From positions 1 through 64,000 of the forward strand of contig CALXOF010000013.1 of NCBI GenBank assembly GCA_944389945.1: a stretch of DNA of 64,000 nt. The letters run 5' to 3'. The translations under genes were made by a program, and so were the position numbers. Of the stretch, positions 1-64,000 are shown one piece after another (within the stretch, counting starts at the first letter, position 1; each line of letters begins with the position of its first letter). This DNA is from an uncultured Kiritimatiellota bacterium. GTDB taxonomy: Bacteria; Verrucomicrobiota; Kiritimatiellia; RFP12; DVOR01. The notes beneath the pieces are model-generated. The model made no database searches. It worked only from the letters and a program-made list of their open reading frames with translations, and was not told the DNA's origin.

Positions 1-442
1 GTCAAGAACCCATCCGGGACGCATAGAGCGATATTCAATTCTCAAAGATCAGATGTTTCCGTTTCGTTAGCGGCAAGCGCAGATGGCGTCGCGAAAACAG
101 GGCATATAGTCTCACAATCCCGCCAAAAACGCAAGCACTTTTTTCAAGAAATTTTCAGACCTCGATAAACCATTGATATTTCAACATCCAGAAGCCTTAC
201 ACTCTCCTTACAATCCCCCCGCCCCACAATCTCGCACCTCCCAAAAACCCGAAAAAGGGAGATCACAAAGGTCCACAGAGGCCTTCACAGAGGTTCACAG
301 AGAAGGCTGCCAGAATGAGGAACCGCAGATCCCGCAGATTAAAGCAGATTTGGGGCCGGCTACCGCCGGCAGGACTGCCAGTATGTTGTTAGGAATGGGC
401 TCGCGTCCTCGTAGTCCTATAGGTCCTATGCGTCCTATTGTG
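1..442. other. Gene-free left edge with dispersed repeats
   Basis: No convincing gene. Bases 1-170 are AT-richer and show nothing recognisable. From about 258 there are CACAAAGG/CACAGAGG-type direct repeats, then a family C hairpin repeat (321-381) and a run of GTCCTAT-type units (about 411-440). The ORFs that cross this stretch are shadows of the LRR gene or repeat DNA. Confidence 0.6.
321..381. repeat. Family C hairpin repeat, copy 1
   Basis: Three CGCAGATT-like units are followed by a hairpin (GCCGGC 355-360, loop TACC, GCCGGC 365-370) and the tail CAGGACTGCCAG. The same layout recurs at 1907, 17281, 22010, 22741, 61584 and 62762, each with a different but complementary stem. Confidence 0.8.
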
Positions 443-1852
443 TCACTTGGAGGCTCCAAAAGAAGCTTCAGCCGAGGCTGCTTCTTCAGGCGAGGGGCCA
501 AAGACAATCTCGGTGGGACTATCCTCAAAGGCCTCCGGATGAATCTCGCACGCTTGGTTGAGAATATAGGCGTGCTGTAACTTGCCACAGTCACCAAACG
601 CGCGGTAGCCGATTTCCGTCACGCCGGGAGGGATTCTCACCGAGGTCAAGCCGGAGCAACACTCAAACGCCTTGTCCCCAAGTTCCGTCAAGTTGTCCGG
701 GAGCCTCCCCGAGGCCAATCTGGCACACCCGCTAAACGCACACTCTCCGATTATCGTCACACCTTCCGGGATTCTCACCGAGGTCAGCTTTGCGCAACCT
801 TCAAACGCGCCATTGTAAATTGCCGTCACCCCGTCCGGGATCGCCACCGATGTCAGGTTGACACATCCGCTAAACACACCACCCGTGATTTCCGTCACGC
901 CGGCAGGGATATTCACCGAGGTCAGACGCGCGCAACCCTCAAACACACCGGGGCCGATACGCTTCACGCTGTCTGGAATCGTCACAGCGGTCAATCCGGC
1001 GCAACCGGCAAACGCGAACGCGCCAATCGTCGCCACGCCCTCCGGGATTGTATAGGCGACAGTCGAGATGGGAACATGAAGCAATTCACCTCCATCTGCG
1101 GACATCAATACACCTTCCGGAGTGGACCTGTAAGCAGGATTTCCCTCTTCGACAAACACCGCGCCACATCCTGTAAACACGCCCAAACCGATGCTCTTCA
1201 CGCTGGCCGGAAGGGTCACCGCGCTCAGACTGCTACACCCCTCAAACACACAGCTCCCGAGCGCCGTCACACGGTTTGGGAGTCTTGCCGAGACCAGACT
1301 CCTGCACCCGCTAAATGCGTTGGATGCGATTATCGTCACACTATCCGGGATGGTTATCGAAGTCAACCTGCTGCATCCCTCAAAAGCACGTTCCCCAATT
1401 ATCGTCATGCCCTCTGGGATTGTCACCGCGGTCAGACCGCTGCACCCATAAAACGCACCGTTCCAAATCGCAGTCACACTCGCCGGGAGTGTCACCGAGG
1501 TCAAGCTCGTGCACCCAATGAAAACGCCGGCCTCGACTTCCGTCACACCTTCTGGGATTGCCACTGATTTTAGGCTGGAGCAATCCGTAAACGCACTGCA
1601 CCCGATTCTCCTCACACTGTCCGGAATCGTTACCGAGGTCAGGCCGACACACCCCAAAAACGCATGGGCCCCGATTGCCGTCACGCGGCGGCCATTGATG
1701 GCCGAAGGGAGCGTGAGATGCTCGGACGCGTTGGAAACGCCGCTGATTGTGACTCCGTCTGAAGCACTGAAATACGCCCACTGAATCCCGGTGACGGGGT
1801 CGACCCACGTCTCGGGCTCGGTATTGGGTTGGTCATAAAACCACTGTTGCAT
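443..1852 (-). CDS. BspA-type leucine-rich repeat protein
   Basis: This 469-residue protein is built almost entirely of 23-residue BspA/Treponema-type LRRs (LRR_5), with the pattern A-F-x-G-C-x-x-L-x-x-V-x-I-P-x-x-V-x-x-I. About fourteen units fall in two blocks, separated near residues 225-265 by a non-repeat insertion. In characterised bacteria such proteins are surface adhesins or ligand-binding proteins. Here there is no signal peptide and no sorting tail, so the location is unclear. The ATG at 1852 is preceded by GGAG at a good distance. The N-terminal 40 residues (WVDPVTGIQWAYF) form a short cap common in this family. The C-terminus ends in a low-complexity Ala/Ser stretch. Function beyond the fold is inference. 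Confidence 0.9.
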   Translation of the reverse strand: MQQWFYDQPNTEPETWVDPVTGIQWAYFSASDGVTISGVSNASEHLTLPSAINGRRVTAIGAHAFLGCVGLTSVTIPDSVRRIGCSAFTDCSSLKSVAIPEGVTEVEAGVFIGCTSLTSVTLPASVTAIWNGAFYGCSGLTAVTIPEGMTIIGERAFEGCSRLTSITIPDSVTIIASNAFSGCRSLVSARLPNRVTALGSCVFEGCSSLSAVTLPASVKSIGLGVFTGCGAVFVEEGNPAYRSTPEGVLMSADGGELLHVPISTVAYTIPEGVATIGAFAFAGCAGLTAVTIPDSVKRIGPGVFEGCARLTSVNIPAGVTEITGGVFSGCVNLTSVAIPDGVTAIYNGAFEGCAKLTSVRIPEGVTIIGECAFSGCARLASGRLPDNLTELGDKAFECCSGLTSVRIPPGVTEIGYRAFGDCGKLQHAYILNQACEIHPEAFEDSPTEIVFGPSPEEAASAEASFGASK

Positions 1853-1906
1853 GACTAACTCCTACAGATACGATTGAATGATAGAAACACTAAGTGATGA
1901 AAACGC

Positions 1907-1957
1907 TGATTTCGCAGATTTGGGCAGATTTGGGGCCGGCTCCCGCCGGCAGGACGC
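1907..1957. repeat. Family C hairpin repeat, copy 2
   Basis: CGCAGATT-like units are followed by stem GCCGGC (1935-1940), loop TCCC, GCCGGC (1945-1950) and CAGGAC. The loop differs from copy 1 while the stem is kept. Confidence 0.75.
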
Positions 1958-2081
1958 ACGATTGGAAGTTTGGAAGCTTGGAGGTTTGGAAGTTTGGTAA
2001 CGTTGCGCGGCACCCACAAAGGCGCAAAGGCCCCCAACGGACCGCAAAGGGGATTTTAGCTGATTAGCTGAGTGGAAAAGT

Positions 2082-2151
2082 GTGGGGCGTTACCCCACGC
2101 CCCGGCAGGGGGAAACACCCCCTGCACCCGCAGGCACGTCTGCGACGTGCC
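2082..2151. repeat. Family D triple-hairpin repeat, copy 1
   Basis: Three successive hairpins: GTGGGG/CCCCAC (2082-2098), CAGGGGG/CCCCCTG (2106-2124) and GGCACGTC/GACGTGCC (2133-2151). A related copy lies at 9297-9383 and a partial one at 30007-30044. Confidence 0.75.
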
Positions 2152-2200
2152 CAAGAACACTGCAAACCACGCAACGAAAACACTGTCACCCTCCTAATCC

Positions 2201-4453
2201 TCATGCTTTAGTCTTCCCTTCCTTGGGAAATACCTCCGCCACGAGTTCTTCCATGGCCTTGAAGACCACTTTTGGAGAAATGGACTTGAGAGGTTTCTTT
2301 TCTGAAGTGTGCCCTTCATCAACTATTTGGATATACGACTCTTCCCCACTTTGGATGAGCGCAAACGTATGCTTGCCTCCTCCAATATTCCCAGAGGTCG
2401 TAATCCAAGTGCCACTCGCGTCAGTAGGCCATTCCCACTCCCAATTCTGATGCTCATCATAAAACTCATACCACCATTTTACCAAGGAGTCTATGCGATA
2501 AGCGGTCCCATTGTTAAGATTAGCTCGCGTATACAAATAAACATCTGTACACCAAGCGCATTTACTCCAAGTTCGAATCTTGTAACTTTTTCTATCTCTT
2601 CCTGCTACTTTTAACTTATCATTGTCCCATCCAGGATAACATCTATCCAATCGTTCAAGCCACTCCATGCGACGTGGCTCATCGCCTTTCCCCATCTTGC
2701 AATGTTCGACTTGCCATTCGTATCGTTGTTCTGTCGGATACAGCAATGTGTTAAGCGTAGCATTGCCAGCCGCATCCATACAAATTAACTCACATGGAAT
2801 GGACATTTCCAATTCGTGCGACTTTGGCTCATATGCCGCAGCAATCCTCGGAACGAGATCTTCCCTAAGCCACTTCCGACGGAGCTCTTCATTCTCAAAC
2901 TTCCCTGGCTTTTCTGGATTTCCTGCGAAATACATCAAAACGTCTTCAAACTTACCCAATTTATCGTCTGGATTGTCTTCTCTTCCTTCGTTACACTGGC
3001 ACAACAGGAAATTAATTCGCCCCTTTTGCCATGACAAGGCCTCAGCCTTCTCAATGGGATTGCGCCAGTTTTCGTCCTTGAGAAGTTTCAGTTTTTCTGC
3101 CTCTTCCTTGCACTGTTCTTTCGCCACCGAGGTATTCTCCAAGGCAGTTACAAGATCCTCTGCCTCGGCCAGTGAATGAATCAACTTTATCACGCTATCC
3201 AGATTTGCTGACGAGATGGCGGTGTTTTCAAGGATATTATGGATGATTCGCCACCAATCTCTCGGCTCAATCTTCGATTTTAATTTGGCAGGCTCAGATT
3301 TTGCCAAGATATACGCATACGCCAAGCATTCTCCTTCGTACGAAAGCGGGTCGCTTCCGGTCGATTCATTTGCTAAGGCCGTAAGCAACACATTCTCACT
3401 TGGGTCTTGACGTTCCGACTCCCATATCGGATACCACCAAGTATTAATGTCCTCTGGATACCACGATTTTCTCGCTTTTCCATCCTCTTGTTCAGAAGGC
3501 ACACAAACAAGCCACGAAAAACCTTCTTTCAGAAATTGAATAGGCTTTCCTTTCATGAGTCGCTCCCAATCTTCTGCGGGAAGCGCCACGTCTGAATCCT
3601 TTATGGTCTCTCGGACATTATCAATGACAGAGGCTTTTTCTGTCGCCGCCTCATCATCGCGCTCGATATAATGGAGTAAGAGCAAGGTCAACGTCAATCG
3701 GAACATCGCCCGATCGCATCCCTTATTGCCCACAATCTCCCACACCTTGTTGAGCCACGTCCCATCGACAGCACTTTTCCAGGTACTATCATCAGGAGCC
3801 CTTTCATCAATGGCGGCCTTGAGGTTCTCAAAAGGCGTAAGTAGCTTGCCGCGGTCGTTCAATTTGTGATATTCGTCGTCAGCGTCTTCTTTTGTCTCAT
3901 AAACCCAAAAGGTGATGTTCTTGCTCCAATCGTCAGAGGGGAAATCTTCTGGCTTCCTCTCCTCATGGATAGCATCCAATGTCCGGAGCATCCCCATGAT
4001 GGTGGGGTCCCGTTCCCAAGCGGCCAAGAACCACGCTTGATCACGAATCAACTCCGATGGCGGTTTGCCTTGCTTACGCCAATCCGAGCGCTGAGTCACA
4101 ATTTTCTCGCAGAACTCCGCAGACGTCCGTCTTACCTTATATGAGAATTGTTTGAGTCCGTCGACATTCTTCAAGTGGTAAAGATGGAAGAGGAAGAGTG
4201 TCGTCAACCGCTGTTGCCCATCCACAGGAATCCACTGTTGCTCTGCGCCGTTCTCCTGGGCCGCCATGTACACCAAATCAAGGTTCAACGCATTACCCCA
4301 GGCTGCTTCGGTTAAGCGACGAACAAACGCCTTGCGAATATTCTCCGCCTGGACATTGTCACGCCCCTGTGCATAGTCTCGCTGAATCACGGGGACAACA
4401 ATCTTACGCTCCTTAAGCGCGTCTAAAAAAGTCATCAACTTCAACGTAGTCAT
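2201..4453 (-). CDS. DUF262 protein, second gene of a GmrSD-like pair
   Basis: The 750-residue protein has an N-terminal DUF262 (GmrS-type ParB-like NTPase) domain. It shows the IQRDYAQGR segment (residues 23-31) and the signature DGQQRLTTL (78-86). No HNH/DUF1524 motif is visible in the long C-terminal part, which I do not recognise. In GmrSD/SspE systems DUF262 binds and hydrolyses NTP to control a DUF1524 nuclease that cuts modified phage DNA. The partner with DUF1524 is the gene directly upstream (4465-6111), so this is probably an accessory sensor or regulator in the same defence operon. ATG 4453 follows GAGGAGA with a 7-nt spacer. A GTG at 4468 that overlaps the upstream stop is possible but has no such site. 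Base composition is AT-richer than the flanks, which suggests transfer. Confidence 0.82.
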   Translation of the reverse strand: MTTLKLMTFLDALKERKIVVPVIQRDYAQGRDNVQAENIRKAFVRRLTEAAWGNALNLDLVYMAAQENGAEQQWIPVDGQQRLTTLFLFHLYHLKNVDGLKQFSYKVRRTSAEFCEKIVTQRSDWRKQGKPPSELIRDQAWFLAAWERDPTIMGMLRTLDAIHEERKPEDFPSDDWSKNITFWVYETKEDADDEYHKLNDRGKLLTPFENLKAAIDERAPDDSTWKSAVDGTWLNKVWEIVGNKGCDRAMFRLTLTLLLLHYIERDDEAATEKASVIDNVRETIKDSDVALPAEDWERLMKGKPIQFLKEGFSWLVCVPSEQEDGKARKSWYPEDINTWWYPIWESERQDPSENVLLTALANESTGSDPLSYEGECLAYAYILAKSEPAKLKSKIEPRDWWRIIHNILENTAISSANLDSVIKLIHSLAEAEDLVTALENTSVAKEQCKEEAEKLKLLKDENWRNPIEKAEALSWQKGRINFLLCQCNEGREDNPDDKLGKFEDVLMYFAGNPEKPGKFENEELRRKWLREDLVPRIAAAYEPKSHELEMSIPCELICMDAAGNATLNTLLYPTEQRYEWQVEHCKMGKGDEPRRMEWLERLDRCYPGWDNDKLKVAGRDRKSYKIRTWSKCAWCTDVYLYTRANLNNGTAYRIDSLVKWWYEFYDEHQNWEWEWPTDASGTWITTSGNIGGGKHTFALIQSGEESYIQIVDEGHTSEKKPLKSISPKVVFKAMEELVAEVFPKEGKTKA

Positions 4454-4464
4454 GGCAGATCTCC

Positions 4465-6111
4465 TCACTTGTTGTTCTTCAGATACGCATCAATCATTGT
4501 GGCGACAAAGCTTCGATAAAGCTCACCATCACCTTCATCTGTCTCATCCCATTCATCACCTTGTTCTCGCCCCAAAAACCTGGCGAAAGCAAGACGTGTG
4601 CCCAATGGAATAAATCCTTTAATTCTGTCGCGCGGTGCTTCCTCCTTGCCATTGGAAACACCCAGCCACGTCCTTATCCATCCCCGCTTTTTATGAAAAT
4701 CACCTTCCTTAAACTCGGAGTTGATGTCCTTAGGCAAAAGCGCCAAGTTGCCGAAGTCGTTCAGTCCTCCTGCATCTCGAGGATGAATATGCTCAATGCT
4801 CCACGTTGTTTTCTTAAAAACGCCAAAGGGAAAACGCGTCCGCTCCAAACCGTCATGGTCGGTCAAGGCAAGGTTGAAGAGCAAAAGCGCGGATTGGATT
4901 TCATCATTGTTCGATTCATATTTCCAGTCTTCCAAGCAAGAACCCACCGTTGCATCCCCAAAGAGCGCTTCTCGACAAAGGCTCCCGACTTTTGCCTCAA
5001 ACTCACTCCTCCTTATCGCCGTCTTTTCATTCGTAGCCAATGCCAACAATTCCAACAACGTTTCGAACCGAGCCTTCTCATTTGTGGCGCGATTGACCAT
5101 CAAAAAGCCAATAAGGTGATAAAGCCGGAGATTGTCATACCACTCTTCCATCTTACTGAAAATCTTTTTGACATACTCCCAAGCGTCTTCCACTTTGCCA
5201 TTGTCCCCACCCTGTCGGTCCCACAACTCAAAGAGAAAGTCAATGTGGGCTGCTTGGAAGCGAAAAGCGGCTGGGGCTGGATTGACAAAACACCAGAAAT
5301 CGTCATCCTGCAAGCGTTGCTCAATGCGATCCCAATCGTCTGCCGCAAGGACCTGGTCATTGCCCTTCTTCTTGGAAAGAAGTTCGGCCTTGATGAGTTC
5401 GGCGTTGGAGAGGGGGATTTTGCCGGAGTTTAGGCGCGCGAAGATTTCATGCTCGTCCCCCTCCGGTTCATACCACAGGAAGAAGGTTTTTGCCTTTATC
5501 CAAGAGGCAAAGTCCTCTTGATTCACGGCATCCGGTTTTTCGTCTGTTTTCTTTTTCTTTTCTTCCAGCTTTTCTTTCGCCTTCCACATATACCAATAGT
5601 CTGGATTGGTGGCATTCTCTTCGTTCTTCTTTACAATATTCGCGAGAAACTCCTCACTCTTAGGGCGGGTCTCATATTCCAGCGAGAACCCGGGCTCCTG
5701 GCCTAAGACTTTGAGGAGGATGTAGAGCGTGGTCAGGCGTTGCTGGCCATCGATGACACGCCATTGGTGGCCTTTCTTCATGACGACCAACGGTTGAAGA
5801 CAATAGGCTTTCTTTTTATCCATTGCCTCCCAGAGGTCGTCAAAGAGTTGCTCCACTTCCCTTTCACCCCAGCGGTAGCCGCGCTGGTAGGAAGGAATGA
5901 AGAAGGACTTCTTCACAAATCGCCGGGGCCAAGCATGACCTCGTTGCCGCCGAGAGGGAACGAAGGTCGTTGTTTGTCGAATCACGGAGTTCTGCGAATT
6001 GTGAGAACCTCGCGAATAATACGGAATAGAAAAGGACTTGGCGTCCGCAGACAGTTCGCCAATGGTTTTCTTGTAAACCGAGCGGTTGTTTTCGCCAGAA
6101 GTGTTGCTCAT
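4465..6111 (-). CDS. GmrSD-like DUF262-DUF1524 type IV restriction protein
   Basis: The 548-residue protein carries both halves of a GmrSD enzyme. An N-terminal DUF262 has IPSYQRGYRW near residues 72-81 and DGQQRLTTL near 120. A C-terminal DUF1524 His-Me finger nuclease has SIEHIHPRD at about 438-446, followed by the conserved Asn of DFGNLALLP. Known family members (GmrSD, BrxU, SspE) are NTP-dependent endonucleases acting on modified phage DNA. ATG 6111 is chosen because AAAGGA lies 6 nt upstream; an in-frame start at 6168 would fall on the -35 element. The gene is followed after 11 nt by a second DUF262 protein. Two different DUF262 subunits in one operon is less usual than a single fused GmrSD. 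Composition is AT-richer than the neighbours. Confidence 0.88.
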   Translation of the reverse strand: MSNTSGENNRSVYKKTIGELSADAKSFSIPYYSRGSHNSQNSVIRQTTTFVPSRRQRGHAWPRRFVKKSFFIPSYQRGYRWGEREVEQLFDDLWEAMDKKKAYCLQPLVVMKKGHQWRVIDGQQRLTTLYILLKVLGQEPGFSLEYETRPKSEEFLANIVKKNEENATNPDYWYMWKAKEKLEEKKKKTDEKPDAVNQEDFASWIKAKTFFLWYEPEGDEHEIFARLNSGKIPLSNAELIKAELLSKKKGNDQVLAADDWDRIEQRLQDDDFWCFVNPAPAAFRFQAAHIDFLFELWDRQGGDNGKVEDAWEYVKKIFSKMEEWYDNLRLYHLIGFLMVNRATNEKARFETLLELLALATNEKTAIRRSEFEAKVGSLCREALFGDATVGSCLEDWKYESNNDEIQSALLLFNLALTDHDGLERTRFPFGVFKKTTWSIEHIHPRDAGGLNDFGNLALLPKDINSEFKEGDFHKKRGWIRTWLGVSNGKEEAPRDRIKGFIPLGTRLAFARFLGREQGDEWDETDEGDGELYRSFVATMIDAYLKNNK

Positions 6112-6139
6112 GACAAATCCTTTCACAGAAGTTACGGGT

Positions 6140-6168
6140 ATGTTAGCATACAGGGGCAGTGGGGTCAA
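6140..6168 (-). promoter_or_regulatory. Promoter of the DUF262 operon
   Basis: On the minus strand TTGACC (6163-6168) and TAACAT (6140-6145) are separated by exactly 17 nt. The leader to ATG 6111 is about 20-25 nt and contains AAAGGA. Confidence 0.55.
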
Positions 6169-6208
6169 GATTAAGGTGCAGGAGAGGGGGGCGGGAAGGG
6201 GTGTTGGA

Positions 6209-6295
6209 GAAACCCTTAAGGGTACGAGGTGAGACCCTATAGTGGTCGAGGGTCAACCACTATAGTGGTCGGGGGCGGACCACTATAGGGTCTCA
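6209..6295. repeat. Family A palindrome array, copy 1
   Basis: Four palindromic modules in order: ACCCTTAAGGGT, ACCCTATAGTGGT, ACCACTATAGTGGT, ACCACTATAGGGT. Each is two half-sites head to head. Related arrays lie at 39515, 46815 and 63523. The array sits between the DUF262 operon promoter and the end of the DnaE-like gene. Confidence 0.85.
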
Positions 6296-6305
6296 GAAGA
6301 GGGGG

Positions 6306-7595
6306 TCAGGGAGTGGATTTGTAGGTGTTGTGGAGGCGGAGGTAGAGGAGACGATAGGCGAGGAGGGAGCGAGCGAGGGCGTGGGATTTGGGGTAGAGGG
6401 TGGAGGCAAAGAAGAGGAGGTCGTCCCAGAGGCGTCTGACGAGGGCTTTGGGGGCGGTGGGGATGGAATCGGGGGTGGAGGGTTCGTCGGTGAAACCGGG
6501 GAGGAGGGTGCGGAGCGCGGGCAGCGCGGGGCCGAAGGAGGGATTGGCGAGGGCGCCTTTGATGAAGCGGGGGCGGACGCGGCGGAGAGTGGTGTACTTG
6601 TCTTTAAGAAGGGCGCGGAGGGTCACCCAAGCGGTAGCGATATCGAATCCGGCGAGGTCGCGAAGGAGGGTGAGCACTTGTTCCTGCCAGAGGAGGATGC
6701 CGTGGGTCTCGGCGAGGGCGGCGAGCCAGGCGGGACGTGAACCGGCCTCCATCCCCCTGTTGAATGATTCGCCAGCGGCTGGAAGATTGTCGCACTGGGC
6801 ATCGACGGAGGAATGGGGGACGCACTCCGCACGAGCAGAAGGCGTCTTGGCGGGGGTGTTGCGGCGGCGGAGGAAGTCGTTATAGAAGAGGCAGGGGCCG
6901 GGGAGGGTGAGGATGTAGACGAGGGCGAGGTCGTTGAGGGTGCGGGGGCGTATGCCGCGGAGGGCGGCGAGCATGGGGAAAGATTGGAAGGCGGGGATAC
7001 CATCGGTGTTGCCGGTGGCGAAGGCCTTGAAGGTGAGGGGGTCGTCGAGGGGGATGGCGGCGAGGTCAATCGGGTGGCCGACTTTGCGGAAGACGTCGAG
7101 GCGGCGGCGGAGTTCATCGAGAGCGTCTTGGACGGCGCTGTGCTCGGGGGCGTTTTCGTCGTCGATGCCGAGGAGTTGGGCGGTGTCGAGGTCGGTGGCG
7201 TAAGGGATGCGGGCCCATTGGCGAACGTCGATGGCGACCTTGGCGTCGGTCTCGAGGGGGAAGGTGGGGGCGGCGCGGAAGAAGAAGGGCTCGGGGCGGA
7301 GTCCGTGGGCAAGGGGGTCGAGGTCGGTGAGGCCGAGTGCGTAGGCGATGGCGCAGCCGGTGGCGGCACCGCGGCAGGGGGCTATGACGGCCTTGAGCTC
7401 ACGGGCGGAGGCGAAGCGGTTGCACGCAAGGAGAAAGGCTTGGTGCCAGGCCTCGGGTTTGGCGCGGAGCCAGGCGAGCTCCTCGTCGAGTCGGGTGCGG
7501 ACGGCCTCGGGCAAGGGGGAGGGCCAGCGGCGGGCGGCGCCGGCGCGGATGAGGGACTCGAGTTCTTGCAGAGGGGAAGAGGCGGGGGTTGTCAT
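6306..7595 (-). CDS. Truncated DnaE-like protein, probably catalytically dead
   Basis: At 429 residues this is far shorter than DNA polymerase III alpha (about 1100-1200). Several DnaE palm/fingers segments are still in order: RGAATGCAIAYALGLTDLDPL (residues 75-95, DnaE GRGSxAGSLVAYALxITDLDPL), PIDLAAIPLDDPLTF (175-189), ATGNTDGIPAFQS (193-205), LPGP (231-234), HGILLWQEQVL (298-308) and KSHALARSLLAYRLLYLRLH near the end. The PHP domain, beta-binding and OB/tau parts are absent. The catalytic PDxDxDF motif is not present where it belongs (about residues 110-125), and the segment that carries the third Asp in E. coli is missing. So it is probably not a polymerase. ATG 7595 has GGAGAG upstream, one nt after the stop of its partner gene. 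A decayed gene is an alternative, but the frame is open and the conserved blocks are intact. Confidence 0.75.
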   Translation of the reverse strand: MTTPASSPLQELESLIRAGAARRWPSPLPEAVRTRLDEELAWLRAKPEAWHQAFLLACNRFASARELKAVIAPCRGAATGCAIAYALGLTDLDPLAHGLRPEPFFFRAAPTFPLETDAKVAIDVRQWARIPYATDLDTAQLLGIDDENAPEHSAVQDALDELRRRLDVFRKVGHPIDLAAIPLDDPLTFKAFATGNTDGIPAFQSFPMLAALRGIRPRTLNDLALVYILTLPGPCLFYNDFLRRRNTPAKTPSARAECVPHSSVDAQCDNLPAAGESFNRGMEAGSRPAWLAALAETHGILLWQEQVLTLLRDLAGFDIATAWVTLRALLKDKYTTLRRVRPRFIKGALANPSFGPALPALRTLLPGFTDEPSTPDSIPTAPKALVRRLWDDLLFFASTLYPKSHALARSLLAYRLLYLRLHNTYKSTP

Positions 7596-7596
7596 G

Positions 7597-7947
7597 TCAC
7601 TCTCCTTTTTTCACAGACGGTGGGGTGCGGCGGCCCTTCAGGCGGCCTTTCATGAGGCGCCAAGCGGATTTGGGCCAGAGGCGGTGGAAGGTCTCTTCGC
7701 GGGGCCATTGACGGGTGGCGTCCATCAGGGCGAAAGATTGGTGCGGGGGCGGCAGACGGCGGCCGTTCCAGGCCCAGCAAAGGTGACCGAAGATGTGCTC
7801 AAGGTCGACGGCGAGGGCGCCTTCGGTGAAGGGCTTCTCGCGTTCGCCGCGGATCGTTTCGTCAACTGCCTCAGTGAGCTCACGCAGGGACCAGAGCGCC
7901 TCGTGGAGGTCGGCCGCGACGGTGGGCCAATCGATGTCTCGTTTCAT
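7597..7947 (-). CDS. Hypothetical partner of the DnaE-like protein
   Basis: I do not recognise this 116-residue protein. The N-terminal half is acidic and helical, the C-terminal 30 residues are strongly basic (RLMKGRLKGRRTPPSVKKG), and Trp is frequent. ATG 7947 is preceded by AGAGGA. The stop is one base before the start of the DnaE-like gene, so the two are co-transcribed and probably translationally coupled. Function is unknown; the context suggests a protein acting with the DnaE-like product. Confidence 0.7.
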   Translation of the reverse strand: MKRDIDWPTVAADLHEALWSLRELTEAVDETIRGEREKPFTEGALAVDLEHIFGHLCWAWNGRRLPPPHQSFALMDATRQWPREETFHRLWPKSAWRLMKGRLKGRRTPPSVKKGE

Positions 7948-8123
7948 GGGGTTCCTCTCTATTCAGACCAATCAGACAAGAGGGAAAATAACACCACATC
8001 CGACGCTTTGGCAAGCGCTTTTCGCGAAAGGGTCGGTTTTTGCTCAAAAAGGGGTGTTAGCACCCTCGTAGCCGCTTAATAGACTGCCCCACCCTGCCGG
8101 CGCAAAACCTCGCGCATGGGGAT

Positions 8124-8183
8124 GGGGCGGCGTTGCCGCCCCCGGAGAACGGAAAACGGAGAACGGAACGCCCCTGCGGGGCG
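8124..8183. repeat. Family B covarying hairpin repeat, copy 1
   Basis: Hairpin GGGGCGGC/GCCGCCCC (8124-8142), a GGAGAACGGAAAACGG spacer, then hairpin CGCCCC/GGGGCG (8169-8183). Same architecture as ten other copies in the window. Confidence 0.85.
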
Positions 8184-8298
8184 ACAAGCGAAAGCATTGT
8201 GCAGGGCGCACTAACGTACGCCATCCTAGTCGTCCTATAGGTCCTATTGCCTTGCTTTCCAATCAGCCAATCAGCTAAATGCAGGGGCGGAGGGGGTG

Positions 8299-8307
8299 TG
8301 GTACAAT
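8299..8307 (+). promoter_or_regulatory. Extended -10 box just before the HAD start
   Basis: TGG-TACAAT (8299-8307) ends 9 nt before ATG 8317, so the transcript would have almost no 5' leader. Confidence 0.55.
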
Positions 8308-8316
8308 TCGGGGCCT

Positions 8317-9120
8317 ATGAACGCAGAGATTCGGTTGATTGTGACGGACATGGATGGGACGCTGCTGGATGGGGAGCGGCGGTTGCCGGAGCGTTTCTCC
8401 GAGACGGTGCGGGCGCTCGCGGCGCGGGGCATTCGGTGGGCCATCGCCAGCGGGCGCCAGTTGGCGAACCTGCAGGCGCGGTTTAAGCCGTTGAACGTGG
8501 ACGTGGACATCATCGCGGAGAACGGCGCCCTCGCCTGGGCCGCGGGGGAGGCGCGCCCCTTCTTCGAGGACTTGACGCCGACCGACTTCTTTGAGCCCGT
8601 CCTGCGCGAGGCGCTCGCGACGCCCGGTGCCAGCGCGGTGCTCTGCGGGGCCGAGCAGGCCTTTGTCCATGACCGTTATCCCGAGGATTTGGCGGAAATC
8701 ACGCAATACTTCGCCGTGCACGCGCCTTGGCATGATCTGTCCGAGGCGCTTGGGTTGCGCGTGTGCAAGGTCGCCATCTATCACCCGCACGCGGCCGAGG
8801 CGCTCTATCCGCGTCTGGCCCCGTTGGCAACGGCGGAGCGGCGCGTGATTCTCTCCGGGCCGGAGTGGGTGGATGTGCAGCACGTCCGCATTGACAAGGC
8901 CAACGCCCTTGCGGCCCTGTTGCGCCGGCAGGGGCTGCGTCCCGACCAGGCCATTGTCTTCGGCGACTATCTCAACGACGCGGGAATGCTCGCACTGGTC
9001 CCTCACTCCGTGGCCATGGCCAACGCCCTGCCCGAGCTCCGCGAACGCGCCGCCGCCATCGCCCCGCCTAACACGCAGAACGGCGTCCTCGCGCACCTCC
9101 GAACCATCGGGCTGATAGAG

Positions 9121-9129
<9 letters not shown>
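8317..9129 (+). CDS. Cof-type HAD-superfamily phosphatase
   Basis: This 270-residue protein belongs to the HAD IIB (Cof) hydrolases, which dephosphorylate sugar phosphates and similar small molecules. Motif I is DMDGTLLDG near the N-terminus (nucleophile Asp and acid/base Asp). Motif II is in IASGR. Lys of KANALAALL is motif III and FGDYLND is motif IV. A C2-type cap lies between about residues 80 and 190. ATG 8317 is preferred to an in-frame GTG at 8296 because a -10-like TACAAT lies between them. Its stop codon sits in the loop of a family B hairpin (9121-9135), so the last four residues are encoded by the repeat. Substrate cannot be inferred. Confidence 0.88.
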
Positions 9130-9186
<57 letters not shown>

Positions 9187-9296
9187 ACGGGCGGAGCAAT
9201 GGACAGAGGTGGAGTGTTTTGAGGAAAACACGAAGAACACGAAGAACCACAAAGATACACGAAGGGAATTTTAGCTGATTCGCTGATTAGAGGGGT

Positions 9297-9383
9297 GTGG
9301 GGCGCTGCCCCACGCCCCGGCAGGGGTGGCAGGGCCACGCCCCTTCGTTCTCCTCTGCACCCCCGGCACGTCTGCGATGTGCC
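9297..9383. repeat. Family D hairpin repeat, copy 2
   Basis: GTGGGGC/GCCCCAC (9297-9313) and a distal GGCACGTC/GATGTGCC hairpin ending at 9383. One C-to-T change in the distal stem is tolerated as a G-U pair. Confidence 0.7.
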
Positions 9384-9417
9384 ATAAATTGAATGAATGG
9401 ATGGTGGTTTCGCCGGT

Positions 9418-9489
9418 CGCCCCGCAGGGGCGTTCTGTTCTCCGTTCTCCGTTCTCCGTTCTCTGTTCTCCGGGCGGCGCAAGCCGCCC
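9418..9489. repeat. Family B repeat, copy 3
   Basis: Hairpin CGCCCC/GGGGCG (9418-9432), five TTCTCCG-type units, then hairpin GGGCGGC/GCCGCCC (9472-9489). Confidence 0.85.
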
Positions 9490-9563
9490 CTTGTGCCCAG
9501 GCTCTTGCGTTCCTTCGCGTCTTCGTGGAAAACTACAGGCTTGCGCCACGCGGCGCTTTTCCT

Positions 9564-9569
9564 TATACT
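9564..9569 (+). promoter_or_regulatory. -10 box of the surface-repeat lipoprotein gene
   Basis: TATACT ends 6 nt before ATG 9576, which implies a leaderless transcript. Confidence 0.5.
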
Positions 9570-9575
9570 AAGGGC

Positions 9576-10331
9576 ATGATGAAACCGTTCACCCGGCTAC
9601 TGGCCCTTTTTGCGCTTGGCTTCTCCCTCTGCGGATGCTTGGCGCCCATCGAACAATCCCCCGTCAACGTCGCCTTCGCGCGTAAGTGTGGCGAGGCCAC
9701 GGTCTATGGCCTTGATGTTCCGCTCACGGAGCTTTCGGACGTCACCTCATATGGCATCTCGGTCTGTCCGCTCTTTGCCGAGAAACGTGCGGCCGCCGGC
9801 GTGCAGATGGGCGGGCTCTTCCTCTCCTCGCTCAAGGAGGACCTCCAGGGCGTGCAGATGGGATTGCTCACCGCGCTCAATACCGACGCCGGGCGCACGC
9901 GCAGCCACGGCGTGCAGTTCGGTTTCACCAACCAGGCCGACACCTTCACAGGGGTACAGCTCGGCGCCATGAACCTGAGTCGTTATGATCTCTGCGGCGC
10001 GCAGGTCGCCTTGGCGGGCAACTACGCTACAGGTTATGACGCGCTCGCCGGATTACAAGCCTCGGTGCTGATGAACATCGCCAGCGGTGGGCCCGGCATC
10101 CACGGCGCGCAGGTCGCCGCCATCAACGTCGCCACCACCTACGATGGCGTCCAAATCGGCCTCAAGAACCGCGCCGTCTATGCGCCGCGTGGGCTTCAGC
10201 TGGGCCTCTTCAACGTCATCGAGTCCCCCGCACTCGCCGATACGTCCGCCGCCGTTGTCCAAATCGGCCTGCTCAACTGGGACGGTCCCAACAGTTGGCC
10301 CATCCCGCTCCTCCGCTTCCACTTCGATTAA
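9576..10331 (+). CDS. Lipoprotein with GVQMG-type surface repeats
   Basis: This 251-residue protein has a lipoprotein signal peptide (hydrophobic core, then L-C-G-C with Cys near residue 20). The body is a chain of short beta repeats of the pattern G-[AV]-Q-[MIVL]-G-x-x-[NT], at least eight times between about residues 65 and 240. It resembles the LA_2272-type surface repeat proteins seen in Leptospira and other bacteria, whose function is unknown. A membrane-anchored exported location is expected. There are two consecutive ATGs (9576 and 9579); both lie 6-9 nt after a -10 box. The next gene starts 4 nt after the stop, so the pair may be an operon. Confidence 0.75.
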   Translation: MMKPFTRLLALFALGFSLCGCLAPIEQSPVNVAFARKCGEATVYGLDVPLTELSDVTSYGISVCPLFAEKRAAAGVQMGGLFLSSLKEDLQGVQMGLLTALNTDAGRTRSHGVQFGFTNQADTFTGVQLGAMNLSRYDLCGAQVALAGNYATGYDALAGLQASVLMNIASGGPGIHGAQVAAINVATTYDGVQIGLKNRAVYAPRGLQLGLFNVIESPALADTSAAVVQIGLLNWDGPNSWPIPLLRFHFD

Positions 10332-10335
10332 CGCC

Positions 10336-10896
10336 ATGAAGGTAGACAAACGAACGCTGGCCAAACTTGAGGCACGCCGCGCCGCCCGACTCCGCGGTCG
10401 CGAGTATTCCCCGCTCGAAGCCATCGAACCGACCCGTTCCGCACAGGCCCTGCTCATCTGCGGGCACATCGTCTTCGCGCTGGTCCTGCTTCTGGAGGGC
10501 GCCGCACTCCTCTTCGCGATTGCGGAAGGAGACGTGTTCATGGTGTTGGGGGCGCTTGCCTTCATCGCCATCTCGTCGCTTGTCTACCTCATCGCGATAC
10601 GCCTCTGCATCGCGCCGCTCATGACGTGGCACTATGCGCGGGAAAACGCCGAAAGCCTGCGGCAAATCCGGGACGAGCTCCGCGTGCTCGCCGCCCAAGG
10701 GGCCGCCGCGCCCAAGCCCGCCCCCCACCCCATCCCTAAGACAACCAACACCCCGCTGACCCCGCCCCCGACTCCGCCGAGCGATGACGTCACCGTCTCC
10801 TGCCCGGCGTGCGGCGCGAAGGTCGCCGTCCGGAGGGAAAACCTCGGCAAACATGTCTCCTGCCCCCTCTGCGGCCAACGCTTTATCCTCGACTAA
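10336..10896 (+). CDS. Membrane protein with C-terminal zinc ribbon
   Basis: 186 residues. A basic N-terminus is followed by two hydrophobic segments (about residues 35-60 and 68-92), an Ala-Arg-rich linker and a Pro/Thr-rich stretch. A C-terminal zinc ribbon has CPACG and CPLCG pairs at about 157 and 178. The two cysteine pairs resemble MJ0042-type zinc-ribbon domains common in deltaproteobacteria and PVC bacteria. ATG 10336 is 4 nt downstream of the lipoprotein stop. Role unknown; possibly a membrane-bound regulatory or scaffolding protein. Confidence 0.7.
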   Translation: MKVDKRTLAKLEARRAARLRGREYSPLEAIEPTRSAQALLICGHIVFALVLLLEGAALLFAIAEGDVFMVLGALAFIAISSLVYLIAIRLCIAPLMTWHYARENAESLRQIRDELRVLAAQGAAAPKPAPHPIPKTTNTPLTPPPTPPSDDVTVSCPACGAKVAVRRENLGKHVSCPLCGQRFILD

Positions 10897-10910
10897 AAGA
10901 CCCTAGCCCT

Positions 10911-12875
10911 ATGAAAAGACTCCTCGCCCTGCTTGCCCTCTGCCTCTGCGCCGCCGTCCAGGCCAGAGACGTCATCCCCCTGAACGAGGGATGGAAGTTC
11001 CGCTACGGTCACGCCTTCGAGAAGGACAACTGGAAGTCCGTCACCCTGCCGCACACCTGGAACACCGCCGACGCCGAGAGCGCCCACCCTTACACGCGCA
11101 CGCTGGGTATCTACAAGATGAACCTCAAGACGCGGCCGGAGTGGAAGGGCAAGCGCGTCTTCCTCCGCCTCAAGGGCGCAGGGGTCATCGCCGACGTGCA
11201 GTTCAACAACGTCTGGCTGGGCCAGCACCGCGGCGCCTACACCGCCTTCTGCTATGAGCTCACGCCGCACCTCCCGCCCACGGGCAAAGCCGCCGAGCTC
11301 CGCATCCGCGTCTCCAACGCCGAGACCTCCGACATCATCCCGCTGACCGGCGACTTCAACATCTTCGGCGGCCTCTATCGCGGCGTGGAGCTCATCGTGG
11401 CCGACCCCGTGTGCGTGAGCCCGCTGGACAACGGTTCCTCCGGCGTGCGCATCCGCCAAGAGAGCCTCACCGACGCCGAGGCCAAGCTGACCATCGACGT
11501 CGCCCTCGCCAACCCCACCGGCCAGCCGCAGACCGTGACCGTCGAGGTCGCCGGGCAGACCTTCACCGCCCAGGGCACCGACGCCGCGCGCGTCCCCGTC
11601 ACCATCGCCAACCCCCACCGCTGGAACGGCATCGCCGACCCCTTCCTCTACACCCTCACCGTCCGCGTGGGTGAAGACAGCGTCACCGAGACCTTCGGCG
11701 TGCGCGACATCCGCGTCGACCCCAACCAAGGCCTCTTCCTCAACGGCAAGCACCTGCAGCTCCGCGGCGTCTGCCGCCACCAAGAGTGGGAAGGCAAGCT
11801 CTCCGCCCTCACCGAGGCCGACCACCTGCGCGACGTCGAAATCATGCGCGACATGGGCGCCAACGCCGTCCGCCTGGCACACTATCCCCAGGCCGAGGAA
11901 ATGTACGACGCCTGCGACCGCGCGGGCCTCCTCGTCTGGGCCGAGATCCCCTTCGTCGGCCCCGGCGGCTACGACGACGAGGGCTACATCCCCTCCGACC
12001 GCCTCCACGAGAACGCCCGCCAGCAGCTCGTCGAGATGATCCGCCAGCACCAGAACCACCCCTCCATCATCGTCTGGGGCCTCTTCAACGAACTCCGCAT
12101 GGCCCCCAACCCCGTCCCCTTCCTCAAGGAACTCAACGCCCTCGCCAAGGCCGAAGACCCCACCCGCCCCACCGTCGGCGCCAGCAACCTGGGCAACGAT
12201 GCCGGCCTCACCTTCGTCACCGACCTCATCGCCTGGAACCGCTACGACGGCTGGTACGGCGGCATGCCCAAGAACCTCGGCAACTTCCTCGACCAGACCC
12301 ACAAGAAGCATCCCAAGCTCTGCATCGCCATCAGCGAATACGGCGCCGGCGCCTCCATCGACCACCACGAAGAGCAAATCCGCAAGCCCAACGCCCCCGG
12401 CAAGTTCCACCCCGAGGCCTGGCAGACCGAATACCACATCCTCAACTGGACCGAGCTCGACAAGCGTCCCTACCTCTGGGGCACCTTCATCTGGAACCTC
12501 TTCGACTTCGCCGCCAGCCACCGCACCGAAGGCGACCGCGACGGCATCAACGACAAAGGCCTCGTCACCCACGACCGCCAAACCTTCAAGGACGCCTACT
12601 ACTTCTATAAGGCCAACTGGCGCGACGACGTCCCCGTCCTCCACCTCTGCGAAAAGCGCTTCACCCAGCGCAAGGCCGGCAAGATCTTCGTCCGCGCCTT
12701 CTCCAACGTCGGTCCCGCCGAACTCCTCGTCAACGGCCAATCCTGCGGCATCGCCCAGCCCGACGCCCACCGCGTCCTCACCTGGCGCGACGTCCCCCTC
12801 CGCCCCGGCGACAACGCCGTCACCCTCCGCACCCCAGACGGCAAAACCACCGATTCCTGCGTCTGGAAACGGTAA
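10911..12875 (+). CDS. Secreted GH2 beta-glycosidase
   Basis: This 654-residue glycoside hydrolase family 2 protein has a signal peptide (residues 1-18, cut after AVQA). The N-terminal sugar-binding domain shows LPHTWNTAD and GxYxxGF-like features. An immunoglobulin-like domain spans about 180-275 and the TIM barrel starts near 280 (LFLNGKHLQLRGVCRHQE). The acid/base Glu is in FNELR (E394) and the nucleophile Glu in SEYGAG (E476). The family includes beta-galactosidases, beta-mannosidases and beta-glucuronidases; the exact sugar cannot be told from sequence. ATG 10911 is the only start that leaves a proper signal peptide. It probably degrades host or plant glycans in the periplasm. The tRNA-Thr promoter begins directly after the stop. 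Confidence 0.9.
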   Translation: MKRLLALLALCLCAAVQARDVIPLNEGWKFRYGHAFEKDNWKSVTLPHTWNTADAESAHPYTRTLGIYKMNLKTRPEWKGKRVFLRLKGAGVIADVQFNNVWLGQHRGAYTAFCYELTPHLPPTGKAAELRIRVSNAETSDIIPLTGDFNIFGGLYRGVELIVADPVCVSPLDNGSSGVRIRQESLTDAEAKLTIDVALANPTGQPQTVTVEVAGQTFTAQGTDAARVPVTIANPHRWNGIADPFLYTLTVRVGEDSVTETFGVRDIRVDPNQGLFLNGKHLQLRGVCRHQEWEGKLSALTEADHLRDVEIMRDMGANAVRLAHYPQAEEMYDACDRAGLLVWAEIPFVGPGGYDDEGYIPSDRLHENARQQLVEMIRQHQNHPSIIVWGLFNELRMAPNPVPFLKELNALAKAEDPTRPTVGASNLGNDAGLTFVTDLIAWNRYDGWYGGMPKNLGNFLDQTHKKHPKLCIAISEYGAGASIDHHEEQIRKPNAPGKFHPEAWQTEYHILNWTELDKRPYLWGTFIWNLFDFAASHRTEGDRDGINDKGLVTHDRQTFKDAYYFYKANWRDDVPVLHLCEKRFTQRKAGKIFVRAFSNVGPAELLVNGQSCGIAQPDAHRVLTWRDVPLRPGDNAVTLRTPDGKTTDSCVWKR

Positions 12876-12878
12876 CGC

Positions 12879-12907
12879 TTGCATTCCAATCGGCGTTTTG
12901 CTACAAT
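12879..12907 (+). promoter_or_regulatory. Promoter of tRNA-Thr
   Basis: TTGCAT (12879-12884), a 17-nt spacer and TACAAT (12902-12907) with an upstream TGC. It ends 12 nt before the tRNA. Confidence 0.75.
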
Positions 12908-12919
12908 TCGCCACGTTTT

Positions 12920-12996
12920 GCCAACTTAGCTCAGCTAGGTAGAGCAGCGCATTCGTAATGCGCAGGTCGTCGGTCCGATTCCGTCAGTTGGCTCCA
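12920..12996 (+). tRNA. tRNA-Thr (anticodon CGT)
   Basis: A full cloverleaf can be folded: acceptor GCCAACT/AGTTGGC, D-arm 12929-12945, anticodon stem GCGCA/TGCGC with loop TTCGTAA (anticodon CGT at 12954-12956), and a T-arm at 12969-12985 with one U-U mismatch. CCA is encoded (12994-12996). The 3' part from 12950 is duplicated at 36124, so this tRNA is the integration target. The present gene is a chimera of host 5' and element 3' sequence. Confidence 0.93.
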
Positions 12997-13000
12997 TCTT
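12950..13000 (+). repeat. attL core, 51-bp direct repeat
   Basis: Bases 12950-13000 are identical to 36124-36174. The repeat starts at the 3' edge of the anticodon stem's 5' strand and runs 4 nt past the CCA end of tRNA-Thr. Confidence 0.95.
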
Positions 13001-13001
13001 A

Positions 13002-13040
13002 AAAGCCCGCAAACAGCGATGTTTGCGGGCTTTATTTGTT
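13002..13040 (+). terminator. Element-supplied terminator after tRNA-Thr
   Basis: Stem GCCCGCAAAC (13005-13014) and GTTTGCGGGC (13021-13030), then TTTATTTGTTTTT. It lies just inside the element, so integration restores both the tRNA 3' half and a terminator. Confidence 0.85.
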
Positions 13041-13112
13041 TTTGCAGGATGTGAGGGGAGGAGCGGAAAGTGACCAGATTTGGTGGGAAATTGCCACAAA
13101 TTGCACGATTTT

Positions 13113-13131
13113 AGCCAACGAAAAGCCAACG
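13113..13131. other. Candidate integrase arm-type sites (left)
   Basis: AGCCAACG occurs twice (13113-13120, 13124-13131), about 110 nt inside attL. Similar units AGCCAAT and AGCCAGCG lie inside attR (36068-36086). Inference only. Confidence 0.35.
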
Positions 13132-13239
13132 AAGAAAAGCTGTCAGCGCGTTGCGATTGTAGGCGAAGAGGGACGGCGCGCGGGCCGGAGAAGGTCGCGG
13201 GCGGGTCCTGCAATGGCAAGGTTTTGGCAAGGGTCGAGC

Positions 13240-14700
13240 ATGAGCATCATCGACAGCAGGGTGCATCCGATTTTGGCGGCGCGGGGGCAGAAGCTGCGCC
13301 TGAACAAGCTGGCCGTCCTGGGCGGTGAGGCTTACGTGCGGGCGCGTCTTTGGCGCGCGCCGAACGAGTCGCGCCTATCGTGGGAGGGCAGGACGGTCCT
13401 GCCGGCTTACGGGGCGTGGGACACGGGGCGCCGGGACCGGGCGGTGTGCCATCGGGAGGCCGGGCGCATCGCGGACAAAATCAATCAGTACCTTTTTGCG
13501 AAGCCTCCGGCGAGGGACGGGGCGGACCCGGAGTTCGTGGTGGACGCGGGCGTGCACGGGGAGACGCTGGCCGAGATTTGGCAGGAGGTGAGCACGGCGG
13601 TGACGGCGTGCGGGTGGTGCTGGCTGGCAGTCGTGGCCCCGCAGACGCCGGAGGGCATCAGCTTGGCGCAGGCGCGCGGGCTTGGGCTTCGTCCGCGCCT
13701 GTGCGTGCTGTGGCCTTGGGAGGTGCCGGATTGGCGCTTTAGGGCAGACGGGACGCTGCACTGGGCCATCACGGAGGCCTTTGTGCGCGAGGACGCCGAC
13801 CCGCTGCGGGACGCCGAGGACCTCCGCCTGCGGACGCTGTGGCGCGCCGAGCCGGGCGCGGCGGTATCCTTCGCGGTCTTCCGGGACGGCGTGCAGGTGC
13901 GGGCTGGCGAGCTCTCCGCAGGCGCGCCTGTGCCTTTGCTGTGCATCGGCAAGCCTTCCCTCGACCCGTGGTGGTTTGACGAGGCCGAGAGCGTCCAGGC
14001 GCAGCTGATGAACCTGGACTCGCTGCACATGGAGAACCTCGCGCGGACGGTTTACCCGCAGCTCATCATCTCCGCCGGAACCTTTGACAACCTGGAGAGC
14101 CACCTGGTCGAGCAAGAGACGGCGGACTCCGGGCGGAAGGTGGTCGAGCTGGTCAAGGAGCTGACGCGCTCCGTGGACGCTCCGATTGTGGAGAGCGCCG
14201 AGGAGAGCGGCATCACCCGCTACATCCAGCCGAACGCGAGCGACCTCAAAGCCATCCCCGACGCCATCAAGGACGGGCGCTCCGCCCTCTTCGAGAGCGT
14301 CGGCCTCGCCCTCTTCAATCGCGAGCAGCGGCAGATCCAGACAGCGGAGAGCAAAGCCTTCGACCACCTCGACACGGCCGCGACGCTCCGCCAGCGCGCC
14401 AACCTGCTCGAGGACGCCGAGCGCAAAGCGGTCGCGCTCCTGCAGGCCGCCGACCCCGCGTTCCGGGCCTACGAGCCCGTGTGGAACAAGGACTTTGACG
14501 TGCCCGACGCGACGGGCGACGCCAACGCCCTGCTGCAGGTGGGCAACCTGCCGAACCTCACGCTCACCCAGCGCAAGGTGCTCCTTCGGGCCGCCACGAG
14601 CGTGCTCGACGCCGTCGCGCCCATTTCCCAGGAAGACCGCCGGGCCATTGACGCCGAGATCGACGCGCTCACGGACGACACCGGTGAACCCCAGCTTTAA
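13240..14700 (+). CDS. Phage portal-like protein
   Basis: 486 residues, the right size for a portal. It has the general look of DUF4055-type portals: DSRVHPIL near the N-terminus, a central WWFDEAESVQAQLMNLDSLHMENL helix region, the YIQPNASDLKAIPDAI segment and a C-terminal helical domain with AESKAFDHLDTAATL. Portals form the dodecameric ring through which DNA is packaged. ATG 13240 is chosen because an AAGGGT site lies upstream and the extra N-terminal sequence from 13036 is repeat-like; ATG 13213 is also possible. It is the first gene inside attL, where a phage would normally have the terminases just upstream. Those are missing here. Confidence 0.7.
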   Translation: MSIIDSRVHPILAARGQKLRLNKLAVLGGEAYVRARLWRAPNESRLSWEGRTVLPAYGAWDTGRRDRAVCHREAGRIADKINQYLFAKPPARDGADPEFVVDAGVHGETLAEIWQEVSTAVTACGWCWLAVVAPQTPEGISLAQARGLGLRPRLCVLWPWEVPDWRFRADGTLHWAITEAFVREDADPLRDAEDLRLRTLWRAEPGAAVSFAVFRDGVQVRAGELSAGAPVPLLCIGKPSLDPWWFDEAESVQAQLMNLDSLHMENLARTVYPQLIISAGTFDNLESHLVEQETADSGRKVVELVKELTRSVDAPIVESAEESGITRYIQPNASDLKAIPDAIKDGRSALFESVGLALFNREQRQIQTAESKAFDHLDTAATLRQRANLLEDAERKAVALLQAADPAFRAYEPVWNKDFDVPDATGDANALLQVGNLPNLTLTQRKVLLRAATSVLDAVAPISQEDRRAIDAEIDALTDDTGEPQL

Positions 14701-14721
14701 CCACCAACGAAAGGAACAGCC

Positions 14722-15375
14722 ATGGACATCATGACCATTATCGCGAAAGCCGCCGACGGCCAGACGCTCACCGACGAGGAGCGCACCGCGCTCAAGGCCT
14801 ACAAGGCGCCAGACACCAAGGCCTACGAGGCTGAACTGTCCGACCTGCGTGCAAAACTCGCCATCGCCGCCGGCGACAAGGACAAAGGCGCCACCGAGGT
14901 CGCCCAGCTCCGCAAGCAGGTCGACAGCCTCACCAAGGGCCTCGAAGAGGAGCGCGCCGTTCGGTGCGACCAATACCACATCGCGGGAGGCGGCGTCAAC
15001 AGCCTGCCGAACTACACGAAGGCCCCTCTCAAGGGTATCCAGGACTGCCTCACCAACGCCACGCCCACCTCCGTCGTCCCCGTCTTCATGGCCGGCGTCG
15101 GCGGCAACACCTGGGGCACCAACTACGGCATCGCGATGTTCGCCTCGTCCGCACAGTTCGGAGACGAGCACGGCTTCTCGCAGAACCTCGCGCTCCGCGT
15201 CAAGACGAACCAAACGACAGCCCGTAATGTGACAACCGACGGCCTCCTGCCATTCTGGCCGCGATTCAACTTCAACGTCGTAAACAACGCCAACGTCGAC
15301 GACAGGGGACACGCCTTCGTCGGTTGCCCGGTGTGGTACGTCAACTTTAACGGCATCGCGAACAGAACGCTGTGA
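14722..15375 (+). CDS. Truncated or chimeric phage structural protein
   Basis: 217 residues after a good AAAGGA site. Residues 1-80 look like the N-terminal scaffold-like part of a phage capsid protein (KAADGQTLTDEERTALKAY followed by a coiled coil). From about residue 85 the sequence changes to a Gly/Asn/aromatic-rich segment (GVGGNTWGTNYG, DGLLPFWPRFNFNVV, AFVGCPVWYVN) that I do not recognise and that is not a normal HK97-type core. This fits a fusion or deletion that removed the capsid core, or a different structural protein. It follows the portal gene by 21 nt. Confidence 0.5.
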   Translation: MDIMTIIAKAADGQTLTDEERTALKAYKAPDTKAYEAELSDLRAKLAIAAGDKDKGATEVAQLRKQVDSLTKGLEEERAVRCDQYHIAGGGVNSLPNYTKAPLKGIQDCLTNATPTSVVPVFMAGVGGNTWGTNYGIAMFASSAQFGDEHGFSQNLALRVKTNQTTARNVTTDGLLPFWPRFNFNVVNNANVDDRGHAFVGCPVWYVNFNGIANRTL

Positions 15376-15384
15376 GGAGGCACC

Positions 15385-15717
15385 GTGAAGGCCGAGGACA
15401 TCATCGCCTATCGGGCGCGTTACGGCGAGGCGCAGGACCTGCCCGCCAAGCTGGACGCCGTGGCCGACCAGCTCGAGGCCACCGGCCTCTGCAACGTGAG
15501 CACCCGGATGCACCTGAGTACGCTGGAGAAGGACCTCGCCGAAGGCCTCCAAGCCCTCGGCGAGAAGATGGACCGCCTGCACGGCTCGCCAAAGCTCCGT
15601 GAGGACTTCTTCGGCTGGCTCCGCTGTAATTACCAGTGGATCATCATTTGCCTCCTGGCCATCAAGACCACCAATCTGGCGGAGACGATCCGCGAGCTGC
15701 TGGTGCTGTTTAGGTAG
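15385..15717 (+). CDS. Small phage protein with C-terminal membrane segment
   Basis: 110 residues with a GTG start directly after GGAGG. The N-terminal 85 residues are helical and charged. A hydrophobic segment (WIIICLLAI) lies near residues 84-93. Unknown; a holin or membrane-anchoring role is possible but unproven. Confidence 0.55.
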   Translation: MKAEDIIAYRARYGEAQDLPAKLDAVADQLEATGLCNVSTRMHLSTLEKDLAEGLQALGEKMDRLHGSPKLREDFFGWLRCNYQWIIICLLAIKTTNLAETIRELLVLFR

Positions 15718-15760
15718 GCGCTGCGCGGCTGTCACGAAGAACCACGAAGGGAAGGCAAGG

Positions 15761-15928
15761 ATGCTTGAACTGTTAAAGAAAGCTTTAGAGTTGGTGCTCC
15801 GGTTCCTTGACTGGAGGAAGGCGACCAAGCGTGACCGCGAGCGGAACGCGGTGCGGAAGGCCGTTGCCGAGCACGACCGCGAGGCCTTAAACACACTTAT
15901 CATGGAAAGGATGAACCGCCGTGACTGA
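15761..15928 (+). CDS. Small phage protein, 55 residues
   Basis: MLELLKKALELVLRFLDW is an amphipathic or membrane-active N-terminal helix, followed by a basic-acidic helix ending NTLIMERMNRRD. ATG 15761 follows AAGGCAAGG. It overlaps the next gene by 8 nt. No function recognised; such peptides often sit in phage lysis regions. Confidence 0.5.
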   Translation: MLELLKKALELVLRFLDWRKATKRDRERNAVRKAVAEHDREALNTLIMERMNRRD

Positions 15929-16193
15929 AACCGAAGAAGACGGTACCGCCGAGGCCCTCGCCCTAGGGTGCGGCTTCTGGCTCGCGGCCGTCGCCATGAC
16001 GGTCATGGTGGCCCTTGCCCTTCTGGGCTCCGGTTGCCGCACCTACACCGTGGTGGCCGCCGACCGGGAGGTCGTGCCAGTGTGCCAAAACGGCACACTG
16101 GACGGCAAGAAGACCTACATCGAGACCGAGGAGGGCGCCACCGGCTGGTACGTGCCAGATTCGGTGATGCTCGACCTCCTCGACGCCGATTGA
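15921..16193 (+). CDS. Small exported protein, Rz1-like lipoprotein candidate
   Basis: 90 residues with a GTG start overlapping the upstream gene. A hydrophobic segment (about 18-38) ends in LLGSGC, a possible lipobox, followed by about 50 polar residues. Size, lipobox and position after a small helical protein suit a spanin-like lysis component, but there is no diagnostic motif. A perfect 10-bp inverted repeat (16077-16086 and 16092-16101, CCAGTGTGCC) lies inside the gene. Confidence 0.45.
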   Translation: MTETEEDGTAEALALGCGFWLAAVAMTVMVALALLGSGCRTYTVVAADREVVPVCQNGTLDGKKTYIETEEGATGWYVPDSVMLDLLDAD

Positions 16194-16378
16194 CCTTGAC
16201 CCCTCGGGGCCCTGCGGCAGGCGGCTTAGACCGAGGGACAGCGCTCGGGCGGCAACGTGCCGAGAGCCTGTGATGGGGACGCTGCCACCCCATGCGACAG
16301 GCACCCTTACGAAAGAAAACGCCCGATTTCTTTCCTAAGGCACAACGACCGGGCACACTAAGGAAAGGAATCTTGCAC

Positions 16379-16690
16379 ATGGACTGGCTGAAGAAACTCT
16401 GGGACTGGATCAAGGGCGGCGTCAAAACCCTCCTCGCCGCCATCTGCGAGAAGGTGGTCGCCCGCGCCAAGGAGGTCGCGCAGGACGAGGAGCTCGTCAA
16501 CCTCTGCCTCAACGCCATCCAGGCCGCCGCCACCGAAGGCCTGACGGGCGACAAGGCGTGGGTTCGCGCCCGCAACGAGCTGACCGCCGCCCTCAAGCGC
16601 GCCGGCCGCGAGCTCGGGGATTGCGCCGTGGACACGGCACTCCAGCTCGCCTACGACGCGTGGAAGAACACCCGGGAGGCCACCAAGTGA
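16379..16690 (+). CDS. Hypothetical phage protein
   Basis: 103 residues. The start ATG 16379 has AAAGGA 9 nt upstream. The N-terminus is amphipathic (MDWLKKLWDWIKGGVKTLL) and the rest is helical and charged. Not recognised. The 185 nt before it hold no gene. Confidence 0.5.
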   Translation: MDWLKKLWDWIKGGVKTLLAAICEKVVARAKEVAQDEELVNLCLNAIQAAATEGLTGDKAWVRARNELTAALKRAGRELGDCAVDTALQLAYDAWKNTREATK

Positions 16691-16790
16691 ACCACGCCAC
16701 CCACGCCCGTCGCCCGCAGGGGCGCCCTCCAATCAGCGAATCAGCCAATCAGCCAATCAGCCGCGAACTCCCGAAGGGAGGTCGCGCCCC

Positions 16791-17246
16791 ATGAGCTGGC
16801 TCACCACCGACGACCTGCCGCCGGCCCCCTCCGGGACCACCTCCGAGGCCGACGAGCAGGACGCCATGACCCACACCGCCCACGACGTCAAGCCCTCCTA
16901 CCAGGAGAAGAGCGGCGTCGCCAACGTGGGCGACCTCTCCTATCCCTGGGGCGTCGGCCTCACCACCCAGGAGATCGAGGACGAGTGGGAGCTCGACGGC
17001 TTCGACCTCGCCGCAGCCCAGGCCTTCGTCGCCCGCCCGGCCACCACCACCTCCACCGTCTCCACCATCAACCTCGGCGACGGCGGCCCCGTCGTCGTCC
17101 TCTACTTCCGATACGTCTCCGCCCGCTCCACCGTCACGCGCTCCTTCACGCGCTCCACCGACGCCAACAGCTACAAGATCCTCCTGCGCCGCACCACCCA
17201 GGCCACCACCGCGCAGAAGCTCACCTCGCTCACGCCCGAGGAGTGA
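16791..17246 (+). CDS. Hypothetical phage structural-region protein
   Basis: 151 residues with a strong GGGAGG site. Acidic N-terminus, then a Thr/Ser-rich beta-like C-terminal half. No family recognised. It sits between the small putative lysis genes and the MuF head gene, so a virion-related role is plausible. The 100 nt before it contain AATCAGCCAATCAGC units like those of the host. Confidence 0.5.
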   Translation: MSWLTTDDLPPAPSGTTSEADEQDAMTHTAHDVKPSYQEKSGVANVGDLSYPWGVGLTTQEIEDEWELDGFDLAAAQAFVARPATTTSTVSTINLGDGGPVVVLYFRYVSARSTVTRSFTRSTDANSYKILLRRTTQATTAQKLTSLTPEE

Positions 17247-17280
17247 CGCCACGACGAAGGCGCCGCAGGTTTCCCCATTC

Positions 17281-17376
17281 TGGCAGTCCAGGCCGCGGCA
17301 GCGGCCCCCTAATCGGCTCCAATCCGCGTAATCGGCGGTTCCCCCCCCCACACTGGCAGTCCTGCCGCGAAGCGGC
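17281..17376. repeat. Family C hairpin repeats, copies 3 and 4
   Basis: Reverse orientation. Stems GGCCGC/GCGGCC (17291-17306) and GCCGC/GCGGC (17364-17376), each after CTGGCAGTCC-type sequence. The first is followed by CGTAATCGGCGGTT. The second lies only 12 nt before the MuF start. Confidence 0.7.
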
Positions 17377-17388
17377 CCCTTGTGCCCA

Positions 17389-18858
17389 ATGGAAACGAAA
17401 GCAACAGCCAACCTCAAGCGCAACGCCGCCAAGACCGCCGAGCAGATGCGGCGCCTGGTCGCCCAGGCCGTGCGCGAGGCCAAGGCCGCCATCGACGCCG
17501 GACTCAAGGCCAAGGCCGCCCTCACCGCCGCCGGCCGCGCCCCCATCGAGGCTCAGATCGACGTCGCCTTCCGCCAGAAGCTCCAGGCCAAGCTCCAGGA
17601 GGCCCTCGACGCACTCTCCACTAAGTCCGCCCAGTCCGGCAACGAGGAGGCCATCCGCCAGGCCGAGGCCAAGGGCGAGATCATCCCCCGGTTCTCGCCG
17701 GAGTACCTGCAGGAATACCTCGCGCGCATCTCCCCCAAGAACGCCCCCGCCCTCGCCGCCGTCTTCACCCAGAGCATGAGCGCCTCGGCCAAGGAGGCCC
17801 TCCGCATCGCCGCCGTCGACACCTTCCGCGCCGCCGCCGCCACGGGCCTCACCACCCGCGAGCGCATGAAGCTCCTCCAGGAGAACTGGGCCCGGCGCGC
17901 GCAGGACACCAACCCCTTCCGATTCGTCGACCGCGCCGGACGCCGCTGGGAGAACGCCCGCTACGTCCAGATGCTCGCACGCACCACAGCCCAGCGCGTC
18001 CAAACCGCCGCCTTCTGCGACTCCATGCTCCAGGGCGGCTACCCCCTCGCGCGCATCTCCCACGACAGCGGCGACCTCCAGTGCGGCGTCTGCTCCGCCT
18101 GGGAGGGGCGACTTATCGACCTCACTGCCGGGAACCTGTTCAAAAAGTACGGCGCCGTCCCCCTCCGCGCCGCCCGCGAGGCCGGCGTCTTCCACCCCAA
18201 CTGCACCCACCGCCTCGAATACCTCTCGCCCACCGAGTACCCCAAGGGCGCGTGGGACGAGTTCGCCGACCGCGTCGGCGAGCCCGGCGCCTTCGGCGTC
18301 CCCCTCAAGACCAACGCCGGCCTGGAGTCCGCCGCCGCCGCCAAACGCCGCGCCGAGGCCGCCGCCAAGGCCGCCGCCGAACGTGCCCGCAAAGAGGCGA
18401 AGAAGACGCCCATCGGCAAGACGGGCGACTGGAAGTCCCTCGGCCTGCCACCTGGCAAAGACCTGCAGGCGGTACCGGCCGAACCCAAAATCTCGCCCGC
18501 CGAGGCCCTCGAGCGCCTACGCCGAGGCGAGACCGTCGCCGACCCGCTCGGCAGGGACATCCGCTTCGGCCTGGATGCCGAAAAGCACATCGACAAAAAG
18601 GGCCGAGACGCCGAAGAGCTCAAACTACGTCTTCAATCCCTCAATCGCGCCGAGGCGACCGTGCGAGACCCGCTTGAAATCTGGCGAGACCCTGACAACG
18701 GGCGCGAGAAATATATCCGCCTTATTCTAGACAAGGAAACGGGGAGGATGGTATTGAATGTGGTCACAGAAAAAGAATCGATTACTTACTCGTGGCACTC
18801 AAATGCGGTGTCGCTTGACCATTACCGCAACGGGATTCTCTTGTATATCAAACCTTAA
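17389..18858 (+). CDS. MuF-like head protein with C-terminal PBECR-type nuclease
   Basis: 489 residues. An Ala/Lys-rich helical N-terminus is followed by a MuF/SPP1 gp7-type domain. That domain shows CGVCSAWEG near 230 and HPNCTHRLEYLSP near 269. A charged linker (about 315-370) leads to a C-terminal domain (about 375-489) with EKHIDKKGRD, a helix, a PLEIW segment, YIRLIL and a terminal beta-rich stretch. This matches the general layout of PBECR (phage barnase-EndoU-colicin E5/D-RelE-like) nucleases known to be fused to MuF proteins. MuF proteins enter the virion, and such toxins may be injected or act against competitors. DNA coding the last 60 residues is visibly AT-richer than the rest, as if the toxin tail was exchanged. 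ATG 17389 is preferred over an upstream TTG. Confidence 0.72.
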   Translation: METKATANLKRNAAKTAEQMRRLVAQAVREAKAAIDAGLKAKAALTAAGRAPIEAQIDVAFRQKLQAKLQEALDALSTKSAQSGNEEAIRQAEAKGEIIPRFSPEYLQEYLARISPKNAPALAAVFTQSMSASAKEALRIAAVDTFRAAAATGLTTRERMKLLQENWARRAQDTNPFRFVDRAGRRWENARYVQMLARTTAQRVQTAAFCDSMLQGGYPLARISHDSGDLQCGVCSAWEGRLIDLTAGNLFKKYGAVPLRAAREAGVFHPNCTHRLEYLSPTEYPKGAWDEFADRVGEPGAFGVPLKTNAGLESAAAAKRRAEAAAKAAAERARKEAKKTPIGKTGDWKSLGLPPGKDLQAVPAEPKISPAEALERLRRGETVADPLGRDIRFGLDAEKHIDKKGRDAEELKLRLQSLNRAEATVRDPLEIWRDPDNGREKYIRLILDKETGRMVLNVVTEKESITYSWHSNAVSLDHYRNGILLYIKP

Positions 18859-18884
18859 GGGGAGACCTCTCGGTCTCCCCTTAA
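18859..18884 (+). terminator. Hairpin after the MuF gene
   Basis: Stem GGGGAGACC (18859-18867) and GGTCTCCCC (18872-18880), directly after the stop, followed only by TTAA. Strong hairpin, weak U-tract. Confidence 0.6.
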
Positions 18885-19076
18885 CGTGATAGGTTGCGTT
18901 AGCCCTACCGACGGACCCCTGATGCGCCAACAGTGCCCATCGTTGGAAAAGCCGGGCGCGGCTATCTCCCCAACGGTTACCAATAAGATACACCATCCGC
19001 CGCAAAAAAGCAAGGGCTAAGTGTCAAAAACAAGTGTCACTGCCATGCGCCAGAGGCAGGAACACAAGGAGGCAAA

Positions 19077-19253
19077 ATGACAATCAAAGAGTTGCTCTGG
19101 ACGGTCGCCCTCAGCATATTCGTGACACTGTATGTCCTTTGGCGCGTCGGCTCACGGCTCGATGAACAGGCGCCAACACCAGCGGGACACGGCCTCACTG
19201 CAGAGCGCAGCGAGCAAAATCCTATTAACGCTCGACAACGCCCATCGCCCTGA
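19077..19253 (+). CDS. 58-residue single-span membrane protein
   Basis: ATG 19077 follows AAGGAGG with a 4-nt spacer, one of the best ribosome sites in the window. The protein has a transmembrane helix at residues 6-24 (LLWTVALSIFVTLYVLW) and a short polar tail. It is placed between the MuF-nuclease gene and the convergent HigBA genes. Possible roles are holin, small toxin or immunity factor for the PBECR domain; none is proven. The roughly 190 nt before it (18885-19076) contain nothing else. Confidence 0.6.
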   Translation: MTIKELLWTVALSIFVTLYVLWRVGSRLDEQAPTPAGHGLTAERSEQNPINARQRPSP

Positions 19254-19255
19254 CG

Positions 19256-19287
19256 CAAGAAAACCCGCCGGCGACCAAACCGACGGG
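19256..19287 (-). terminator. Terminator of the higBA operon
   Basis: On the minus strand CCCGTCGG (19287-19280) pairs with CCGGCGGG (19271-19264) with one G-U pair, followed by TTTTCTT. Confidence 0.7.
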
Positions 19288-19312
19288 GCTTCGCGGGCGA
19301 CAGTCTGAGAAG

Positions 19313-20392
19313 CTAGAACGAATAGACGCCTTCCGGCCACTTGAGCGATTGGATAGACTTTGTGTATTTGACAAAGTTCCCGGTGAGGTGTTGCCAACGC
19401 CCGATAACGACACTCACCGAGACGCCAACCTTCTGCGCAAAGGCCTGGAAATCACGGAATGATTGAAGATGGCAAATCTCCGCATTGAACTTCTTGGGAA
19501 GGAGTTGCTCGGCGGCGAATTCATCCGCGATGCGTTCTTCTTCAGAGTCCGCCCAATCTTGCCCAAACGTAAGGAAGCTCGCGGTCTTCTTTCCAGCCAG
19601 CACATGACGAAGTTCGTGAAAGAGAGCAAACCAAACTTGGTCGGCACGCCCCGTGCGCAAGGTAAGGATGACCAGGGGCGTATCGCGCACCCATCGCGTA
19701 GCGCCATTGAGGGGAACACCTCGAAGAGCCTTGACGATGCGAAGCGCAACACCAACCTCGGCAAGCAACCGACGCGCGGAAACAAGCGTTTCCATGGAAA
19801 ACGAACGAAGGGTAAGCCGACGAAGCTCCGGAAGCGTTTCCCTCAGACGGCTCGCCTCATATGGCCGGCACTCGCTGGCGATGACGTCATTTTCCCCCGC
19901 ACACAAAAAAGCGGCGGTAGCCTCCCGCTTGATAACATACTTTGGCGAGACACGCGCGGCGGCAAGTGGGCGCCCCCAAACATCAGCCCAAGCTTTCGGC
20001 GTCGCGACACGATAAAAGTTGAGCAACGATTGTAGTCGCGCTTGAGGCGTCTCACCGGAAATCCACCCCCTGGCAAGCATTTCCTTGACGGGATGCGCTT
20101 TGAGCCACGCCATGTTTTCGTCGTCTGGCGTATGGCGACGCATCTCGGCACTCCGATAATTGCTTTCAAGATTGTTCCAGAAAGATGCCGGAGTGTGGGT
20201 GACGGCTTCAAGCTTAAGCGCGATTTCCGGAGTGATTGGCTTCTTGGCGGAAATCAGCTTGTGCAAATGCGCCGGCTCGATGCCCATGTGGCGGGCAAAA
20301 GCCGCCTTCGACATTCCAAGGCAAGTGATGGTCTCGACGATGGTTTCGCCGGGCTTTACGGTGTAATCCGGGGAGAAGGCAAACGTAGTCAT
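19313..20392 (-). CDS. higA: HigA-type antitoxin fused to an ImmA/IrrE peptidase domain
   Basis: 359 residues. An N-terminal XRE/HigA helix-turn-helix (about 24-75, MSKAAFARHMGIEPAHLHKL) is followed by a linker and a C-terminal ImmA/IrrE-like zinc peptidase. The peptidase motif is HELRH near residue 277, with the third ligand in EERIADEFAAEQLLP. HigA binds HigB and represses the operon; the peptidase half may allow regulated cleavage. ATG 20392 has AGGAGG upstream and lies 2 nt after the toxin stop. This toxin-first order is typical of higBA. Confidence 0.85.
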   Translation of the reverse strand: MTTFAFSPDYTVKPGETIVETITCLGMSKAAFARHMGIEPAHLHKLISAKKPITPEIALKLEAVTHTPASFWNNLESNYRSAEMRRHTPDDENMAWLKAHPVKEMLARGWISGETPQARLQSLLNFYRVATPKAWADVWGRPLAAARVSPKYVIKREATAAFLCAGENDVIASECRPYEASRLRETLPELRRLTLRSFSMETLVSARRLLAEVGVALRIVKALRGVPLNGATRWVRDTPLVILTLRTGRADQVWFALFHELRHVLAGKKTASFLTFGQDWADSEEERIADEFAAEQLLPKKFNAEICHLQSFRDFQAFAQKVGVSVSVVIGRWQHLTGNFVKYTKSIQSLKWPEGVYSF

Positions 20393-20394
20393 GG

Positions 20395-20745
20395 CTACCT
20401 CCTTACTTTTCCTTCGTGGGTATCAACAACTTCAAGAATGATGACCGAAAACACGTTGGCACGATCGATTTGATTGTCGGAAGTCCTTGGGATGGGGTGT
20501 CTTGGCGTGAAGAGTAGGCGAAGGTTCGCGGAAACGTCGACGGAAAAGGTGGGGGGCTCGCGATTGATGAGTTCGTGACAACGGGCAGGCGGAAGATGGG
20601 AAAGATCCTGGAGCGTGGCCGCCGCGACCATTTCCGTCAAACGTTGCATGATGCGCTTGGCCACGACTTGACCAAAGCGGCGATAGAGCTCCTTTTCGCC
20701 CGAAAACAGCTTCCGAAGCTTTGTGTTGGAAAAAAGAAGTTCCAT
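20395..20745 (-). CDS. higB: HigB-like RelE-family toxin
   Basis: 116 residues of the RelE/HigB mRNA-interferase fold. Hallmarks are LQDLSHLPPARCHEL, the FSVDVSANLRLLFTP strand pair and VVDTHEG near the C-terminus. HigB cleaves ribosome-bound mRNA. It is the first gene of the operon with the HigA-peptidase gene. ATG 20745 has a weak GGAG 11 nt upstream, and its promoter is clear. Confidence 0.85.
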   Translation of the reverse strand: MELLFSNTKLRKLFSGEKELYRRFGQVVAKRIMQRLTEMVAAATLQDLSHLPPARCHELINREPPTFSVDVSANLRLLFTPRHPIPRTSDNQIDRANVFSVIILEVVDTHEGKVRR

Positions 20746-20781
20746 GCCAAGACATACTCCGTTTCATAAAACAATGGCCAA

Positions 20782-20810
20782 ATTGTACACTATTTTCGAC
20801 GAAAGGTCAA
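20782..20810 (-). promoter_or_regulatory. Promoter of higBA
   Basis: TTGACC (20805-20810) and TACAAT (20782-20787), read on the minus strand, with a 17-nt spacer. The leader to ATG 20745 is about 30 nt. Confidence 0.8.
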
Positions 20811-21003
20811 GTCCGCTTCTCCCCAGAATACCCTAGGGCTACCTCACGCGCACCCCTTCGCCGCCCCGCCCGTCGCCCCGCCAAGCGACGCCACAAGAAA
20901 ACTCGACAGAAACGCGCGAGATGGGCACGGTAGCGAGGCGCACCGCGCCGAGCGGTGAAGGGCCCAGGCCCGCGCGTTCCCTTCGTGTCTTCGTGGAAAA
21001 CCG

Positions 21004-21549
21004 TCAGAACGCCCGCCCCAGCCGCTTCCGGAGCAGCGAAGGGAAGTCCTTCGCGGCCTGCTGCACCGCACGCAGGATATACTTGTCGTCCGCACGCGCA
21101 CCCTTCGCCACCGTCCCGGGCCCGCGCTTCCGCCACGTCTTCCCCTTCTCATCATGGATCCGCTTGGCGTACTTCCCCGCCTCGGCGTTCGCCGCCACAA
21201 AGATCTCCGCCTCCATCGCAAACCCCTTCCCGCGGACCTCCCACTCGATGCTCCGCTCCAGGCCGCCCGGCGCGTGCCGGGAGTGCGACCCGGCCTTCCG
21301 CCGGCCCTTCCCGGCCCGCTGGGCCTTATTGAACGCCCGGATGGAGGCCTTCCCGGCGCCGTGCTTCGCCACCCAGCTCGACTTCCGCTGCGCACGCGCC
21401 TGCGCCGCCGTCGGAGACCGCGGCGCGTTGGCCTTGGCATCCTTGTGCGCCTGCACCCCGGCGTCCTGCATCGCCCGCTCCAGCGCCTTCTGCACCACCG
21501 GAAGACCCTTCCGCAGCGCCACCGCGAACTGCTGCAGCGTGAGGCTCAC
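21004..21549 (-). CDS. HK97-gp10-like head-tail protein
   Basis: 181 residues. It resembles HK97 gp10-type head-tail closure proteins: an N-terminal helix (ALERAMQDAGVQAHKDAKANAPR), a basic central part, GGLERSIEW and HDEKGKTWRKRGPGT. GTG 21549 overlaps the upstream stop by 4 nt and is chosen over an in-frame start at 21585. It is the last gene of the minus-strand series. The 200 nt beyond it towards higB contain CTTCGTGTCTTCGTGG-type repeats and no gene. Confidence 0.6.
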   Translation of the reverse strand: MSLTLQQFAVALRKGLPVVQKALERAMQDAGVQAHKDAKANAPRSPTAAQARAQRKSSWVAKHGAGKASIRAFNKAQRAGKGRRKAGSHSRHAPGGLERSIEWEVRGKGFAMEAEIFVAANAEAGKYAKRIHDEKGKTWRKRGPGTVAKGARADDKYILRAVQQAAKDFPSLLRKRLGRAF

Positions 21550-21878
21550 CGCCCGCCCTCCTGCCCGCGCCGAAGCTCCGCCCACACCGCAAGATAGGCC
21601 TCATCCCGCACCGTCCCATCATGAACCGCGTCCTTGAAGTTGGTGTAGTCGATGTCCTTGGCCTCCTTGGCCACCACCCGCGCCCAGACCTCCCGCCCCA
21701 GGTTCATCCGGAACCGATAGTCGCCATCCGGCGTCTCCTCGATCCCCGCCGGGTCAATCCCGTGCTTGGCGCACAGCCGCTCCAAATCACCCGCAAACCG
21801 CGCCCGCAGGTGAATCGTCTGCGGCACCGTCGCATGACGCACCGCCGAGAAAAAACCGCTCTTGCAGAATAACCACAT
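21546..21878 (-). CDS. Small phage protein of the GFFS type
   Basis: 110 residues starting WLFCKSGFFSAVRH, then IHLRARFAGDLERL and an ETPDGDYRFRMNL strand region. This pattern is shared by many short phage proteins of unknown function. ATG 21878 follows AGGAG. An upstream in-frame start lies in a GGAAGTTTGGAGG-type host repeat and is rejected. Confidence 0.65.
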   Translation of the reverse strand: MWLFCKSGFFSAVRHATVPQTIHLRARFAGDLERLCAKHGIDPAGIEETPDGDYRFRMNLGREVWARVVAKEAKDIDYTNFKDAVHDGTVRDEAYLAVWAELRRGQEGGR

Positions 21879-22009
21879 AATGCTCACTCCTTTCAGTCGT
21901 TCGCGAAGCTTGGAAGTTTGGAGGCTTGGAAGCTTGGCCTCACACCCAAAGTCTATCACACCCCGCTGACGCCCGTCGCCCCGCAGGGGCGCTCCTGGCT
22001 TTCCTATTC

Positions 22010-22073
22010 TGGCAGTCCTGGCCGCGGTAGCGGCCCATAAATCTGCTCAAAATCTGCGTAATCTGCGGTTCCT
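22010..22073. repeat. Family C hairpin repeat, copy 5
   Basis: Reverse orientation; stem GGCCGC/GCGGCC (22020-22035) with loop GGTA, followed by AATCTGCGTAATCTGCGG. Confidence 0.8.
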
Positions 22074-22091
22074 TCCACCCCGCTGACGCGC

Positions 22092-22700
22092 TCACAGCGC
22101 AAACTCCAGCTGCTCCGGTTCGCCCGTCGCGCGCTTGCCGCGCGCTCTGTAGCCGTGGAAGGTTTGGCGCTTCGCGCCTGCACGCTCTGTTTTCTGTTCT
22201 CTGTTCTCTGGGGCGGCACCCGCCGCCCCCTCGCCAAACAGCGCCGCCGCCGGCGCCCCGTTCCGCCGCAACAGCGCCAACGACCGCCACAGCGTCCGCC
22301 CGCTCTTCCCCGTCTGCCGCGCCGCGATCTCCACCGCCTGCCGCAGGCTCCGCCCCCGGTGCAGCGCCATGAAGCACAGCAGCAGCTCCGCCGGAAGCCC
22401 TGCCAGCAGGTCCAGCATCCGCCGCACCGCCAGCTCCGCCTCCTCCCCGGCCTCGAACCGCGGCCGCTCCCCGATCGCCACCGCCAGGCTCCCCGCCCCG
22501 CCCGCCGCCAGCGTGTCGTCGAAGCTTGCCCGCCCCGAGGCCGCCGTGATTGCCTCCAGGCTCGCCACGTGCCGCCGCCCCCCGTCCTCGCGCCTCCAGG
22601 TGCGGTTCCCGAAGACGTGCCCCTCGTCCGGCCCCCCGCACGCCAGGCACGCCGCCGCGTTCCCCTTCCCGTTCCACTTACAAGTGTGACACTCAGGCAT
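22092..22700 (-). CDS. Zinc-finger/HTH phage protein with repeat-derived tail
   Basis: 202 residues. The N-terminus has CHTCKW and CLACGG, a four-cysteine zinc site. Residues 100-150 contain a helix-turn-helix-like stretch (VEIAARQTGKSGRTLWRSLALL). The last 45 residues (PENREQKTERAG and onward) are the translation of family B repeat copy 4. ATG 22700 has GGAGGA upstream. It follows TerS in the operon order. Probable DNA-binding accessory; function not known. Confidence 0.6.
   Translation of the reverse strand: MPECHTCKWNGKGNAAACLACGGPDEGHVFGNRTWRREDGGRRHVASLEAITAASGRASFDDTLAAGGAGSLAVAIGERPRFEAGEEAELAVRRMLDLLAGLPAELLLCFMALHRGRSLRQAVEIAARQTGKSGRTLWRSLALLRRNGAPAAALFGEGAAGAAPENREQKTERAGAKRQTFHGYRARGKRATGEPEQLEFAL
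22128..22229. repeat. Family B repeat, copy 4, inside a gene
   Basis: Hairpin of GCGCGC type (22129-22145), a middle hairpin GGCGC/GCGCC, TTCTCTG units and hairpin GGGGCGGC/GCCGCCCC (22210-22229). Confidence 0.85.
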
Positions 22701-22740
22701 CGTCGTCCTCCGTCGCCCACCGGGGTGCCCCTGCTTTCCT

Positions 22741-22806
22741 ATTCTGGCAGTCCTGCGTGCGGTAGCACGCCCCCAAATCTGCTAAAATCTGCGTAATCTG
22801 CGGTTT
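22741..22806. repeat. Family C hairpin repeat, copy 6
   Basis: Reverse orientation; stem GCGTGC/GCACGC (22755-22770), loop GGTA, followed by three AATCTGC units. Confidence 0.8.
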
Positions 22807-22828
22807 CATCACCCTGGCAGTCCTTCCC

Positions 22829-23599
22829 TTACCGTTCTCCCGCTCGCCCCAAAAGGGCGATCAAATCCTCATCGCTCATCTTCGCCACCGACGGAGGCTC
22901 ACGGTAGTCCTCCGTCACGCCCCCGTTCCGAAGCTCCACCCGCGTCGCGCTCTCCGCCCCGATCAGCTTCGCCAAAAGCGCACCCGTCTTCACCATCGCC
23001 TCCACCTCCCCGGCCTCGTCCAGCGCACGGAACTGCCTGCTCAGCCGCTCCTGCATCTCCCGCGCCGTGCACACCGCCGCCGACGCCGCCGCACGCTTCA
23101 GCTCGTCCACGCGCCCGGCCACCTTCGCCGCCAACCGGCTCCCGTTCTCCCAGACGGTCTTGTCCTTCCACGCCCGGCTCCGAGGGTAGGCCTCGCGATA
23201 CGCCTCCGCCTGGCTCATCCCGGCCGCCACCAACTGGGCGAACCGCTCCCAGCGCGTGTTGGACAGGCCGCCGCCAGGCGCAGGCATTCCGTTCTCTGTT
23301 CTCCGTTCTCCGTTCTCCGGCGGCCGCAGGCCGCCTCTTCCCCCCCCCGTACTACCCTTCGCGACCCGCCCGCCGGCCTCCACCCAGGCGCGCGCCTTCG
23401 CCGGGAAGTAACGCTCGGCCTCGGCGAACTGCTCGCGGGTGATGGACCTCCCCGACAGCATCGCCTTGACCACGTTGGCCGCGTTGGCCCGCAGCGCCCC
23501 CTCCTGCTCGGCCTCGCGCAGCTCCGCCACGGCAAACGCCGAAAGCGGCGTGCCGCGCTCCAGCGCGGCCGCCACCACATCCTTGGCGCTCTTGCTCAC
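22829..23599 (-). CDS. Terminase small subunit-like protein with repeat insertion
   Basis: 256 residues. Residues about 110-190 look like a terminase small subunit HTH (RWERFAQLVAAGMSQAEAYREAYP, then KTVWENGSRLAAKVAGRVDEL). The N-terminal 80 residues are helical. Between them lies a linker containing PPENGERRTENG, the translation of family B repeat copy 5. TerS recognises pac or cos DNA and recruits TerL. No TerL follows here. GTG 23599 overlaps the methyltransferase stop by 4 nt and has GGAGG upstream. A TerS without TerL is a feature of phage satellites that redirect a helper's packaging motor. Confidence 0.65.
   Translation of the reverse strand: MSKSAKDVVAAALERGTPLSAFAVAELREAEQEGALRANAANVVKAMLSGRSITREQFAEAERYFPAKARAWVEAGGRVAKGSTGGGRGGLRPPENGERRTENGMPAPGGGLSNTRWERFAQLVAAGMSQAEAYREAYPRSRAWKDKTVWENGSRLAAKVAGRVDELKRAAASAAVCTAREMQERLSRQFRALDEAGEVEAMVKTGALLAKLIGAESATRVELRNGGVTEDYREPPSVAKMSDEDLIALLGRAGER
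23286..23335. repeat. Family B repeat, copy 5, inside terS
   Basis: TTCTCTG/TTCTCCG units and hairpin GGCGGCC/GGCCGCC (23319-23335), in frame within the TerS-like gene. Confidence 0.8.
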
Positions 23600-24804
23600 G
23601 CCTCACCCTCCCCGCCGACCTCGGGCGTCAGCGCCGCCCAGTCGCACCCGGCGCCGTGCACGTGCTCGGCCCAGCGCCGCCGAATCACGTCGCAGAACCG
23701 CGGCTCCAGCTCCACCAGCCGCGCCCGACGCCCCATCCGCTCGCACGCGATGAGCGTGCTCCCGCTCCCCCCGAAGGTGTCGAGCACCACGTCCCCCCGC
23801 TCCGAGCTGTTGTGCAGCAGGGCCTCCAGCAGCGCCACGGGCTTCATCGTCGGGTGATCCGCGCTCTTCGCCGGCTTCGGGAACTCCAACACCGTCGTCT
23901 GCTTACGGTCTCCAAGCCAGCGATGGGCCGAGCCGTGCCGCCAGCCATAGAGGCACGGCTCGTGCCGCCACTGATAATCCTGCCGCCCCATCACCAGCGC
24001 GTTCTTAACCCACACCAGGCACTGCCGCACCTGCAGCTCGGCCTCACGCGCCGCCAGTCGGAAGTTGAGGCCCTCGCTGTCCGCGTGGAAGATGTAGAAG
24101 GCCGACCCGGGCTTCAGCGCCCCGGCTGCCGCCTTGAAGGCTCGCGTCAGAAAGGCCAGGAACGCCGCGTCGTCCATGCTGTCGTTTTGGATCTTCCCGG
24201 CGGAGCCCTCGTAGTCGACGTTGTAGGGCGGGTCGGTTAGCAGCAGGTCGGCCTGCTCGCCCCCCATCACCCGCGCCACCGTCCCGGGGTCGGTCGAGTC
24301 CCCGCAGATGAGCCGGTGCTCGCCCAGCGCGTAGACAGCCCCGGGTTCCGAGACCGGAGGCTCGTCCACCTCCACCCCGGGCGCGTCGTCGGCCTCGGTC
24401 GCCCCCTCCTCGGGCTCGTCCGCCTCCTCGCCGAACCCGAACTGCCCCATGTCGAAGTCGCCCAAGGCCGCCAGCTCGGCGTCCAGCGCCGCCAGGTCCC
24501 ACTGGCTAGACTCCCCGACCTTGTTGTCGGCCAACCTAAAGGCGCGCGCTTTCGCGTCGTCGAGGTCCCCGGCCACCAGCACGGGCACGGTCTCAAGCCC
24601 CAGCAGGAGCGCGGCCTTGAGCCGCGTGTGCCCGGCCAGGACCTCGCCGTCTGGCCGCGCCACGATGGGCACCAGGAAGCCGAACTCCCTGATGCTCGCC
24701 GCGACCTTCGGCACGCTGGCCTCGTTCTCGCGCGGATTGTTCGCGTAGGGTGTCAGCCGGCTCACCGGCCACATCGCCACCAAGGGCTTAGTCTCTGCTT
24801 TCAT
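23596..24804 (-). CDS. ParB-like nuclease domain plus DNA methyltransferase
   Basis: 402 residues. An N-terminal ParB/Srx-like domain (NNPREN, then IVARPDGEVLAGHTRLKAALLLG) is followed by a class beta N4-cytosine/N6-adenine methyltransferase. The latter has catalytic TDPPYN near 218 and the SAM-binding DTFGGSGSTLIACE near 360. This fusion is common in prophages upstream of terminase genes. It probably modifies element DNA against restriction. ATG 24804 is favoured (GGAG 9 nt upstream); it lies inside the rusA end. ATG 24810 is possible. Confidence 0.88.
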   Translation of the reverse strand: MKAETKPLVAMWPVSRLTPYANNPRENEASVPKVAASIREFGFLVPIVARPDGEVLAGHTRLKAALLLGLETVPVLVAGDLDDAKARAFRLADNKVGESSQWDLAALDAELAALGDFDMGQFGFGEEADEPEEGATEADDAPGVEVDEPPVSEPGAVYALGEHRLICGDSTDPGTVARVMGGEQADLLLTDPPYNVDYEGSAGKIQNDSMDDAAFLAFLTRAFKAAAGALKPGSAFYIFHADSEGLNFRLAAREAELQVRQCLVWVKNALVMGRQDYQWRHEPCLYGWRHGSAHRWLGDRKQTTVLEFPKPAKSADHPTMKPVALLEALLHNSSERGDVVLDTFGGSGSTLIACERMGRRARLVELEPRFCDVIRRRWAEHVHGAGCDWAALTPEVGGEGEA

Positions 24805-25321
24805 TGTCATTTCTCCAGTGGTGCCCAAAGAGCGCCAGCTCGTGATCGTAAATCGGGCGGACGGAGACGATGATGTGCGCCGGCTCGCCAGATTCCGGCT
24901 CGGCGTGCGCATGCCGCTTCAGCGTCGCCAGCGACACCACCTGCGCATCGTCGGCGAAGAAGCACCCGGACTCGGTCAGCGCATCCAGCACCAGCTTCGT
25001 CAGATTGTCGAGGTCGGGACGCGTAGACTTCGGCAACCCGCCCAGCCGCTTCGGCGTGGTCTTTAGGTCGTAGACGTACTCAATCGCCACCGACCACGGC
25101 CCGCCGTTGTCCCGCGCCTCCCAGATCCGACGCACGGCTCGCGTCCCGTAAACGGCTTCGATGGCATCGCGCGCCTGCGCGGCGGCAAAGACGAGCGCCT
25201 CGGTCAAGCGACGCTTCGCGCGCACCACCTTCGCCTTGGTATACACGCGACCATCGCGCGTGATGCCCTTCTGCTGCGCCGTCGGAAGGGCCGCAGGGTC
25301 AATATCAAGATCAAGCCTCAT
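24788..25321 (-). CDS. rusA: RusA-family Holliday junction resolvase
   Basis: 177 residues. The conserved RusA core is present: RPDLDNLTKLVLDAL with the catalytic Asp residues, FFADDAQVVSL and a following Lys. RusA resolves Holliday junctions and trims branched phage DNA before packaging. ATG 25321 lies 1 nt after the previous stop, behind GAGGAGG. Confidence 0.88.
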   Translation of the reverse strand: MRLDLDIDPAALPTAQQKGITRDGRVYTKAKVVRAKRRLTEALVFAAAQARDAIEAVYGTRAVRRIWEARDNGGPWSVAIEYVYDLKTTPKRLGGLPKSTRPDLDNLTKLVLDALTESGCFFADDAQVVSLATLKRHAHAEPESGEPAHIIVSVRPIYDHELALFGHHWRNDNESRD

Positions 25322-25322
25322 C

Positions 25323-25550
25323 TCAGTCCTCCTCGTAGCGGTCGCAAATACCAAATGGATCAATCTCAAAGTTCTCCGACCCGCGGAAGCAGGTCGGCAC
25401 GCACTCGTGAATGGCCCCATGCATGCACGTCGCACAGCAACGCGGGCGCTCCTCCAGCTTCCGATAGTGCGACTCGTCCTTGAAGCGCTGGATGGCGGAC
25501 TGCCGGAGCCTCTTGGCCTCCATGAACCTCTGCCAGTCATCCTCACTCAT
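25323..25550 (-). CDS. Cysteine-rich small phage protein
   Basis: 75 residues with CCATC, HEC and CFRG cysteines in the second half (probable zinc site), ending in FGICDRYEED. It overlaps the upstream gene by 8 nt. Unknown function. Confidence 0.55.
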   Translation of the reverse strand: MSEDDWQRFMEAKRLRQSAIQRFKDESHYRKLEERPRCCATCMHGAIHECVPTCFRGSENFEIDPFGICDRYEED

Positions 25551-25812
25551 CGCTCACCTCCTCACCCACGCGCCAGACCCGCGTCCCCTTCCGGCACGGG
25601 GCCCAGATCGGCGCGTCCTCGGCAATGCAGCAGTTCCACTCGCCGGTGTGGTCGGCAACATAATTCTTAGACGGCGCGGAGAGGCGCGCACGGCATCGCG
25701 TCATGCACAGGACGCCAGCGCGCGAGTCGGCCACGGAAGAGGCGTGCATCAGCATGGCCTCGTGCACCAACCGCAAATCGGCGCGGAGGGTCTCAATCGG
25801 CGTGCGAGTCAT
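25543..25812 (-). CDS. Small cysteine-containing phage protein
   Basis: 89 residues, helical N-terminus (IETLRADLRLVHEAML), then CMTRCRARL and EWNCCIAEDAP, possibly metal-binding. ATG 25812 follows GGGAGG and overlaps the upstream stop by 4 nt. Unknown. Confidence 0.5.
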   Translation of the reverse strand: MTRTPIETLRADLRLVHEAMLMHASSVADSRAGVLCMTRCRARLSAPSKNYVADHTGEWNCCIAEDAPIWAPCRKGTRVWRVGEEVSDE

Positions 25813-26066
25813 TGCGCACCTCCCGCCAAAGCCAGGAACCACGCCTTATCCGGGATGGCCACGGACAGCCCGATCAGCGCGGCCGCGATCAGCACGTTCC
25901 GGACGCAGGTGTTGAGCAGGCTCAGCTTGGTGTCATTGTCGATGTCGCCAGCCATCCCTTCGAGGGAGGTCCAGACGATGAAGCCGGAGAACGTCGCCAG
26001 AATGACGCAGAAGACCCGCACCCCGTTCGCTAAGTGATAAAGCAACAGCGCGGTGCTCTCACTCAT
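25809..26066 (-). CDS. Two-span membrane protein of the element
   Basis: 85 residues with hydrophobic segments at about 10-32 (LANGVRVFCVILATFSGFIV) and 55-80. ATG 26066 follows GGAGG and overlaps the upstream stop by 8 nt. No family recognised; a holin or superinfection-exclusion role is possible. Confidence 0.5.
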   Translation of the reverse strand: MSESTALLLYHLANGVRVFCVILATFSGFIVWTSLEGMAGDIDNDTKLSLLNTCVRNVLIAAALIGLSVAIPDKAWFLALAGGAQ

Positions 26067-26604
26067 GCCGCACCTCCTCCCTCTCTTCGTAGCCGCAGAA
26101 CAATGCGTCTCCGCAGACCCGAACGTCTCCGCAGAACCATGCGTCTCCGCAGACCCGCGCTTTGCCATAGACCCGCACGTCGTCGTAGACACGAGCGTCG
26201 TCGGAGACCTGTGCGTTGCCGTAAACCTGCGCGTCTCCGTAGACCCGTGCATTGCCGTAGACCCGTGCATTGCCGTGGACCTGTGCATTGCCGTGGACCC
26301 GTGCGTTGCCATAGACCCGCGCGTCTCCGCAGACCTGCGCGTTGCCGCAGACCCATGCTTCTCCGCAGACCCGAGCGTCGTCGTAGACCCGTGCATTGCC
26401 GTGGACCCGTGCGTTGCCATAAACCCGAGCGTCGTCGTAGACTTGTGCGTCGTCGTAGACCCAGCAATCGCCTTTGTGGGAGAGGTTTTCTTCGGAATCG
26501 ACCAGTCCACCAATGTCGCCCTTCTTCACGTCTCCGAAATCGCGCAGTGCGCGGATGCGGAATAGGCTTCCGCATGGGATGAGTTCGTACTTTTTGTCGT
26601 TCAT
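26059..26604 (-). CDS. Left-handed beta-helix (hexapeptide-like) repeat protein
   Basis: 181 residues. After a 45-residue N-terminal part (YELIPCGSLFRIRALRDFGDVKKGDIGG) there are about twenty tandem six-residue units of the type [VI]-[YHC]-[GD]-[ND/A]-A-[RQ]. This is the signature of a left-handed beta-helix as in YdcK-like phage proteins. The DNA is a tandem array of 18-nt units (about 26100-26470), prone to expansion. ATG 26604 follows GGAGGA. Role unknown; a stable rod-like scaffold is likely. Confidence 0.75.
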   Translation of the reverse strand: MNDKKYELIPCGSLFRIRALRDFGDVKKGDIGGLVDSEENLSHKGDCWVYDDAQVYDDARVYGNARVHGNARVYDDARVCGEAWVCGNAQVCGDARVYGNARVHGNAQVHGNARVYGNARVYGDAQVYGNAQVSDDARVYDDVRVYGKARVCGDAWFCGDVRVCGDALFCGYEEREEVRHE

Positions 26605-27047
26605 TGCTTGTCCTCCTGTTTGCATTCGCCGTTGAGTGCGCGGTAGAGGACGGCGATGACGTCTCCGGCCTCTGCAAGCGCGGCGTTGAAGTCGCCGCGC
26701 GCGACCTCCGCGAGGAACTCGAAGACCTCAGAAAAAAGGATGGAATGTAATTGGGTGCTTTCCTTTTTGCCAATGTCGAGTTTATGGATTTCCGCCGTAT
26801 CCAAATAGGCCTCGGCGTCCTCTGCCTTCGGCCAGACGTCAAGGAAGACCGGGTGCTTCTCTCGGGCCTTGCGGAGCGAATCGAGGAAGGCCGATTTAAA
26901 CGCGTGGCGGTCCAGTTTCCAGGCTGGACAGGCGGGCGCTTCGCGTTCTCGTTTGACCGCGTAGGTTCTAAATGGACAATTGTAATCCGTACACAGGCAA
27001 TTTCCGACGCAATCGTAGTGGTCGCAGGTCTTGCAGGTGCGTTTCAT
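26601..27047 (-). CDS. MazG-like nucleotide pyrophosphohydrolase with Cys-rich N-terminus
   Basis: 148 residues. The N-terminal 45 residues have seven cysteines (CKTCDHYDC, CLCTDYNC), a probable zinc module. The C-terminal helical part has SEVFEFLAEV and DFNAALAEAGDVIAVLY, matching the ExxE and ExxD metal ligands of all-alpha (MazG/dUTPase-like) NTP pyrophosphohydrolases. These enzymes clean nucleotide pools in phage infection. ATG 27047 follows AAAGGA. Confidence 0.65.
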   Translation of the reverse strand: MKRTCKTCDHYDCVGNCLCTDYNCPFRTYAVKREREAPACPAWKLDRHAFKSAFLDSLRKAREKHPVFLDVWPKAEDAEAYLDTAEIHKLDIGKKESTQLHSILFSEVFEFLAEVARGDFNAALAEAGDVIAVLYRALNGECKQEDKQ

Positions 27048-27059
27048 GATGGGTTCCTT

Positions 27060-27284
27060 TCAGAAGAGCTCTTCGTCGCTTTCGTATTCCTTGTCTTGGG
27101 ATGCGTCTCGCAACTCGAAGTGGTGGCAGACGCCGGTGGGGCAGACCGACGCGTTGCCGACGTTCCACGCCAGCTCCTTCGCCTTCTCGCACATCGTCTT
27201 TGAGTAAGACGCAAACTTGCAGATGGCGCAGCACGCGAGCACCTGCTCGTGATAGCCCATCTTCATAGCAACCCGGCGGTCCAT
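27060..27284 (-). CDS. Cysteine-rich small phage protein
   Basis: 74 residues with CCAIC, a further Cys near 29, CPTGVCHHF and an acidic tail. Probable zinc-binding. Its start overlaps the upstream stop (TGATG). Unknown function. Confidence 0.5.
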   Translation of the reverse strand: MDRRVAMKMGYHEQVLACCAICKFASYSKTMCEKAKELAWNVGNASVCPTGVCHHFELRDASQDKEYESDEELF

Positions 27285-27475
27285 CACTCGCCCCCCTCCT
27301 GCTCCTCGCCCACGAAGTTGAGGATATCCAGCGCTCGGTCGTAGCGGATGGCGACCAGGCGGCCGCCGCCCACGAAGTTCACGGCGGTATTCTCCGTGCA
27401 GAAGAAGAGCTCTTGCAACTGCCCGATGGCGGACAGACCCTTGATGGGGAACACGATACCGTTAGACTTCCTCAT
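27284..27475 (-). CDS. Hypothetical small phage protein
   Basis: 63 residues of mixed strand-helix character with no recognised motif. Start and stop overlap its neighbours by 1-4 nt, in line with the tightly packed operon. Confidence 0.5.
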   Translation of the reverse strand: MRKSNGIVFPIKGLSAIGQLQELFFCTENTAVNFVGGGRLVAIRYDRALDILNFVGEEQEGGE

Positions 27476-27681
27476 TCCTCGACCTCCTTTTCTAGGCGCT
27501 TGGCACCCTGCTCCAGCTGAAGCATGAGCTGGCCAGTGCTGCCCCAGGCTTCGGTAAGCTTATCGGAGTAGTTAGTGCCAAACATGTCCCTGATTGGCAT
27601 GTAGACGTTGCTAAAGGTGATACAAGCCGAGCGAAGCTGCCCAATGATTCGATAAGCCTCGTTGAGGTCTTCGCGCTTCAT
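27472..27681 (-). CDS. Hypothetical small helical phage protein
   Basis: 69 residues, probably all helical with a coiled-coil C-terminus (LEQGAKRLEKEVEE). ATGA overlaps on both sides. Unknown. Confidence 0.5.
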   Translation of the reverse strand: MKREDLNEAYRIIGQLRSACITFSNVYMPIRDMFGTNYSDKLTEAWGSTGQLMLQLEQGAKRLEKEVEE

Positions 27682-27884
27682 TCGTCGTCCTCCTCATCTT
27701 CGGAGCCGTCGAAAAGACCCTCGGGGATGAAGCCGTGGATGTCTTCATCCTCGCCGTTCACATCCTCCCGCTCGCACGCCGGGAACCCGTCCTCGTCCAG
27801 GCACCACGCCCGGCCCCGGTGCGAACAGCCCTCGCACCGAGAGGGACGCGCCAGCGTCCCGGAAACTGTCAAAGCACTCTTCAT
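27678..27884 (-). CDS. Small zinc-site, acidic-tail phage protein
   Basis: 68 residues. CEGCSHRGRAWC...C gives a four-cysteine site; the last 25 residues are strongly acidic. ATG 27884 follows AGGACGA. Unknown. Confidence 0.5.
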   Translation of the reverse strand: MKSALTVSGTLARPSRCEGCSHRGRAWCLDEDGFPACEREDVNGEDEDIHGFIPEGLFDGSEDEEDDE

Positions 27885-27898
27885 CTTGTCGTCCTTTC

Positions 27899-28249
27899 TC
27901 AAAAGGGAATGTCGCCCCAGTCCACATCGTCCGTAGGCTCGTCCGCAGGGACGGAGGCCGCAGGCGCGGAGGCAAGCTCCAGCACCAGACGACGCAGCTC
28001 CTCGCGGTCGTACTCCAGCGAGACGTCGATGTACGGCGACCCGGTCTTCTTGCTTTTGGAGGCCCACCCGGAAAGGCGCATCTTCACCGCCTCGCCGCCG
28101 ACCGCACCAGGCACCTCGATGGTCAAGGTACCGAAGTAATCCGGGGCCTTGTCCGAGCTGCCCGCCCGACGGCGACGCTTGCCATCGGGGAGCTGCTCCC
28201 ATTTCTGTTTGCTCAAGGAGAGCACGCCGCGCCCCAGACGCTCACTCAT
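27899..28249 (-). CDS. SSB-like phage protein
   Basis: 116 residues. A basic N-terminus is followed by a beta-rich middle (DYFGTLTIE, VKMRLSGWASKSKKTGSPYIDVSLE) and an acidic C-terminus ending DDVDWGDIPF. That ending closely resembles the SSB C-terminal tip that recruits replication proteins. An OB-fold or SSB-like role in the element's replication is inferred from this tip and from the recombination and replication neighbours. ATG 28249 lies inside the end of the upstream gene. Confidence 0.55.
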   Translation of the reverse strand: MSERLGRGVLSLSKQKWEQLPDGKRRRRAGSSDKAPDYFGTLTIEVPGAVGGEAVKMRLSGWASKSKKTGSPYIDVSLEYDREELRRLVLELASAPAASVPADEPTDDVDWGDIPF

Positions 28250-28475
28250 GGCTCGCCTCCTGCTCCACGAGGTCAAGCGCACGCTCCACGGCGTCCTTCG
28301 CTTCGTCGATCTCATCGTCCAGCTCGTTCGCCAAAATGACGGCAAAGCCGTCCGGCGTCTTCGGCGGAATCTCTTCGTGCGGAAGCTCATCGGCCAACTC
28401 GGCCGCGTCCTCCAGGTTGCCCCGAGCCGCCTTCAGCAGGCGCCGGATCTCTTCGTACCGTTCTTCATCGTTCAT
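28242..28475 (-). CDS. Hypothetical acidic helical phage protein
   Basis: 77 residues, strongly acidic and helical (NELDDEIDEAKDAVERALDLVEQ). It overlaps the SSB-like gene by 8 nt. Unknown. Confidence 0.5.
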   Translation of the reverse strand: MNDEERYEEIRRLLKAARGNLEDAAELADELPHEEIPPKTPDGFAVILANELDDEIDEAKDAVERALDLVEQEASHE

Positions 28476-28504
28476 CGTTGTCGTTCCTTGTGTTCGTTGA
28501 AAAA

Positions 28505-28786
28505 TCACGCGCCCAGCAAATCTGCACGCGCCAGGCATACCACCTCCGCCAGGTCCATTGCCTCGGTCTTCGAGAGCCGAAGGCTCGTCCCCAGCTGCGC
28601 CACGGCGTAAGGGTGCGGACGCCCCTCGTAGTCCAGCAAATACGCCAGCACATCCCAGGCCAACGCACGCGACTCCGGAGACCCGGCGTTCGCCGCCAGA
28701 CGCCACCGCGCCAAGGCGCGCTTCGCCTGCCACCGGAACAAAAAGTCCGCGCACTCCGCCGCCGTCTTGTTCGTAGGGTCAAACAT
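28505..28786 (-). CDS. Hypothetical small phage protein
   Basis: 93 residues, helical, with Trp/Arg-rich core (FLFRWQAKRALARWRLAAN). ATG 28786 follows AAGGAG with a 9-nt spacer and overlaps the replication gene stop by 8 nt. Unknown. Confidence 0.5.
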   Translation of the reverse strand: MFDPTNKTAAECADFLFRWQAKRALARWRLAANAGSPESRALAWDVLAYLLDYEGRPHPYAVAQLGTSLRLSKTEAMDLAEVVCLARADLLGA

Positions 28787-29876
28787 GGTCATCGTCTCCT
28801 TGCTCTTCGCCGGCAAGCACCACGGGCTTCAGCGTCCCCGCGCGCTTGCGCTCTTCGTAGATCTTCTCGGCCTCCGGACGCTTCGCCTCCCGGGCGCGGA
28901 TGTCCTCGACGGACCGAATGGGCTCGCCGGGGAAGAACTCCTCGCTCACGATCTCGTCGATGGCGGCCAGCCGGCGCGCCGCCTCCCGCTCCTCCGCCTC
29001 CCGCTCCGCCTGGCTCTTCACCGAGCCGCGCTCCGCCGCCGCCGGCAGGAAGTCCTCGAACCGACGGTCGTGCAGGAAGATCTCCGCCCGAGGCACATAA
29101 CGCCCCCCGTCCTCGCTCCACTGCTTGCTCATCCGAGCCTCGCGCATCGCCGCCAGAAGACGCTTCCCGGCGAACCCCTCGGCCTCAAGCGCCGCCCACT
29201 CCGCGCAGACCGTCAGCCGGTTCATCGCACGCTTCGGATACTCTTTCAAAAAGAGTCCCAGGCTCGCCTTGTCCTGAACCTCGGTCTTCTCAAAGTGGAT
29301 GGTCAGCGGAGCCGCCGATGGCGTAGTCTGGGCCTTCACCACCCGCACCCGCCCGGAGGCCTCTCCGTCGCCCGTAGGGGCGCCCTCCCCGGGAACCGAA
29401 GAAGACCCCTCGCACGCACGCGCACACGCGTTAGGTGTGTGTTTAGTCTTATAGTCTTGTCTATATGGGGGCAAACCCTTTGACCTTTTTTGTAAAACGT
29501 CTTGACCTTCCGAGGTAAAACCCTTTAACCTTTCCGTTTTGCCGGAAGGTAAAGACGTTTGACCTTTCTCCTCGGAAAAAGGTAAAGCCGTTTGACCTTT
29601 CTCAACCTCACTCTCAGCCAAAAGACGGACCAGCGTGGACACGCCGACCGTCAGCTGCTTGCCGGAGACCAGGCGCATCATCTGGAGCCGCTGGATCGTC
29701 TTGAGCACCGTCGGCTTCGAGAGACCCGTCTGACGCGCCAGCTCGGACTTGTTCATCCGGGTCTCCCCGTTCTCGTCCGCGCGCCAGCACAGGATGAGCA
29801 ACGCCAGACGCTCGCTCACCTCGAAGGGAAAGACGCCTAGCAGCTTGATCGCCGTGTTCGTCAGATTCACGCTCAC
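28779..29876 (-). CDS. Replication initiator-like winged-helix protein containing the origin
   Basis: 365 residues. The N-terminal winged helix (about 15-80, MNKSELARQTGLSKPTVLKTIQRLQ) is followed by a low-complexity linker with repeated KGQT-LP peptides. A C-terminal domain (about 190-330) has KEYPKRAMNRL and a helical charged end. HTH plus linker plus C-terminal domain, together with iterons inside the gene, is the plan of lambda O-type initiators. The linker peptides are simply the translation of the iterons (29470-29599). GTG 29876 follows GGAGG. No helicase loader gene is obvious next to it. Confidence 0.65.
   Translation of the reverse strand: MSVNLTNTAIKLLGVFPFEVSERLALLILCWRADENGETRMNKSELARQTGLSKPTVLKTIQRLQMMRLVSGKQLTVGVSTLVRLLAESEVEKGQTALPFSEEKGQTSLPSGKTERLKGFTSEGQDVLQKRSKGLPPYRQDYKTKHTPNACARACEGSSSVPGEGAPTGDGEASGRVRVVKAQTTPSAAPLTIHFEKTEVQDKASLGLFLKEYPKRAMNRLTVCAEWAALEAEGFAGKRLLAAMREARMSKQWSEDGGRYVPRAEIFLHDRRFEDFLPAAAERGSVKSQAEREAEEREAARRLAAIDEIVSEEFFPGEPIRSVEDIRAREAKRPEAEKIYEERKRAGTLKPVVLAGEEQGDDDHV
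29470..29599. other. Candidate replication origin, five iterons
   Basis: Direct repeats of GGTAAAGCCGTTTGACCTT type: 29470-29487, 29491-29509, 29514-29532, 29548-29566 and 29581-29599. The last two differ at one position only; the others are more divergent. Start-to-start spacings are about 21-23 and 33-34 nt, close to two and three helical turns. An AT-rich stretch with TTTAGTCTTATAGTCTTG lies beside it (29432-29466). Confidence 0.75.
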
Positions 29877-29908
29877 GGCTTCGCCTCCTGCCCGGAGACC
29901 TCATCTGT

Positions 29909-30005
29909 CGCCCCGCAGGGGCGCTCTGTTTCCCGTAGCCGTGGAAGGTTTGCCCCTTCGGGCCTGCACGCTCCGTTCTCCGTTCTCTGCGGGCCGCAGG
30001 CCCGC
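29909..30005. repeat. Family B repeat, copy 6
   Basis: Hairpin CGCCCC/GGGGCG (29909-29923), a middle GCCC/GGGC hairpin, TTCTCCG units and hairpin GCGGGCC/GGCCCGC (29989-30005). It fills the gap between two operon genes. Confidence 0.85.
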
Positions 30006-30006
30006 T

Positions 30007-30044
30007 CCCCCTGCCGGGGCGTGGGGCAGCGCCCCACATCCCCC
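30007..30044. repeat. Family D hairpin repeat, partial copy 3
   Basis: CCCCTGCCGGGG-type sequence and hairpin GTGGGGC/GCCCCAC (30021-30037), adjoining family B copy 6. Confidence 0.6.
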
Positions 30045-30083
30045 TCAAGCTTCGTGTAAACCGCGATCGGCATGGCCACCTCC

Positions 30084-31502
30084 TCACGCCCTCACCAGCG
30101 TCTGGCTCCCCGCCCCGCGCACGCCGCAGGACTCCAGCACCTCGTCCGCCGCCTTCGCCGTCAAGCCCGCCGCGCGCAGCACCTTCTTCGCCTCCACGCC
30201 GTCGGGCTTCAGGCACGAGCGGAACGCCGCCGCCTGCACGCCCTTGGCCTTGGCCGCCGCCCACAAAGCGTCCACGTCCAGCTTCAGCCGACCCCGCGTC
30301 CCGCGCAGGGCGAAGGCGATTCCGTGCGCGGGGTCCGCAATCGCCTCCCCCGCCAGCAGGTCGGCCTTCGCCGCGGAACGCACCGCGTCGGCCCACTTGC
30401 TCGCAAACTCCGCGATCACCAGGAGCTGCGCCTTCCGCGTCGTGGGCAGACCCGCCCAGCGCCCCGGGCCGGGCTTGCCGTCGCCCACCTGCTCCAGACC
30501 CTGCACGCCGTGTGCCACGTTCGCGCACGCCTGGCACCCGGCGAAGTGCCGGCAAAGCTCACACCACGCGCACTGCGCCGGAGTCGCCGGCACGTGCGCC
30601 GCCCTGTTGTCGAACGCCGCCATCGCACGCTGGAAGATAGACATCGCCTCGGCCTTGCTCGCCTCGCCGCTCTCGCTCTCATCGTGGTCGCCGTAAAGCA
30701 CCGTCCACCGGATCGTCTCAATCGGCGTCTTGCTCGCCAGCGCCGCGCCAAGACCGTACCCCAAGAGCTGCGCGCTGTAGTCCCGCCCGGGATTGTAGAA
30801 CGACTTGAAGTCCCATACGTGCACCACGCCGCGCTCGCCGTCCACCAGCAGGCAGTCCGCCGTCCCGAAGACCGTGTCCCGGTTGGCCGCGTCAAAGAGC
30901 GTCACCCGCGTCTCCACCCGCAACGCCGAGAAGGGCAGACCCAGGTCGAGCACCGCCGCGCGGATCGCCTTGAAGGCCCGCCACGCGCCCGCCTCGTGGA
31001 AGCTCAAAGCCCCCACCTCCACCTCGGGCTCCACGTCGCCCCCGCGTAGCCCCTCCAGCCACCCGGCCAGCAACGCGTGCAGCCGCGTCCCCTCCGCCGC
31101 ATCCGCGCTCGCCTCGCGCCCCTCAAACGCCGGACACGCCAGCACCGCCGGCCACCGGCTCATCCCACGCGGGTGGTGCCCCGTCGGCCCAGGGACCTCA
31201 AGAGGTTGCCCCTCGGACGCCTTGTTTTGCGCTTCACCTTGCCCGTCCGAGGGGCCCCCCACACCCGTGGGGGAAGAGGTTTCCGCCGAGCCCACTGAAC
31301 GATTGTCAGGCTGGTTGGGATTGATGGGCTCGGCGGCCGGCGCACCCGCGCCGGAAATCACATCCGTCGCACGCTCGTCGTGCGTCTGTTCTCCGTTCTC
31401 CGTTCTCTGTTCTCCGGCGACGCCAGTCGCCACCGCCGCCGCAAACAGCGGCTCATCAAAGCTCGGCCCCACAGGGGCTTCAACGTCTTCTTTACGCTTC
31501 AT
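30084..31502 (-). CDS. DUF2800-type PD-(D/E)XK exonuclease
   Basis: 472 residues. The central nuclease core has GTRLHALLAGWLEG, then VFGTADCLLV and VVHVWDFKSF, i.e. the D...DxK pattern of RecB/Cas4-like DUF2800 proteins of phages. CAWCELCRHFAGCQAC near 295-310 supplies cysteines that could hold an iron-sulphur cluster. The C-terminal 130 residues are helical. The N-terminal 110 residues are low complexity and contain GEQRTENGEQT, the in-frame translation of family B repeat copy 7. It precedes the RecT-like gene's product in the usual exonuclease/annealase pairing. ATG 31502 follows GGAG. Confidence 0.75.
   Translation of the reverse strand: MKRKEDVEAPVGPSFDEPLFAAAVATGVAGEQRTENGEQTHDERATDVISGAGAPAAEPINPNQPDNRSVGSAETSSPTGVGGPSDGQGEAQNKASEGQPLEVPGPTGHHPRGMSRWPAVLACPAFEGREASADAAEGTRLHALLAGWLEGLRGGDVEPEVEVGALSFHEAGAWRAFKAIRAAVLDLGLPFSALRVETRVTLFDAANRDTVFGTADCLLVDGERGVVHVWDFKSFYNPGRDYSAQLLGYGLGAALASKTPIETIRWTVLYGDHDESESGEASKAEAMSIFQRAMAAFDNRAAHVPATPAQCAWCELCRHFAGCQACANVAHGVQGLEQVGDGKPGPGRWAGLPTTRKAQLLVIAEFASKWADAVRSAAKADLLAGEAIADPAHGIAFALRGTRGRLKLDVDALWAAAKAKGVQAAAFRSCLKPDGVEAKKVLRAAGLTAKAADEVLESCGVRGAGSQTLVRA
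31368..31431. repeat. Family B repeat, copy 7, inside a gene
   Basis: Hairpin CGCAC/GTGCG (31368-31384), TTCTCCG units and hairpin GGCGAC/GTCGCC (31416-31431). Both stems differ from other copies and remain complementary. Confidence 0.85.
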
Positions 31503-31592
31503 GGCATAGGTCTCCAATGCGCGTAAGGGATTCGGAGTTCCGCCCTCGCCGGCATGCGCGCCCCGCCGACACGGACGCCCTATGACAAATCC

Positions 31593-32402
31593 TTAGTCCA
31601 AAAAGTCACCGCCCTCGGCGGCCACCGTCTCCGGCGCCATGCTCGGCGGCACCGTCAGCACCTCCGCCGCGGACACTTCGCCGCCCGCAGGGACGCCCTG
31701 CTCGATGGCGACGGCATCGGTCGCCTTCGCCTCCGGCACCTCAACCGCCGCCACCGGGGCGACCAGCGCCGCCGCAGGCGCACGCTTCCGGGTCTTCAGG
31801 ACCTTGAGGTCCTCGCTCTCCGGCAGGGGCCGACCCTCGGCCACCATGTCCCGCGCCTCTTCCGTCGAGATCATGCCCTTCAGCACGTCCGCGAAGGCAT
31901 CGCGCAGCGCGAAGGTGCGCGCGCGCTGGAGGAGCATGCGGTCGGGGTTCGTCTTCCACGGCCCCGGCTTCCCCCACAGCCCCGCGCGCTCGGCCATCAA
32001 GCGCGAGAACTCGCCCACGACGGGCGTCGGGCGCCCCTTTCGCTTCACCGTGTAGCGCACGGCCTGCGGGTCCTTGTGGCTCGGGAACCATTCGACCTTC
32101 TCGTCCTCCACCAGCCCGCTCGCCTGCACCAGCGCCACCATCGCGTCGCCCCACAGGGTCGGCCGCCCGTTCACCGCCGCGATGCTCTGGACCGACGTCA
32201 TCGCGTCAAGCCCCAGCTTCTTCCCGTGCATGATCGCCACCGTCGCGCTCTCCGGCGTCGACCCCTTCGGCGCAAAACCCGCGCCGATCAGCAAGCGCGC
32301 CACGCAGAACGCCTCGCCCAGGTTCCTCAGCTGCAGTGCGCCGTCGGCGGAGAACTCCACCGTCGACAGCATCTCCTGCGCCTTCGTCAACTCGTTAGCC
32401 AT
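31593..32402 (-). CDS. RecT-like phage recombination protein
   Basis: 269 residues. The conserved block (NLGEAFCVARLLIGAG, IMHGKKLGLDAMTSVQSIAAVNGRPTLWGDAMVALV, then PGPWKTNPDRMLLQRARTFALRDAF) matches the annealing-type phage recombinases related to RecT/Bet in general layout. The C-terminal 70 residues are Ala/Val/Pro-rich linker. Adjacent to a PD-(D/E)XK exonuclease, the usual partner. ATG 32402 follows AAGGAG. Family assignment is moderately sure. Confidence 0.65.
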   Translation of the reverse strand: MANELTKAQEMLSTVEFSADGALQLRNLGEAFCVARLLIGAGFAPKGSTPESATVAIMHGKKLGLDAMTSVQSIAAVNGRPTLWGDAMVALVQASGLVEDEKVEWFPSHKDPQAVRYTVKRKGRPTPVVGEFSRLMAERAGLWGKPGPWKTNPDRMLLQRARTFALRDAFADVLKGMISTEEARDMVAEGRPLPESEDLKVLKTRKRAPAAALVAPVAAVEVPEAKATDAVAIEQGVPAGGEVSAAEVLTVPPSMAPETVAAEGGDFLD

Positions 32403-32457
32403 GTCTGACTCCTTGTTCGTTGTTCCGTTGCGCCCCGGGTACACGCCCGCGGCAAAA

Positions 32458-32637
32458 TCAAAGCAGCCCCAGGGAATAAACCACCCCATAGGCCAGACCA
32501 AAACTGAAAACGATGTAGAAGACCACCGCGCCGACAACGTTAAGCACCCGGCGCACTCGCCACGGCAACCGGTGCCGCACGCCCATGCGCCGACCCGCCG
32601 CCATCATCTCCCGATACATCCGTTCACTCCTGTTCAT
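32458..32637 (-). CDS. 59-residue single-span membrane protein
   Basis: A basic N-terminus (RVRRVLN) and a hydrophobic segment (VVGAVVFYIVFSFGLAYGVVYSLGLL) reaching the C-terminus. ATG 32637 follows GGAGG and sits 1 nt after the upstream stop. Unknown. Confidence 0.5.
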   Translation of the reverse strand: MNRSERMYREMMAAGRRMGVRHRLPWRVRRVLNVVGAVVFYIVFSFGLAYGVVYSLGLL

Positions 32638-32638
32638 C

Positions 32639-32890
32639 TCACGCCTCCTTCGCATTCCGCTTCGCCTTGTACATCCGCGCCACCCGCTCCGGCATGAACG
32701 CAAAGTCATAACCCTTCCGCGTCGACTGCGCCACCAGCTTCTCCAGCGACGCCTTCACCACAAAGCGGTCCCGACCAATCTTCACCACATCCACCCGCTT
32801 CTGCCGCACCAAAAAGTCCCGCACCCACCGCGCCGGCTTCCCCAGGAAAAGCTTCGCGCACTCCTCGTAGTTCAACAGCTCCGGCATCAT
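32639..32890 (-). CDS. Excisionase-like small DNA-binding protein
   Basis: 83 residues. LNYEECAKLFLGKPARWVRDFLVRQKRVDVVKIGRDRFVV resembles an excisionase-type winged helix-turn-helix. Position in the early left operon, next to the Cro-like gene, fits. Start may be either of two consecutive ATGs (32890, 32887). Confidence 0.55.
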   Translation of the reverse strand: MMPELLNYEECAKLFLGKPARWVRDFLVRQKRVDVVKIGRDRFVVKASLEKLVAQSTRKGYDFAFMPERVARMYKAKRNAKEA

Positions 32891-32891
32891 C

Positions 32892-33083
32892 TCACGCCCC
32901 CTTCCGTCCGCGGCCAGGACGCTGCGGAGGAACCCCCGCCGCCACCAACGCCGCCTCGCACCGAGGGGACCGACGCTCGCCGTTCCACACGCGGTAGAGG
33001 TGGCTCTGCGTCACCCCAAGCTCCGCCGCCAGCTTCCCCAGTCCTAGCACCCGAGGCCTCAGCTCAACCTTTAACTTGCCCAT
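32892..33083 (-). CDS. Cro-like HTH regulator
   Basis: 63 residues. GLGKLAAELGVTQSHLYRVWNGERRSPR is an XRE-type helix-turn-helix. It is the first gene of the minus-strand early operon and is transcribed away from the CI-like repressor across a 128-nt operator region. ATG 33083 follows AAAGGAG. A Cro role is inferred. Confidence 0.7.
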   Translation of the reverse strand: MGKLKVELRPRVLGLGKLAAELGVTQSHLYRVWNGERRSPRCEAALVAAGVPPQRPGRGRKGA

Positions 33084-33148
33084 GACAGGCTCCTTTGCTA
33101 TCATTCAAGTGGATATGCGGCACATCCCGCCGCAAACAACGACACAAT

Positions 33149-33189
33149 AGTAGCACACTACTTTTTAGAGCGCAAGCGAAAAAGTAGTA
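33149..33189. promoter_or_regulatory. Operator region between Cro-like and CI-like genes
   Basis: AGTAG-CACA-CTACT (33149-33162) overlaps a longer inverted repeat ACTACTTTTT (33157-33166) and AAAAAGTAGT (33180-33189). These AT-rich palindromes in the divergent gap are probable repressor sites. Confidence 0.55.
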
Positions 33190-33211
33190 AACTGACGCAA
33201 GGAGGTGCAAG

Positions 33212-33925
33212 ATGTCTGATTTCAGGCACATATTAAAAGCCGCAAGGATAGACGGAGGGTACACCCAGAAGCAGCTCGCGAACCTTGTCGGTGTTTCACA
33301 AGGCGCTGTTAGACAATGGGAAGCGGGAGAAACGAGGCCAACGCTCGAAAAACTGGTTAAAGTAGCCTACTATCTACAAATGGACCTTCAGGACCTCATT
33401 TCAGAAGAGTATCCTGACCTTGTAGAACAGACGGCTATTATCGCGAAAGCGAAGGGGCAGAAAATCCTACCCATGTCCCCGCCCCCGCCCGCACCCGTCG
33501 AGCCCGTCGCCGTCACCCGAAGAATCCCCGTCGTCGGACTCGCCGCCGCCGCCATGTACGACCCCGCCCTCTCACAAATCTGCGACCTCTGGGACGCCTC
33601 CGACGAAACCGTCCCCTGCGTCATCGACCGAGAAGGCATCTTCGCCGTCCGCATCCAGGGCGACAGCATGGAGCCCGACCTCCACGATGGCGACGTCGTC
33701 GCCGTCGACCCCAACACCCTCCCCGCCACAGGAGACACCGCCATCATCTGCCTCCGCACCGAAGGCCTCGTCATCAAACGATGGCACTGGCGAAACGGCG
33801 TCATCCGCCTCGAGTCCCTCAACCCCGAGGGCAAAACCTACGAATGGACCAAGGACGAGGTCCACCAGCAGGGCCTGATCCTTTGGCGCTGGAAGGTCCT
33901 CGGCGTCCTCTGGCACAAACTCTGA
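33212..33925 (+). CDS. CI/LexA-like phage repressor (XRE HTH plus S24 peptidase)
   Basis: 237 residues. The HTH (YTQKQLANLVGVSQGAVRQWEAGETRP, about 17-43) is followed by a linker and an S24 autopeptidase domain. Its catalytic Ser152 is in GDSMEPDLHDGD and Lys189 is in LVIKRWHW, so RecA-stimulated self-cleavage and prophage induction are expected. ATG 33212 follows AAGGAGGTG. Base composition changes sharply inside the gene: the HTH-coding part to about 33470 is AT-rich and the peptidase part very GC-rich, which suggests that the DNA-binding half was exchanged. Confidence 0.9.
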   Translation: MSDFRHILKAARIDGGYTQKQLANLVGVSQGAVRQWEAGETRPTLEKLVKVAYYLQMDLQDLISEEYPDLVEQTAIIAKAKGQKILPMSPPPPAPVEPVAVTRRIPVVGLAAAAMYDPALSQICDLWDASDETVPCVIDREGIFAVRIQGDSMEPDLHDGDVVAVDPNTLPATGDTAIICLRTEGLVIKRWHWRNGVIRLESLNPEGKTYEWTKDEVHQQGLILWRWKVLGVLWHKL

Positions 33926-33953
33926 TCACCCCACCCACAAGGAACGGCACGCC

Positions 33954-34964
33954 ATGAAACTCCCCCTCACCGCCCTCGCAGCCCTCGCCGCAGCCACCCT
34001 CCGCGCCATAGACCCCGCCCTCCTCGGCGTCGGCTTCGTCCCCGCCGCCGAGGCCCAGCCCGCCCTCGACACCACCAGACGCACCAAAGTCCAAGACGCC
34101 TGGGCCTACCCCATCACCGCAAAAGCCACCCTCATCCCACCCGGCGCAACTGACGTCACCAAACAGGCCTTCCTCCGAAACGCAGACGGCGCCTGGCAGG
34201 TCGTCGCCATTAAGGCCACCTTCAAGCTCAAAGGAAAAGCCCAACAAGAAGCCTTCGCAAAGGCCATCGAAGCCGCCCTCCCCCGCACCCTCACGGAAAC
34301 CATCGGCACAAAAACTCGCTCCACATTCCAATCCGGCGACGAGCACGCCATGCTCACCACCGCCCCGGGCGAAGAAGACGCCGCCACCATCACCCTCTTC
34401 GTCTGGCGAGACGCCCTCGCCGACAAGCTCCTCGAACAAGAGACCGTAGCCGACGAGGAAAACACAACTGAGGCAGCGGAAGAGTCAGCCCCCGGAGAAA
34501 GAAGACTCAGCTCCTTCCTCGGCATCCCATTCGGCAGGGTGAATACGCGCACAGCAAAAGTCCTAAGAAAATCCAGCGTCAAAGGTCTATACACCTTTGA
34601 GCCCAAAAAACACTTCCTCTCGTTCGACCGATATTACGCAGACACCACAGATAACGGGGAAGTCTATACCATCTCCGCATCAATGCGCACCGGAAAATGG
34701 GATGGCCGCGACGAAGCGCTCACGCAAGTCCGCCTTGTCGCCTACTACATCGAGCAGAAATACAACTGCCGAGACGCCCGCGAGGACCTCACAGATAACT
34801 TCTCCTGCCCTCGTATACGCTACGACCTCGGCGGAACCACCATCTCCATCTATGCCACCGTCAGTGAGCACTACGATTGGACCATCTGGCTCGACGCAAA
34901 AGACGACGTGATCACCAAAAAAGACTTCGAATCCTGGCGAGACAACCAACTCGACGCACTCTGA
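33954..34964 (+). CDS. Unknown cargo (moron-type) protein between repressor and integrase
   Basis: 336 residues. The N-terminus is Ala/Leu-rich and could be a weak signal peptide (LPLTALAALAAATLRAI). Two regions may be related: about 75-155 (VVAIKATFKLKGKA ... ITLFVWRD) and about 235-325 (ISASMRTGKWDGRDEA ... SIYATVSEHYDWTIWLDAKDD). They are separated by an acidic linker. I recognise no family. It lies between cI and int, the usual site for lysogenic-conversion or defence cargo, transcribed with both. Confidence 0.6.
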   Translation: MKLPLTALAALAAATLRAIDPALLGVGFVPAAEAQPALDTTRRTKVQDAWAYPITAKATLIPPGATDVTKQAFLRNADGAWQVVAIKATFKLKGKAQQEAFAKAIEAALPRTLTETIGTKTRSTFQSGDEHAMLTTAPGEEDAATITLFVWRDALADKLLEQETVADEENTTEAAEESAPGERRLSSFLGIPFGRVNTRTAKVLRKSSVKGLYTFEPKKHFLSFDRYYADTTDNGEVYTISASMRTGKWDGRDEALTQVRLVAYYIEQKYNCRDAREDLTDNFSCPRIRYDLGGTTISIYATVSEHYDWTIWLDAKDDVITKKDFESWRDNQLDAL

Positions 34965-34967
34965 TCC

Positions 34968-36065
34968 ATGTCAATTCCCGGCAAGAAAACCGCCTCCACC
35001 CGCTACGGACACGGCACAATCAGCCGCGCCCCAAACGGCCGCGGATACGACGCCGTCGTCTACGTCGCCGGAGTCCGCCGCCGCGCACGCCTCCCCTCCC
35101 TCCCAGAGGCCAAAGCCTGGCTCGACGCCCAGGACCCCGGCGACGCCGTCACCCTCACCGCCTCCCAGCTCCGCGACGCCAAGACCGCCCTCGCCCTCCT
35201 CCCCGCAGGCGTCACCCTCACCACCGCTGTCACCGAGTTCCTCAAGACCGCCAAGGCCAAAGACCACCCCCTCCGCAAAACCATCGACGACTTCCTCGAA
35301 GACCGACAGACTCAACTCCGCCCGCGCACCTTCCAATCCTACCGCCAAGTCCTCCTCAAGGCCGCCGGAGACTTCCCCGACGACCTCTCCGCACTCTCCA
35401 AGCCCGCCATCCGCGACTACGTCGCGCCCCTCGCCCCACACGCACGCAACCGCGCCATCCGCACCCTCTCCGCCTTCCTCGCCTGGTGCGTCGCCAACGA
35501 CCTCCTCGACGACAACCCCGCCCGCGGCATCCCCCTCGCACGCACCGAGGAGCCCAAGCGCCAAGTCCTCACCCCAGACAAGACCCGCGCCCTCCTCGCC
35601 CACGCCGCCGCCCACGACCCCATCCTCATCCCCTACCTCGCCATCTGCCTCTTCGCCGGCCTCCGCCCCGAGGAGGCCAAACGCCTCACGCAGGACGACA
35701 TCGGCCAGGACTACATCACCCTCACCGCCGCACACACCAAGACCGCCCAGGCCAGAACCGTCCCCATCCGACCCAACCTCCGCGCCATCTTAGACGCCCA
35801 CCCACTCAAGGGCCACCGCGTCACCAACGGCGTCTCTCCCGACCGCTTCGCCAAACGCTTCTCCGCCCTCATCAAAACCTCCGGCATCGCCTGGGCCCCA
35901 GACATCATGCGCCACTCCTTCGCCAGCTACGCCTTCGAAACCTCACACGACGCCGCCGACACCGCCTATCAGATGGGTCACCGCGGCACCGACGTCTTCT
36001 TCCGCCACTACCGCGGATTGGTCCCTCCTACCTCCGGCAAAGACTACTTCTCCATCACCATCTAA
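34968..36065 (+). CDS. int: Tyrosine recombinase (integrase)
   Basis: 365 residues. N-terminal arm-binding region and a core-binding SAM-like domain (about 105-190) precede the catalytic domain. The first catalytic Arg is in FAGLRPEEAK, then RHSFASYAF, MGHRGTDVFFRHYRGL (His and the nucleophile Tyr). It starts 3 nt after the cargo gene stop and ends 58 nt before attR. It catalyses integration at tRNA-Thr. Excision would need a factor such as the small protein at 32639-32890. Confidence 0.92.
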   Translation: MSIPGKKTASTRYGHGTISRAPNGRGYDAVVYVAGVRRRARLPSLPEAKAWLDAQDPGDAVTLTASQLRDAKTALALLPAGVTLTTAVTEFLKTAKAKDHPLRKTIDDFLEDRQTQLRPRTFQSYRQVLLKAAGDFPDDLSALSKPAIRDYVAPLAPHARNRAIRTLSAFLAWCVANDLLDDNPARGIPLARTEEPKRQVLTPDKTRALLAHAAAHDPILIPYLAICLFAGLRPEEAKRLTQDDIGQDYITLTAAHTKTAQARTVPIRPNLRAILDAHPLKGHRVTNGVSPDRFAKRFSALIKTSGIAWAPDIMRHSFASYAFETSHDAADTAYQMGHRGTDVFFRHYRGLVPPTSGKDYFSITI

Positions 36066-36067
36066 TC

Positions 36068-36086
36068 AGCCAATTTTTAGCCAGCG
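36068..36086. other. Candidate integrase arm-type sites (right)
   Basis: AGCCAAT (36068-36074) and AGCCAGCG (36079-36086) resemble the AGCCAACG pair inside attL. Inference. Confidence 0.3.
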
Positions 36087-36123
36087 TTATCAACAACTCT
36101 TTGACAATATGTTAAAAACGCCA

Positions 36124-36174
36124 CATTCGTAATGCGCAGGTCGTCGGTCCGATTCCGTCAGTTGGCTCCATCTT
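36124..36174 (+). repeat. attR core, 51-bp direct repeat
   Basis: Identical to 12950-13000. It is the displaced host 3' half of tRNA-Thr, without a 5' half, and still followed by the original host terminator. Confidence 0.95.
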
Positions 36175-36178
36175 CCAA

Positions 36179-36208
36179 GCCCTGTGGCCCTCGGCCACAG
36201 GGCTTTTT
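36179..36208 (+). terminator. Original host terminator of tRNA-Thr
   Basis: GCCCTGTGGCC (36179-36189), loop CTC, GGCCACAGGGC (36193-36203), TTTTT. It was separated from the tRNA by the insertion. Confidence 0.9.
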
Positions 36209-36317
36209 CATGCCTCCCAATCCCTGTGCCCTCCTCACCCCCTGTGTCACGCAGTGTTCCCACTCCCATGGGCAACGTTTGGACAACGCTGAGGTATTCG
36301 TGACGGGGGAGGGTTTT

Positions 36318-36326
36318 TGCTATAAT
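36318..36326 (+). promoter_or_regulatory. Extended -10 box of the first glycosyltransferase gene
   Basis: TGC-TATAAT ends 6 nt before ATG 36333; leaderless transcript expected. Confidence 0.7.
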
Positions 36327-36332
36327 GCCTTC

Positions 36333-37382
36333 ATGTTTGTGAAAGCTGAGGCGAATAAAAACCCGGGCAATGGTCAAGAACCATTGCTTTCTGTTGTTGT
36401 GCCGGTCTATCGCACGCCCGAGAAGCTTCTGCGTGGAGCGTTGGATTCCATTCTTGCCAGCGAGGGTGTGACGCTTGAACTCATCTGCGTGGACGATTGT
36501 CCCGGTTGCGAAAGTTCGAAGGTATTAGAGGAATACCGCGACCGTGACCCGCGCGTGGTGCTTTTAGTGAACGACCGTAATCGTGGCGTCTCCCACAGCC
36601 GCAACCGCGGCCTCGCCGCCGCCCGCGGCGAATGGCTCGCCTTCCAAGACTCCGACGACACCGTCCTGCCCGATGGCTATGCCACGTTGATTGCCTTTGC
36701 GAAAGCGCATAACTTGGATGCCGCACGAGGGTTGGCACGTCTGCCGCAAGAGCCCAAAGAGGTGACCATCCATGGCATCCCGGCGGGAGAGTGGCGAGTT
36801 GCCTCGACCACCGAAGGTCCCGAGGAGGCGTTGCGCTCCATTGTGCCGTGGTTCAGTTGGACGGTCTGGGGAGGGGTCTGCCGCCGTGAATCTGTGGAAA
36901 ACCTGCGCTTCCTTGAGCGCGTCGCGCGTTACGAGGATTCGGCCTTCGTGGCGGAGATGCTGTTGCGTCCCCTGCGTGTGGGTTGCCTAAATCGCTACTT
37001 CCTGACGGTCTATCAACACGCCGACTCCCTTTCGCGCGTGGAGCCCAAGCCGCGGAGCTACGTGGAATATGCCATCGCGGCGCGGAGAATTGCGCGACTG
37101 ATGGACTGCGCGAGGGAGACGATTGCGCCCATTATTCTGCGTTTCTACGCATGGCGTTGCCTACATATCCTCTTCAACGACCGCCGGGGCCATGACGCAC
37201 CGCTCACGCGCCGCCAACGCCGTGCCTTTTGCGTCGCCGCGCGCGATACCTGCCGCGTCCTCCACCCACACCTCCCCCCTCGTCTACGTCTCCCCCTCTT
37301 CCTCCTCATCACCGCCCCGCGCCTCCTTTTCATGCCCGGCAACCTCCTCTGGAACGCCATCAAATGGGGAATGACTCGATGA
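36333..37382 (+). CDS. Family 2 glycosyltransferase
   Basis: 349 residues, GT-A fold. SVVVPVYRTPEKLLRGALDSIL starts the Rossmann-like domain near residue 20, CVDDCP holds the first Asp pair and FQDSDDTVLPDGY the DxD-type site. RYEDSAFVAEMLL may provide the catalytic base. The C-terminal basic stretch with two hydrophobic segments (after about 300) may attach it to the membrane. The start is fixed by the -10 box directly upstream. It overlaps the next gene by 4 nt (ATGA). Likely role: adding sugars in LPS or capsule synthesis. Acceptor and donor unknown. Confidence 0.88.
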   Translation: MFVKAEANKNPGNGQEPLLSVVVPVYRTPEKLLRGALDSILASEGVTLELICVDDCPGCESSKVLEEYRDRDPRVVLLVNDRNRGVSHSRNRGLAAARGEWLAFQDSDDTVLPDGYATLIAFAKAHNLDAARGLARLPQEPKEVTIHGIPAGEWRVASTTEGPEEALRSIVPWFSWTVWGGVCRRESVENLRFLERVARYEDSAFVAEMLLRPLRVGCLNRYFLTVYQHADSLSRVEPKPRSYVEYAIAARRIARLMDCARETIAPIILRFYAWRCLHILFNDRRGHDAPLTRRQRRAFCVAARDTCRVLHPHLPPRLRLPLFLLITAPRLLFMPGNLLWNAIKWGMTR

Positions 37383-39358
37383 ACGAGCAACCTTTGGTCT
37401 CGATTGGTGTGCCAGTTGCCAAGTGTGTGTATCTGCGCGAGGCGTTGGCGTGTTGGACCAAGCAGACGTACAAGAATTTCGAGGTGTTGCTCTCAGACGA
37501 TGCCGCACCAGGGGATGTCCGTGGGGCGGTGGAGCCTTATTTGGGCGATGCACGCTTCACATATGTACGCCAGGAAGTGAATTCCGCGCCGCATTTCACG
37601 CGCAATTGGAATGCGTGTCTGGAACGGGCGAAGGGGAAATATTTCGTCTTGGCCTCTGATGACGACCTCTATGCGCCGAACTTCCTAGAGCGGATGGTGA
37701 CTTTGGCCGAGGCCCACCCCGAGGGTGATATTTTCTTTGCGGGCTGGACAATGCTAACGCGCGGTGGTGCCAATGGATGGGTGCGCACCCCTGTGGCGCA
37801 ACGGCGGGATTGGGAAAGTGCCGTCACCTTCCTCTATCACCGCTATGCCTTGGGGATGCGGATTGTTGCGCCGCCGGTGTTGGTCCGAACCGAAGCCTTG
37901 CGAGCGATAGGCGGTTTCGCCGACTTGCCTGCGGCATGGTTTTCAGACGATTTGACGTGGGCGCGCTTGGCGCAACGTGGTGGCGTCTTCTTTGAGCCAG
38001 AGCTCTTGGTGGATTTTCGCATGGCGGGGCAAAATGTCACAATGAGTAAGGCCGCACGTTGGATGCGCGAAAAGTTCGCCGCAGTCGATGCGTACGAGCA
38101 CGAAATTCTCCCGCTCACGCACTCCCTCCCCGCCACGAACGAAGCAGACCGCCTACGTAAGGCATGGTTGGAGCAAGGCTTGCCGCGCTGGTTGGAGCGT
38201 CACCGTCAAGAATTAGCGTGGGATTTGCCATTCCATAAGGCGTTGCCTTTCTACCTGAAGCGACTTATGCGGGGGGGGGGGGATAACAATAAACACCTTC
38301 CTCTTCTCCCTGACAAGGGTGTGCTCACGGCGCGTCCGAGTGCTGTTTCGTGCCCTTCGGAGACGCTGACCTGCCCCATCATGCTCTGCTTCAACGACAA
38401 CTATGTGTTGCCGGCGGGCGTTGCCATCTGGTCGCTCTTGCATCATGCAAATCGATCGTGTACCTACCCAATTCATGTGGTGCATTCGGATATCACGCAG
38501 GAGCATCAAGAACGTTTGCGTAAGACGGTGGCGAAATTCCCCAACGCATCCATCGACTTCATGCAGACCAATGCCGTGCTGGACGACCTCTGGGCCGCCA
38601 CGAAGGGTAAGTTCTCCTTCTCAAAAGAGATTTATTGCAAGTTCTTCATCGGAGAGCTCTTCCCCCAATACAGGCGAATGCTCATCACGGATGTTGATGT
38701 GATTTTCATGGACGACATCGCGCCGCTCTTTGAGATGGTTCCGGAGGGTGACTTCGCCTATGCTGGCATCCAAGACCTGAAACATCCCGCAGAGTCCCCT
38801 TTGGGGAGATGGTGTGCAACACATCAAATTCCTATACAGATGGAGCAGTGGAGGCAAAATCCAAACCTTTCCATTGGCGCCGGCCTGTTGATGGCAAACT
38901 TGGATTATCTGCGCGAACACAAACTTGCCGCAGAGATGGTGAAGTGTACGCTCGAATGTTGCGAACGCCTTATCCTACCCGAACAAAACGTCATCAACCT
39001 AGTCTGCGGGAACGTCAATGTACGTCTGCCGCTCCGCGTAATGATGTGCTCGTATTACTATCCTTACGCACGAAAGTGGAAGGGTTGGTGCGCCTCGCAC
39101 GAAGCGCATGGCTACTCGGAACAAGAAGTGCGCGAAGCCTTGGCTCACCCCATCCAGTTGCACTACGCGGCAGGGAATCTGAAGCCCTGGAACAATCTGA
39201 ATGTGCCCAAAGCGTGGGTCTGGGTGCGCTACTGCCTGCGTTCGGGTTGGTTCGGCGACTTCGCCGTGCGTTACCTACGCCTAGCCCCCGCCCTGACCCG
39301 GGGTTTCATCATGCGATGCTGGCGATTTGGGCTACGCAAAATGAGAATGGCGAAATAA
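37379..39358 (+). CDS. Two-domain GT2-GT8 glycosyltransferase with poly-G junction
   Basis: 659 residues. Domain 1 (about 1-290) is a GT2 (VSIGVPVAKCVYLREALACWTKQTY, LLSDDAAP, ASDDDLYAPNFL). Domain 2 (about 330-650) is a family 8 transferase as in LPS galactosyl/glucosyltransferases (MLCFNDNYVLPAGVAIWSLL, the DVDVIFMDD metal site, and LHYAAGNLKPW near the end). The junction (LMRGGGDNNKHL) is encoded by twelve consecutive G residues (38271-38282). A change of one G would end or free the GT8 half, so the gene is probably phase variable. ATG 37379 overlaps the upstream stop. Confidence 0.88.
   Translation: MNEQPLVSIGVPVAKCVYLREALACWTKQTYKNFEVLLSDDAAPGDVRGAVEPYLGDARFTYVRQEVNSAPHFTRNWNACLERAKGKYFVLASDDDLYAPNFLERMVTLAEAHPEGDIFFAGWTMLTRGGANGWVRTPVAQRRDWESAVTFLYHRYALGMRIVAPPVLVRTEALRAIGGFADLPAAWFSDDLTWARLAQRGGVFFEPELLVDFRMAGQNVTMSKAARWMREKFAAVDAYEHEILPLTHSLPATNEADRLRKAWLEQGLPRWLERHRQELAWDLPFHKALPFYLKRLMRGGGDNNKHLPLLPDKGVLTARPSAVSCPSETLTCPIMLCFNDNYVLPAGVAIWSLLHHANRSCTYPIHVVHSDITQEHQERLRKTVAKFPNASIDFMQTNAVLDDLWAATKGKFSFSKEIYCKFFIGELFPQYRRMLITDVDVIFMDDIAPLFEMVPEGDFAYAGIQDLKHPAESPLGRWCATHQIPIQMEQWRQNPNLSIGAGLLMANLDYLREHKLAAEMVKCTLECCERLILPEQNVINLVCGNVNVRLPLRVMMCSYYYPYARKWKGWCASHEAHGYSEQEVREALAHPIQLHYAAGNLKPWNNLNVPKAWVWVRYCLRSGWFGDFAVRYLRLAPALTRGFIMRCWRFGLRKMRMAK
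38271..38282 (+). repeat. 12-G homopolymer tract inside the GT2-GT8 gene
   Basis: Twelve consecutive G residues between the two catalytic domains, in frame as assembled. Classic slipped-strand mispairing target. Confidence 0.9.
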
Positions 39359-39514
39359 CTATGAAGGCGTTGTCTAGGTGACAGATAGAGTGTCTGTACC
39401 TATTTCGGCTCTTCATAGATTTTAACCGTCGCTCCAAAAGGCAAGCATCAATAGTGCCCAGGAAAAAGACCCGTAGATTACCCCATCGATGGGATGGCGT
39501 TAAGGGGCCTTTCT

Positions 39515-39600
39515 GAGACCCTATAGTGGTCCGAGGTCAACCACTATAGTGGTCGGAGGTGAGACCCTATAGTGGTCGGGGTCGAAACCCTTAAGGGTCC
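39515..39600. repeat. Family A palindrome array, copy 2
   Basis: Modules in order: ACCCTATAGTGGT, ACCACTATAGTGGT, ACCCTATAGTGGT, ACCCTTAAGGGT; flanked on both sides by GGGGCCTTT-type sequence. Confidence 0.85.
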
Positions 39601-39765
39601 AGAAAGGGGCCTTTGGAGGGTGGCGCAGACCCACTCTCTATAATATAAGGTATAGGGCAATGTTGCTCGGGAAAGGATAGGCCGCAAGAGCACAACGCTT
39701 GCAGAGAAGCTTTCTCAGAACAGTACTGGCCAAACATACACCGGACGTCTGCTAGACGAGGGATA

Positions 39766-39774
39766 TGATATAAT
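39766..39774 (+). promoter_or_regulatory. Extended -10 box of the second glycosyltransferase operon
   Basis: TGA-TATAAT ends 7 nt before ATG 39782. Confidence 0.65.
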
Positions 39775-39781
39775 ACCCCTG

Positions 39782-39937
39782 ATGTTTAGGAAGGATATGA
39801 ATCTTAATACGAAGAAGTGGACTCAGGGGCCGCGGGCCTTTCGGGTTATTGTGCCGGCATGGCCGGTTCTTGGAGAGATCACGGCTCTGGTTTTGGCCGG
39901 GGCTGGATGGGTGTTGCGGATGAGGAGGGGCGTATGA
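39782..39937 (+). CDS. 51-residue membrane peptide coupled to a glycosyltransferase
   Basis: ATG 39782 lies right after a -10 box. The peptide has a basic N-terminus, a hydrophobic segment (about 21-45, VIVPAWPVLGEITALVLAGAGWVL) and a basic end. Its TGA overlaps the ATG of the next gene (ATGA at 39934), so it is translated first and may couple translation or act as a small membrane partner. No family recognised. It could instead be just a leader ORF. Confidence 0.5.
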   Translation: MFRKDMNLNTKKWTQGPRAFRVIVPAWPVLGEITALVLAGAGWVLRMRRGV

Positions 39938-41067
39938 AGGTTTTGATGGTGACGGGGAATGGGCGGTTGCTGGATGGGATCAATCGGCATGTGCTGATGG
40001 TGGCGGGGGGACTGCAGGCTCGGGACGTGGAGGTGGCGGTGTGCACGGTGGCGGCACATGGTGAGCTGGCGGAGGCGTTGGAGGCCAAGGGAATCAAGGT
40101 CTTTGCGCTGGGGTGCACGAGCGGCCATGATTGGCGACTGATTGGGCGCTTCTGGAAGGTGATGCGGACGTTTCGCCCGGATGTGGTGCATGGGCATATG
40201 TCGGCGGTGGGGATGGGGGCGGTATTGCGGTTGCTGTATCCGCGGACACCGGTGGTGCAGACTATCCATATGCTGACGTGTGGGACGTGGAAGCCCAGTT
40301 TTTGGCGTCAACCGGGATGGTGGTGGCGGGTGCGGCTAATGCCGCGGGTACGGCGATATGTCTTTGTGTCGCAGGGATTGCTGGAGGCGTGTGGGCAGGG
40401 TTTTCGCCCGGCGGAGGTGATTTACAACCCGATGTCCTTTGACCTGCCGCCGCAGGGGGAAACACCGTTGCGCACACTCATCGGGGTGCCAGAGGGGACG
40501 CCTGTGATTGGCACGGCTTGCAGAATTGTGCCAGAGAAATGTCCGGAGGCCTTCGTGCGGGTAATGTGCCAAGTACTTCGCGAGCGGCCTGATGTTCATG
40601 CCGTGGTGATGGGCGCGGGGCGGGCGAACCTGGAGGTAGCCATGCGATCTATCGCGACGGCGACCCCCGCCGGAGAGCGTCTCCATTTCCTGGGTTATCG
40701 GAAGGACGCACCAAGTTTGGTTGGGGAGCTAAACTGCTTTGTGATGACATCGCGGACGGAGGGGCTCCCGACCTCTCTGTTGGAGGCGGTACGTGCGAAG
40801 GTACCGATTGCCTTCATGGAAGGCAAGGGCGGCCAAGTGGACTTGGCGCGACTGAATGAGGCGGAGGGGCCTTTGGCGGTGGTGGTGCCGCAAGGGGACG
40901 AGGCGGGGTTGGCACAGGGCATTCTGCGACTCTTGGCGCAGCCGGAGGAAGCAAAGGCTCGTGCGGAGCGAGCCTACGAGGCGGCGCGAAAACGATATTC
41001 GATTGAATTGGCGGCGAAGGCGTTGGAATCGCTTTATCGCCGCGTGATTGAGGAGGCAAAGGCATGA
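39934..41067 (+). CDS. Family 4 glycosyltransferase
   Basis: 377 residues, GT-B fold. The N-terminal acceptor domain has GRLLDGINRHVLMVAGGL and a DVVHGHMSAVGMGAVL segment. The C-terminal donor domain has IGTACRIVPEKCPEAFV, HFLGYRKDAPSL and the EX7E-like SRTEGLPTSLLEAV that binds the nucleotide sugar. ATG 39934 is set by the ATGA overlap with the small upstream gene; it overlaps the next gene the same way. Probable LPS/capsule sugar transferase. Confidence 0.9.
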   Translation: MKVLMVTGNGRLLDGINRHVLMVAGGLQARDVEVAVCTVAAHGELAEALEAKGIKVFALGCTSGHDWRLIGRFWKVMRTFRPDVVHGHMSAVGMGAVLRLLYPRTPVVQTIHMLTCGTWKPSFWRQPGWWWRVRLMPRVRRYVFVSQGLLEACGQGFRPAEVIYNPMSFDLPPQGETPLRTLIGVPEGTPVIGTACRIVPEKCPEAFVRVMCQVLRERPDVHAVVMGAGRANLEVAMRSIATATPAGERLHFLGYRKDAPSLVGELNCFVMTSRTEGLPTSLLEAVRAKVPIAFMEGKGGQVDLARLNEAEGPLAVVVPQGDEAGLAQGILRLLAQPEEAKARAERAYEAARKRYSIELAAKALESLYRRVIEEAKA

Positions 41068-42095
41068 CAAAGCCGCGGGTTTTGATAGCTATTTGCGAGA
41101 TTGCCGGCTATATGGGTGCGTCGCTGCGTGCCTTGGCGAAGGAGGCGGAGATTGCGATTTGGTCGTGCAAGCGCACGGCTTTTGAGCAGCCCGGCGTGCG
41201 TTATCTGGATTATGAGTCCGTGCCGACGGTGGAGGCGCTTTTCGATGCCTTGGGCGATTGGCGGCCGGACCTTTATCTCTGTGGCGGGTGGGCTGACCGG
41301 CGTTATTTGGAGTTGGCGAAGCGTCTGCGTGCCACGGGTGCGAAGACGGTTCTGATGCTTGATACGCCGTGGCGCGGCACGCCGAAGCAGTGGTTGAATT
41401 GCGTGGTGGGGCGTTTTGTCCTGCGGCCGCTGTTTGACTTCGCGTGGGGGGCGGGTACGCCGCAGACAGGTTATATGCGCCGCGTGGGGTTCCCAGAGCG
41501 GGCGTTGAAGACAGGAATGTATGCCGCCGACAGCGCGAAGTTTTCCGCGCTCTACGCGCCCGATCGCGACCCGTGGCCGCACACCTTCCTCTATATCGGC
41601 CGCTACGTGCCCGTGAAGAATATGCGGCGGATGGAGCGCGCTTTCCTGCAGGCCATCGAGCGGATGCCGGAGAGCGATTGGCGGCTCTGCTGCATCGGCG
41701 GCGGCGAGCTGTGGGAGGAGCGCACTCAGCACCCGCGTATCGAGCACTTGGGCTACAAAAGTCCGCAGGAAATCCAAAACTTCATCCCGCAGGCCGGATG
41801 CTTTGTCCTGCCCAGCGTCTTTGAGCCGTGGGGTGTGGTGGTGCAGGAGGCCGCGCAGATGGGTCTGCCCCTGCTTTGCTCCAACGCCATCCAAGCGGCC
41901 ACAGCCTTCCTCGAGCCCGGCAAGAACGGTTTCCAATTCGATCCCAACAACGAAGCGGCCATCGCCGAAGCCTTCTGCGCCGCCATGCTCCTGCCCGATG
42001 AGGCCCTCCGCGCCATGGGCCGACGCAGCCACGCTCTCGGCATGGCCTACACCACCGCAGACTGGGCCCAACGTGCCCTGAGTTTCCTGGCCTGA
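41064..42095 (+). CDS. Family 4 glycosyltransferase
   Basis: 343 residues, GT-B fold. LYLCGGWADRRYLELAKRLRATG is in the N-terminal domain; FLYIGRYVPVKNMRRMERAF opens the donor domain and LPSVFEPWGVVVQEAAQMGLP is the EX7E motif. The short N-terminal domain resembles enzymes of surface glycan clusters. ATGA overlap with the previous gene, 1-nt gap to the next. Confidence 0.88.
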   Translation: MTKPRVLIAICEIAGYMGASLRALAKEAEIAIWSCKRTAFEQPGVRYLDYESVPTVEALFDALGDWRPDLYLCGGWADRRYLELAKRLRATGAKTVLMLDTPWRGTPKQWLNCVVGRFVLRPLFDFAWGAGTPQTGYMRRVGFPERALKTGMYAADSAKFSALYAPDRDPWPHTFLYIGRYVPVKNMRRMERAFLQAIERMPESDWRLCCIGGGELWEERTQHPRIEHLGYKSPQEIQNFIPQAGCFVLPSVFEPWGVVVQEAAQMGLPLLCSNAIQAATAFLEPGKNGFQFDPNNEAAIAEAFCAAMLLPDEALRAMGRRSHALGMAYTTADWAQRALSFLA

Positions 42096-42096
42096 G

Positions 42097-43170
42097 ATGA
42101 AAATCCTTCACGTCATCACCGGGATGGCCCGTGCGGCCGGCACCTCCGTCTTCTGCGGCGAGGCCCTGCGCGCACTCGCCGAGCAGGGACACGATTGCCG
42201 CCTGTGGGTGCGCCGCCACGACCCTGCCGACGCCTATCCCGCCGGCCCCGCGACAATCAGCGAAATGCCGCCCGAGGCCGACTGGCGTCCCGACGTGGTG
42301 CACATCCACGCCCTCTGGACGCCCTGGCTCTTCCGCGTCTTCCTCTGGGCCAAGCGTCGCCACATCCCCATCGTCTGGTCCCCGCACGGCATGCTCACGC
42401 CGTGGGCACTCTCGCAACGTGCGCTCAAGAAACGCCTTGCCCTGGCGCTCTACCAATGGTGGGGTCTGCGTGGGGCCACGTTGCTGCACGCCACCGCCCC
42501 CAGCGAAGTGGAAGATTGCCGCCGCGTTGGGTTGCGCGGTGCCACCACAATCATTCCCCTGGGAGTCGACCTCCCGACCGTCGAGCCACCCCCGCACGCC
42601 ACACGCCCCAAAGTCGCGCTTTTCGTCTCGCGCGTTCACCCCAAGAAAGGGCTCTTCAACCTCGTCGATGCCTGGGCCCGCCTACGGCCGGAAGGTTGGC
42701 GGCTCCTCATCGCCGGCCCCTCCGATGGCACGCACGCAGCTGACGTCATCGCGCGAGCCCGCGCCGCAGGATTGGACGAGCCCTCCGTCACCTATCTCGG
42801 CCCCGTCTACGGAAAAGAAAAAGACGCCCTCTACGCCAACGCCAAGCTCTTCATCTTGCCCACCCACTCCGAGAACTTCGGCTCCGTGGTCATCGAAGCC
42901 CTCGCCGCCGCCACACCCGTCATCACCACCGTCGGCACCCCTTGGGAAGAGTTGCGCACGCACAACTGCGGTTGGTGGATCGAGATTGGCGTGGAGCCCC
43001 TCGTAGAAGCCCTGCGCGCCGCGCTCTCCCTCACCGATGCCGAGCGGCAAGCCATGGGCGAACGCGGCCGCGCCCTTGTGCGCGAACGCTACACCTGGCC
43101 CGCCGTCGGCCACGCCCTCGAATCCGCCTACCAGAGCATCTTGCCCAAAGACACCGGAGACCTCCCATGA
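42097..43170 (+). CDS. Family 4 glycosyltransferase
   Basis: 357 residues, GT-B fold. GMARAAGTSVFCGEALRALAEQGHD is the N-terminal nucleotide-fold start, VHIHALWTPWLFRVF and WSPHGMLTPWAL are typical of this class, and LFVSRVHPKKGLFNLV plus PTHSENFGSVVIEALAAATPV form the donor site. It overlaps the next gene by 4 nt. Substrate unknown. Confidence 0.9.
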   Translation: MKILHVITGMARAAGTSVFCGEALRALAEQGHDCRLWVRRHDPADAYPAGPATISEMPPEADWRPDVVHIHALWTPWLFRVFLWAKRRHIPIVWSPHGMLTPWALSQRALKKRLALALYQWWGLRGATLLHATAPSEVEDCRRVGLRGATTIIPLGVDLPTVEPPPHATRPKVALFVSRVHPKKGLFNLVDAWARLRPEGWRLLIAGPSDGTHAADVIARARAAGLDEPSVTYLGPVYGKEKDALYANAKLFILPTHSENFGSVVIEALAAATPVITTVGTPWEELRTHNCGWWIEIGVEPLVEALRAALSLTDAERQAMGERGRALVRERYTWPAVGHALESAYQSILPKDTGDLP

Positions 43171-45230
43171 CCTATGGCTATGTGATGACAGGTGATGCAA
43201 CGCGTTACTCCAAGAATGCGAACGCCTATCAAAAGCTCCGACTGTCCGTGGAAACATTGGGCGGTTGCATCTTTGTGCCGCGTGGGCAAACGGCGTGGTG
43301 CCCGGAAGACTTTCGCCGGGCGGTCATCGAATTGCCGGTGAGTGCCACGGGTGGCAAACTTGGACTTCTGCAGTTTCGTATGATGCGCGCCGTCAAGGGG
43401 AAGGTCGATCGATTGATTTGTGCGCCCTCCAATGAACCGAACCTCTTGGCGTGTGCCTTTGGGGCGATGATTCTGCGTTGCCGCTACATCTTCTGCTGTT
43501 GGGACCCGCCGGGCATCACGCTTCACAATCGTACCGATTGTCTCGGAAAGCTACGGGCCTGGCTGATGAAACGCCTGTTCGTCGTTGCCGTGCGGCATGC
43601 CGATTGTGTGGTGCAAAACCTTCATTCCGGTTTTCTGGATGGCTGGCTGCCGCAACGATTGCGTGCCAAAGTGCACGTCTTCCCCAATGGCACGCGGTGC
43701 GCGGACAATCAACGTGCGGCGGAGGGTGTGGAGCGAGTACGCGGACGCATTGGTGTGAATGGCGCCTTCGTCGCCTCGAAGGGTTGTTGGACAATCGCAC
43801 GCATCTTTCATCGCCTGTGGTCGACGGATCACACGCGTTCGCTTGTGTGGATTGGCGCAGGCACCGATTATGAACCCGTGTTGCGTTGGTTCGCGGAGCA
43901 GGGCATCCCGCAGTCCGCCGTCATCGCGCCTGGGATGGTCTCCAATGAGGAGGCCATGCGCCTTTTAGCGACGTGCGAAGCGGCGCTCAACGCCTACGAC
44001 AATCTCCCCAGCTGGCGGTGGAACTACGTGCTCAAGATTCCCGAATTTCTGTCGCTGGGGTTGCCCGTTGTCACCAGCGCGACGCCGGGAGCAGCCTCTT
44101 ATATCACCGAACCCGCCGCAGGGGCCACATTCCCGCCTGGGGATGAGGAAGCCGCCGCCAAAAAGGTGGAGGCATTGCTTTCGAGCGCCCAGTTGCCGCA
44201 ATGGCAGACGCGTTGCCGCGAATTGGCGCAAACCTATGATTGGGGTGCCATCAACCAGCGCATCGCAGACACCTTGTCGCAAAGCGGCATGCCACAGGTG
44301 GTCGTCGCACTGACCTCCTATGGGATGCGCGTGCAGACGGTGCATCAGGTAATTGAGACGCTGTTGCGGCAGACGCGGCGGCCGGATCGGATCGTCCTCT
44401 ATTTGGCAAAGACGGAATTCGCGGACAACGAGGCGTTGCCCGCCTCCCTGCGCGCCCTCTTGTCTTCGACCTTTGAGGTACGCTTTGTCGATGATTTGCG
44501 CTCACACAAGAAGTATTTCTACGCCTTCAGGGAGTTCCCGGATGCGATTGTCATCACGGCGGACGACGACATCCTTTATCCCCCTCACTTGATCAAAGGC
44601 CTCTTGGCCTCATGGCAACGCCACCCACATGCGGTCTCCGCCGCTCGCGCACATACGATTGTGATGCGCGAAGATGGCACCTTCGCCCCTTATGCGGAGT
44701 GGATGGAGGCACCCAGAGTGATCAATCGGCCCAGCTTCCTGGTGATGCCAACCGGCGCCGGCGGCATCCTTTATCCGCCCAAGTGCTTCTCCGAGGCGTT
44801 GTTCGATTGGGAAACCATCCAAAAGACCTGTCTGAGGGCCGATGACCTCTGGCTCAAATGGCACGAATTGGAACGCAACGTGCCGTGCGTGTACGTTCCG
44901 CGGCTGTGGTCCGGGCGCACCACCGAAGGGTCGCAAGTATGTGCGCTCTGGAATCACAACGGGTCACATGAGGAGGCCCAAACAGAGACGCCCAACGAGC
45001 GTGCGTGGCGGTTGATCATGGAAGCCCGGCGCCCGCAAAGCGAAGAGATCCGCCTTCGTCTGCTCCAATGTTGGCAAGAGGAAGTGAAGCGCGGCGGCCT
45101 TCATGCCTGGCTCGTGCGCCAACGCAAGTGTGGACATCAGCCCCTGCGCTTAATCGCGCGCCTCTCCCTTAGCCTCTACGAACAAGGCTTCCGTTACACC
45201 CTCTACCACGCCCTCCACAAGCGTGGCTAG
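43167..45230 (+). CDS. Two-domain GT4-GT2-type glycosyltransferase
   Basis: 687 residues. Domain 1 (about 1-370) is GT-B-like (FPNGTRCADN, VASKGCWTIARIF, then LPSWRWNYVLKIPEFLSLGLPVV in the donor-site position). Domain 2 (about 375-620) is GT-A-like: VVVALTSYGMRVQTVHQVIETLLRQT, FVDDLRSHKKYFYAF, VITADDDILYPPHLI with the metal-binding Asp cluster and a RADDLWLKWHEL segment. This second part resembles LPS-type transferases that start with TSYxxR. Like the gene at 37379, it joins two enzymes in one chain and may add two successive sugars. Last gene of the operon. Confidence 0.82.
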   Translation: MTYGYVMTGDATRYSKNANAYQKLRLSVETLGGCIFVPRGQTAWCPEDFRRAVIELPVSATGGKLGLLQFRMMRAVKGKVDRLICAPSNEPNLLACAFGAMILRCRYIFCCWDPPGITLHNRTDCLGKLRAWLMKRLFVVAVRHADCVVQNLHSGFLDGWLPQRLRAKVHVFPNGTRCADNQRAAEGVERVRGRIGVNGAFVASKGCWTIARIFHRLWSTDHTRSLVWIGAGTDYEPVLRWFAEQGIPQSAVIAPGMVSNEEAMRLLATCEAALNAYDNLPSWRWNYVLKIPEFLSLGLPVVTSATPGAASYITEPAAGATFPPGDEEAAAKKVEALLSSAQLPQWQTRCRELAQTYDWGAINQRIADTLSQSGMPQVVVALTSYGMRVQTVHQVIETLLRQTRRPDRIVLYLAKTEFADNEALPASLRALLSSTFEVRFVDDLRSHKKYFYAFREFPDAIVITADDDILYPPHLIKGLLASWQRHPHAVSAARAHTIVMREDGTFAPYAEWMEAPRVINRPSFLVMPTGAGGILYPPKCFSEALFDWETIQKTCLRADDLWLKWHELERNVPCVYVPRLWSGRTTEGSQVCALWNHNGSHEEAQTETPNERAWRLIMEARRPQSEEIRLRLLQCWQEEVKRGGLHAWLVRQRKCGHQPLRLIARLSLSLYEQGFRYTLYHALHKRG

Positions 45231-45435
45231 CGTTCAAAGCAATGTCATAGACTATTAATCAAGTTCGAGAGAAAAGAGAGCCTCAAAGACTCCAATGAGA
45301 GCGCGAAATATCCAGTCGCTATCAGTCGTTCCTTGGTCTTGCAGCCCGTGCCAAACGCCTTCTCCGCCGCGGATGAGAGCCAGGGCGTTGCTTTTTCGCG
45401 GAAGAATGGTGGCAAACACAAGAAAAATGAGGGTT

Positions 45436-45444
45436 TGCTATAAT
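45436..45444 (+). promoter_or_regulatory. Extended -10 box of the acyltransferase gene
   Basis: TGC-TATAAT ends 6 nt before ATG 45451. The 200 nt before it hold no gene or repeat that I can identify. Confidence 0.7.
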
Positions 45445-45450
45445 GGCGGC

Positions 45451-46368
45451 ATGACGCGTGTGCTTTACTACCTTCAATTTCTCCTGTTGGCCGGACTTTG
45501 GTGGCTCTACCGCCTGGTGCCCGTGCGGTGGGCTTACCCCATCGGCTGGGGCGTGGGCGCGGGTGCGTTTTCCCTCTTCCACCGTTGCAGGCGCGCCCAA
45601 ACCGCAATTGACAACGTCCTCATCGCCGGCATCACCAAGAGCCGCGCCGAGGCTTACCGCATCGCCCGTTTCTCCGTCGGTCACTTCGTCGGGCACGTCT
45701 GCGAGGCGTTGCGCATCTCTGACCGCGTTACCAAGGAGAACTGGCGTGACCACGTGAAGCTGGAGATGGACCCCGAGGTCGAGAAGCTCGTTTTCCAGCC
45801 CACCTGCCCCGTCATCCTCGCCACCGGCCACCTGGGTGCCTGGGAGGCCGGCATCACTGCCATCACCAGTGTGCGTCCGTTCTTCGCCGTCGCCCGCCTG
45901 ATGGACAACCCCTTCCTGCAACGCTTCCTCAACCGCCACAACTTCCGCGGCGGCGCCACCATCATCCCCAAACAACGCGGTTTCCGCGGCGAGGCCATGC
46001 GCCGCTGGCGCAACCAAAACGCCGCCCTCGCCATCCTCTTCGACCAACACTGCTCCCACGGCGCGCTCGTCCCCTTCTTCGGCCACTCCGTCCAGGTCTA
46101 CACCTCCCCGGCCCGCCTCCACCTCTCCACCGGCGCCCCCATCCTCGTGGGCGGCTTCCTCCGCACCGGGCCACTCCAATACAAGATGGTCGCCATCGGC
46201 AAGCCCATCCTCGCCAAGCCCGACCTCCCGCACGACGAAGCCCTCCGCGTCCTCACCGCCGATCTCATCGCCCGCTTCGAGCAGGTCATCCGCATGGCCC
46301 CCGAGCAATACCTCTGGCTCCACCGCCGCTTCCGCGACATCCCCCTCCCCGCCGACGTGGAACCCTGA
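45451..46368 (+). CDS. LpxL/HtrB-type lipid A acyltransferase
   Basis: 305 residues. An N-terminal membrane anchor (about 6-22) precedes the acyltransferase domain. H127 and E132 in GHLGAWEAG form the catalytic HX4E(D) site. FFAVARLMDNPFLQRFLNRHN and ALAILFDQH are further conserved blocks. Family members transfer a secondary fatty acyl chain from acyl-ACP to lipid A at the inner membrane. The gene supports a Gram-negative-type outer membrane and sits among surface-glycan genes. Start fixed by the upstream -10 box. Confidence 0.88.
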   Translation: MTRVLYYLQFLLLAGLWWLYRLVPVRWAYPIGWGVGAGAFSLFHRCRRAQTAIDNVLIAGITKSRAEAYRIARFSVGHFVGHVCEALRISDRVTKENWRDHVKLEMDPEVEKLVFQPTCPVILATGHLGAWEAGITAITSVRPFFAVARLMDNPFLQRFLNRHNFRGGATIIPKQRGFRGEAMRRWRNQNAALAILFDQHCSHGALVPFFGHSVQVYTSPARLHLSTGAPILVGGFLRTGPLQYKMVAIGKPILAKPDLPHDEALRVLTADLIARFEQVIRMAPEQYLWLHRRFRDIPLPADVEP

Positions 46369-46369
46369 C

Positions 46370-46663
46370 ATGGCCTGGTACACCCCCGCCGACGATGCCC
46401 ACATCCGCCGCGAACGCGAACGCGCCCGCGCCCTCCGCGCCTCGCCCTGGTGGAAGGCCCAGCTCGCCAAAGGCGAATGCCACTACTGCCACAAACACTT
46501 CCCGCCCGACAAGCTCACCATGGACCACATCATCCCCGTGGCCCGCGGCGGCACCTCCACCAAAGGCAACGTCGTCCCCGCCTGTTTCGCCTGCAACCAA
46601 TCCAAAGCCGCCACCACCCCCGCCGAGCAAATCCTCGACCAACTCTTCCCCGACGAAGCCTAA
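46370..46663 (+). CDS. HNH endonuclease-family protein
   Basis: 97 residues. CHYCHK, DHIIPVARGG, the Asn of KGNVV and CFACNQSK make a complete HNH fold with a structural zinc. It starts 1 nt after the acyltransferase stop. Such stand-alone HNH proteins may be nicking enzymes or domesticated genes; the role here is unknown. Confidence 0.88.
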   Translation: MAWYTPADDAHIRRERERARALRASPWWKAQLAKGECHYCHKHFPPDKLTMDHIIPVARGGTSTKGNVVPACFACNQSKAATTPAEQILDQLFPDEA

Positions 46664-46814
46664 CCGCTTCATAAGGAAGTTTGGAGGTTTGGAGGCTTGG
46701 CCTCTTTCTTCCCTTTCCTACCCCAGGCCCGCGGCTATTGCGATTACCGTGCGCCATCCCCTGTCGTATCCCCATCCTAAGTGCTCTTCGCTGGCCTCCT
46801 AAAAGGTCCCTTCC

Positions 46815-46900
46815 GAGACCCTATAGTGGTCCGAGGTCAACCACTATAGTGGTCGAGGGTGAGACCCTATAGTGGTCCGACCCGAAACCCTTAGGGGTCC
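46815..46900. repeat. Family A palindrome array, copy 3
   Basis: Modules ACCCTATAGTGGT, ACCACTATAGTGGT, ACCCTATAGTGGT and ACCCTTAGGGGT, the same order as copy 2 with one change in the last module. Confidence 0.85.
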
Positions 46901-46945
46901 GCGAAGGCCCCTTTGAGGAGCGCGGAGAGAGGCTTTAAGAAAGTG

Positions 46946-46974
46946 TTGCATGGTGGGGCGGTTTTTGATATTGT
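46946..46974 (+). promoter_or_regulatory. Promoter of the leu leader/leuA
   Basis: TTGCAT (46946-46951), 17-nt spacer, TATTGT (46969-46974). The hexamer ends 10 nt before the leader-peptide ATG. Confidence 0.55.
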
Positions 46975-46984
46975 TGGAGCAGTT

Positions 46985-47074
46985 ATGAAACGCATGGATT
47001 TTGCGCTTGGCCTTCGACTTAGCCTGCTGCCGCTGTTGGGCGGCGGGTCGCGGATGGCTTGGCGTATGGTGTAA
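46985..47074 (+). CDS. Leucine-rich leader peptide of leuA
   Basis: A 29-residue ORF has seven Leu codons within eleven (residues 8-18, LGLRLSLLPLL), located 112 nt before leuA and followed by a terminator-like hairpin. This is the arrangement of amino-acid biosynthetic attenuators: when leucyl-tRNA is scarce, ribosomes stall on the Leu run and the terminator does not form. Confidence 0.7.
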   Translation: MKRMDFALGLRLSLLPLLGGGSRMAWRMV

Positions 47075-47098
47075 CATGCGTGATGAATGACGGCAAGT

Positions 47099-47140
47099 GG
47101 CCTCCGCGGGTTGGTTTAGACGGCGGGGGCCTTCATTTTG
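47099..47140 (+). terminator. Attenuator hairpin upstream of leuA
   Basis: GGCCTCCGC (47099-47107) pairs with GCGGGGGCC (47123-47131) through one G-U pair, followed by TTCATTTTG. The GGGCGGCGGGTC segment within the leader ORF (about 47038-47049) could form a competing pair with CCTCCGC. Confidence 0.65.
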
Positions 47141-47186
47141 CGATAGCCTGCGACGTCCCCAAAGGGCCGAGAAAAGGAAACAAGAC

Positions 47187-48767
<1,581 letters not shown>

Positions 48768-48782
48768 GCAAGGAGCCGCCCC

Positions 48783-49346
48783 ATGGACATCGCCACGTTG
48801 GATGTGCGCGCCCTGCGTCTGGGCCAGAGCCTCACGCTCGATGGTCTGGTGCACACCGGACGCGACCGCCTGCACAAGCACCTCCATGAGGGCGGCGCCC
48901 TGCCGCCGGGCGTCGACCTGCGCACCTCCGCCCTCTACCACTGCGGCCCCGTGATGGTGGCCGATGGCACAGGCGGGTGGCGCATGGTCGCCGGCGGCCC
49001 CACCACCTCCTCCCGCGAGGAACCCTACGAGGCCAACGTCATCGCGAAGTTTGGCCTGCGCGTCATCATCGGCAAAGGCGGCATGGGGCCCAAGACCATC
49101 GCCGCCTGCCGGGAATATGGCTGTGTCTATCTGCAGGCCGTGGGCGGCGCGGGTGCGCTCATCGCCGCCGCCGTCGAACGCGTCGAAGGCGTGGACTTCC
49201 TGCAAGACTTCGGGCCGGCCGAGGCCATGTGGCACCTGCGCGTGCGCGGCCTCCCCGTCACCGTCGCCATCGACGCCCACGGCAACAGCCTCTACGACCA
49301 AGTCGCGGCCGCCTCCGCCACCCGCCTCCATGAACTCCTCGCCTGA
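48783..49346 (+). CDS. Class I fumarase-type hydro-lyase, beta subunit
   Basis: 187 residues matching the C-terminal (beta) part of iron-sulphur class I fumarases and L-tartrate dehydratases. Landmarks are YHCGPVMV, AGGPTTSSREEPYEANVIAKFGLRVIIGKGGMG and YLQAVGGAGALIAAAVERVEGV. The beta subunit shapes the substrate site; the alpha subunit holds the 4Fe-4S cluster and is not in this window. It follows leuA after 15 nt, so co-transcription with leuA is likely. It overlaps the next glycosyltransferase. Fumarase is the simplest reading; substrate not certain. Confidence 0.85.
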   Translation: MDIATLDVRALRLGQSLTLDGLVHTGRDRLHKHLHEGGALPPGVDLRTSALYHCGPVMVADGTGGWRMVAGGPTTSSREEPYEANVIAKFGLRVIIGKGGMGPKTIAACREYGCVYLQAVGGAGALIAAAVERVEGVDFLQDFGPAEAMWHLRVRGLPVTVAIDAHGNSLYDQVAAASATRLHELLA

Positions 49347-50322
49347 CGCGCCCTTCTTCTCGCTTGTCATCCCGGTCTACAAGGTGGAGCGGTTCCTGCC
49401 CGACGCCTTGGACTCCGTGCGCGAGCAGACCTTCACTGACTACGAAGTCTTCTGCGTGGACGATGGCAGCCCCGATGGCAGCGGCGCGCTCCTCGATGAG
49501 GCCGCCCGCGGCGATGGCCGCCTCCGCGTCATCCATCAGCGCAACGCCGGCGTTAGCGCCGCCCGCAACCGCGCCCTCGATCACGTCCGCGGCTCCTACG
49601 TCCTCTTCCTCGACCCCGACGATGCCATCTGCCCCGAATGGTTCGCCACCTTCGCCAAGGTGATTCACGCCCACCACCCCGACTTGGTGCAATTTGATTA
49701 TCACTATATTGAAGAGGCGGACGACTGGCGTGCGGTCTCTGTTTCCGCGTGGGAAGACAACCGTTGCCACGTGGCCACCGATGCACTGACTTGCGGCGAG
49801 CTCTGGGGAGAACGTTTCGTAAGTGCGGGGCATCCTGTAACCAAAGCCTGGCGAGCAAACCTCCTCAAGGACCGTTATTTTCCCGTGGGCATCGCACTCT
49901 ATGAGGACCGCCACTTCCTGTGGGATGTCTTCCCCGATGTACATCGTCTGGCCGTGGCGGACTTTCCAGGCTACTTCTACCGCAAAAACGCGACCTCCGC
50001 CCTGGCCAAGCCGCGCCCGGCCCTCGAGCGCGCCCGCATCACCATCAGCGAATACCGCACGCTCTTCGCCCTCGATCGCCGTTTGCGTGGCGACCCCCGG
50101 CGTCCCTACCCGCTTTTCTACTATGCCATCCATGCGTGGGCTGGTTTTCGTATCAAGTTACGCCTCCGTCGGCAAGACAAGCCCATCGCCCTCCCCCCCG
50201 TGCTACCTCCCATCGCCCGAACCCGCCTCGCCATCCTCGCCCGCCTCCTCTTCCTCCGCCTCCTCTTCACCGCCGAGACCCTCCGCCTCTTCCTTTGCCG
50301 TCTCAAGGAGCGCCTGAGATGA
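49330..50322 (+). CDS. Family 2 glycosyltransferase, first of a tandem pair
   Basis: 330 residues. FSLVIPVYKVERFLPDALDSV, CVDDGSPDGSG and FLDPDDAICPEWF are the GT-A donor motifs. The region after residue 110 is specific (ALYEDRHFLWDVFP as a probable catalytic-base region). The first 110 residues are nearly the same as in the following gene. ATG 49330 overlaps the fumarase-type gene by 17 nt. A C-terminal basic/hydrophobic tail may attach to the membrane. Confidence 0.88.
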   Translation: MNSSPDAPFFSLVIPVYKVERFLPDALDSVREQTFTDYEVFCVDDGSPDGSGALLDEAARGDGRLRVIHQRNAGVSAARNRALDHVRGSYVLFLDPDDAICPEWFATFAKVIHAHHPDLVQFDYHYIEEADDWRAVSVSAWEDNRCHVATDALTCGELWGERFVSAGHPVTKAWRANLLKDRYFPVGIALYEDRHFLWDVFPDVHRLAVADFPGYFYRKNATSALAKPRPALERARITISEYRTLFALDRRLRGDPRRPYPLFYYAIHAWAGFRIKLRLRRQDKPIALPPVLPPIARTRLAILARLLFLRLLFTAETLRLFLCRLKERLR

Positions 50323-51359
50323 ATCACGCAGCCGCGCCCTATTTCTCCCTCATCGTTCCAGTCTACAAGGTGGAGCGCTTCCTTCAAGACGCGCTCGACT
50401 CCGTCCATGAACAGACCTTCACGGACTACGAGGCCCTCTGCGTAGACGACGGTAGTCCAGACGGTAGCGGCACAATCCTTGACGAAGCGGCCCGCGTCAA
50501 TCCGCGTTTCCGCGTCATCCACCAACGCAACGCCGGCGTCAGCGCCGCCCGCAACCGTGCCCTCGACCGCGTCCGCGGGCAATACATCCTCTTCCTCGAC
50601 CCCGACGACGCCGTCTGCCCGGAGTGGTTCGCCGCCTTCGCAACCGTGACGAACCGTTACGCGCCCGCCATGGTCGCTTTTGGCCGCACGCGCTTTGAAG
50701 AGGACGATGACTGGCGCACGCTGGCTCACCCTCGTTTTGACGCGACCACCTGCCGACTCTTCCAAGACCCCCTCGCCTGCGCAAAGGAACTCTGGCCGGA
50801 GTTGCGCTACAACCGTGTTGTCTGGGAGATGGCCTGGCGGGCCGACCTCATCGGCGACAGCCGTTTCCAGGTCGGCATCCGCAACGGCGAGGACACCGTC
50901 TTCCACTGGGACGTCTTCCCCAGACTTGACTCCATGGCCGTGGCGGACTATCCTGGCTATTATTATCGTTGTCGGCAAGGCTCCGCCGTCTATACCTTCA
51001 TGCCGGCCTCCGTCCGGGCGCGCCAACACCTCCTCCCCATTGTCCACATCATCGCACTCACCCGCGCCCTCCGCGGCGACCCGCGCCGTCCCTTCCCCAT
51101 CCTGAGCTACGCACCCTATATCTGGCAGGCCTCCATCTGGCGCCCCCTCACCATGGCTCTTCGCCTCCGGCGCGACCCAGAAATCCATCTCGACACGCCA
51201 CCACGTCTTCGTTGTTGCATCCAACGTCTCGACCGTGGCGAGACCGACCCTGCCCGCGTGGCCATTACCCTCCGCCTTGCCTTCCTCTACACCCTCCTCG
51301 CCCTCGAGTGGTTCCGTTGCCTCCTCTGCCAGGCCTTGGAAAAAGCGCGTAACCGCTAA
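50319..51359 (+). CDS. Family 2 glycosyltransferase, second of a tandem pair
   Basis: 346 residues, a paralogue of the previous gene. It has FSLIVPVYKVERFLQDALDSV, CVDDGSPDGSG and FLDPDDAVCPEWF, then a divergent acceptor half with RNGEDTVFHWDVFP. Synonymous sites differ widely, so the duplication is old and the N-terminal half is under constraint. ATGA overlap with the first copy. Different acceptor specificity is expected. Confidence 0.88.
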   Translation: MNHAAAPYFSLIVPVYKVERFLQDALDSVHEQTFTDYEALCVDDGSPDGSGTILDEAARVNPRFRVIHQRNAGVSAARNRALDRVRGQYILFLDPDDAVCPEWFAAFATVTNRYAPAMVAFGRTRFEEDDDWRTLAHPRFDATTCRLFQDPLACAKELWPELRYNRVVWEMAWRADLIGDSRFQVGIRNGEDTVFHWDVFPRLDSMAVADYPGYYYRCRQGSAVYTFMPASVRARQHLLPIVHIIALTRALRGDPRRPFPILSYAPYIWQASIWRPLTMALRLRRDPEIHLDTPPRLRCCIQRLDRGETDPARVAITLRLAFLYTLLALEWFRCLLCQALEKARNR

Positions 51360-51462
51360 GAGAACCACAAGGCGTAGCGCGGGAAGCCCACAAGGCCCAC
51401 GGCGTTCTATACCAATCAAGCCAATTCCATCAGTCGCCATTCTGCGAAGGTGGTGGGGGATT

Positions 51463-51471
51463 TGGTATACT
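51463..51471 (+). promoter_or_regulatory. Extended -10 box of the M50 protease operon
   Basis: TGG-TATACT ends 10 nt before ATG 51482; AGAGGA lies between and could serve as a ribosome site. Confidence 0.5.
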
Positions 51472-51481
51472 AAGAGGACTT

Positions 51482-52273
51482 ATGCGAACGAGATGGACGC
51501 TGTTTGAGGTGATGGGCATCCCGGTGCGGGCGGATTTGTCTGTGCTGGTGTTGGCGGCGTATGTGTTGTTCACGACGTTCCCGCAGGTGGAGGTGGGACT
51601 CTTCTTGGCGGTGGCGTTGTTGGTCTCGATTGTGTTGCATGAATTGGCGCACAGTGTGGTGGCGATGGCGTTCGGGGGACAGGTGCGGGACATCACGTTG
51701 CAGTTGCTAGGCGGGTGCGCGGCCATCACGCGGATGCCGCCGAAGCCTTCGCATGAGGTCTTGATGGCGGCAGCGGGGCCGATTTGCTCGTTTGCGCTGG
51801 CGGCGATTTGCATAACGGCGGCCGACTGGTTCCCCCTGCGTTATCCGGTAATGAAAGTCGGGGATTATGTTCTGACGCAGGAAGGTCCGAACGAGTGGCT
51901 TCTCTTGGCCGGCTGGCTGAACCTGGGCCTGGCGCTCTTCAACCTGGTGCCGGCCTTCCCGATGGACGGCGGGCGCATCCTGCGCGCGACCCTGCAGTGC
52001 TTGGGCAAAGCCAAAGTGGCGGCCACGGAAATCGCCGTGCGTGTGGGACAAGGTTTCGCCATCCTGTGGGCGGCGATTTGCGTGCTGGACTTCATGGGGG
52101 TGCGTTTCGCGGCGCCGGCGGGGTGGCCGGTGGCGTTACAACTGATTTTCAACATTGTCTTTGGGAGCGGCGGCTTCCTGTTGCTCCTAATTGCTTACAT
52201 GATTTGGGTCTCCGGCAAGCGCGAATTGGATTATGTGCGCTGGGAGGAGACCTCCTACGGAGGCTGGAGATGA
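51482..52273 (+). CDS. M50-family (site-2-type) membrane metalloprotease
   Basis: 263 residues with about six hydrophobic segments. The zinc site is HELAH (H53, E54, H57), and the third ligand is in NLVPAFPMDGGRIL near residue 157. These intramembrane proteases cleave membrane-bound regulators or signal peptides. The family resembles SpoIVFB/Rip-type proteins without CBS domains. It overlaps ychF by 4 nt. Confidence 0.9.
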   Translation: MRTRWTLFEVMGIPVRADLSVLVLAAYVLFTTFPQVEVGLFLAVALLVSIVLHELAHSVVAMAFGGQVRDITLQLLGGCAAITRMPPKPSHEVLMAAAGPICSFALAAICITAADWFPLRYPVMKVGDYVLTQEGPNEWLLLAGWLNLGLALFNLVPAFPMDGGRILRATLQCLGKAKVAATEIAVRVGQGFAILWAAICVLDFMGVRFAAPAGWPVALQLIFNIVFGSGGFLLLLIAYMIWVSGKRELDYVRWEETSYGGWR

Positions 52274-53373
52274 GTCTAGCGGTCGGTATCGTGGGCTTGC
52301 CCAACGTGGGCAAATCCACTCTCTTCAATGCTTTGACGCGCGCGCAGAACGCTGAGGCGGCGAACTATCCCTTCTGCACGATCGAGCCCAACAAGGCCAC
52401 GGCCCCCGTGGCGGACTCGCGCGTGGAGAAGCTCGCCGAAATCTGCAAGAGCGGGCGCGTGGTGCACGCCACGGTGGACTTCACGGACATCGCGGGCCTG
52501 GTGCGCGGCGCCAGCAAGGGCGAGGGCCTGGGCAACCAGTTCCTCGGCAACATCCGCGAGTGCGATGCCATCCTCGAGGTCGTCCGTTGCTTCGATAACG
52601 ATGACGTGGTGCACGTGGAGGGCTCCGTCGACCCCATCCGCGACGTGGGTATCATCGAAACCGAGCTCGTGCTGGCCGACCTCCAAAGCCTGGAGAAGCG
52701 CCTTGACCGCATCAACCGTCAAGCCCGTGCCGACAAGTCGTTGGCCAAAGAGGTCGAGGCCATGACGGCCCTGCGCGACCACCTCGATGCCGGTGAGCCT
52801 GCGCGCACCTTCGAATTCGCCGACCCCGATGCCATCGAGCCCACGCGTCGCGAGCTCCGTCTGCTCACCGACAAGCCCATCATCTACGTGGCCAACGTGG
52901 GCGAAAGCGACCTGGGCCAGCCCGACAACAAGCACGTCCAAGCCCTCAAGGCCCACGCCGCCGCCCACAAGTGCGACACCGTCACCATCTGCGCGGCCAT
53001 GGAGGCCGACCTCGCCGGCCTCTCCGACGAAGAGCAGAAGGACTTTCTGGAATCCTACGGCCTGGAGCAGTCCGGTCTGGATGCCACCATCCGCATGGCC
53101 TACCACACGCTCGGCCTGCAGAGCTTCTTCACCGCCGGCCCGATGGAGGCCAAGGCCTGGACCATCCGCCAAGGCTGGACGGCCCCCAAAGCCGCCGGCG
53201 TCATCCACTCCGACTTCGAGCGCGGCTTCATCCGCGCTGAGGTCGTCTCTTACGACGACTTCGTCGCCCTGGGCGGCGAGGCCCACGCCCGCGAAAAGGG
53301 CCTTCTCCGCGTGGAAGGCAAGGAATACGTGATGCGCGAGGGCGACGTCGTCCACTTCCTCTTCAACGTCTGA
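52270..53373 (+). CDS. ychF: Redox-regulated ATPase/GTP-binding protein YchF
   Basis: 367 residues, normal for YchF (Obg-related P-loop family). It has GLPNVGKSTLFNALT (P-loop, from residue 7), YPFCTIEPN, DIAGLVRGASKGEGLGNQFL and a TGS domain at the C-terminus (IRQGWTAPKAAGVIHSDFERGFIRAEV). YchF prefers ATP and associates with ribosomes and stress responses. ATG 52270 overlaps the protease stop. Confidence 0.95.
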   Translation: MSLAVGIVGLPNVGKSTLFNALTRAQNAEAANYPFCTIEPNKATAPVADSRVEKLAEICKSGRVVHATVDFTDIAGLVRGASKGEGLGNQFLGNIRECDAILEVVRCFDNDDVVHVEGSVDPIRDVGIIETELVLADLQSLEKRLDRINRQARADKSLAKEVEAMTALRDHLDAGEPARTFEFADPDAIEPTRRELRLLTDKPIIYVANVGESDLGQPDNKHVQALKAHAAAHKCDTVTICAAMEADLAGLSDEEQKDFLESYGLEQSGLDATIRMAYHTLGLQSFFTAGPMEAKAWTIRQGWTAPKAAGVIHSDFERGFIRAEVVSYDDFVALGGEAHAREKGLLRVEGKEYVMREGDVVHFLFNV

Positions 53374-53380
53374 GGCCGTT

Positions 53381-54418
53381 ATGTCCGAACGATACGATCT
53401 TCCCGGAGACGTGGGCAAATCCCGTGCGTGGGTGCGCACACTCTTGGTGTGGGGCTTGCCCCTGGCCGCTTGGGCGGCCGTCATCATCGGCTGGTTCCTC
53501 TTTGCCGACGGCGACCCCTCAACGCCGGACCCGTCTCCGCCCGCCCCCGCCGTCGGGCAAGAAGTCTCGCGCCAAGCCGACGAGGCGCTGGAGAAAGAGT
53601 CCGGCCAGCAAGCCTCCCGCCCCACGGAGTACGACTTCCGTGGCGCCAAGAGCGCCCTGGGCCTCCCCAACGAGGAGCTCTGCAAGACCGGCATCCTGGT
53701 GGATCCCACCACGCGCAAGGTCCTCTGGGCCAAAAACGCCGACAGGGCCGTCCCCATCGCCTCCATGTCCAAGATGATGACGATGCTTCTGGCCGAGGAG
53801 GCCCTCGCCACCGGCCGTGTCTCCCTCGAGACCCCCATCAAGGTCACAGACGCGGCCTATAAAATCGGCGGTTCACAGGTCTGGCTCGACCCCAAGGAGA
53901 CCTTCCCGCTTGGCGAGCTCCTCAAAACCGTCGCCATCAAGTCCGCCAACGACTCCGCCTACCTCGTTGGCGAATACCTCGGCGGCGGCGACATCTCCGT
54001 CTTCATCAAGGCGATGAACGACCGCGCCCAAACCCTGGGCATGAAGAACACTCGCTTCTACGACGCGCACGGCCTAGGCGACGACAAGGGTAACCACAAC
54101 CTCTCCTCCGCCCACGACCTCGTCCTCCTCGCCGAGCACCTCATCCGCTATCCCGACGTCCTGCGCCTGTCTTCCACCCGCATGGACTCCTTCCGCAACG
54201 GCAAGATGCAGCTGCGCAACAGCAACAACCTGGTCTTCAACCGCGTCCCTGGCGTGGACGGCCTCAAGACCGGCTTCACCGACGAATCGGGCTTCTGCGT
54301 CACCATCACCTGCGAGCGCGGCGGCCGCCGTCTCATCGGGTGCGTCACCGGCTTCAAGACCTCCAAGCAACGCGACGCCTTCTGCAAGGCGCTCCTCGAC
54401 TGGGGTTACGCGCAATGA
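53381..54418 (+). CDS. D-alanyl-D-alanine carboxypeptidase (S11 family)
   Basis: 345 residues. An N-terminal membrane anchor (about 21-42) and a Pro-rich linker precede a penicillin-binding domain with all three motifs: S128-x-x-K131 (ASMSK), S188-A-N and K296-T-G. It trims pentapeptides in periplasmic peptidoglycan. It lacks the C-terminal amphipathic helix domain of E. coli PBP5; the anchor is N-terminal instead. It overlaps the next gene by 4 nt. Confidence 0.93.
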   Translation: MSERYDLPGDVGKSRAWVRTLLVWGLPLAAWAAVIIGWFLFADGDPSTPDPSPPAPAVGQEVSRQADEALEKESGQQASRPTEYDFRGAKSALGLPNEELCKTGILVDPTTRKVLWAKNADRAVPIASMSKMMTMLLAEEALATGRVSLETPIKVTDAAYKIGGSQVWLDPKETFPLGELLKTVAIKSANDSAYLVGEYLGGGDISVFIKAMNDRAQTLGMKNTRFYDAHGLGDDKGNHNLSSAHDLVLLAEHLIRYPDVLRLSSTRMDSFRNGKMQLRNSNNLVFNRVPGVDGLKTGFTDESGFCVTITCERGGRRLIGCVTGFKTSKQRDAFCKALLDWGYAQ

Positions 54419-54843
54419 CCCTGCGGCCCGCGGTCTTCGCCCTTCTCGGCGCGCTCCTCCTCTCCGGATGCGCCGCCAGCGTGGCCGACCGCATCGCCGA
54501 GCGCCAAGCAGCCTACGATGCCTACCCCGCCGAAGTCCAAGAGCGCATCGCCCGTGGCCAAATCCGCCTGGGCGACGACCAAGACGCCGTCTGGATGGTC
54601 TACGGCAACCCCACCGAGCGCTTCTCCCGCACCGACGCCAAGGGCAAAACTGAGACCTGGGTCTACAAGGTGCTCGGCTTCTCCGACGAGGTCTACCCCA
54701 CCGTCCGCCCCGTCTACCGGGACTACTACGGCCGCCGCTTCGGCACCTACTACATCGACGACACCCCGCGCTACGCCTGGCAGGAGGTGCTCCGCATTGA
54801 GTTCACCGATGGCCGCGTCTCCGCCATCCAAATGATGGAGTGA
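54415..54843 (+). CDS. BamE/SmpA-like small lipoprotein
   Basis: 142 residues. The signal peptide ends in the lipobox LLSGC. The mature part has RIARGQIRLGDDQDAVWMVYGNPTERF and WVYKVLG, similar to the BamE/OmlA fold (short helices then beta strands). BamE helps outer-membrane protein assembly; here the assignment is by fold only. ATG overlaps the carboxypeptidase stop. Confidence 0.7.
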   Translation: MTLRPAVFALLGALLLSGCAASVADRIAERQAAYDAYPAEVQERIARGQIRLGDDQDAVWMVYGNPTERFSRTDAKGKTETWVYKVLGFSDEVYPTVRPVYRDYYGRRFGTYYIDDTPRYAWQEVLRIEFTDGRVSAIQMME

Positions 54844-54846
54844 GCC

Positions 54847-55686
54847 ATGCACCGCCAACAGGTCACCTCCGAAGAAATCGCCCAAGAGACCCTGGTCCTG
54901 GCCGGCCCCGCCGCCCACCACCTCCTCCACGTCCTCCGCGTCCGCGAGGGCGATGAGGTCGGCGCCTTCGACGGTGCCGGGGCCACCCGCCTCTACCACG
55001 TCGCCGAGCGCGCGCCGGACGCCCTCACCCTCGTCGCCAAGCAGCCCCTCTTCCACCAAGACGTCCGCCCCATCCGCCTCACCCTCTTCGTCTGCGTCCC
55101 AAAGGGCGAACGCATGGAGTGGCTCCTGGAAAAGGCCACCGAGCTGGGCGTCGACCGCATTGTGCCCGTCCTCAGCGCCCGCACCGTTGTGCGGTTGGAT
55201 GCCCGCCAAGCCCGGGCCAAACAGGAACGCTGGCTCCGCATCGTCCAGGCCGCCGCCCGCCAATGCGGCGCCGCCCGCCTGCCGGAGCTTCTCCCGCCCA
55301 CGCCCATCGCCGAGACCGCGCCCCTCATGCGCGCCTGTTCCACCCTCATCGTCGCCGCCCTCACCCCCCAGGCCAAGCCCCTCTTCCCCGTCCTAGACAC
55401 CCTCGACGCCTCCGCCCCCAACCAAGAATGGGGCTGGTGGTGCGGCCCTGAGGGCGACTTCACCCCAGACGAACTCCGCTTCATCCTTGATCACGGTGCC
55501 ATTCCCGTCACCCTCGGCCCTCTCATCCTCCGCGTTGAGACCGCCGCCCTCTACGGCCTCGCCAACCTGGGATGCCGGAGGGAGGGCGCGGGTGCAACCC
55601 GCACCCTCCCGGAGAACGGAAAACGGAAAACGGAAAACGGAGTGCGCGACGAGCGCGCGACAAGCCAATCCACGTCCGAATCATGA
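54847..55686 (+). CDS. rsmE: 16S rRNA m3U1498 methyltransferase RsmE with repeat-derived tail
   Basis: 279 residues. N-terminal PUA-like domain (HLLHVLRVREGDEVGAFDG), SPOUT domain with VCVPKGERMEWLLEKATELGVDRIVPV, GPEGDFTPDEL and LGPLILRVETAALYGL, which forms the trefoil-knot SAM site. RsmE methylates U1498 of 16S rRNA. The last 38 residues after LANLG (from CRREGAGATRTLPENGK) are the translation of family B repeat copy 8 and replace or extend the normal end. ATG 54847 is 3 nt after the lipoprotein stop. Confidence 0.92.
   Translation: MHRQQVTSEEIAQETLVLAGPAAHHLLHVLRVREGDEVGAFDGAGATRLYHVAERAPDALTLVAKQPLFHQDVRPIRLTLFVCVPKGERMEWLLEKATELGVDRIVPVLSARTVVRLDARQARAKQERWLRIVQAAARQCGAARLPELLPPTPIAETAPLMRACSTLIVAALTPQAKPLFPVLDTLDASAPNQEWGWWCGPEGDFTPDELRFILDHGAIPVTLGPLILRVETAALYGLANLGCRREGAGATRTLPENGKRKTENGVRDERATSQSTSES
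55581..55667. repeat. Family B repeat, copy 8, inside rsmE
   Basis: A long hairpin GGAGGG-C-GCGGGT/ACCCGC-A-CCCTCC (55581-55609), GGAAAAC units and a GCGCG-type hairpin (about 55644-55658). Confidence 0.85.
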
Positions 55687-55792
55687 GTCGCACCTCCCTT
55701 CCTATTTCTTTCATTCTTCGTGTCCCTTCGTGGTCCTTTGTGTCCTTCGTGTTTCCCCCAATCTCCAAAAGTTCCCCCTTCTCCCCATCCGT

Positions 55793-55838
55793 CGCCCGTT
55801 AGGGCGTTCCGTTCTCTGTTCTCCGTTCTCTGTTCTCC
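55793..55838. repeat. Family B repeat, copy 9
   Basis: Hairpin CGCCC/GGGCG (55793-55806) followed by TTCTCTG/TTCTCCG units; the second hairpin is missing. CTTCGTG-type tracts lie just before it (55716-55757). Confidence 0.7.
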
Positions 55839-55870
55839 CTATTCCCCGCCCATCGGCTCTCCTCATAACA

Positions 55871-56704
55871 ATGACTACACCTCTCTTCCCCACCATCGGC
55901 ATCGCCGGCATCGGCCTCATCGGCGGCTCGCTTGCCAAAGACCTCCGCACCTTCGGGCTTACCGGCCGTATCCTCGGTTGGAACCGCACCGCCGCCCACG
56001 CCGAGCGCGCCCTTGAGCTCGGCCTCGTGGACGAGACGGTCCCCACCCTCGAGGAGCTCGCCGCACAGAGCGACCTCCTCGTCCTGGCCATGCCCGTCGA
56101 CATCCTCGTCCAGAAACTCCCCGCACTCCTCGATGCCGCCCGCCCCGACCAAACCCTCATCGACGTCGGTTCCACCAAGCGCGCCCTCGCCGAGGCCGTC
56201 GCCGACCACCCCCACCGCGCCCGCTACGTCGCCTGCCACCCCATGGCCGGCACCGAACGCTCCGGCCCCGACGCCGCCATCGACAACCTCTTCCGCAACC
56301 GCTTCACCCTCATCATCGACCCCGAGCGCAGCGCCCCCACCGCCCTCGCCAAGGTTCGCGCCCTCTGGGAACGCGTCGGCGCCGTCCTCGCCGAGATGTC
56401 CGCCGCCGAGCACGACCGCACCGCCGCGCTCCTCTCCCACATGCCCCACGTCCTGGCCTACGCCCTCGCCCGCACTATCAAAGAAGCCGAGCGCAACCAA
56501 GCCCTCAACGCCCGTTTCGCCGGCGGCGGCCTCGCCTCCATGACGCGCATCGCCCACAGCCCCATCTCCATGTGGCAGCCCATCTTCCGCCAGAACAAAG
56601 GCCCCCTCCTCGAAGCCGTCGACGCCTTCGCCGAGCACCTCGCCGCCTTCCGTAAAGCCATCGCCGAAGACGACTCCGCCGCCCTCGAATCCCTCATGCG
56701 GTGA
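55871..56704 (+). CDS. tyrA: Prephenate dehydrogenase
   Basis: 277 residues. The Rossmann fold starts IGIAGIGLIGGSLAKDL (GxGxxG), followed by VGSTKRAL and CHPMAGTERSGPDAA, the prephenate-binding part with the catalytic His, and the helical dimerisation domain (LLSHMPHVLAYALA, FAGGGLASMTRIA). It converts prephenate to 4-hydroxyphenylpyruvate for tyrosine synthesis using NAD(P). No chorismate mutase or ACT domain is fused. ATG 55871 lies between repeats and has no clear ribosome site. Confidence 0.92.
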   Translation: MTTPLFPTIGIAGIGLIGGSLAKDLRTFGLTGRILGWNRTAAHAERALELGLVDETVPTLEELAAQSDLLVLAMPVDILVQKLPALLDAARPDQTLIDVGSTKRALAEAVADHPHRARYVACHPMAGTERSGPDAAIDNLFRNRFTLIIDPERSAPTALAKVRALWERVGAVLAEMSAAEHDRTAALLSHMPHVLAYALARTIKEAERNQALNARFAGGGLASMTRIAHSPISMWQPIFRQNKGPLLEAVDAFAEHLAAFRKAIAEDDSAALESLMR

Positions 56705-56742
56705 CCCTCCCTGCCTCTTTATCCAAGACAGGCTCACAAAAA

Positions 56743-56777
56743 GCCCGGGTGCGTTGCAAGCACTCGGGCTATTTCTT
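56743..56777. terminator. Bidirectional terminator between tyrA and rhuM
   Basis: GCCCGGGTGC (56743-56752) pairs with GCACTCGGGC (56760-56769) with one G-U; A-rich before (CACAAAAA) and TATTTCTT after. Confidence 0.75.
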
Positions 56778-56801
56778 CGTCTAGAAATGACGAAAGACGA
56801 A

Positions 56802-57872
56802 TCACCGTTGTGGTTCAGGAGGCAGCGGGGGGAGGTCTTTGCCTTCGGTCTCCTCAAGAAAACGGTCGAAGTCAGAGCGATAGGTACAATCTTGAATGCG
56901 GCGATACTTCTCGAACTCAGTCTCTGCGTGGAGCCTGGCGGCCTCCATGGAGACGGTACCTTTGTCTTTCAGGATGCCGCGCCCCCAGAGGGTGAGGAAG
57001 GCGTCCAAACGCGTGGCCCAATCCTCCATCGTCATGGGGATGTGGCGTTTGGCCTGATCCTCGGCATAGTCGAGGTAGGCTGAGACGATGCGGGAGAGTT
57101 GGGCAAGTTCCTCCTCGGAGAGGTAGTCCTTGGCCACGCCAACATCATACTTCTGGATTTTACCCTCGGGCGCGTCCTTCCAGTTGGTCAGGCCCATGTA
57201 GGGCTTGGAAGCATCGGCACGGTGATAGATGAGCTCGGCGGCGGTCTGGCCCGTGATGGCGTAGTGGAGTTTGTTTTGGACGGCGGCAAAGAAAGTGCGC
57301 GTAGCCTCGGCGGAGGGGTCGTAGTCGAGGGCGGTGGCGTAGATGTCGGTGACCTTTTGGTAGAAGCGGCGCTCGGAGAGGCGAATCTCGCGAATCTTTT
57401 GGAGGAGCTCGTCGAAGTAACGTTCGGTAAGGCGCGAACCGCCGTTCTTGAGGCGTTCCTCATCCATAGCCCAACCCTTAACGGTGAAGTCTTGGATGAT
57501 GGCGTTGGCCCATTTACGGAACTGAACGGCGCGGGGACTATTGACCTTGAAGCCGACGGCGATAATCATCCGCAGGTTGTAGTGCGCCACCTGGCGGGTG
57601 ACTTGGCGAGAACCCTCCTGCTGAACAATTCGAAAATATCGAATAGTTGCCTCCTCTAACTGTTCCCCATCAGCGTAGATTTGCTTGATATGGTGATTGA
57701 TGGTCGGGAGGCCAATGTCGTAGAGCGCGGCCATGAGGCGCTGGGTCATCCAGAGGGTCTCGTCCTCATAGCGGAGGTCAAAGGATTCTTCCGTGTCCCC
57801 GGCGGCAATGACGTAAGTGAGGTATTCGGCGGCAGAAGATTGGGCGAGGCTAGGTTTCTTAGGCTTTTTCAT
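56802..57872 (-). CDS. RhuM-family protein
   Basis: 356 residues matching the RhuM (virulence RhuM) family: LRYEDETLWMTQRLMAALYDI, EEATIRYFRIVQQEGSRQVTRQVAHYNLRMIIAVGFKVNSPRA, FRKWANAIIQDF and a helical C-terminal half with GLTNWKD and DYAEDQAKRHIPMTMEDW. The family is widespread, first noted in a Salmonella pathogenicity island, and lacks a defined biochemical role. The N-terminal part is related to phage anti-repressor/KilA-type domains. Often found in accessory DNA. Confidence 0.85.
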   Translation of the reverse strand: MKKPKKPSLAQSSAAEYLTYVIAAGDTEESFDLRYEDETLWMTQRLMAALYDIGLPTINHHIKQIYADGEQLEEATIRYFRIVQQEGSRQVTRQVAHYNLRMIIAVGFKVNSPRAVQFRKWANAIIQDFTVKGWAMDEERLKNGGSRLTERYFDELLQKIREIRLSERRFYQKVTDIYATALDYDPSAEATRTFFAAVQNKLHYAITGQTAAELIYHRADASKPYMGLTNWKDAPEGKIQKYDVGVAKDYLSEEELAQLSRIVSAYLDYAEDQAKRHIPMTMEDWATRLDAFLTLWGRGILKDKGTVSMEAARLHAETEFEKYRRIQDCTYRSDFDRFLEETEGKDLPPLPPEPQR

Positions 57873-57909
57873 GGTGTCTTCAAGGGCTAGGAGGTAAACA
57901 ACTAAAAGT

Positions 57910-57915
57910 AGTATA
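57910..57915 (-). promoter_or_regulatory. -10 box of the rhuM gene
   Basis: TATACT on the minus strand, 37 nt before ATG 57872; AGGAGG does not occur at the usual distance. Confidence 0.4.
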
Positions 57916-57928
57916 ACACAATCGCGGG

Positions 57929-60900
57929 TCAGGGGTTGAGGACGCGGGTCCAGAGGGCGTCGAGGGTTTTGTCGGTGGGGCGGGAGGGCGGAGGGAGGTT
58001 CGGGGAGAAGGCGCAGAGGCGGAGGACCTCGATGGACCAGCGGTAGTCGGTGAGGGCAATGGGGTCGTGGCGGGGTTTCTTGGGGAGGGCGAGGAAGTCT
58101 TTGTAACGCTGCCAGTGGCGGAGGACGGGCTCGGCCTTGCGGCGGTCGCCGGCGGGATTATTGCGGGCGCGTTCAAGACGGTCGGCAACACCTTCGAGGA
58201 TGAGGGGATAGCGGTCGAGCCACGCTTGGGGGGTGGCGGCGACGAAGCCGTCGTAGACGAGCCAAGCGAGCTGGTCGAGGATGTCTTCGAGGGTGTCGGG
58301 GTAGACACCGGTGGCGGTCTGGGCGGCGTGCTCGAGGCGAGCGGTTTCGGCGAGGATGTAGAGGGCGCGGCGGCGGAGGTCGGCCACGGTGCTTTGGAGA
58401 CGTTTGCGACAGGCCGAGAGACGGGATTTGAGGGCGTCGGCATCGGGCGGAAGGTCGGGGGAGAGGCAGACCTCCTGGAGGGCGCGGTCGAGGATGTCGC
58501 GGCCGAGGCGTTCGAGGGAGAGACCGGCATTCTTGGCGAAGAGCTTGACGGTGGCGGTGGGGGACGGGATGGCCTCGAGGTTTTTGGCTTGATTGCCCAG
58601 GAGGGCGCGAAGCTCGTCAAGACACTCTTTGCGGCGGGCGAGGGCCGCGAGGGCGGGGTCGGCGATGGCGGCGGACTTGGGCTTGGGCGCGGACTGGGGC
58701 GCAAAGAGGTCGAGGAGCGGCTTGAGGTTGCGACCCTGGCCAAGGACGTCGCCCACCTTCTCGACGCGAAAGTTCATGCGCAGGTGCGGGGGCAACTTGT
58801 CCTCGGCCCAAGGGGTCTCATCGACGCGGACGCCGCATTCGTCACGAAGGAGGCAGAAGAGGGTCTCGCCGAGGGGGCGGGCGTAGGGCTTGGCGCGGGA
58901 GAGGATGAGCGACTGGAGCTCCGGGAGGGGGCCAAGGACGTGGCGGACGCGGCTGGGGAGCGCGTTGAGGAGCCACATGACCTTGTCGGGGAGGAGGCCG
59001 GGGACGAGCCACTCGGCGTGGAAGCCCTGGAGGAGCGGCAGGTGGTCGGGGTCGGTCACGAGGGTGACGCCGTCATCGGAGGCGCCTGGGTCATGTTTGT
59101 AGACCAGCGGGAAGGCATGACCGCCGACGGTGAGGGTGTCGGGGAAGTCGCGCAGGGTGTCATCATCAACGGCGAAGGCATCGCCCGCGAGGGGGAGGGG
59201 CGGACACTTCTTGAGGGCCGGGGCGTTGCAGACGTCGGCGGGAAGGCGCTCCTCATAGAAGGCGATGAGGCGTTCGCGGAGGGTGTCGCGGGCGTCGCGG
59301 CGGAGGGCGGTAAGTTGCTCGAGCAGACGTTGCCGAGCCCAGTTGGCGGCGAGCCAGGCGGGCGGGTTGCGGATGGCGTCGGGGACGGTGAGGGCGTCGG
59401 CGATGAAGAAGCGGCGGGCGGCCTCGGGGTCGAGGCGTGAGAGGTCGCGGAGGCGGCCTTTGGCAAGAGGCAAACCGAAGAGGGTGACGTCCTCATGGAC
59501 GCGGACGAAGCCTTTGTCGGGGTCCCAAAAGGCGGAGTGGCGGTGGACGCGGCAGAGGGGGCCGGCGATGGGCTCGATCCAGCGCGGGTCGATGCAGGCG
59601 ACGGTGCGGCCGAAGAGGCGGGAGGTCTCAACGAGTTCACCGGCGAGGACCCACTCGCGGGAGTCGGGCAGGACGTCGCCCTTGGGCTTGGCGGCGGGGC
59701 GCTCGGGACGGCGCTCCTCGCGTTTGGCGGCCTTGGCAAGGCCGGAACCGGGGAAGAGGGCGAAGCGGACGGCGAAGGCGCCGCGGTAGTCGCGGGCCTC
59801 GCGGTCGTAGTGGCCAATGCGCGAGAGAAGGCCGCAGAGGAGGGCGCGGTGGAGGCCGGCCTCGCCGCCTCGGTTCTCGGCCACGGAGAGACGGCGCTGG
59901 AGGCAGAGGTCCTCGAGCTGGGCGCGGATGTTGGCCCACTCGCGCATCTTGGGATAGGAGACAAAGGCGGCCTTGCACCGACGGCGGCGCTGGGTCTCGC
60001 TGGTGCCCTGCGAGGGGTCGTTCCACCAGGCCCAGAGACGGAGCCGGGCGGTGAAGTCGGAGTTGGGCGAGCGGAAGCGGGCGTGCTGTTGGTCGGCCTG
60101 GGCGGACTTGTCGAGGGGGCGGAGGAGGGGTTCGTCGCAAGCGAGGGCGGCGACGACGGTGAGGGCGTCGCGCAGATTCTGTTCGCTCTCGGCGGCAAGG
60201 AGGATGCGGGCGAAGCGCGGCTCGAGGGGAAAGGCGGCCAAGGCGCGGCCGATGCCGGTGAGGCTCCACCCCTCGGATTTGTCGGGGGATTCGCGACGGC
60301 GGATGGCGCCGAGTTCGAGGAGCTCGCGGTAACCTTCGCGGATGGCGGCGCCGGCGGGAGGCTCCAAGAAGGGGAAGTCCTCGATACGGCCAAAGCGGTG
60401 GTCGGCCATGGTGAGGATAACGCCGGCCAGGGCGGTGCGCTTGATTTCGGGGGCGGTGTGAGCCTCGCGGCGAGCGTAGTCCTCCTGCGAGTAGAGGCGG
60501 ACGCAGGTGCCGGGGCCGACGCGGCCGCAACGGCCCATACGCTGGCGGGCGGAGGCCTGGCTGATGGGCTCCACGCGGAGGGTCTGGACGTGGCGCTGGG
60601 CGGAGTAGCGTTTGATACGGGCGAGGCCGGTGTCGATGACGGCGCGGATGCCGGGGATGGTGACGGAGGTCTCGGCGACGTTGGTGGCCAGGATGATGCG
60701 GCGATTCTGCGAGGGACGGAAGGCGCGGGCCTGTTCGCCGGGCGGGAGGCTCGCCAACAGGGGCAGGCACTCGGTGCGCGGCAGGTGGCGGCCTTCCAGG
60801 AAGGCCATGCACTCGCGGATGTCGCGTTCGCCGGGGAGGAAGACCAGGATGTCGCCGCTCTCGGGGCCGAGCAGGTCGACGGCGTTGGCCACGCGGCGGG

Positions 60901-61513
60901 GCAGGTCGTCGTCCTCCGCGTCTTCCTCGGGGAGCCAGAGGGTCTCGATGGGGAAGAGTCGACCGGGGATGGTGACAACGGGGGCGCCGTCGAAGAAGTC
61001 GGCGAAGCGTTCGGCGTCGAGCGTGGCGGAGGAGACGACGACGCGGAGGTCGGGACGGCGCGGTAGGGCGCGCTTGAGCAGGCCGAGCAGGAAGTCGATG
61101 TTGAGCGAACGCTCGTGGGCCTCGTCGATGATGAGGGTGGAATAACGACGGAAGAGCGGGTCGTCGCGCGTCTCGGCCAACAGGATGCCGTCGGTCATCA
61201 ACTTGAACCGCGTCTGCTGCGAGGTCTTGCGCTCGAAACGGTGCTGATACCCCACTGCCGCGCCCAGGGGCGTACCGATTTCCTCGGCCAGGCGGCGGGC
61301 CATGGCAATGGCCGCCAGACGCCGCGGTTGGGTGACGCCGATCATCCCGCGGGCCTCTGGACGGGCCAGGTGCGCGAGCTTGGGAAGCTGGGTAGTCTTG
61401 CCGCTACCCGTATCGCCGCAGACAATCGTGACGGGACTCTTGCGGAGCGTCTCAATCAATTCGTCCGCATGCGCGGCAATGGGCAATTCTGGCGGGATAG
61501 TCAGGCGATTCAT
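57929..61513 (-). CDS. hrpA: ATP-dependent RNA helicase HrpA
   Basis: 1194 residues, close to E. coli HrpA (1300). DEAH/RHA helicase motifs are clear: GDTGSGKTTQ (33-42), TQPRRLAAIAMA, DEAH (130-133), SSATLDAERF and ARQRMGRCGR. HA2/OB domains follow and the HrpA-specific C-terminal half begins near 630. It acts on mRNA and on stalled or collided ribosomes. ATG 61513 is 7 nt after an extended -10 box; an upstream in-frame start lies in repeat DNA and would precede the promoter. Confidence 0.92.
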   Translation of the reverse strand: MNRLTIPPELPIAAHADELIETLRKSPVTIVCGDTGSGKTTQLPKLAHLARPEARGMIGVTQPRRLAAIAMARRLAEEIGTPLGAAVGYQHRFERKTSQQTRFKLMTDGILLAETRDDPLFRRYSTLIIDEAHERSLNIDFLLGLLKRALPRRPDLRVVVSSATLDAERFADFFDGAPVVTIPGRLFPIETLWLPEEDAEDDDLPRRVANAVDLLGPESGDILVFLPGERDIRECMAFLEGRHLPRTECLPLLASLPPGEQARAFRPSQNRRIILATNVAETSVTIPGIRAVIDTGLARIKRYSAQRHVQTLRVEPISQASARQRMGRCGRVGPGTCVRLYSQEDYARREAHTAPEIKRTALAGVILTMADHRFGRIEDFPFLEPPAGAAIREGYRELLELGAIRRRESPDKSEGWSLTGIGRALAAFPLEPRFARILLAAESEQNLRDALTVVAALACDEPLLRPLDKSAQADQQHARFRSPNSDFTARLRLWAWWNDPSQGTSETQRRRRCKAAFVSYPKMREWANIRAQLEDLCLQRRLSVAENRGGEAGLHRALLCGLLSRIGHYDREARDYRGAFAVRFALFPGSGLAKAAKREERRPERPAAKPKGDVLPDSREWVLAGELVETSRLFGRTVACIDPRWIEPIAGPLCRVHRHSAFWDPDKGFVRVHEDVTLFGLPLAKGRLRDLSRLDPEAARRFFIADALTVPDAIRNPPAWLAANWARQRLLEQLTALRRDARDTLRERLIAFYEERLPADVCNAPALKKCPPLPLAGDAFAVDDDTLRDFPDTLTVGGHAFPLVYKHDPGASDDGVTLVTDPDHLPLLQGFHAEWLVPGLLPDKVMWLLNALPSRVRHVLGPLPELQSLILSRAKPYARPLGETLFCLLRDECGVRVDETPWAEDKLPPHLRMNFRVEKVGDVLGQGRNLKPLLDLFAPQSAPKPKSAAIADPALAALARRKECLDELRALLGNQAKNLEAIPSPTATVKLFAKNAGLSLERLGRDILDRALQEVCLSPDLPPDADALKSRLSACRKRLQSTVADLRRRALYILAETARLEHAAQTATGVYPDTLEDILDQLAWLVYDGFVAATPQAWLDRYPLILEGVADRLERARNNPAGDRRKAEPVLRHWQRYKDFLALPKKPRHDPIALTDYRWSIEVLRLCAFSPNLPPPSRPTDKTLDALWTRVLNP

Positions 61514-61520
61514 GCGGAGA

Positions 61521-61529
61521 ATTATAGCA
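61521..61529 (-). promoter_or_regulatory. Extended -10 box of hrpA
   Basis: On the minus strand TGC-TATAAT ends 7 nt before ATG 61513. Confidence 0.7.
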
Positions 61530-61583
61530 AGATAGGAAGCTTGGAGGTTTAGACACTTGGAGGCTTGGTGCCATTGCACCGTG

Positions 61584-61643
61584 AGGAACCACAGATTCCG
61601 CAGATTAAAGCAGATTTTTGGCGTGCTACCGCACGCAGGACGC
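61584..61643. repeat. Family C hairpin repeat, copy 7
   Basis: CAGATT units, then stem GCGTGC/GCACGC (61621-61636) with loop TACC and CAGGACGC. GGAAGTTTGGAGGTTT-type tracts flank it on both sides (61535-61567, 61648-61683). Confidence 0.8.
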
Positions 61644-61699
61644 TCTAGGGAAGTTTGGAGGTTTAGAGGTTTGGAGGCTTGGTCTTCTTGGAGCCTCGT

Positions 61700-61796
61700 C
61701 CGTCGCCCCGCAGGGACGCTCCGTGGCCGTGGAAGGTTTGGCCCTGCGGGCCTGCACGTTCCGTTTTCCGTTCTCCGGGGCGGCGTTAGCCGCCCC
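61700..61796. repeat. Family B repeat, copy 10
   Basis: First hairpin near 61701-61718, middle hairpin GGCCC/GGGCC, TTCCG units, then GGGGCGGC/GCCGCCCC (61777-61796), which ends 2 nt from the Sel1 gene stop and could act as its terminator. Confidence 0.85.
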
Positions 61797-61797
61797 T

Positions 61798-62634
61798 TTA
61801 CTCCTTGGATTCCAAATCTCTCAGCACTTGCGCGGCCTCACGGTCTCCCTGTTGGGCGGCTTGCCGCAACCAAAACTTGGCCCTCTGAACCGACCGCTCC
61901 ACGCCCTTCCCGGAAAGATAGCACAGCGCGAGATTGAATTGCGCAAAGGCATCCCCCTGCTCCGCGGCCCTGCGGAACCACTTGGTGGCCTCCTCATAGG
62001 ACTGCGCCACGCCTTGCCCGGTGTAATAGTAGCCACCCAAGTTGCATTGCGCCAAGACCACTCCTTGTTCCGCGGCCTTGCGAAGCCACTTGGCGGACTC
62101 CGCATAAGACTGCCCCACCCCTTTGCCGGCGGCATAGTAAATCCCTAGGTTGCATTGCGCCCGGGCATCCCCTTGCTCTGCGGCCTTGCGATACCACTTC
62201 GCCGCCTCCCCATAGGATTGCGTCACACCCTGGCCGCGGTCATAGAACAAAGCGAGGTTGTACTGCGCTTGCCCAATCCCCTGCTCCGCGGCCTTACGGT
62301 ACCATTTGGCCGCTTCCTCATAAGATTGCGCCACGCCAAGGCCATTCTCATAGCACACCCCAAGGTTGTGTTGCGCCTTGGCAAGCCCTTGTTCCGCGGC
62401 CTTGCGATACCATTTCGCCGCCTCCGGGTAGGACTGTTCCGCGCCCTGACCAAAGAAATAGCTGAGGCCAAGGGCGAACTGCGCCTGCGCATCCCCTTGC
62501 TCCGCGGCCGCGCGATACTGCACGACCGCCTCCCCGCCTTGTCCTCCGCGAGGCGTGGCGGCAGAAGCCCCCATAGTAACAAGGACACTTCCAAGACAAA
62601 CGACGACCAACGCAACCAAACGACAGCTTCTCAT
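61798..62634 (-). CDS. Secreted Sel1-repeat protein
   Basis: 278 residues. The signal peptide (about 1-26, VALVVVCLGSVLVTMGASA) is followed by seven Sel1-type 36-residue repeats of the form A-x-x-W-Y-R-K-A-A-E-Q-G-x-A-x-A-Q-x-N-L-G-x-x-Y-x-x-G-x-G-V. Sel1 proteins are solenoid scaffolds for protein-protein contacts, often periplasmic. ATG 62634 follows CGGAGG; an upstream in-frame ATG at 62649 has none. The repeats are almost identical in places, so the copy number may vary between strains. Confidence 0.9.
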   Translation of the reverse strand: MRSCRLVALVVVCLGSVLVTMGASAATPRGGQGGEAVVQYRAAAEQGDAQAQFALGLSYFFGQGAEQSYPEAAKWYRKAAEQGLAKAQHNLGVCYENGLGVAQSYEEAAKWYRKAAEQGIGQAQYNLALFYDRGQGVTQSYGEAAKWYRKAAEQGDARAQCNLGIYYAAGKGVGQSYAESAKWLRKAAEQGVVLAQCNLGGYYYTGQGVAQSYEEATKWFRRAAEQGDAFAQFNLALCYLSGKGVERSVQRAKFWLRQAAQQGDREAAQVLRDLESKE

Positions 62635-63014
62635 GCAAACCTCCGTCATTTGACCAGAATCTTAAACGCCTCAACGCTCCTGTTGGATACGCCATTATGA
62701 TACCACATAGAAAGAACCCAATACTGTTCCATGAAAGTGCAATAGTGTCCTGGAAAAATAAAGGAACCGCAGATTCCGCAGATTGGTTGCAGATTATGGG
62801 CGTGTTACCGCACGCAGGACTGCCAGATTGTTTTGAGAATTGGACGCCTTGAGGCACCCCATCCTAGAGCCCTATTCGTCCTATTTGTCCTACCACGCCG
62901 CTTGTGAACATCGTCGCGGGAAACTTCCCTGTGCACGACTGCCCTATTCTCTGCGCTCCGCCAATATTCCTTAAATTATGGTATAAGAGAACAAAAGAAA
63001 GACGGCGTTGTCCG
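62635..63014. other. Intergenic region
   Basis: No gene. It contains family C copy 8 (62762-62828), GTCCTAT units (about 62870-62893) and a -10-like TATAAG near 62980 ahead of the GNAT gene. Confidence 0.6.
62762..62828. repeat. Family C hairpin repeat, copy 8
   Basis: CAGATT units, stem GCGTGT/GCACGC (62800-62815, closing G-U pair at the loop), loop TACC, CAGGACTGCCAG. Confidence 0.8.
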
Positions 63015-63454
63015 ATGACCATCAGCAAACTGTCAGAAGAATATCTTGAGACCTGTGTGGACCTCTTTATTGAGGTCTTCACGAAGGAGCCATGGAATGA
63101 TGTCTATGAATCGCGAGAACAGGTCGTGGCCTTCTTCCGAAGTCACATGGACAACAACTACTTTATAGGCTATATTTTGGCGGAGGGAGACAGCGTCATC
63201 GCCTTGTGCCTGGGGATGAAGAAGCCCTGGTTCAAGGGAATGGAATATTACATTGACCAATTCTGCGTGCGCCCCGACTTGCAACACAAGGGAATTGGCA
63301 CCCATTTCTTGACGCTTATCGAGCAGGAAATCCGGCGCGGGGGATGAACGCGCTCCTGTTGAATACCGAGCAAGGTTTCCCCTCGGAACGGTTTTACCTA
63401 AAGAACGGCTTTCAGCTCATTGAAGGTCTCAACACCCTTGCAAAAGAGATCTGA
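63015..63454 (+). pseudogene. GNAT acetyltransferase interrupted by a frameshift
   Basis: The first part (63015-63347) encodes GNAT motifs: YIDQFCVRPDLQHKGIGTHFLTLIEQEI (acetyl-CoA-binding Q/RxxGxG/A). It stops at TGA 63345 just after a run of five G (63339-63343). The missing C-terminus is in another frame: ATG 63344 to 63454 encodes MNALLLNTEQGFPSERFYLKNGFQ, the normal GNAT ending. One more G in the run would restore a 147-residue enzyme. Either a sequencing error, a real mutation, phase variation in the G run, or ATGA-coupled translation of two pieces. Confidence 0.75.
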
Positions 63455-63522
63455 CTGGAGCGTGCATCCTGTTTTCACGACTCAAAGAGTCTCTCCCCTG
63501 CGCCCCCAAAAGGGTCTTTCGC

Positions 63523-63632
63523 GGACCCCTAAGGGTTTCGACCCGGACCACTATAGGGTCTCGCCCCCGACCACTATAGTGGTTGACCTCGGACCACTAT
63601 AGGGTCTCACCGTGGACCCTTAAGGGTTTCTC
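63523..63632. repeat. Family A palindrome array, copy 4
   Basis: Reverse orientation, five modules: ACCCCTAAGGGT, ACCACTATAGGGT, ACCACTATAGTGGT, ACCACTATAGGGT, ACCCTTAAGGGT. The longest array. Confidence 0.85.
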
Positions 63633-63702
63633 CAAAAGCCCTCCCGCCCCCAGAGAGAGGGTTGAAAATGGCCTCTATATCCTCTATATAATAAGGTAAG
63701 GG

Positions 63703-63728
63703 AAGGGGCGGCGTTTTCCGCCCCCGGA
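63703..63728. repeat. Family B repeat, copy 11 (partial)
   Basis: GGGGCGG/CCGCCCC hairpin followed by one GGAGAACGGGG unit. Confidence 0.55.
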
Positions 63729-63784
63729 GAACGGGGAAAGTTTTCCGCGAAGACGTAATAGGAGAAGGGGCGTAACGTCGCTCC

Positions 63785-64000
63785 TCAGTGCACGGGTTCG
63801 ACGGCGGTGTCGAGGAGTTGATGGGTCTTGGGGTCGAAGACCAGGCCAATGCGGTGGATAGTCTGGGCGGAGGCAAGATAGGGCAAGTCGTAACGGCGGT
63901 CGCGAATTTGCGCGAGGGCCTCCTCGGCCGTGCCGCCAACCTTGAGTTCGAAGATGAAGACACGCCCGAAGGCGTCGGCCACGAGATCGGCACGCCCCTG
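63785..64000 (-). CDS. PD-(D/E)XK nuclease-family protein, C-terminal end (partial)
   Basis: The last 71 residues of a gene that runs off the window. GRADLVADAFGRVFIFELKVGGTAEEALAQI has the D...ExK pattern of the PD-(D/E)XK domain found at the end of the AAA-ATPase-like DUF1703 proteins. RYDLPYLA and IGLVFDPKTHQL complete the typical ending. These proteins are numerous in gut anaerobes; their role is unclear. Stop TGA at 63785-63787. Confidence 0.8.
   Translation of the reverse strand, partial: QGRADLVADAFGRVFIFELKVGGTAEEALAQIRDRRYDLPYLASAQTIHRIGLVFDPKTHQLLDTAVEPVH

Follow-up and report, generated by a model that had tools for sequence, protein, structure and literature searches.

DNA polymerases of the B, X and Y families are known to have inactivated paralogues; for the bacterial replicative C family, none was found described in the accessible parts of the literature. 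Inactivated paralogues of archaeal B-family polymerases are on record (PMC2527604), and the accessible part of a 2026 survey of bacterial polymerases includes inactive ImuB and other Y-family proteins as well as PolX proteins without a polymerase site (PMC12926913). The same part of the survey states that all C-family polymerases have a PHP domain; it makes no mention of an inactivated PHP-less member, truncated sequences having been discarded before the trees were built (PMC12926913). Described systems of a different kind are the GmrSD-type restriction systems. A study of GmrSD neighbourhoods lists type I restriction and helicase domains, and its main text nowhere uses the word polymerase (PMC4619093). 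TgvAB of Vibrio cholerae is a two-protein type IV restriction system of the GmrSD type in which both proteins are needed, and no polymerase-like neighbour is described in the accessible part of that report (PMC11411939).

The locus analysed here lies in a 64,000-nucleotide stretch of DNA (the window) from a gut bacterium of the Kiritimatiellota. It encodes a short protein, the mini-DnaE, which is homologous to DnaE over the N-terminal half of the palm and the fingers, and it is almost certainly a paralogue of this lineage's replicative DnaE that has been inactivated and reduced to the palm-fingers body. Like the inactivated paralogues of the other polymerase families, which are presumed to be structural or regulatory, it keeps the fold, probably without catalysis. 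Next to it lies a gene pair recognised from its domains as having the plan of TgvAB (DUF262 with a GmrSD_C-like end, and DUF262 only); unlike TgvAB as described in that part of the report, this pair has a polymerase-like neighbour. If it is true that the mini-DnaE works with the GmrSD genes, the replication machinery and type IV restriction would be directly connected, and the repeated origin of such proteins makes it testable whether a host's copy of its replicase senses or misleads invaders.

Architecture and active-site residues of the mini-DnaE

Features of the window and related short polymerase genes in other replicons
Feature	Location	Strand	Description
BspA-type LRR_5 gene	443..1852	-	beyond the GmrSD pair
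Second GmrSD_N (DUF262) gene, TgvA-like	2201..4453	-	7.4e-18; adjoins the first
GmrSD/DUF262 gene, TgvB-like	4465..6111	-	likely ATG 6111, ORF open to 6168
Promoter-like site TTGACC-N17-TAACAT	6140..6168	-	before the GmrSD genes
Inverted repeat	6230..6295	.	repeat units 6237-6288; between mini-DnaE and GmrSD genes
Mini-DnaE	6306..7595	-	429 aa, ATG start, frame intact; palm N-terminal half (~residues 10-135) joined to fingers (~166-423)
116-aa gene	7597..7947	-	small unnamed family, conserved H..HL.WAWN.R ... F...WP
Promoter-like site TTGCCA-N18-TATTTT	7985..8014	-	upstream of the 116-aa gene; consensus match only
Mini-DnaE	G005:C6		399 aa, 84% identity, intact
Mini-DnaE	G005:C58		386 aa, 35% identity, intact
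Mini-DnaE	G026:C345		~406 aa, 28% identity, intact; different family of the same order
Mini-DnaE	G008		broken: split by contig end, one-base insertion in C run
Mini-DnaE, pCY186	L294 7746-9188		NC_014390.1
Mini-PolC, pCY186	L294 10598-11596		NC_014390.1

Pfam searches of the mini-DnaE detected DNA_pol3_finger (PF17657, 3.3e-24) and positions 1-94 of the 260 in the DNA_pol3_alpha profile (PF07733, 1.2e-11), and no other family; no PHP domain was found by Pfam, the protein beginning at the start of the palm. The NCBIfam cut-offs for DnaE, 434 bits (TIGR00594) and 1002 bits (NF004226), are missed by a best score of 107 bits. Solved Pol III alpha chains align to the protein in four ordered blocks (E 7e-28), in agreement with the first-pass annotation, which had read DnaE blocks in their proper order. 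When the protein is aligned with the full DnaE of its relatives, it starts right after PHP and retains the N-terminal block of the palm; the thumb and the second half of the palm are passed over, and the match continues in the fingers to the end of their main body. Counterparts of the finger tip, the clamp motif and the C-terminal tail are absent from this alignment too, and the total length is about one third of that of full DnaE.

The mini-DnaE corresponds to residues ~281-430 of E. coli alpha joined to ~575-780. According to the published limits of Pol III alpha (PHP 1-280, palm-fingers 281-432 and 510-810, thumb 433-509, finger tip 811-928, tail 929-1160 with the clamp motif at 920-924; PMC4703070), it is therefore near the palm-fingers body minus the thumb and the second palm half. 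The palm-fingers of Pol III alpha have been described as a rigid body (PMC4703070). An AlphaFold model (pLDDT 82, pTM 0.83), whose input alignment included full DnaE cores, fits residues 281-780 of E. coli alpha, the only part matched, with Z 33.7 and 2.5 A over 348 residues. Structure prediction had been proposed as a check at first reading; because of the DnaE cores in the alignment, the likeness of the model to DnaE is not independent evidence. The 30 extra amino acids of the window protein were considered as a genomic repeat, which was rejected, as they occur in single copy.

The short proteins were aligned with 112 full DnaE cores, in which neither the serine of the GS motif (1.0 after rounding) nor any of the three catalytic aspartates varies. 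In four mini-DnaEs the position of the GS serine is occupied by A, A, R and A, the first and third catalytic Asp are lost in all four, and the second reads E, E, E and D, an assignment that depends on the alignment. In the numbering of the DnaE-core alignment, S76, D115 and D268 are the losses that the short proteins have in common. The window protein has lost the PDxDxDF aspartates, and the segment bearing the third catalytic Asp is absent; these gaps and the missing PHP domain had been noted at first reading, and Pfam (for PHP) and the 112-core alignment (for the aspartates) bear them out. Several finger residues invariant in DnaE are also lost from the Kiritimatiellae proteins (R348, F318-Q319, N469, Y476), and E40, P72, G75, Y84, T89, D92-P93, E101, L379, T382, G384, E390-Q391 and F429 are retained. 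Judged by these residue losses, the mini-DnaE is probably catalytically dead, as had been supposed.

Relatives and selection

Homologues were sought in 162 genomes from the order and, by profile, in 346 from the class. Among the matches listed for the 346 class genomes there are at least three further intact mini-DnaEs and at least one broken copy. The intact ones have 386-406 residues and are 28-84% identical to the window protein, and the architecture and the lost residues are common to all. The first-pass annotation had reasoned that full-length DnaE orthologues would indicate a local truncation; the closest homologues are equally short, and since they occur in other genomes the mini-DnaE is not a local truncation. 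In the tree the four short proteins form one clade with very long branches, nearest to the DnaE of their own order, a placement that is tentative because the tree is a quick one and the branches are long. The closest full-length relatives of the window protein are likewise DnaE proteins of the same bacterial order. The profile scan of genome contigs gave no new mini-DnaE, and beyond the known G005 copy only full-length DnaE plus a few matches in split or contig-edge frames. Viral contigs contained nothing related when searched with the window protein alone; the profile gave DnaE-like matches there, whose spans and low identity suggest ordinary phage DnaE. The assembly that carries the window (G000, 92.3% complete) contains no full dnaE. 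Replacement of DnaE by the short protein was considered and rejected: the stretch that follows dnaE in G005 has no match in the G000 assembly either, so that the G000 dnaE most likely falls in an assembly gap.

The plasmid search led to a separate case on pCY186 of Butyrivibrio proteoclasticus; otherwise the matches listed from plasmid and phage records were annotated DnaE, error-prone polymerases or unannotated partial matches. WP_013283142 (480 aa, annotated as hypothetical) matches PF07733 (2.2e-30) and PF17657 (4.7e-34), has no PHP and a deletion in the middle, and its GS serine and catalytic residues are lost. The next gene but one encodes WP_013283140 (332 aa, also annotated as hypothetical), which matches the palm and fingers of PolC and likewise lacks the middle. 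These proteins resemble the window protein in being PHP-less, apparently catalytically dead palm-fingers cores without a middle part, and differ from it in origin and in their neighbours, among which are dnaX, DnaA-like and PolC genes. Common ancestry with the Kiritimatiellae proteins is unsupported, each being closest to the DnaE of its own lineage: the best relatives of WP_013283142 are clostridial DnaE, the Kiritimatiellae short proteins rank last, and such cores have therefore arisen at least twice. The pCY186 cluster also holds an FtsH-like AAA gene and a full PolC, and the plasmid carries a partial, partly inactivated replisome set.

The mini-DnaE is under weak purifying selection, at a pace like that of its GmrSD neighbours. 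Its dN/dS is 0.56 (0.39-0.83) between G000 and G005, further values are 0.62 (0.44-0.90) and 0.47 (0.35-0.63), and all intervals lie below 1. Between G005 and G008 the synonymous distance is about equal for the short gene (dS 0.205, dN 0.126) and full dnaE (dS 0.194, dN 0.025), for which dN/dS is 0.13. The short proteins thus change at about 4-5 times the rate of full DnaE, still below neutrality. The GmrSD genes give 0.44-0.46 and the genes adjoining but outside the island 0.11-0.15; for the 116-aa gene the value is 0.47, and its interval is wide. Relaxed selection, named at first reading as a sign against the proposal, was thus found in part: constraint is weaker than on DnaE, yet it is not absent.

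Neighbouring genes and possible roles

The intact frame of the mini-DnaE, its 429 residues, the 116 residues of the upstream product and the gap of exactly one base (7596) between the two genes were all confirmed. No Pfam, NCBIfam, PHROG or PADLOC family was found for the 116-aa protein, PADLOC holds no model for the mini-DnaE either, and a fold predicted for the 116-aa protein from its sequence alone was of unusable quality (pLDDT 49.6). Ten homologues have in common E16, H51, H55-L56, N61, R63 and F87...W91-P92. The search proposed at first reading, for short DnaE-like proteins beside homologues of the 116-aa protein, gave such a pair in G005:C6; beside the mini-DnaEs of G005:C58 and G026 the partner gene is absent, and beside the G008 copy it is mostly deleted. 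Conversely, the family occurs without any mini-DnaE in G007, within an ordinary operon, and in other genomes, so that the two-gene unit is not obligate. The obligate co-occurrence expected of a toxin-antitoxin pair is likewise lacking in both directions.

The more constant neighbour lies on the other side, and had not been linked to the mini-DnaE when a two-gene system was proposed. Of the four intact loci, three (G000, G005:C6 and G005:C58) have a GmrSD/DUF262 gene directly after the mini-DnaE, and in G026 the contig ends there. The order in G000 and G005:C6 is the 116-aa gene, the mini-DnaE, a GmrSD gene with a GmrSD_C-like end and a GmrSD_N-only gene. In G005:C58 a different DUF262 gene, with DUF7834, follows 54 bases after the mini-DnaE, and the DUF262 genes beside the short proteins belong to two dissimilar subfamilies. 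Downstream of the broken G008 copy are an SNF2 helicase, a start that reads as DUF1156-like, a DUF499/Swt1-HEPN gene and, at ~10 kb, a GmrSD gene. LRR_5 genes are directly upstream of the module in G005:C6, G005:C58 and G008. In the window, the TgvB-like gene matches GmrSD_N at 5.5e-35 and GmrSD_C at 20.1 bits (cut-off 23), its G005 orthologue reaching 31.4 bits, and a DGQQR motif can be read in both GmrSD proteins. A setting in defence genes, in line with the defence role that was among those suggested by the first-pass annotation, is apparent in three loci, where putative restriction-type genes of the GmrSD/DUF262 kind adjoin.

The GmrSD genes have a promoter-like site of their own and are therefore probably transcribed separately from the mini-DnaE. 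Their G+C is 0.48-0.49 against 0.68 for the mini-DnaE; the latter and the 116-aa gene follow the chromosome in G+C and dS, and the GmrSD genes are mosaic. With this promoter-like site, the intervening hairpin and the different G+C, the case for co-function is one of position: the physical association is good, shared transcription in the window is unlikely, and a shared function is suggested by location only.

Several explanations of these observations were weighed. We tentatively favour the view that the mini-DnaE is a non-catalytic accessory kept as an optional part of the GmrSD/DUF262 restriction loci of Kiritimatiellae, which is plausible at a little below even chance. Against it count the TgvAB-like pair of the same kind without a mini-DnaE in G013, the only about two independent origins of the neighbourhood sampled, and the pCY186 protein, whose neighbours are replication genes with no GmrSD. 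Somewhat unlikely, and the most serious contender, is a decaying passenger, a dnaE duplicate whose ends and catalytic centre were lost long ago and which lingers under little constraint in a variable defence island. Such decay would accord with a dN/dS of 0.47-0.62, 4-5 times that of dnaE, with the very long branches, with the patchy presence (at least five loci in 346 genomes) and with the G008 copy, where a one-base insertion in a C run accompanies the loss of most of the 116-aa neighbour; that indel may however be an error, since it lies in a homopolymer of a fragmented assembly. Intervals that exclude 1 speak against a passenger, as do one architecture with the same lost residues throughout, the separate appearance of the same design in Butyrivibrio, and four intact frames down to 28% identity, since an unselected 1.2-kb frame is not expected to survive. 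That the protein is still a polymerase or a nucleotide-binding enzyme with an altered active site is hardly credible: the IDTD of the G026 protein at the place of DnaE's DxD and the one Asp retained in Butyrivibrio would favour it, and the loss of the D115 and D268 equivalents and the GS serine in five of five proteins and of many invariant finger residues in Kiritimatiellae speaks against it.

The two-gene system proposed at first reading, taken as an obligate pairing of the mini-DnaE with the 116-aa protein that has nothing to do with GmrSD, is already weakened and improbable. Its own promoter-like site, the one-base gap and a chromosome-like G+C and dS, while the GmrSD genes are mosaic with a different G+C, would suit it, but each partner occurs without the other and six of the 11 partner-family loci are within 8 kb of a GmrSD gene. 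Scarcely more probable is a dominant-negative inhibitor, by which the mini-DnaE would compete with DnaE for template or tau on infection and stall replication abortively, restrained by the 116-aa protein. The one-base coupling and the retained fingers, where Pol III has tau and template contacts (PMC4703070), are in its favour; the thumb and tail, which carry the strong DNA and tau contacts, are missing, and the 116-aa gene, absent beside two intact mini-DnaEs and alone elsewhere, is therefore not an obligate antitoxin. In principle the fingers could contact tau (PMC4703070). Nothing in the sequence supports the clamp-related role once suggested, since both the clamp-binding motif and the tail belong to the missing C-terminal part. 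For the accessory reading, one mechanism is imitation of the replicative polymerase: replisome partners, or phage proteins directed against the polymerase, would contact the mini-DnaE, which would thereby act as a decoy, as a sensor or as a tether, recruiting the GmrSD nuclease to foreign DNA under replication or licensing it there. Mimicry comes to mind because catalysis, clamp binding and the thumb grip are gone, while fold, fingers and contact surfaces remain; as a specific mechanism it is speculative and rather unlikely. About as unlikely, or slightly less so, is a recurrent undescribed class in which inactivated mini-DnaE and mini-PolC proteins would serve as replisome mimics in host-invader conflicts, arising independently in each lineage (in GmrSD loci of Kiritimatiellae and on a replication-gene-rich Butyrivibrio megaplasmid).

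Repeats and mosaic structure around the locus

The hairpin downstream of the mini-DnaE was considered as a special regulator and rejected, being one of many dispersed copies; others in the window are at 39521-39577, 46821-46877 and 63546-63602. The pattern GACCACTATAG[GT]GT occurs 261 times in G000 (reversed-pattern control 0), in clusters of 2-4 units that repeat every 23 bp; the clusters are spread fairly evenly, at about one per 10-20 kb. There are 109 copies in G005, 3 in G004 and none in 14 other genomes of the genus.

The mosaic of the GmrSD pair consists of near-identical and divergent blocks between G000 and G005 (window 2201-6168, L043 9109-13178). In the second GmrSD protein ~240 aa are 98-100% identical and the ends ~20-60%; in the first the start is conserved and the end divergent. 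The TgvB-like gene also carries an in-frame insertion of ~43 aa in the start of DUF262 (~5916-6045, minus strand), which is absent from G005 and flanked by a partial repeat of SF.IP.Y.RG. A small repeat protein with Cys-Cys, zinc-ribbon-like motifs is encoded near the G026 mini-DnaE (L045 4504-4860), and another adjoins a GmrSD gene of G053 (L035 628-999); the two are 75% identical over 96 aa.
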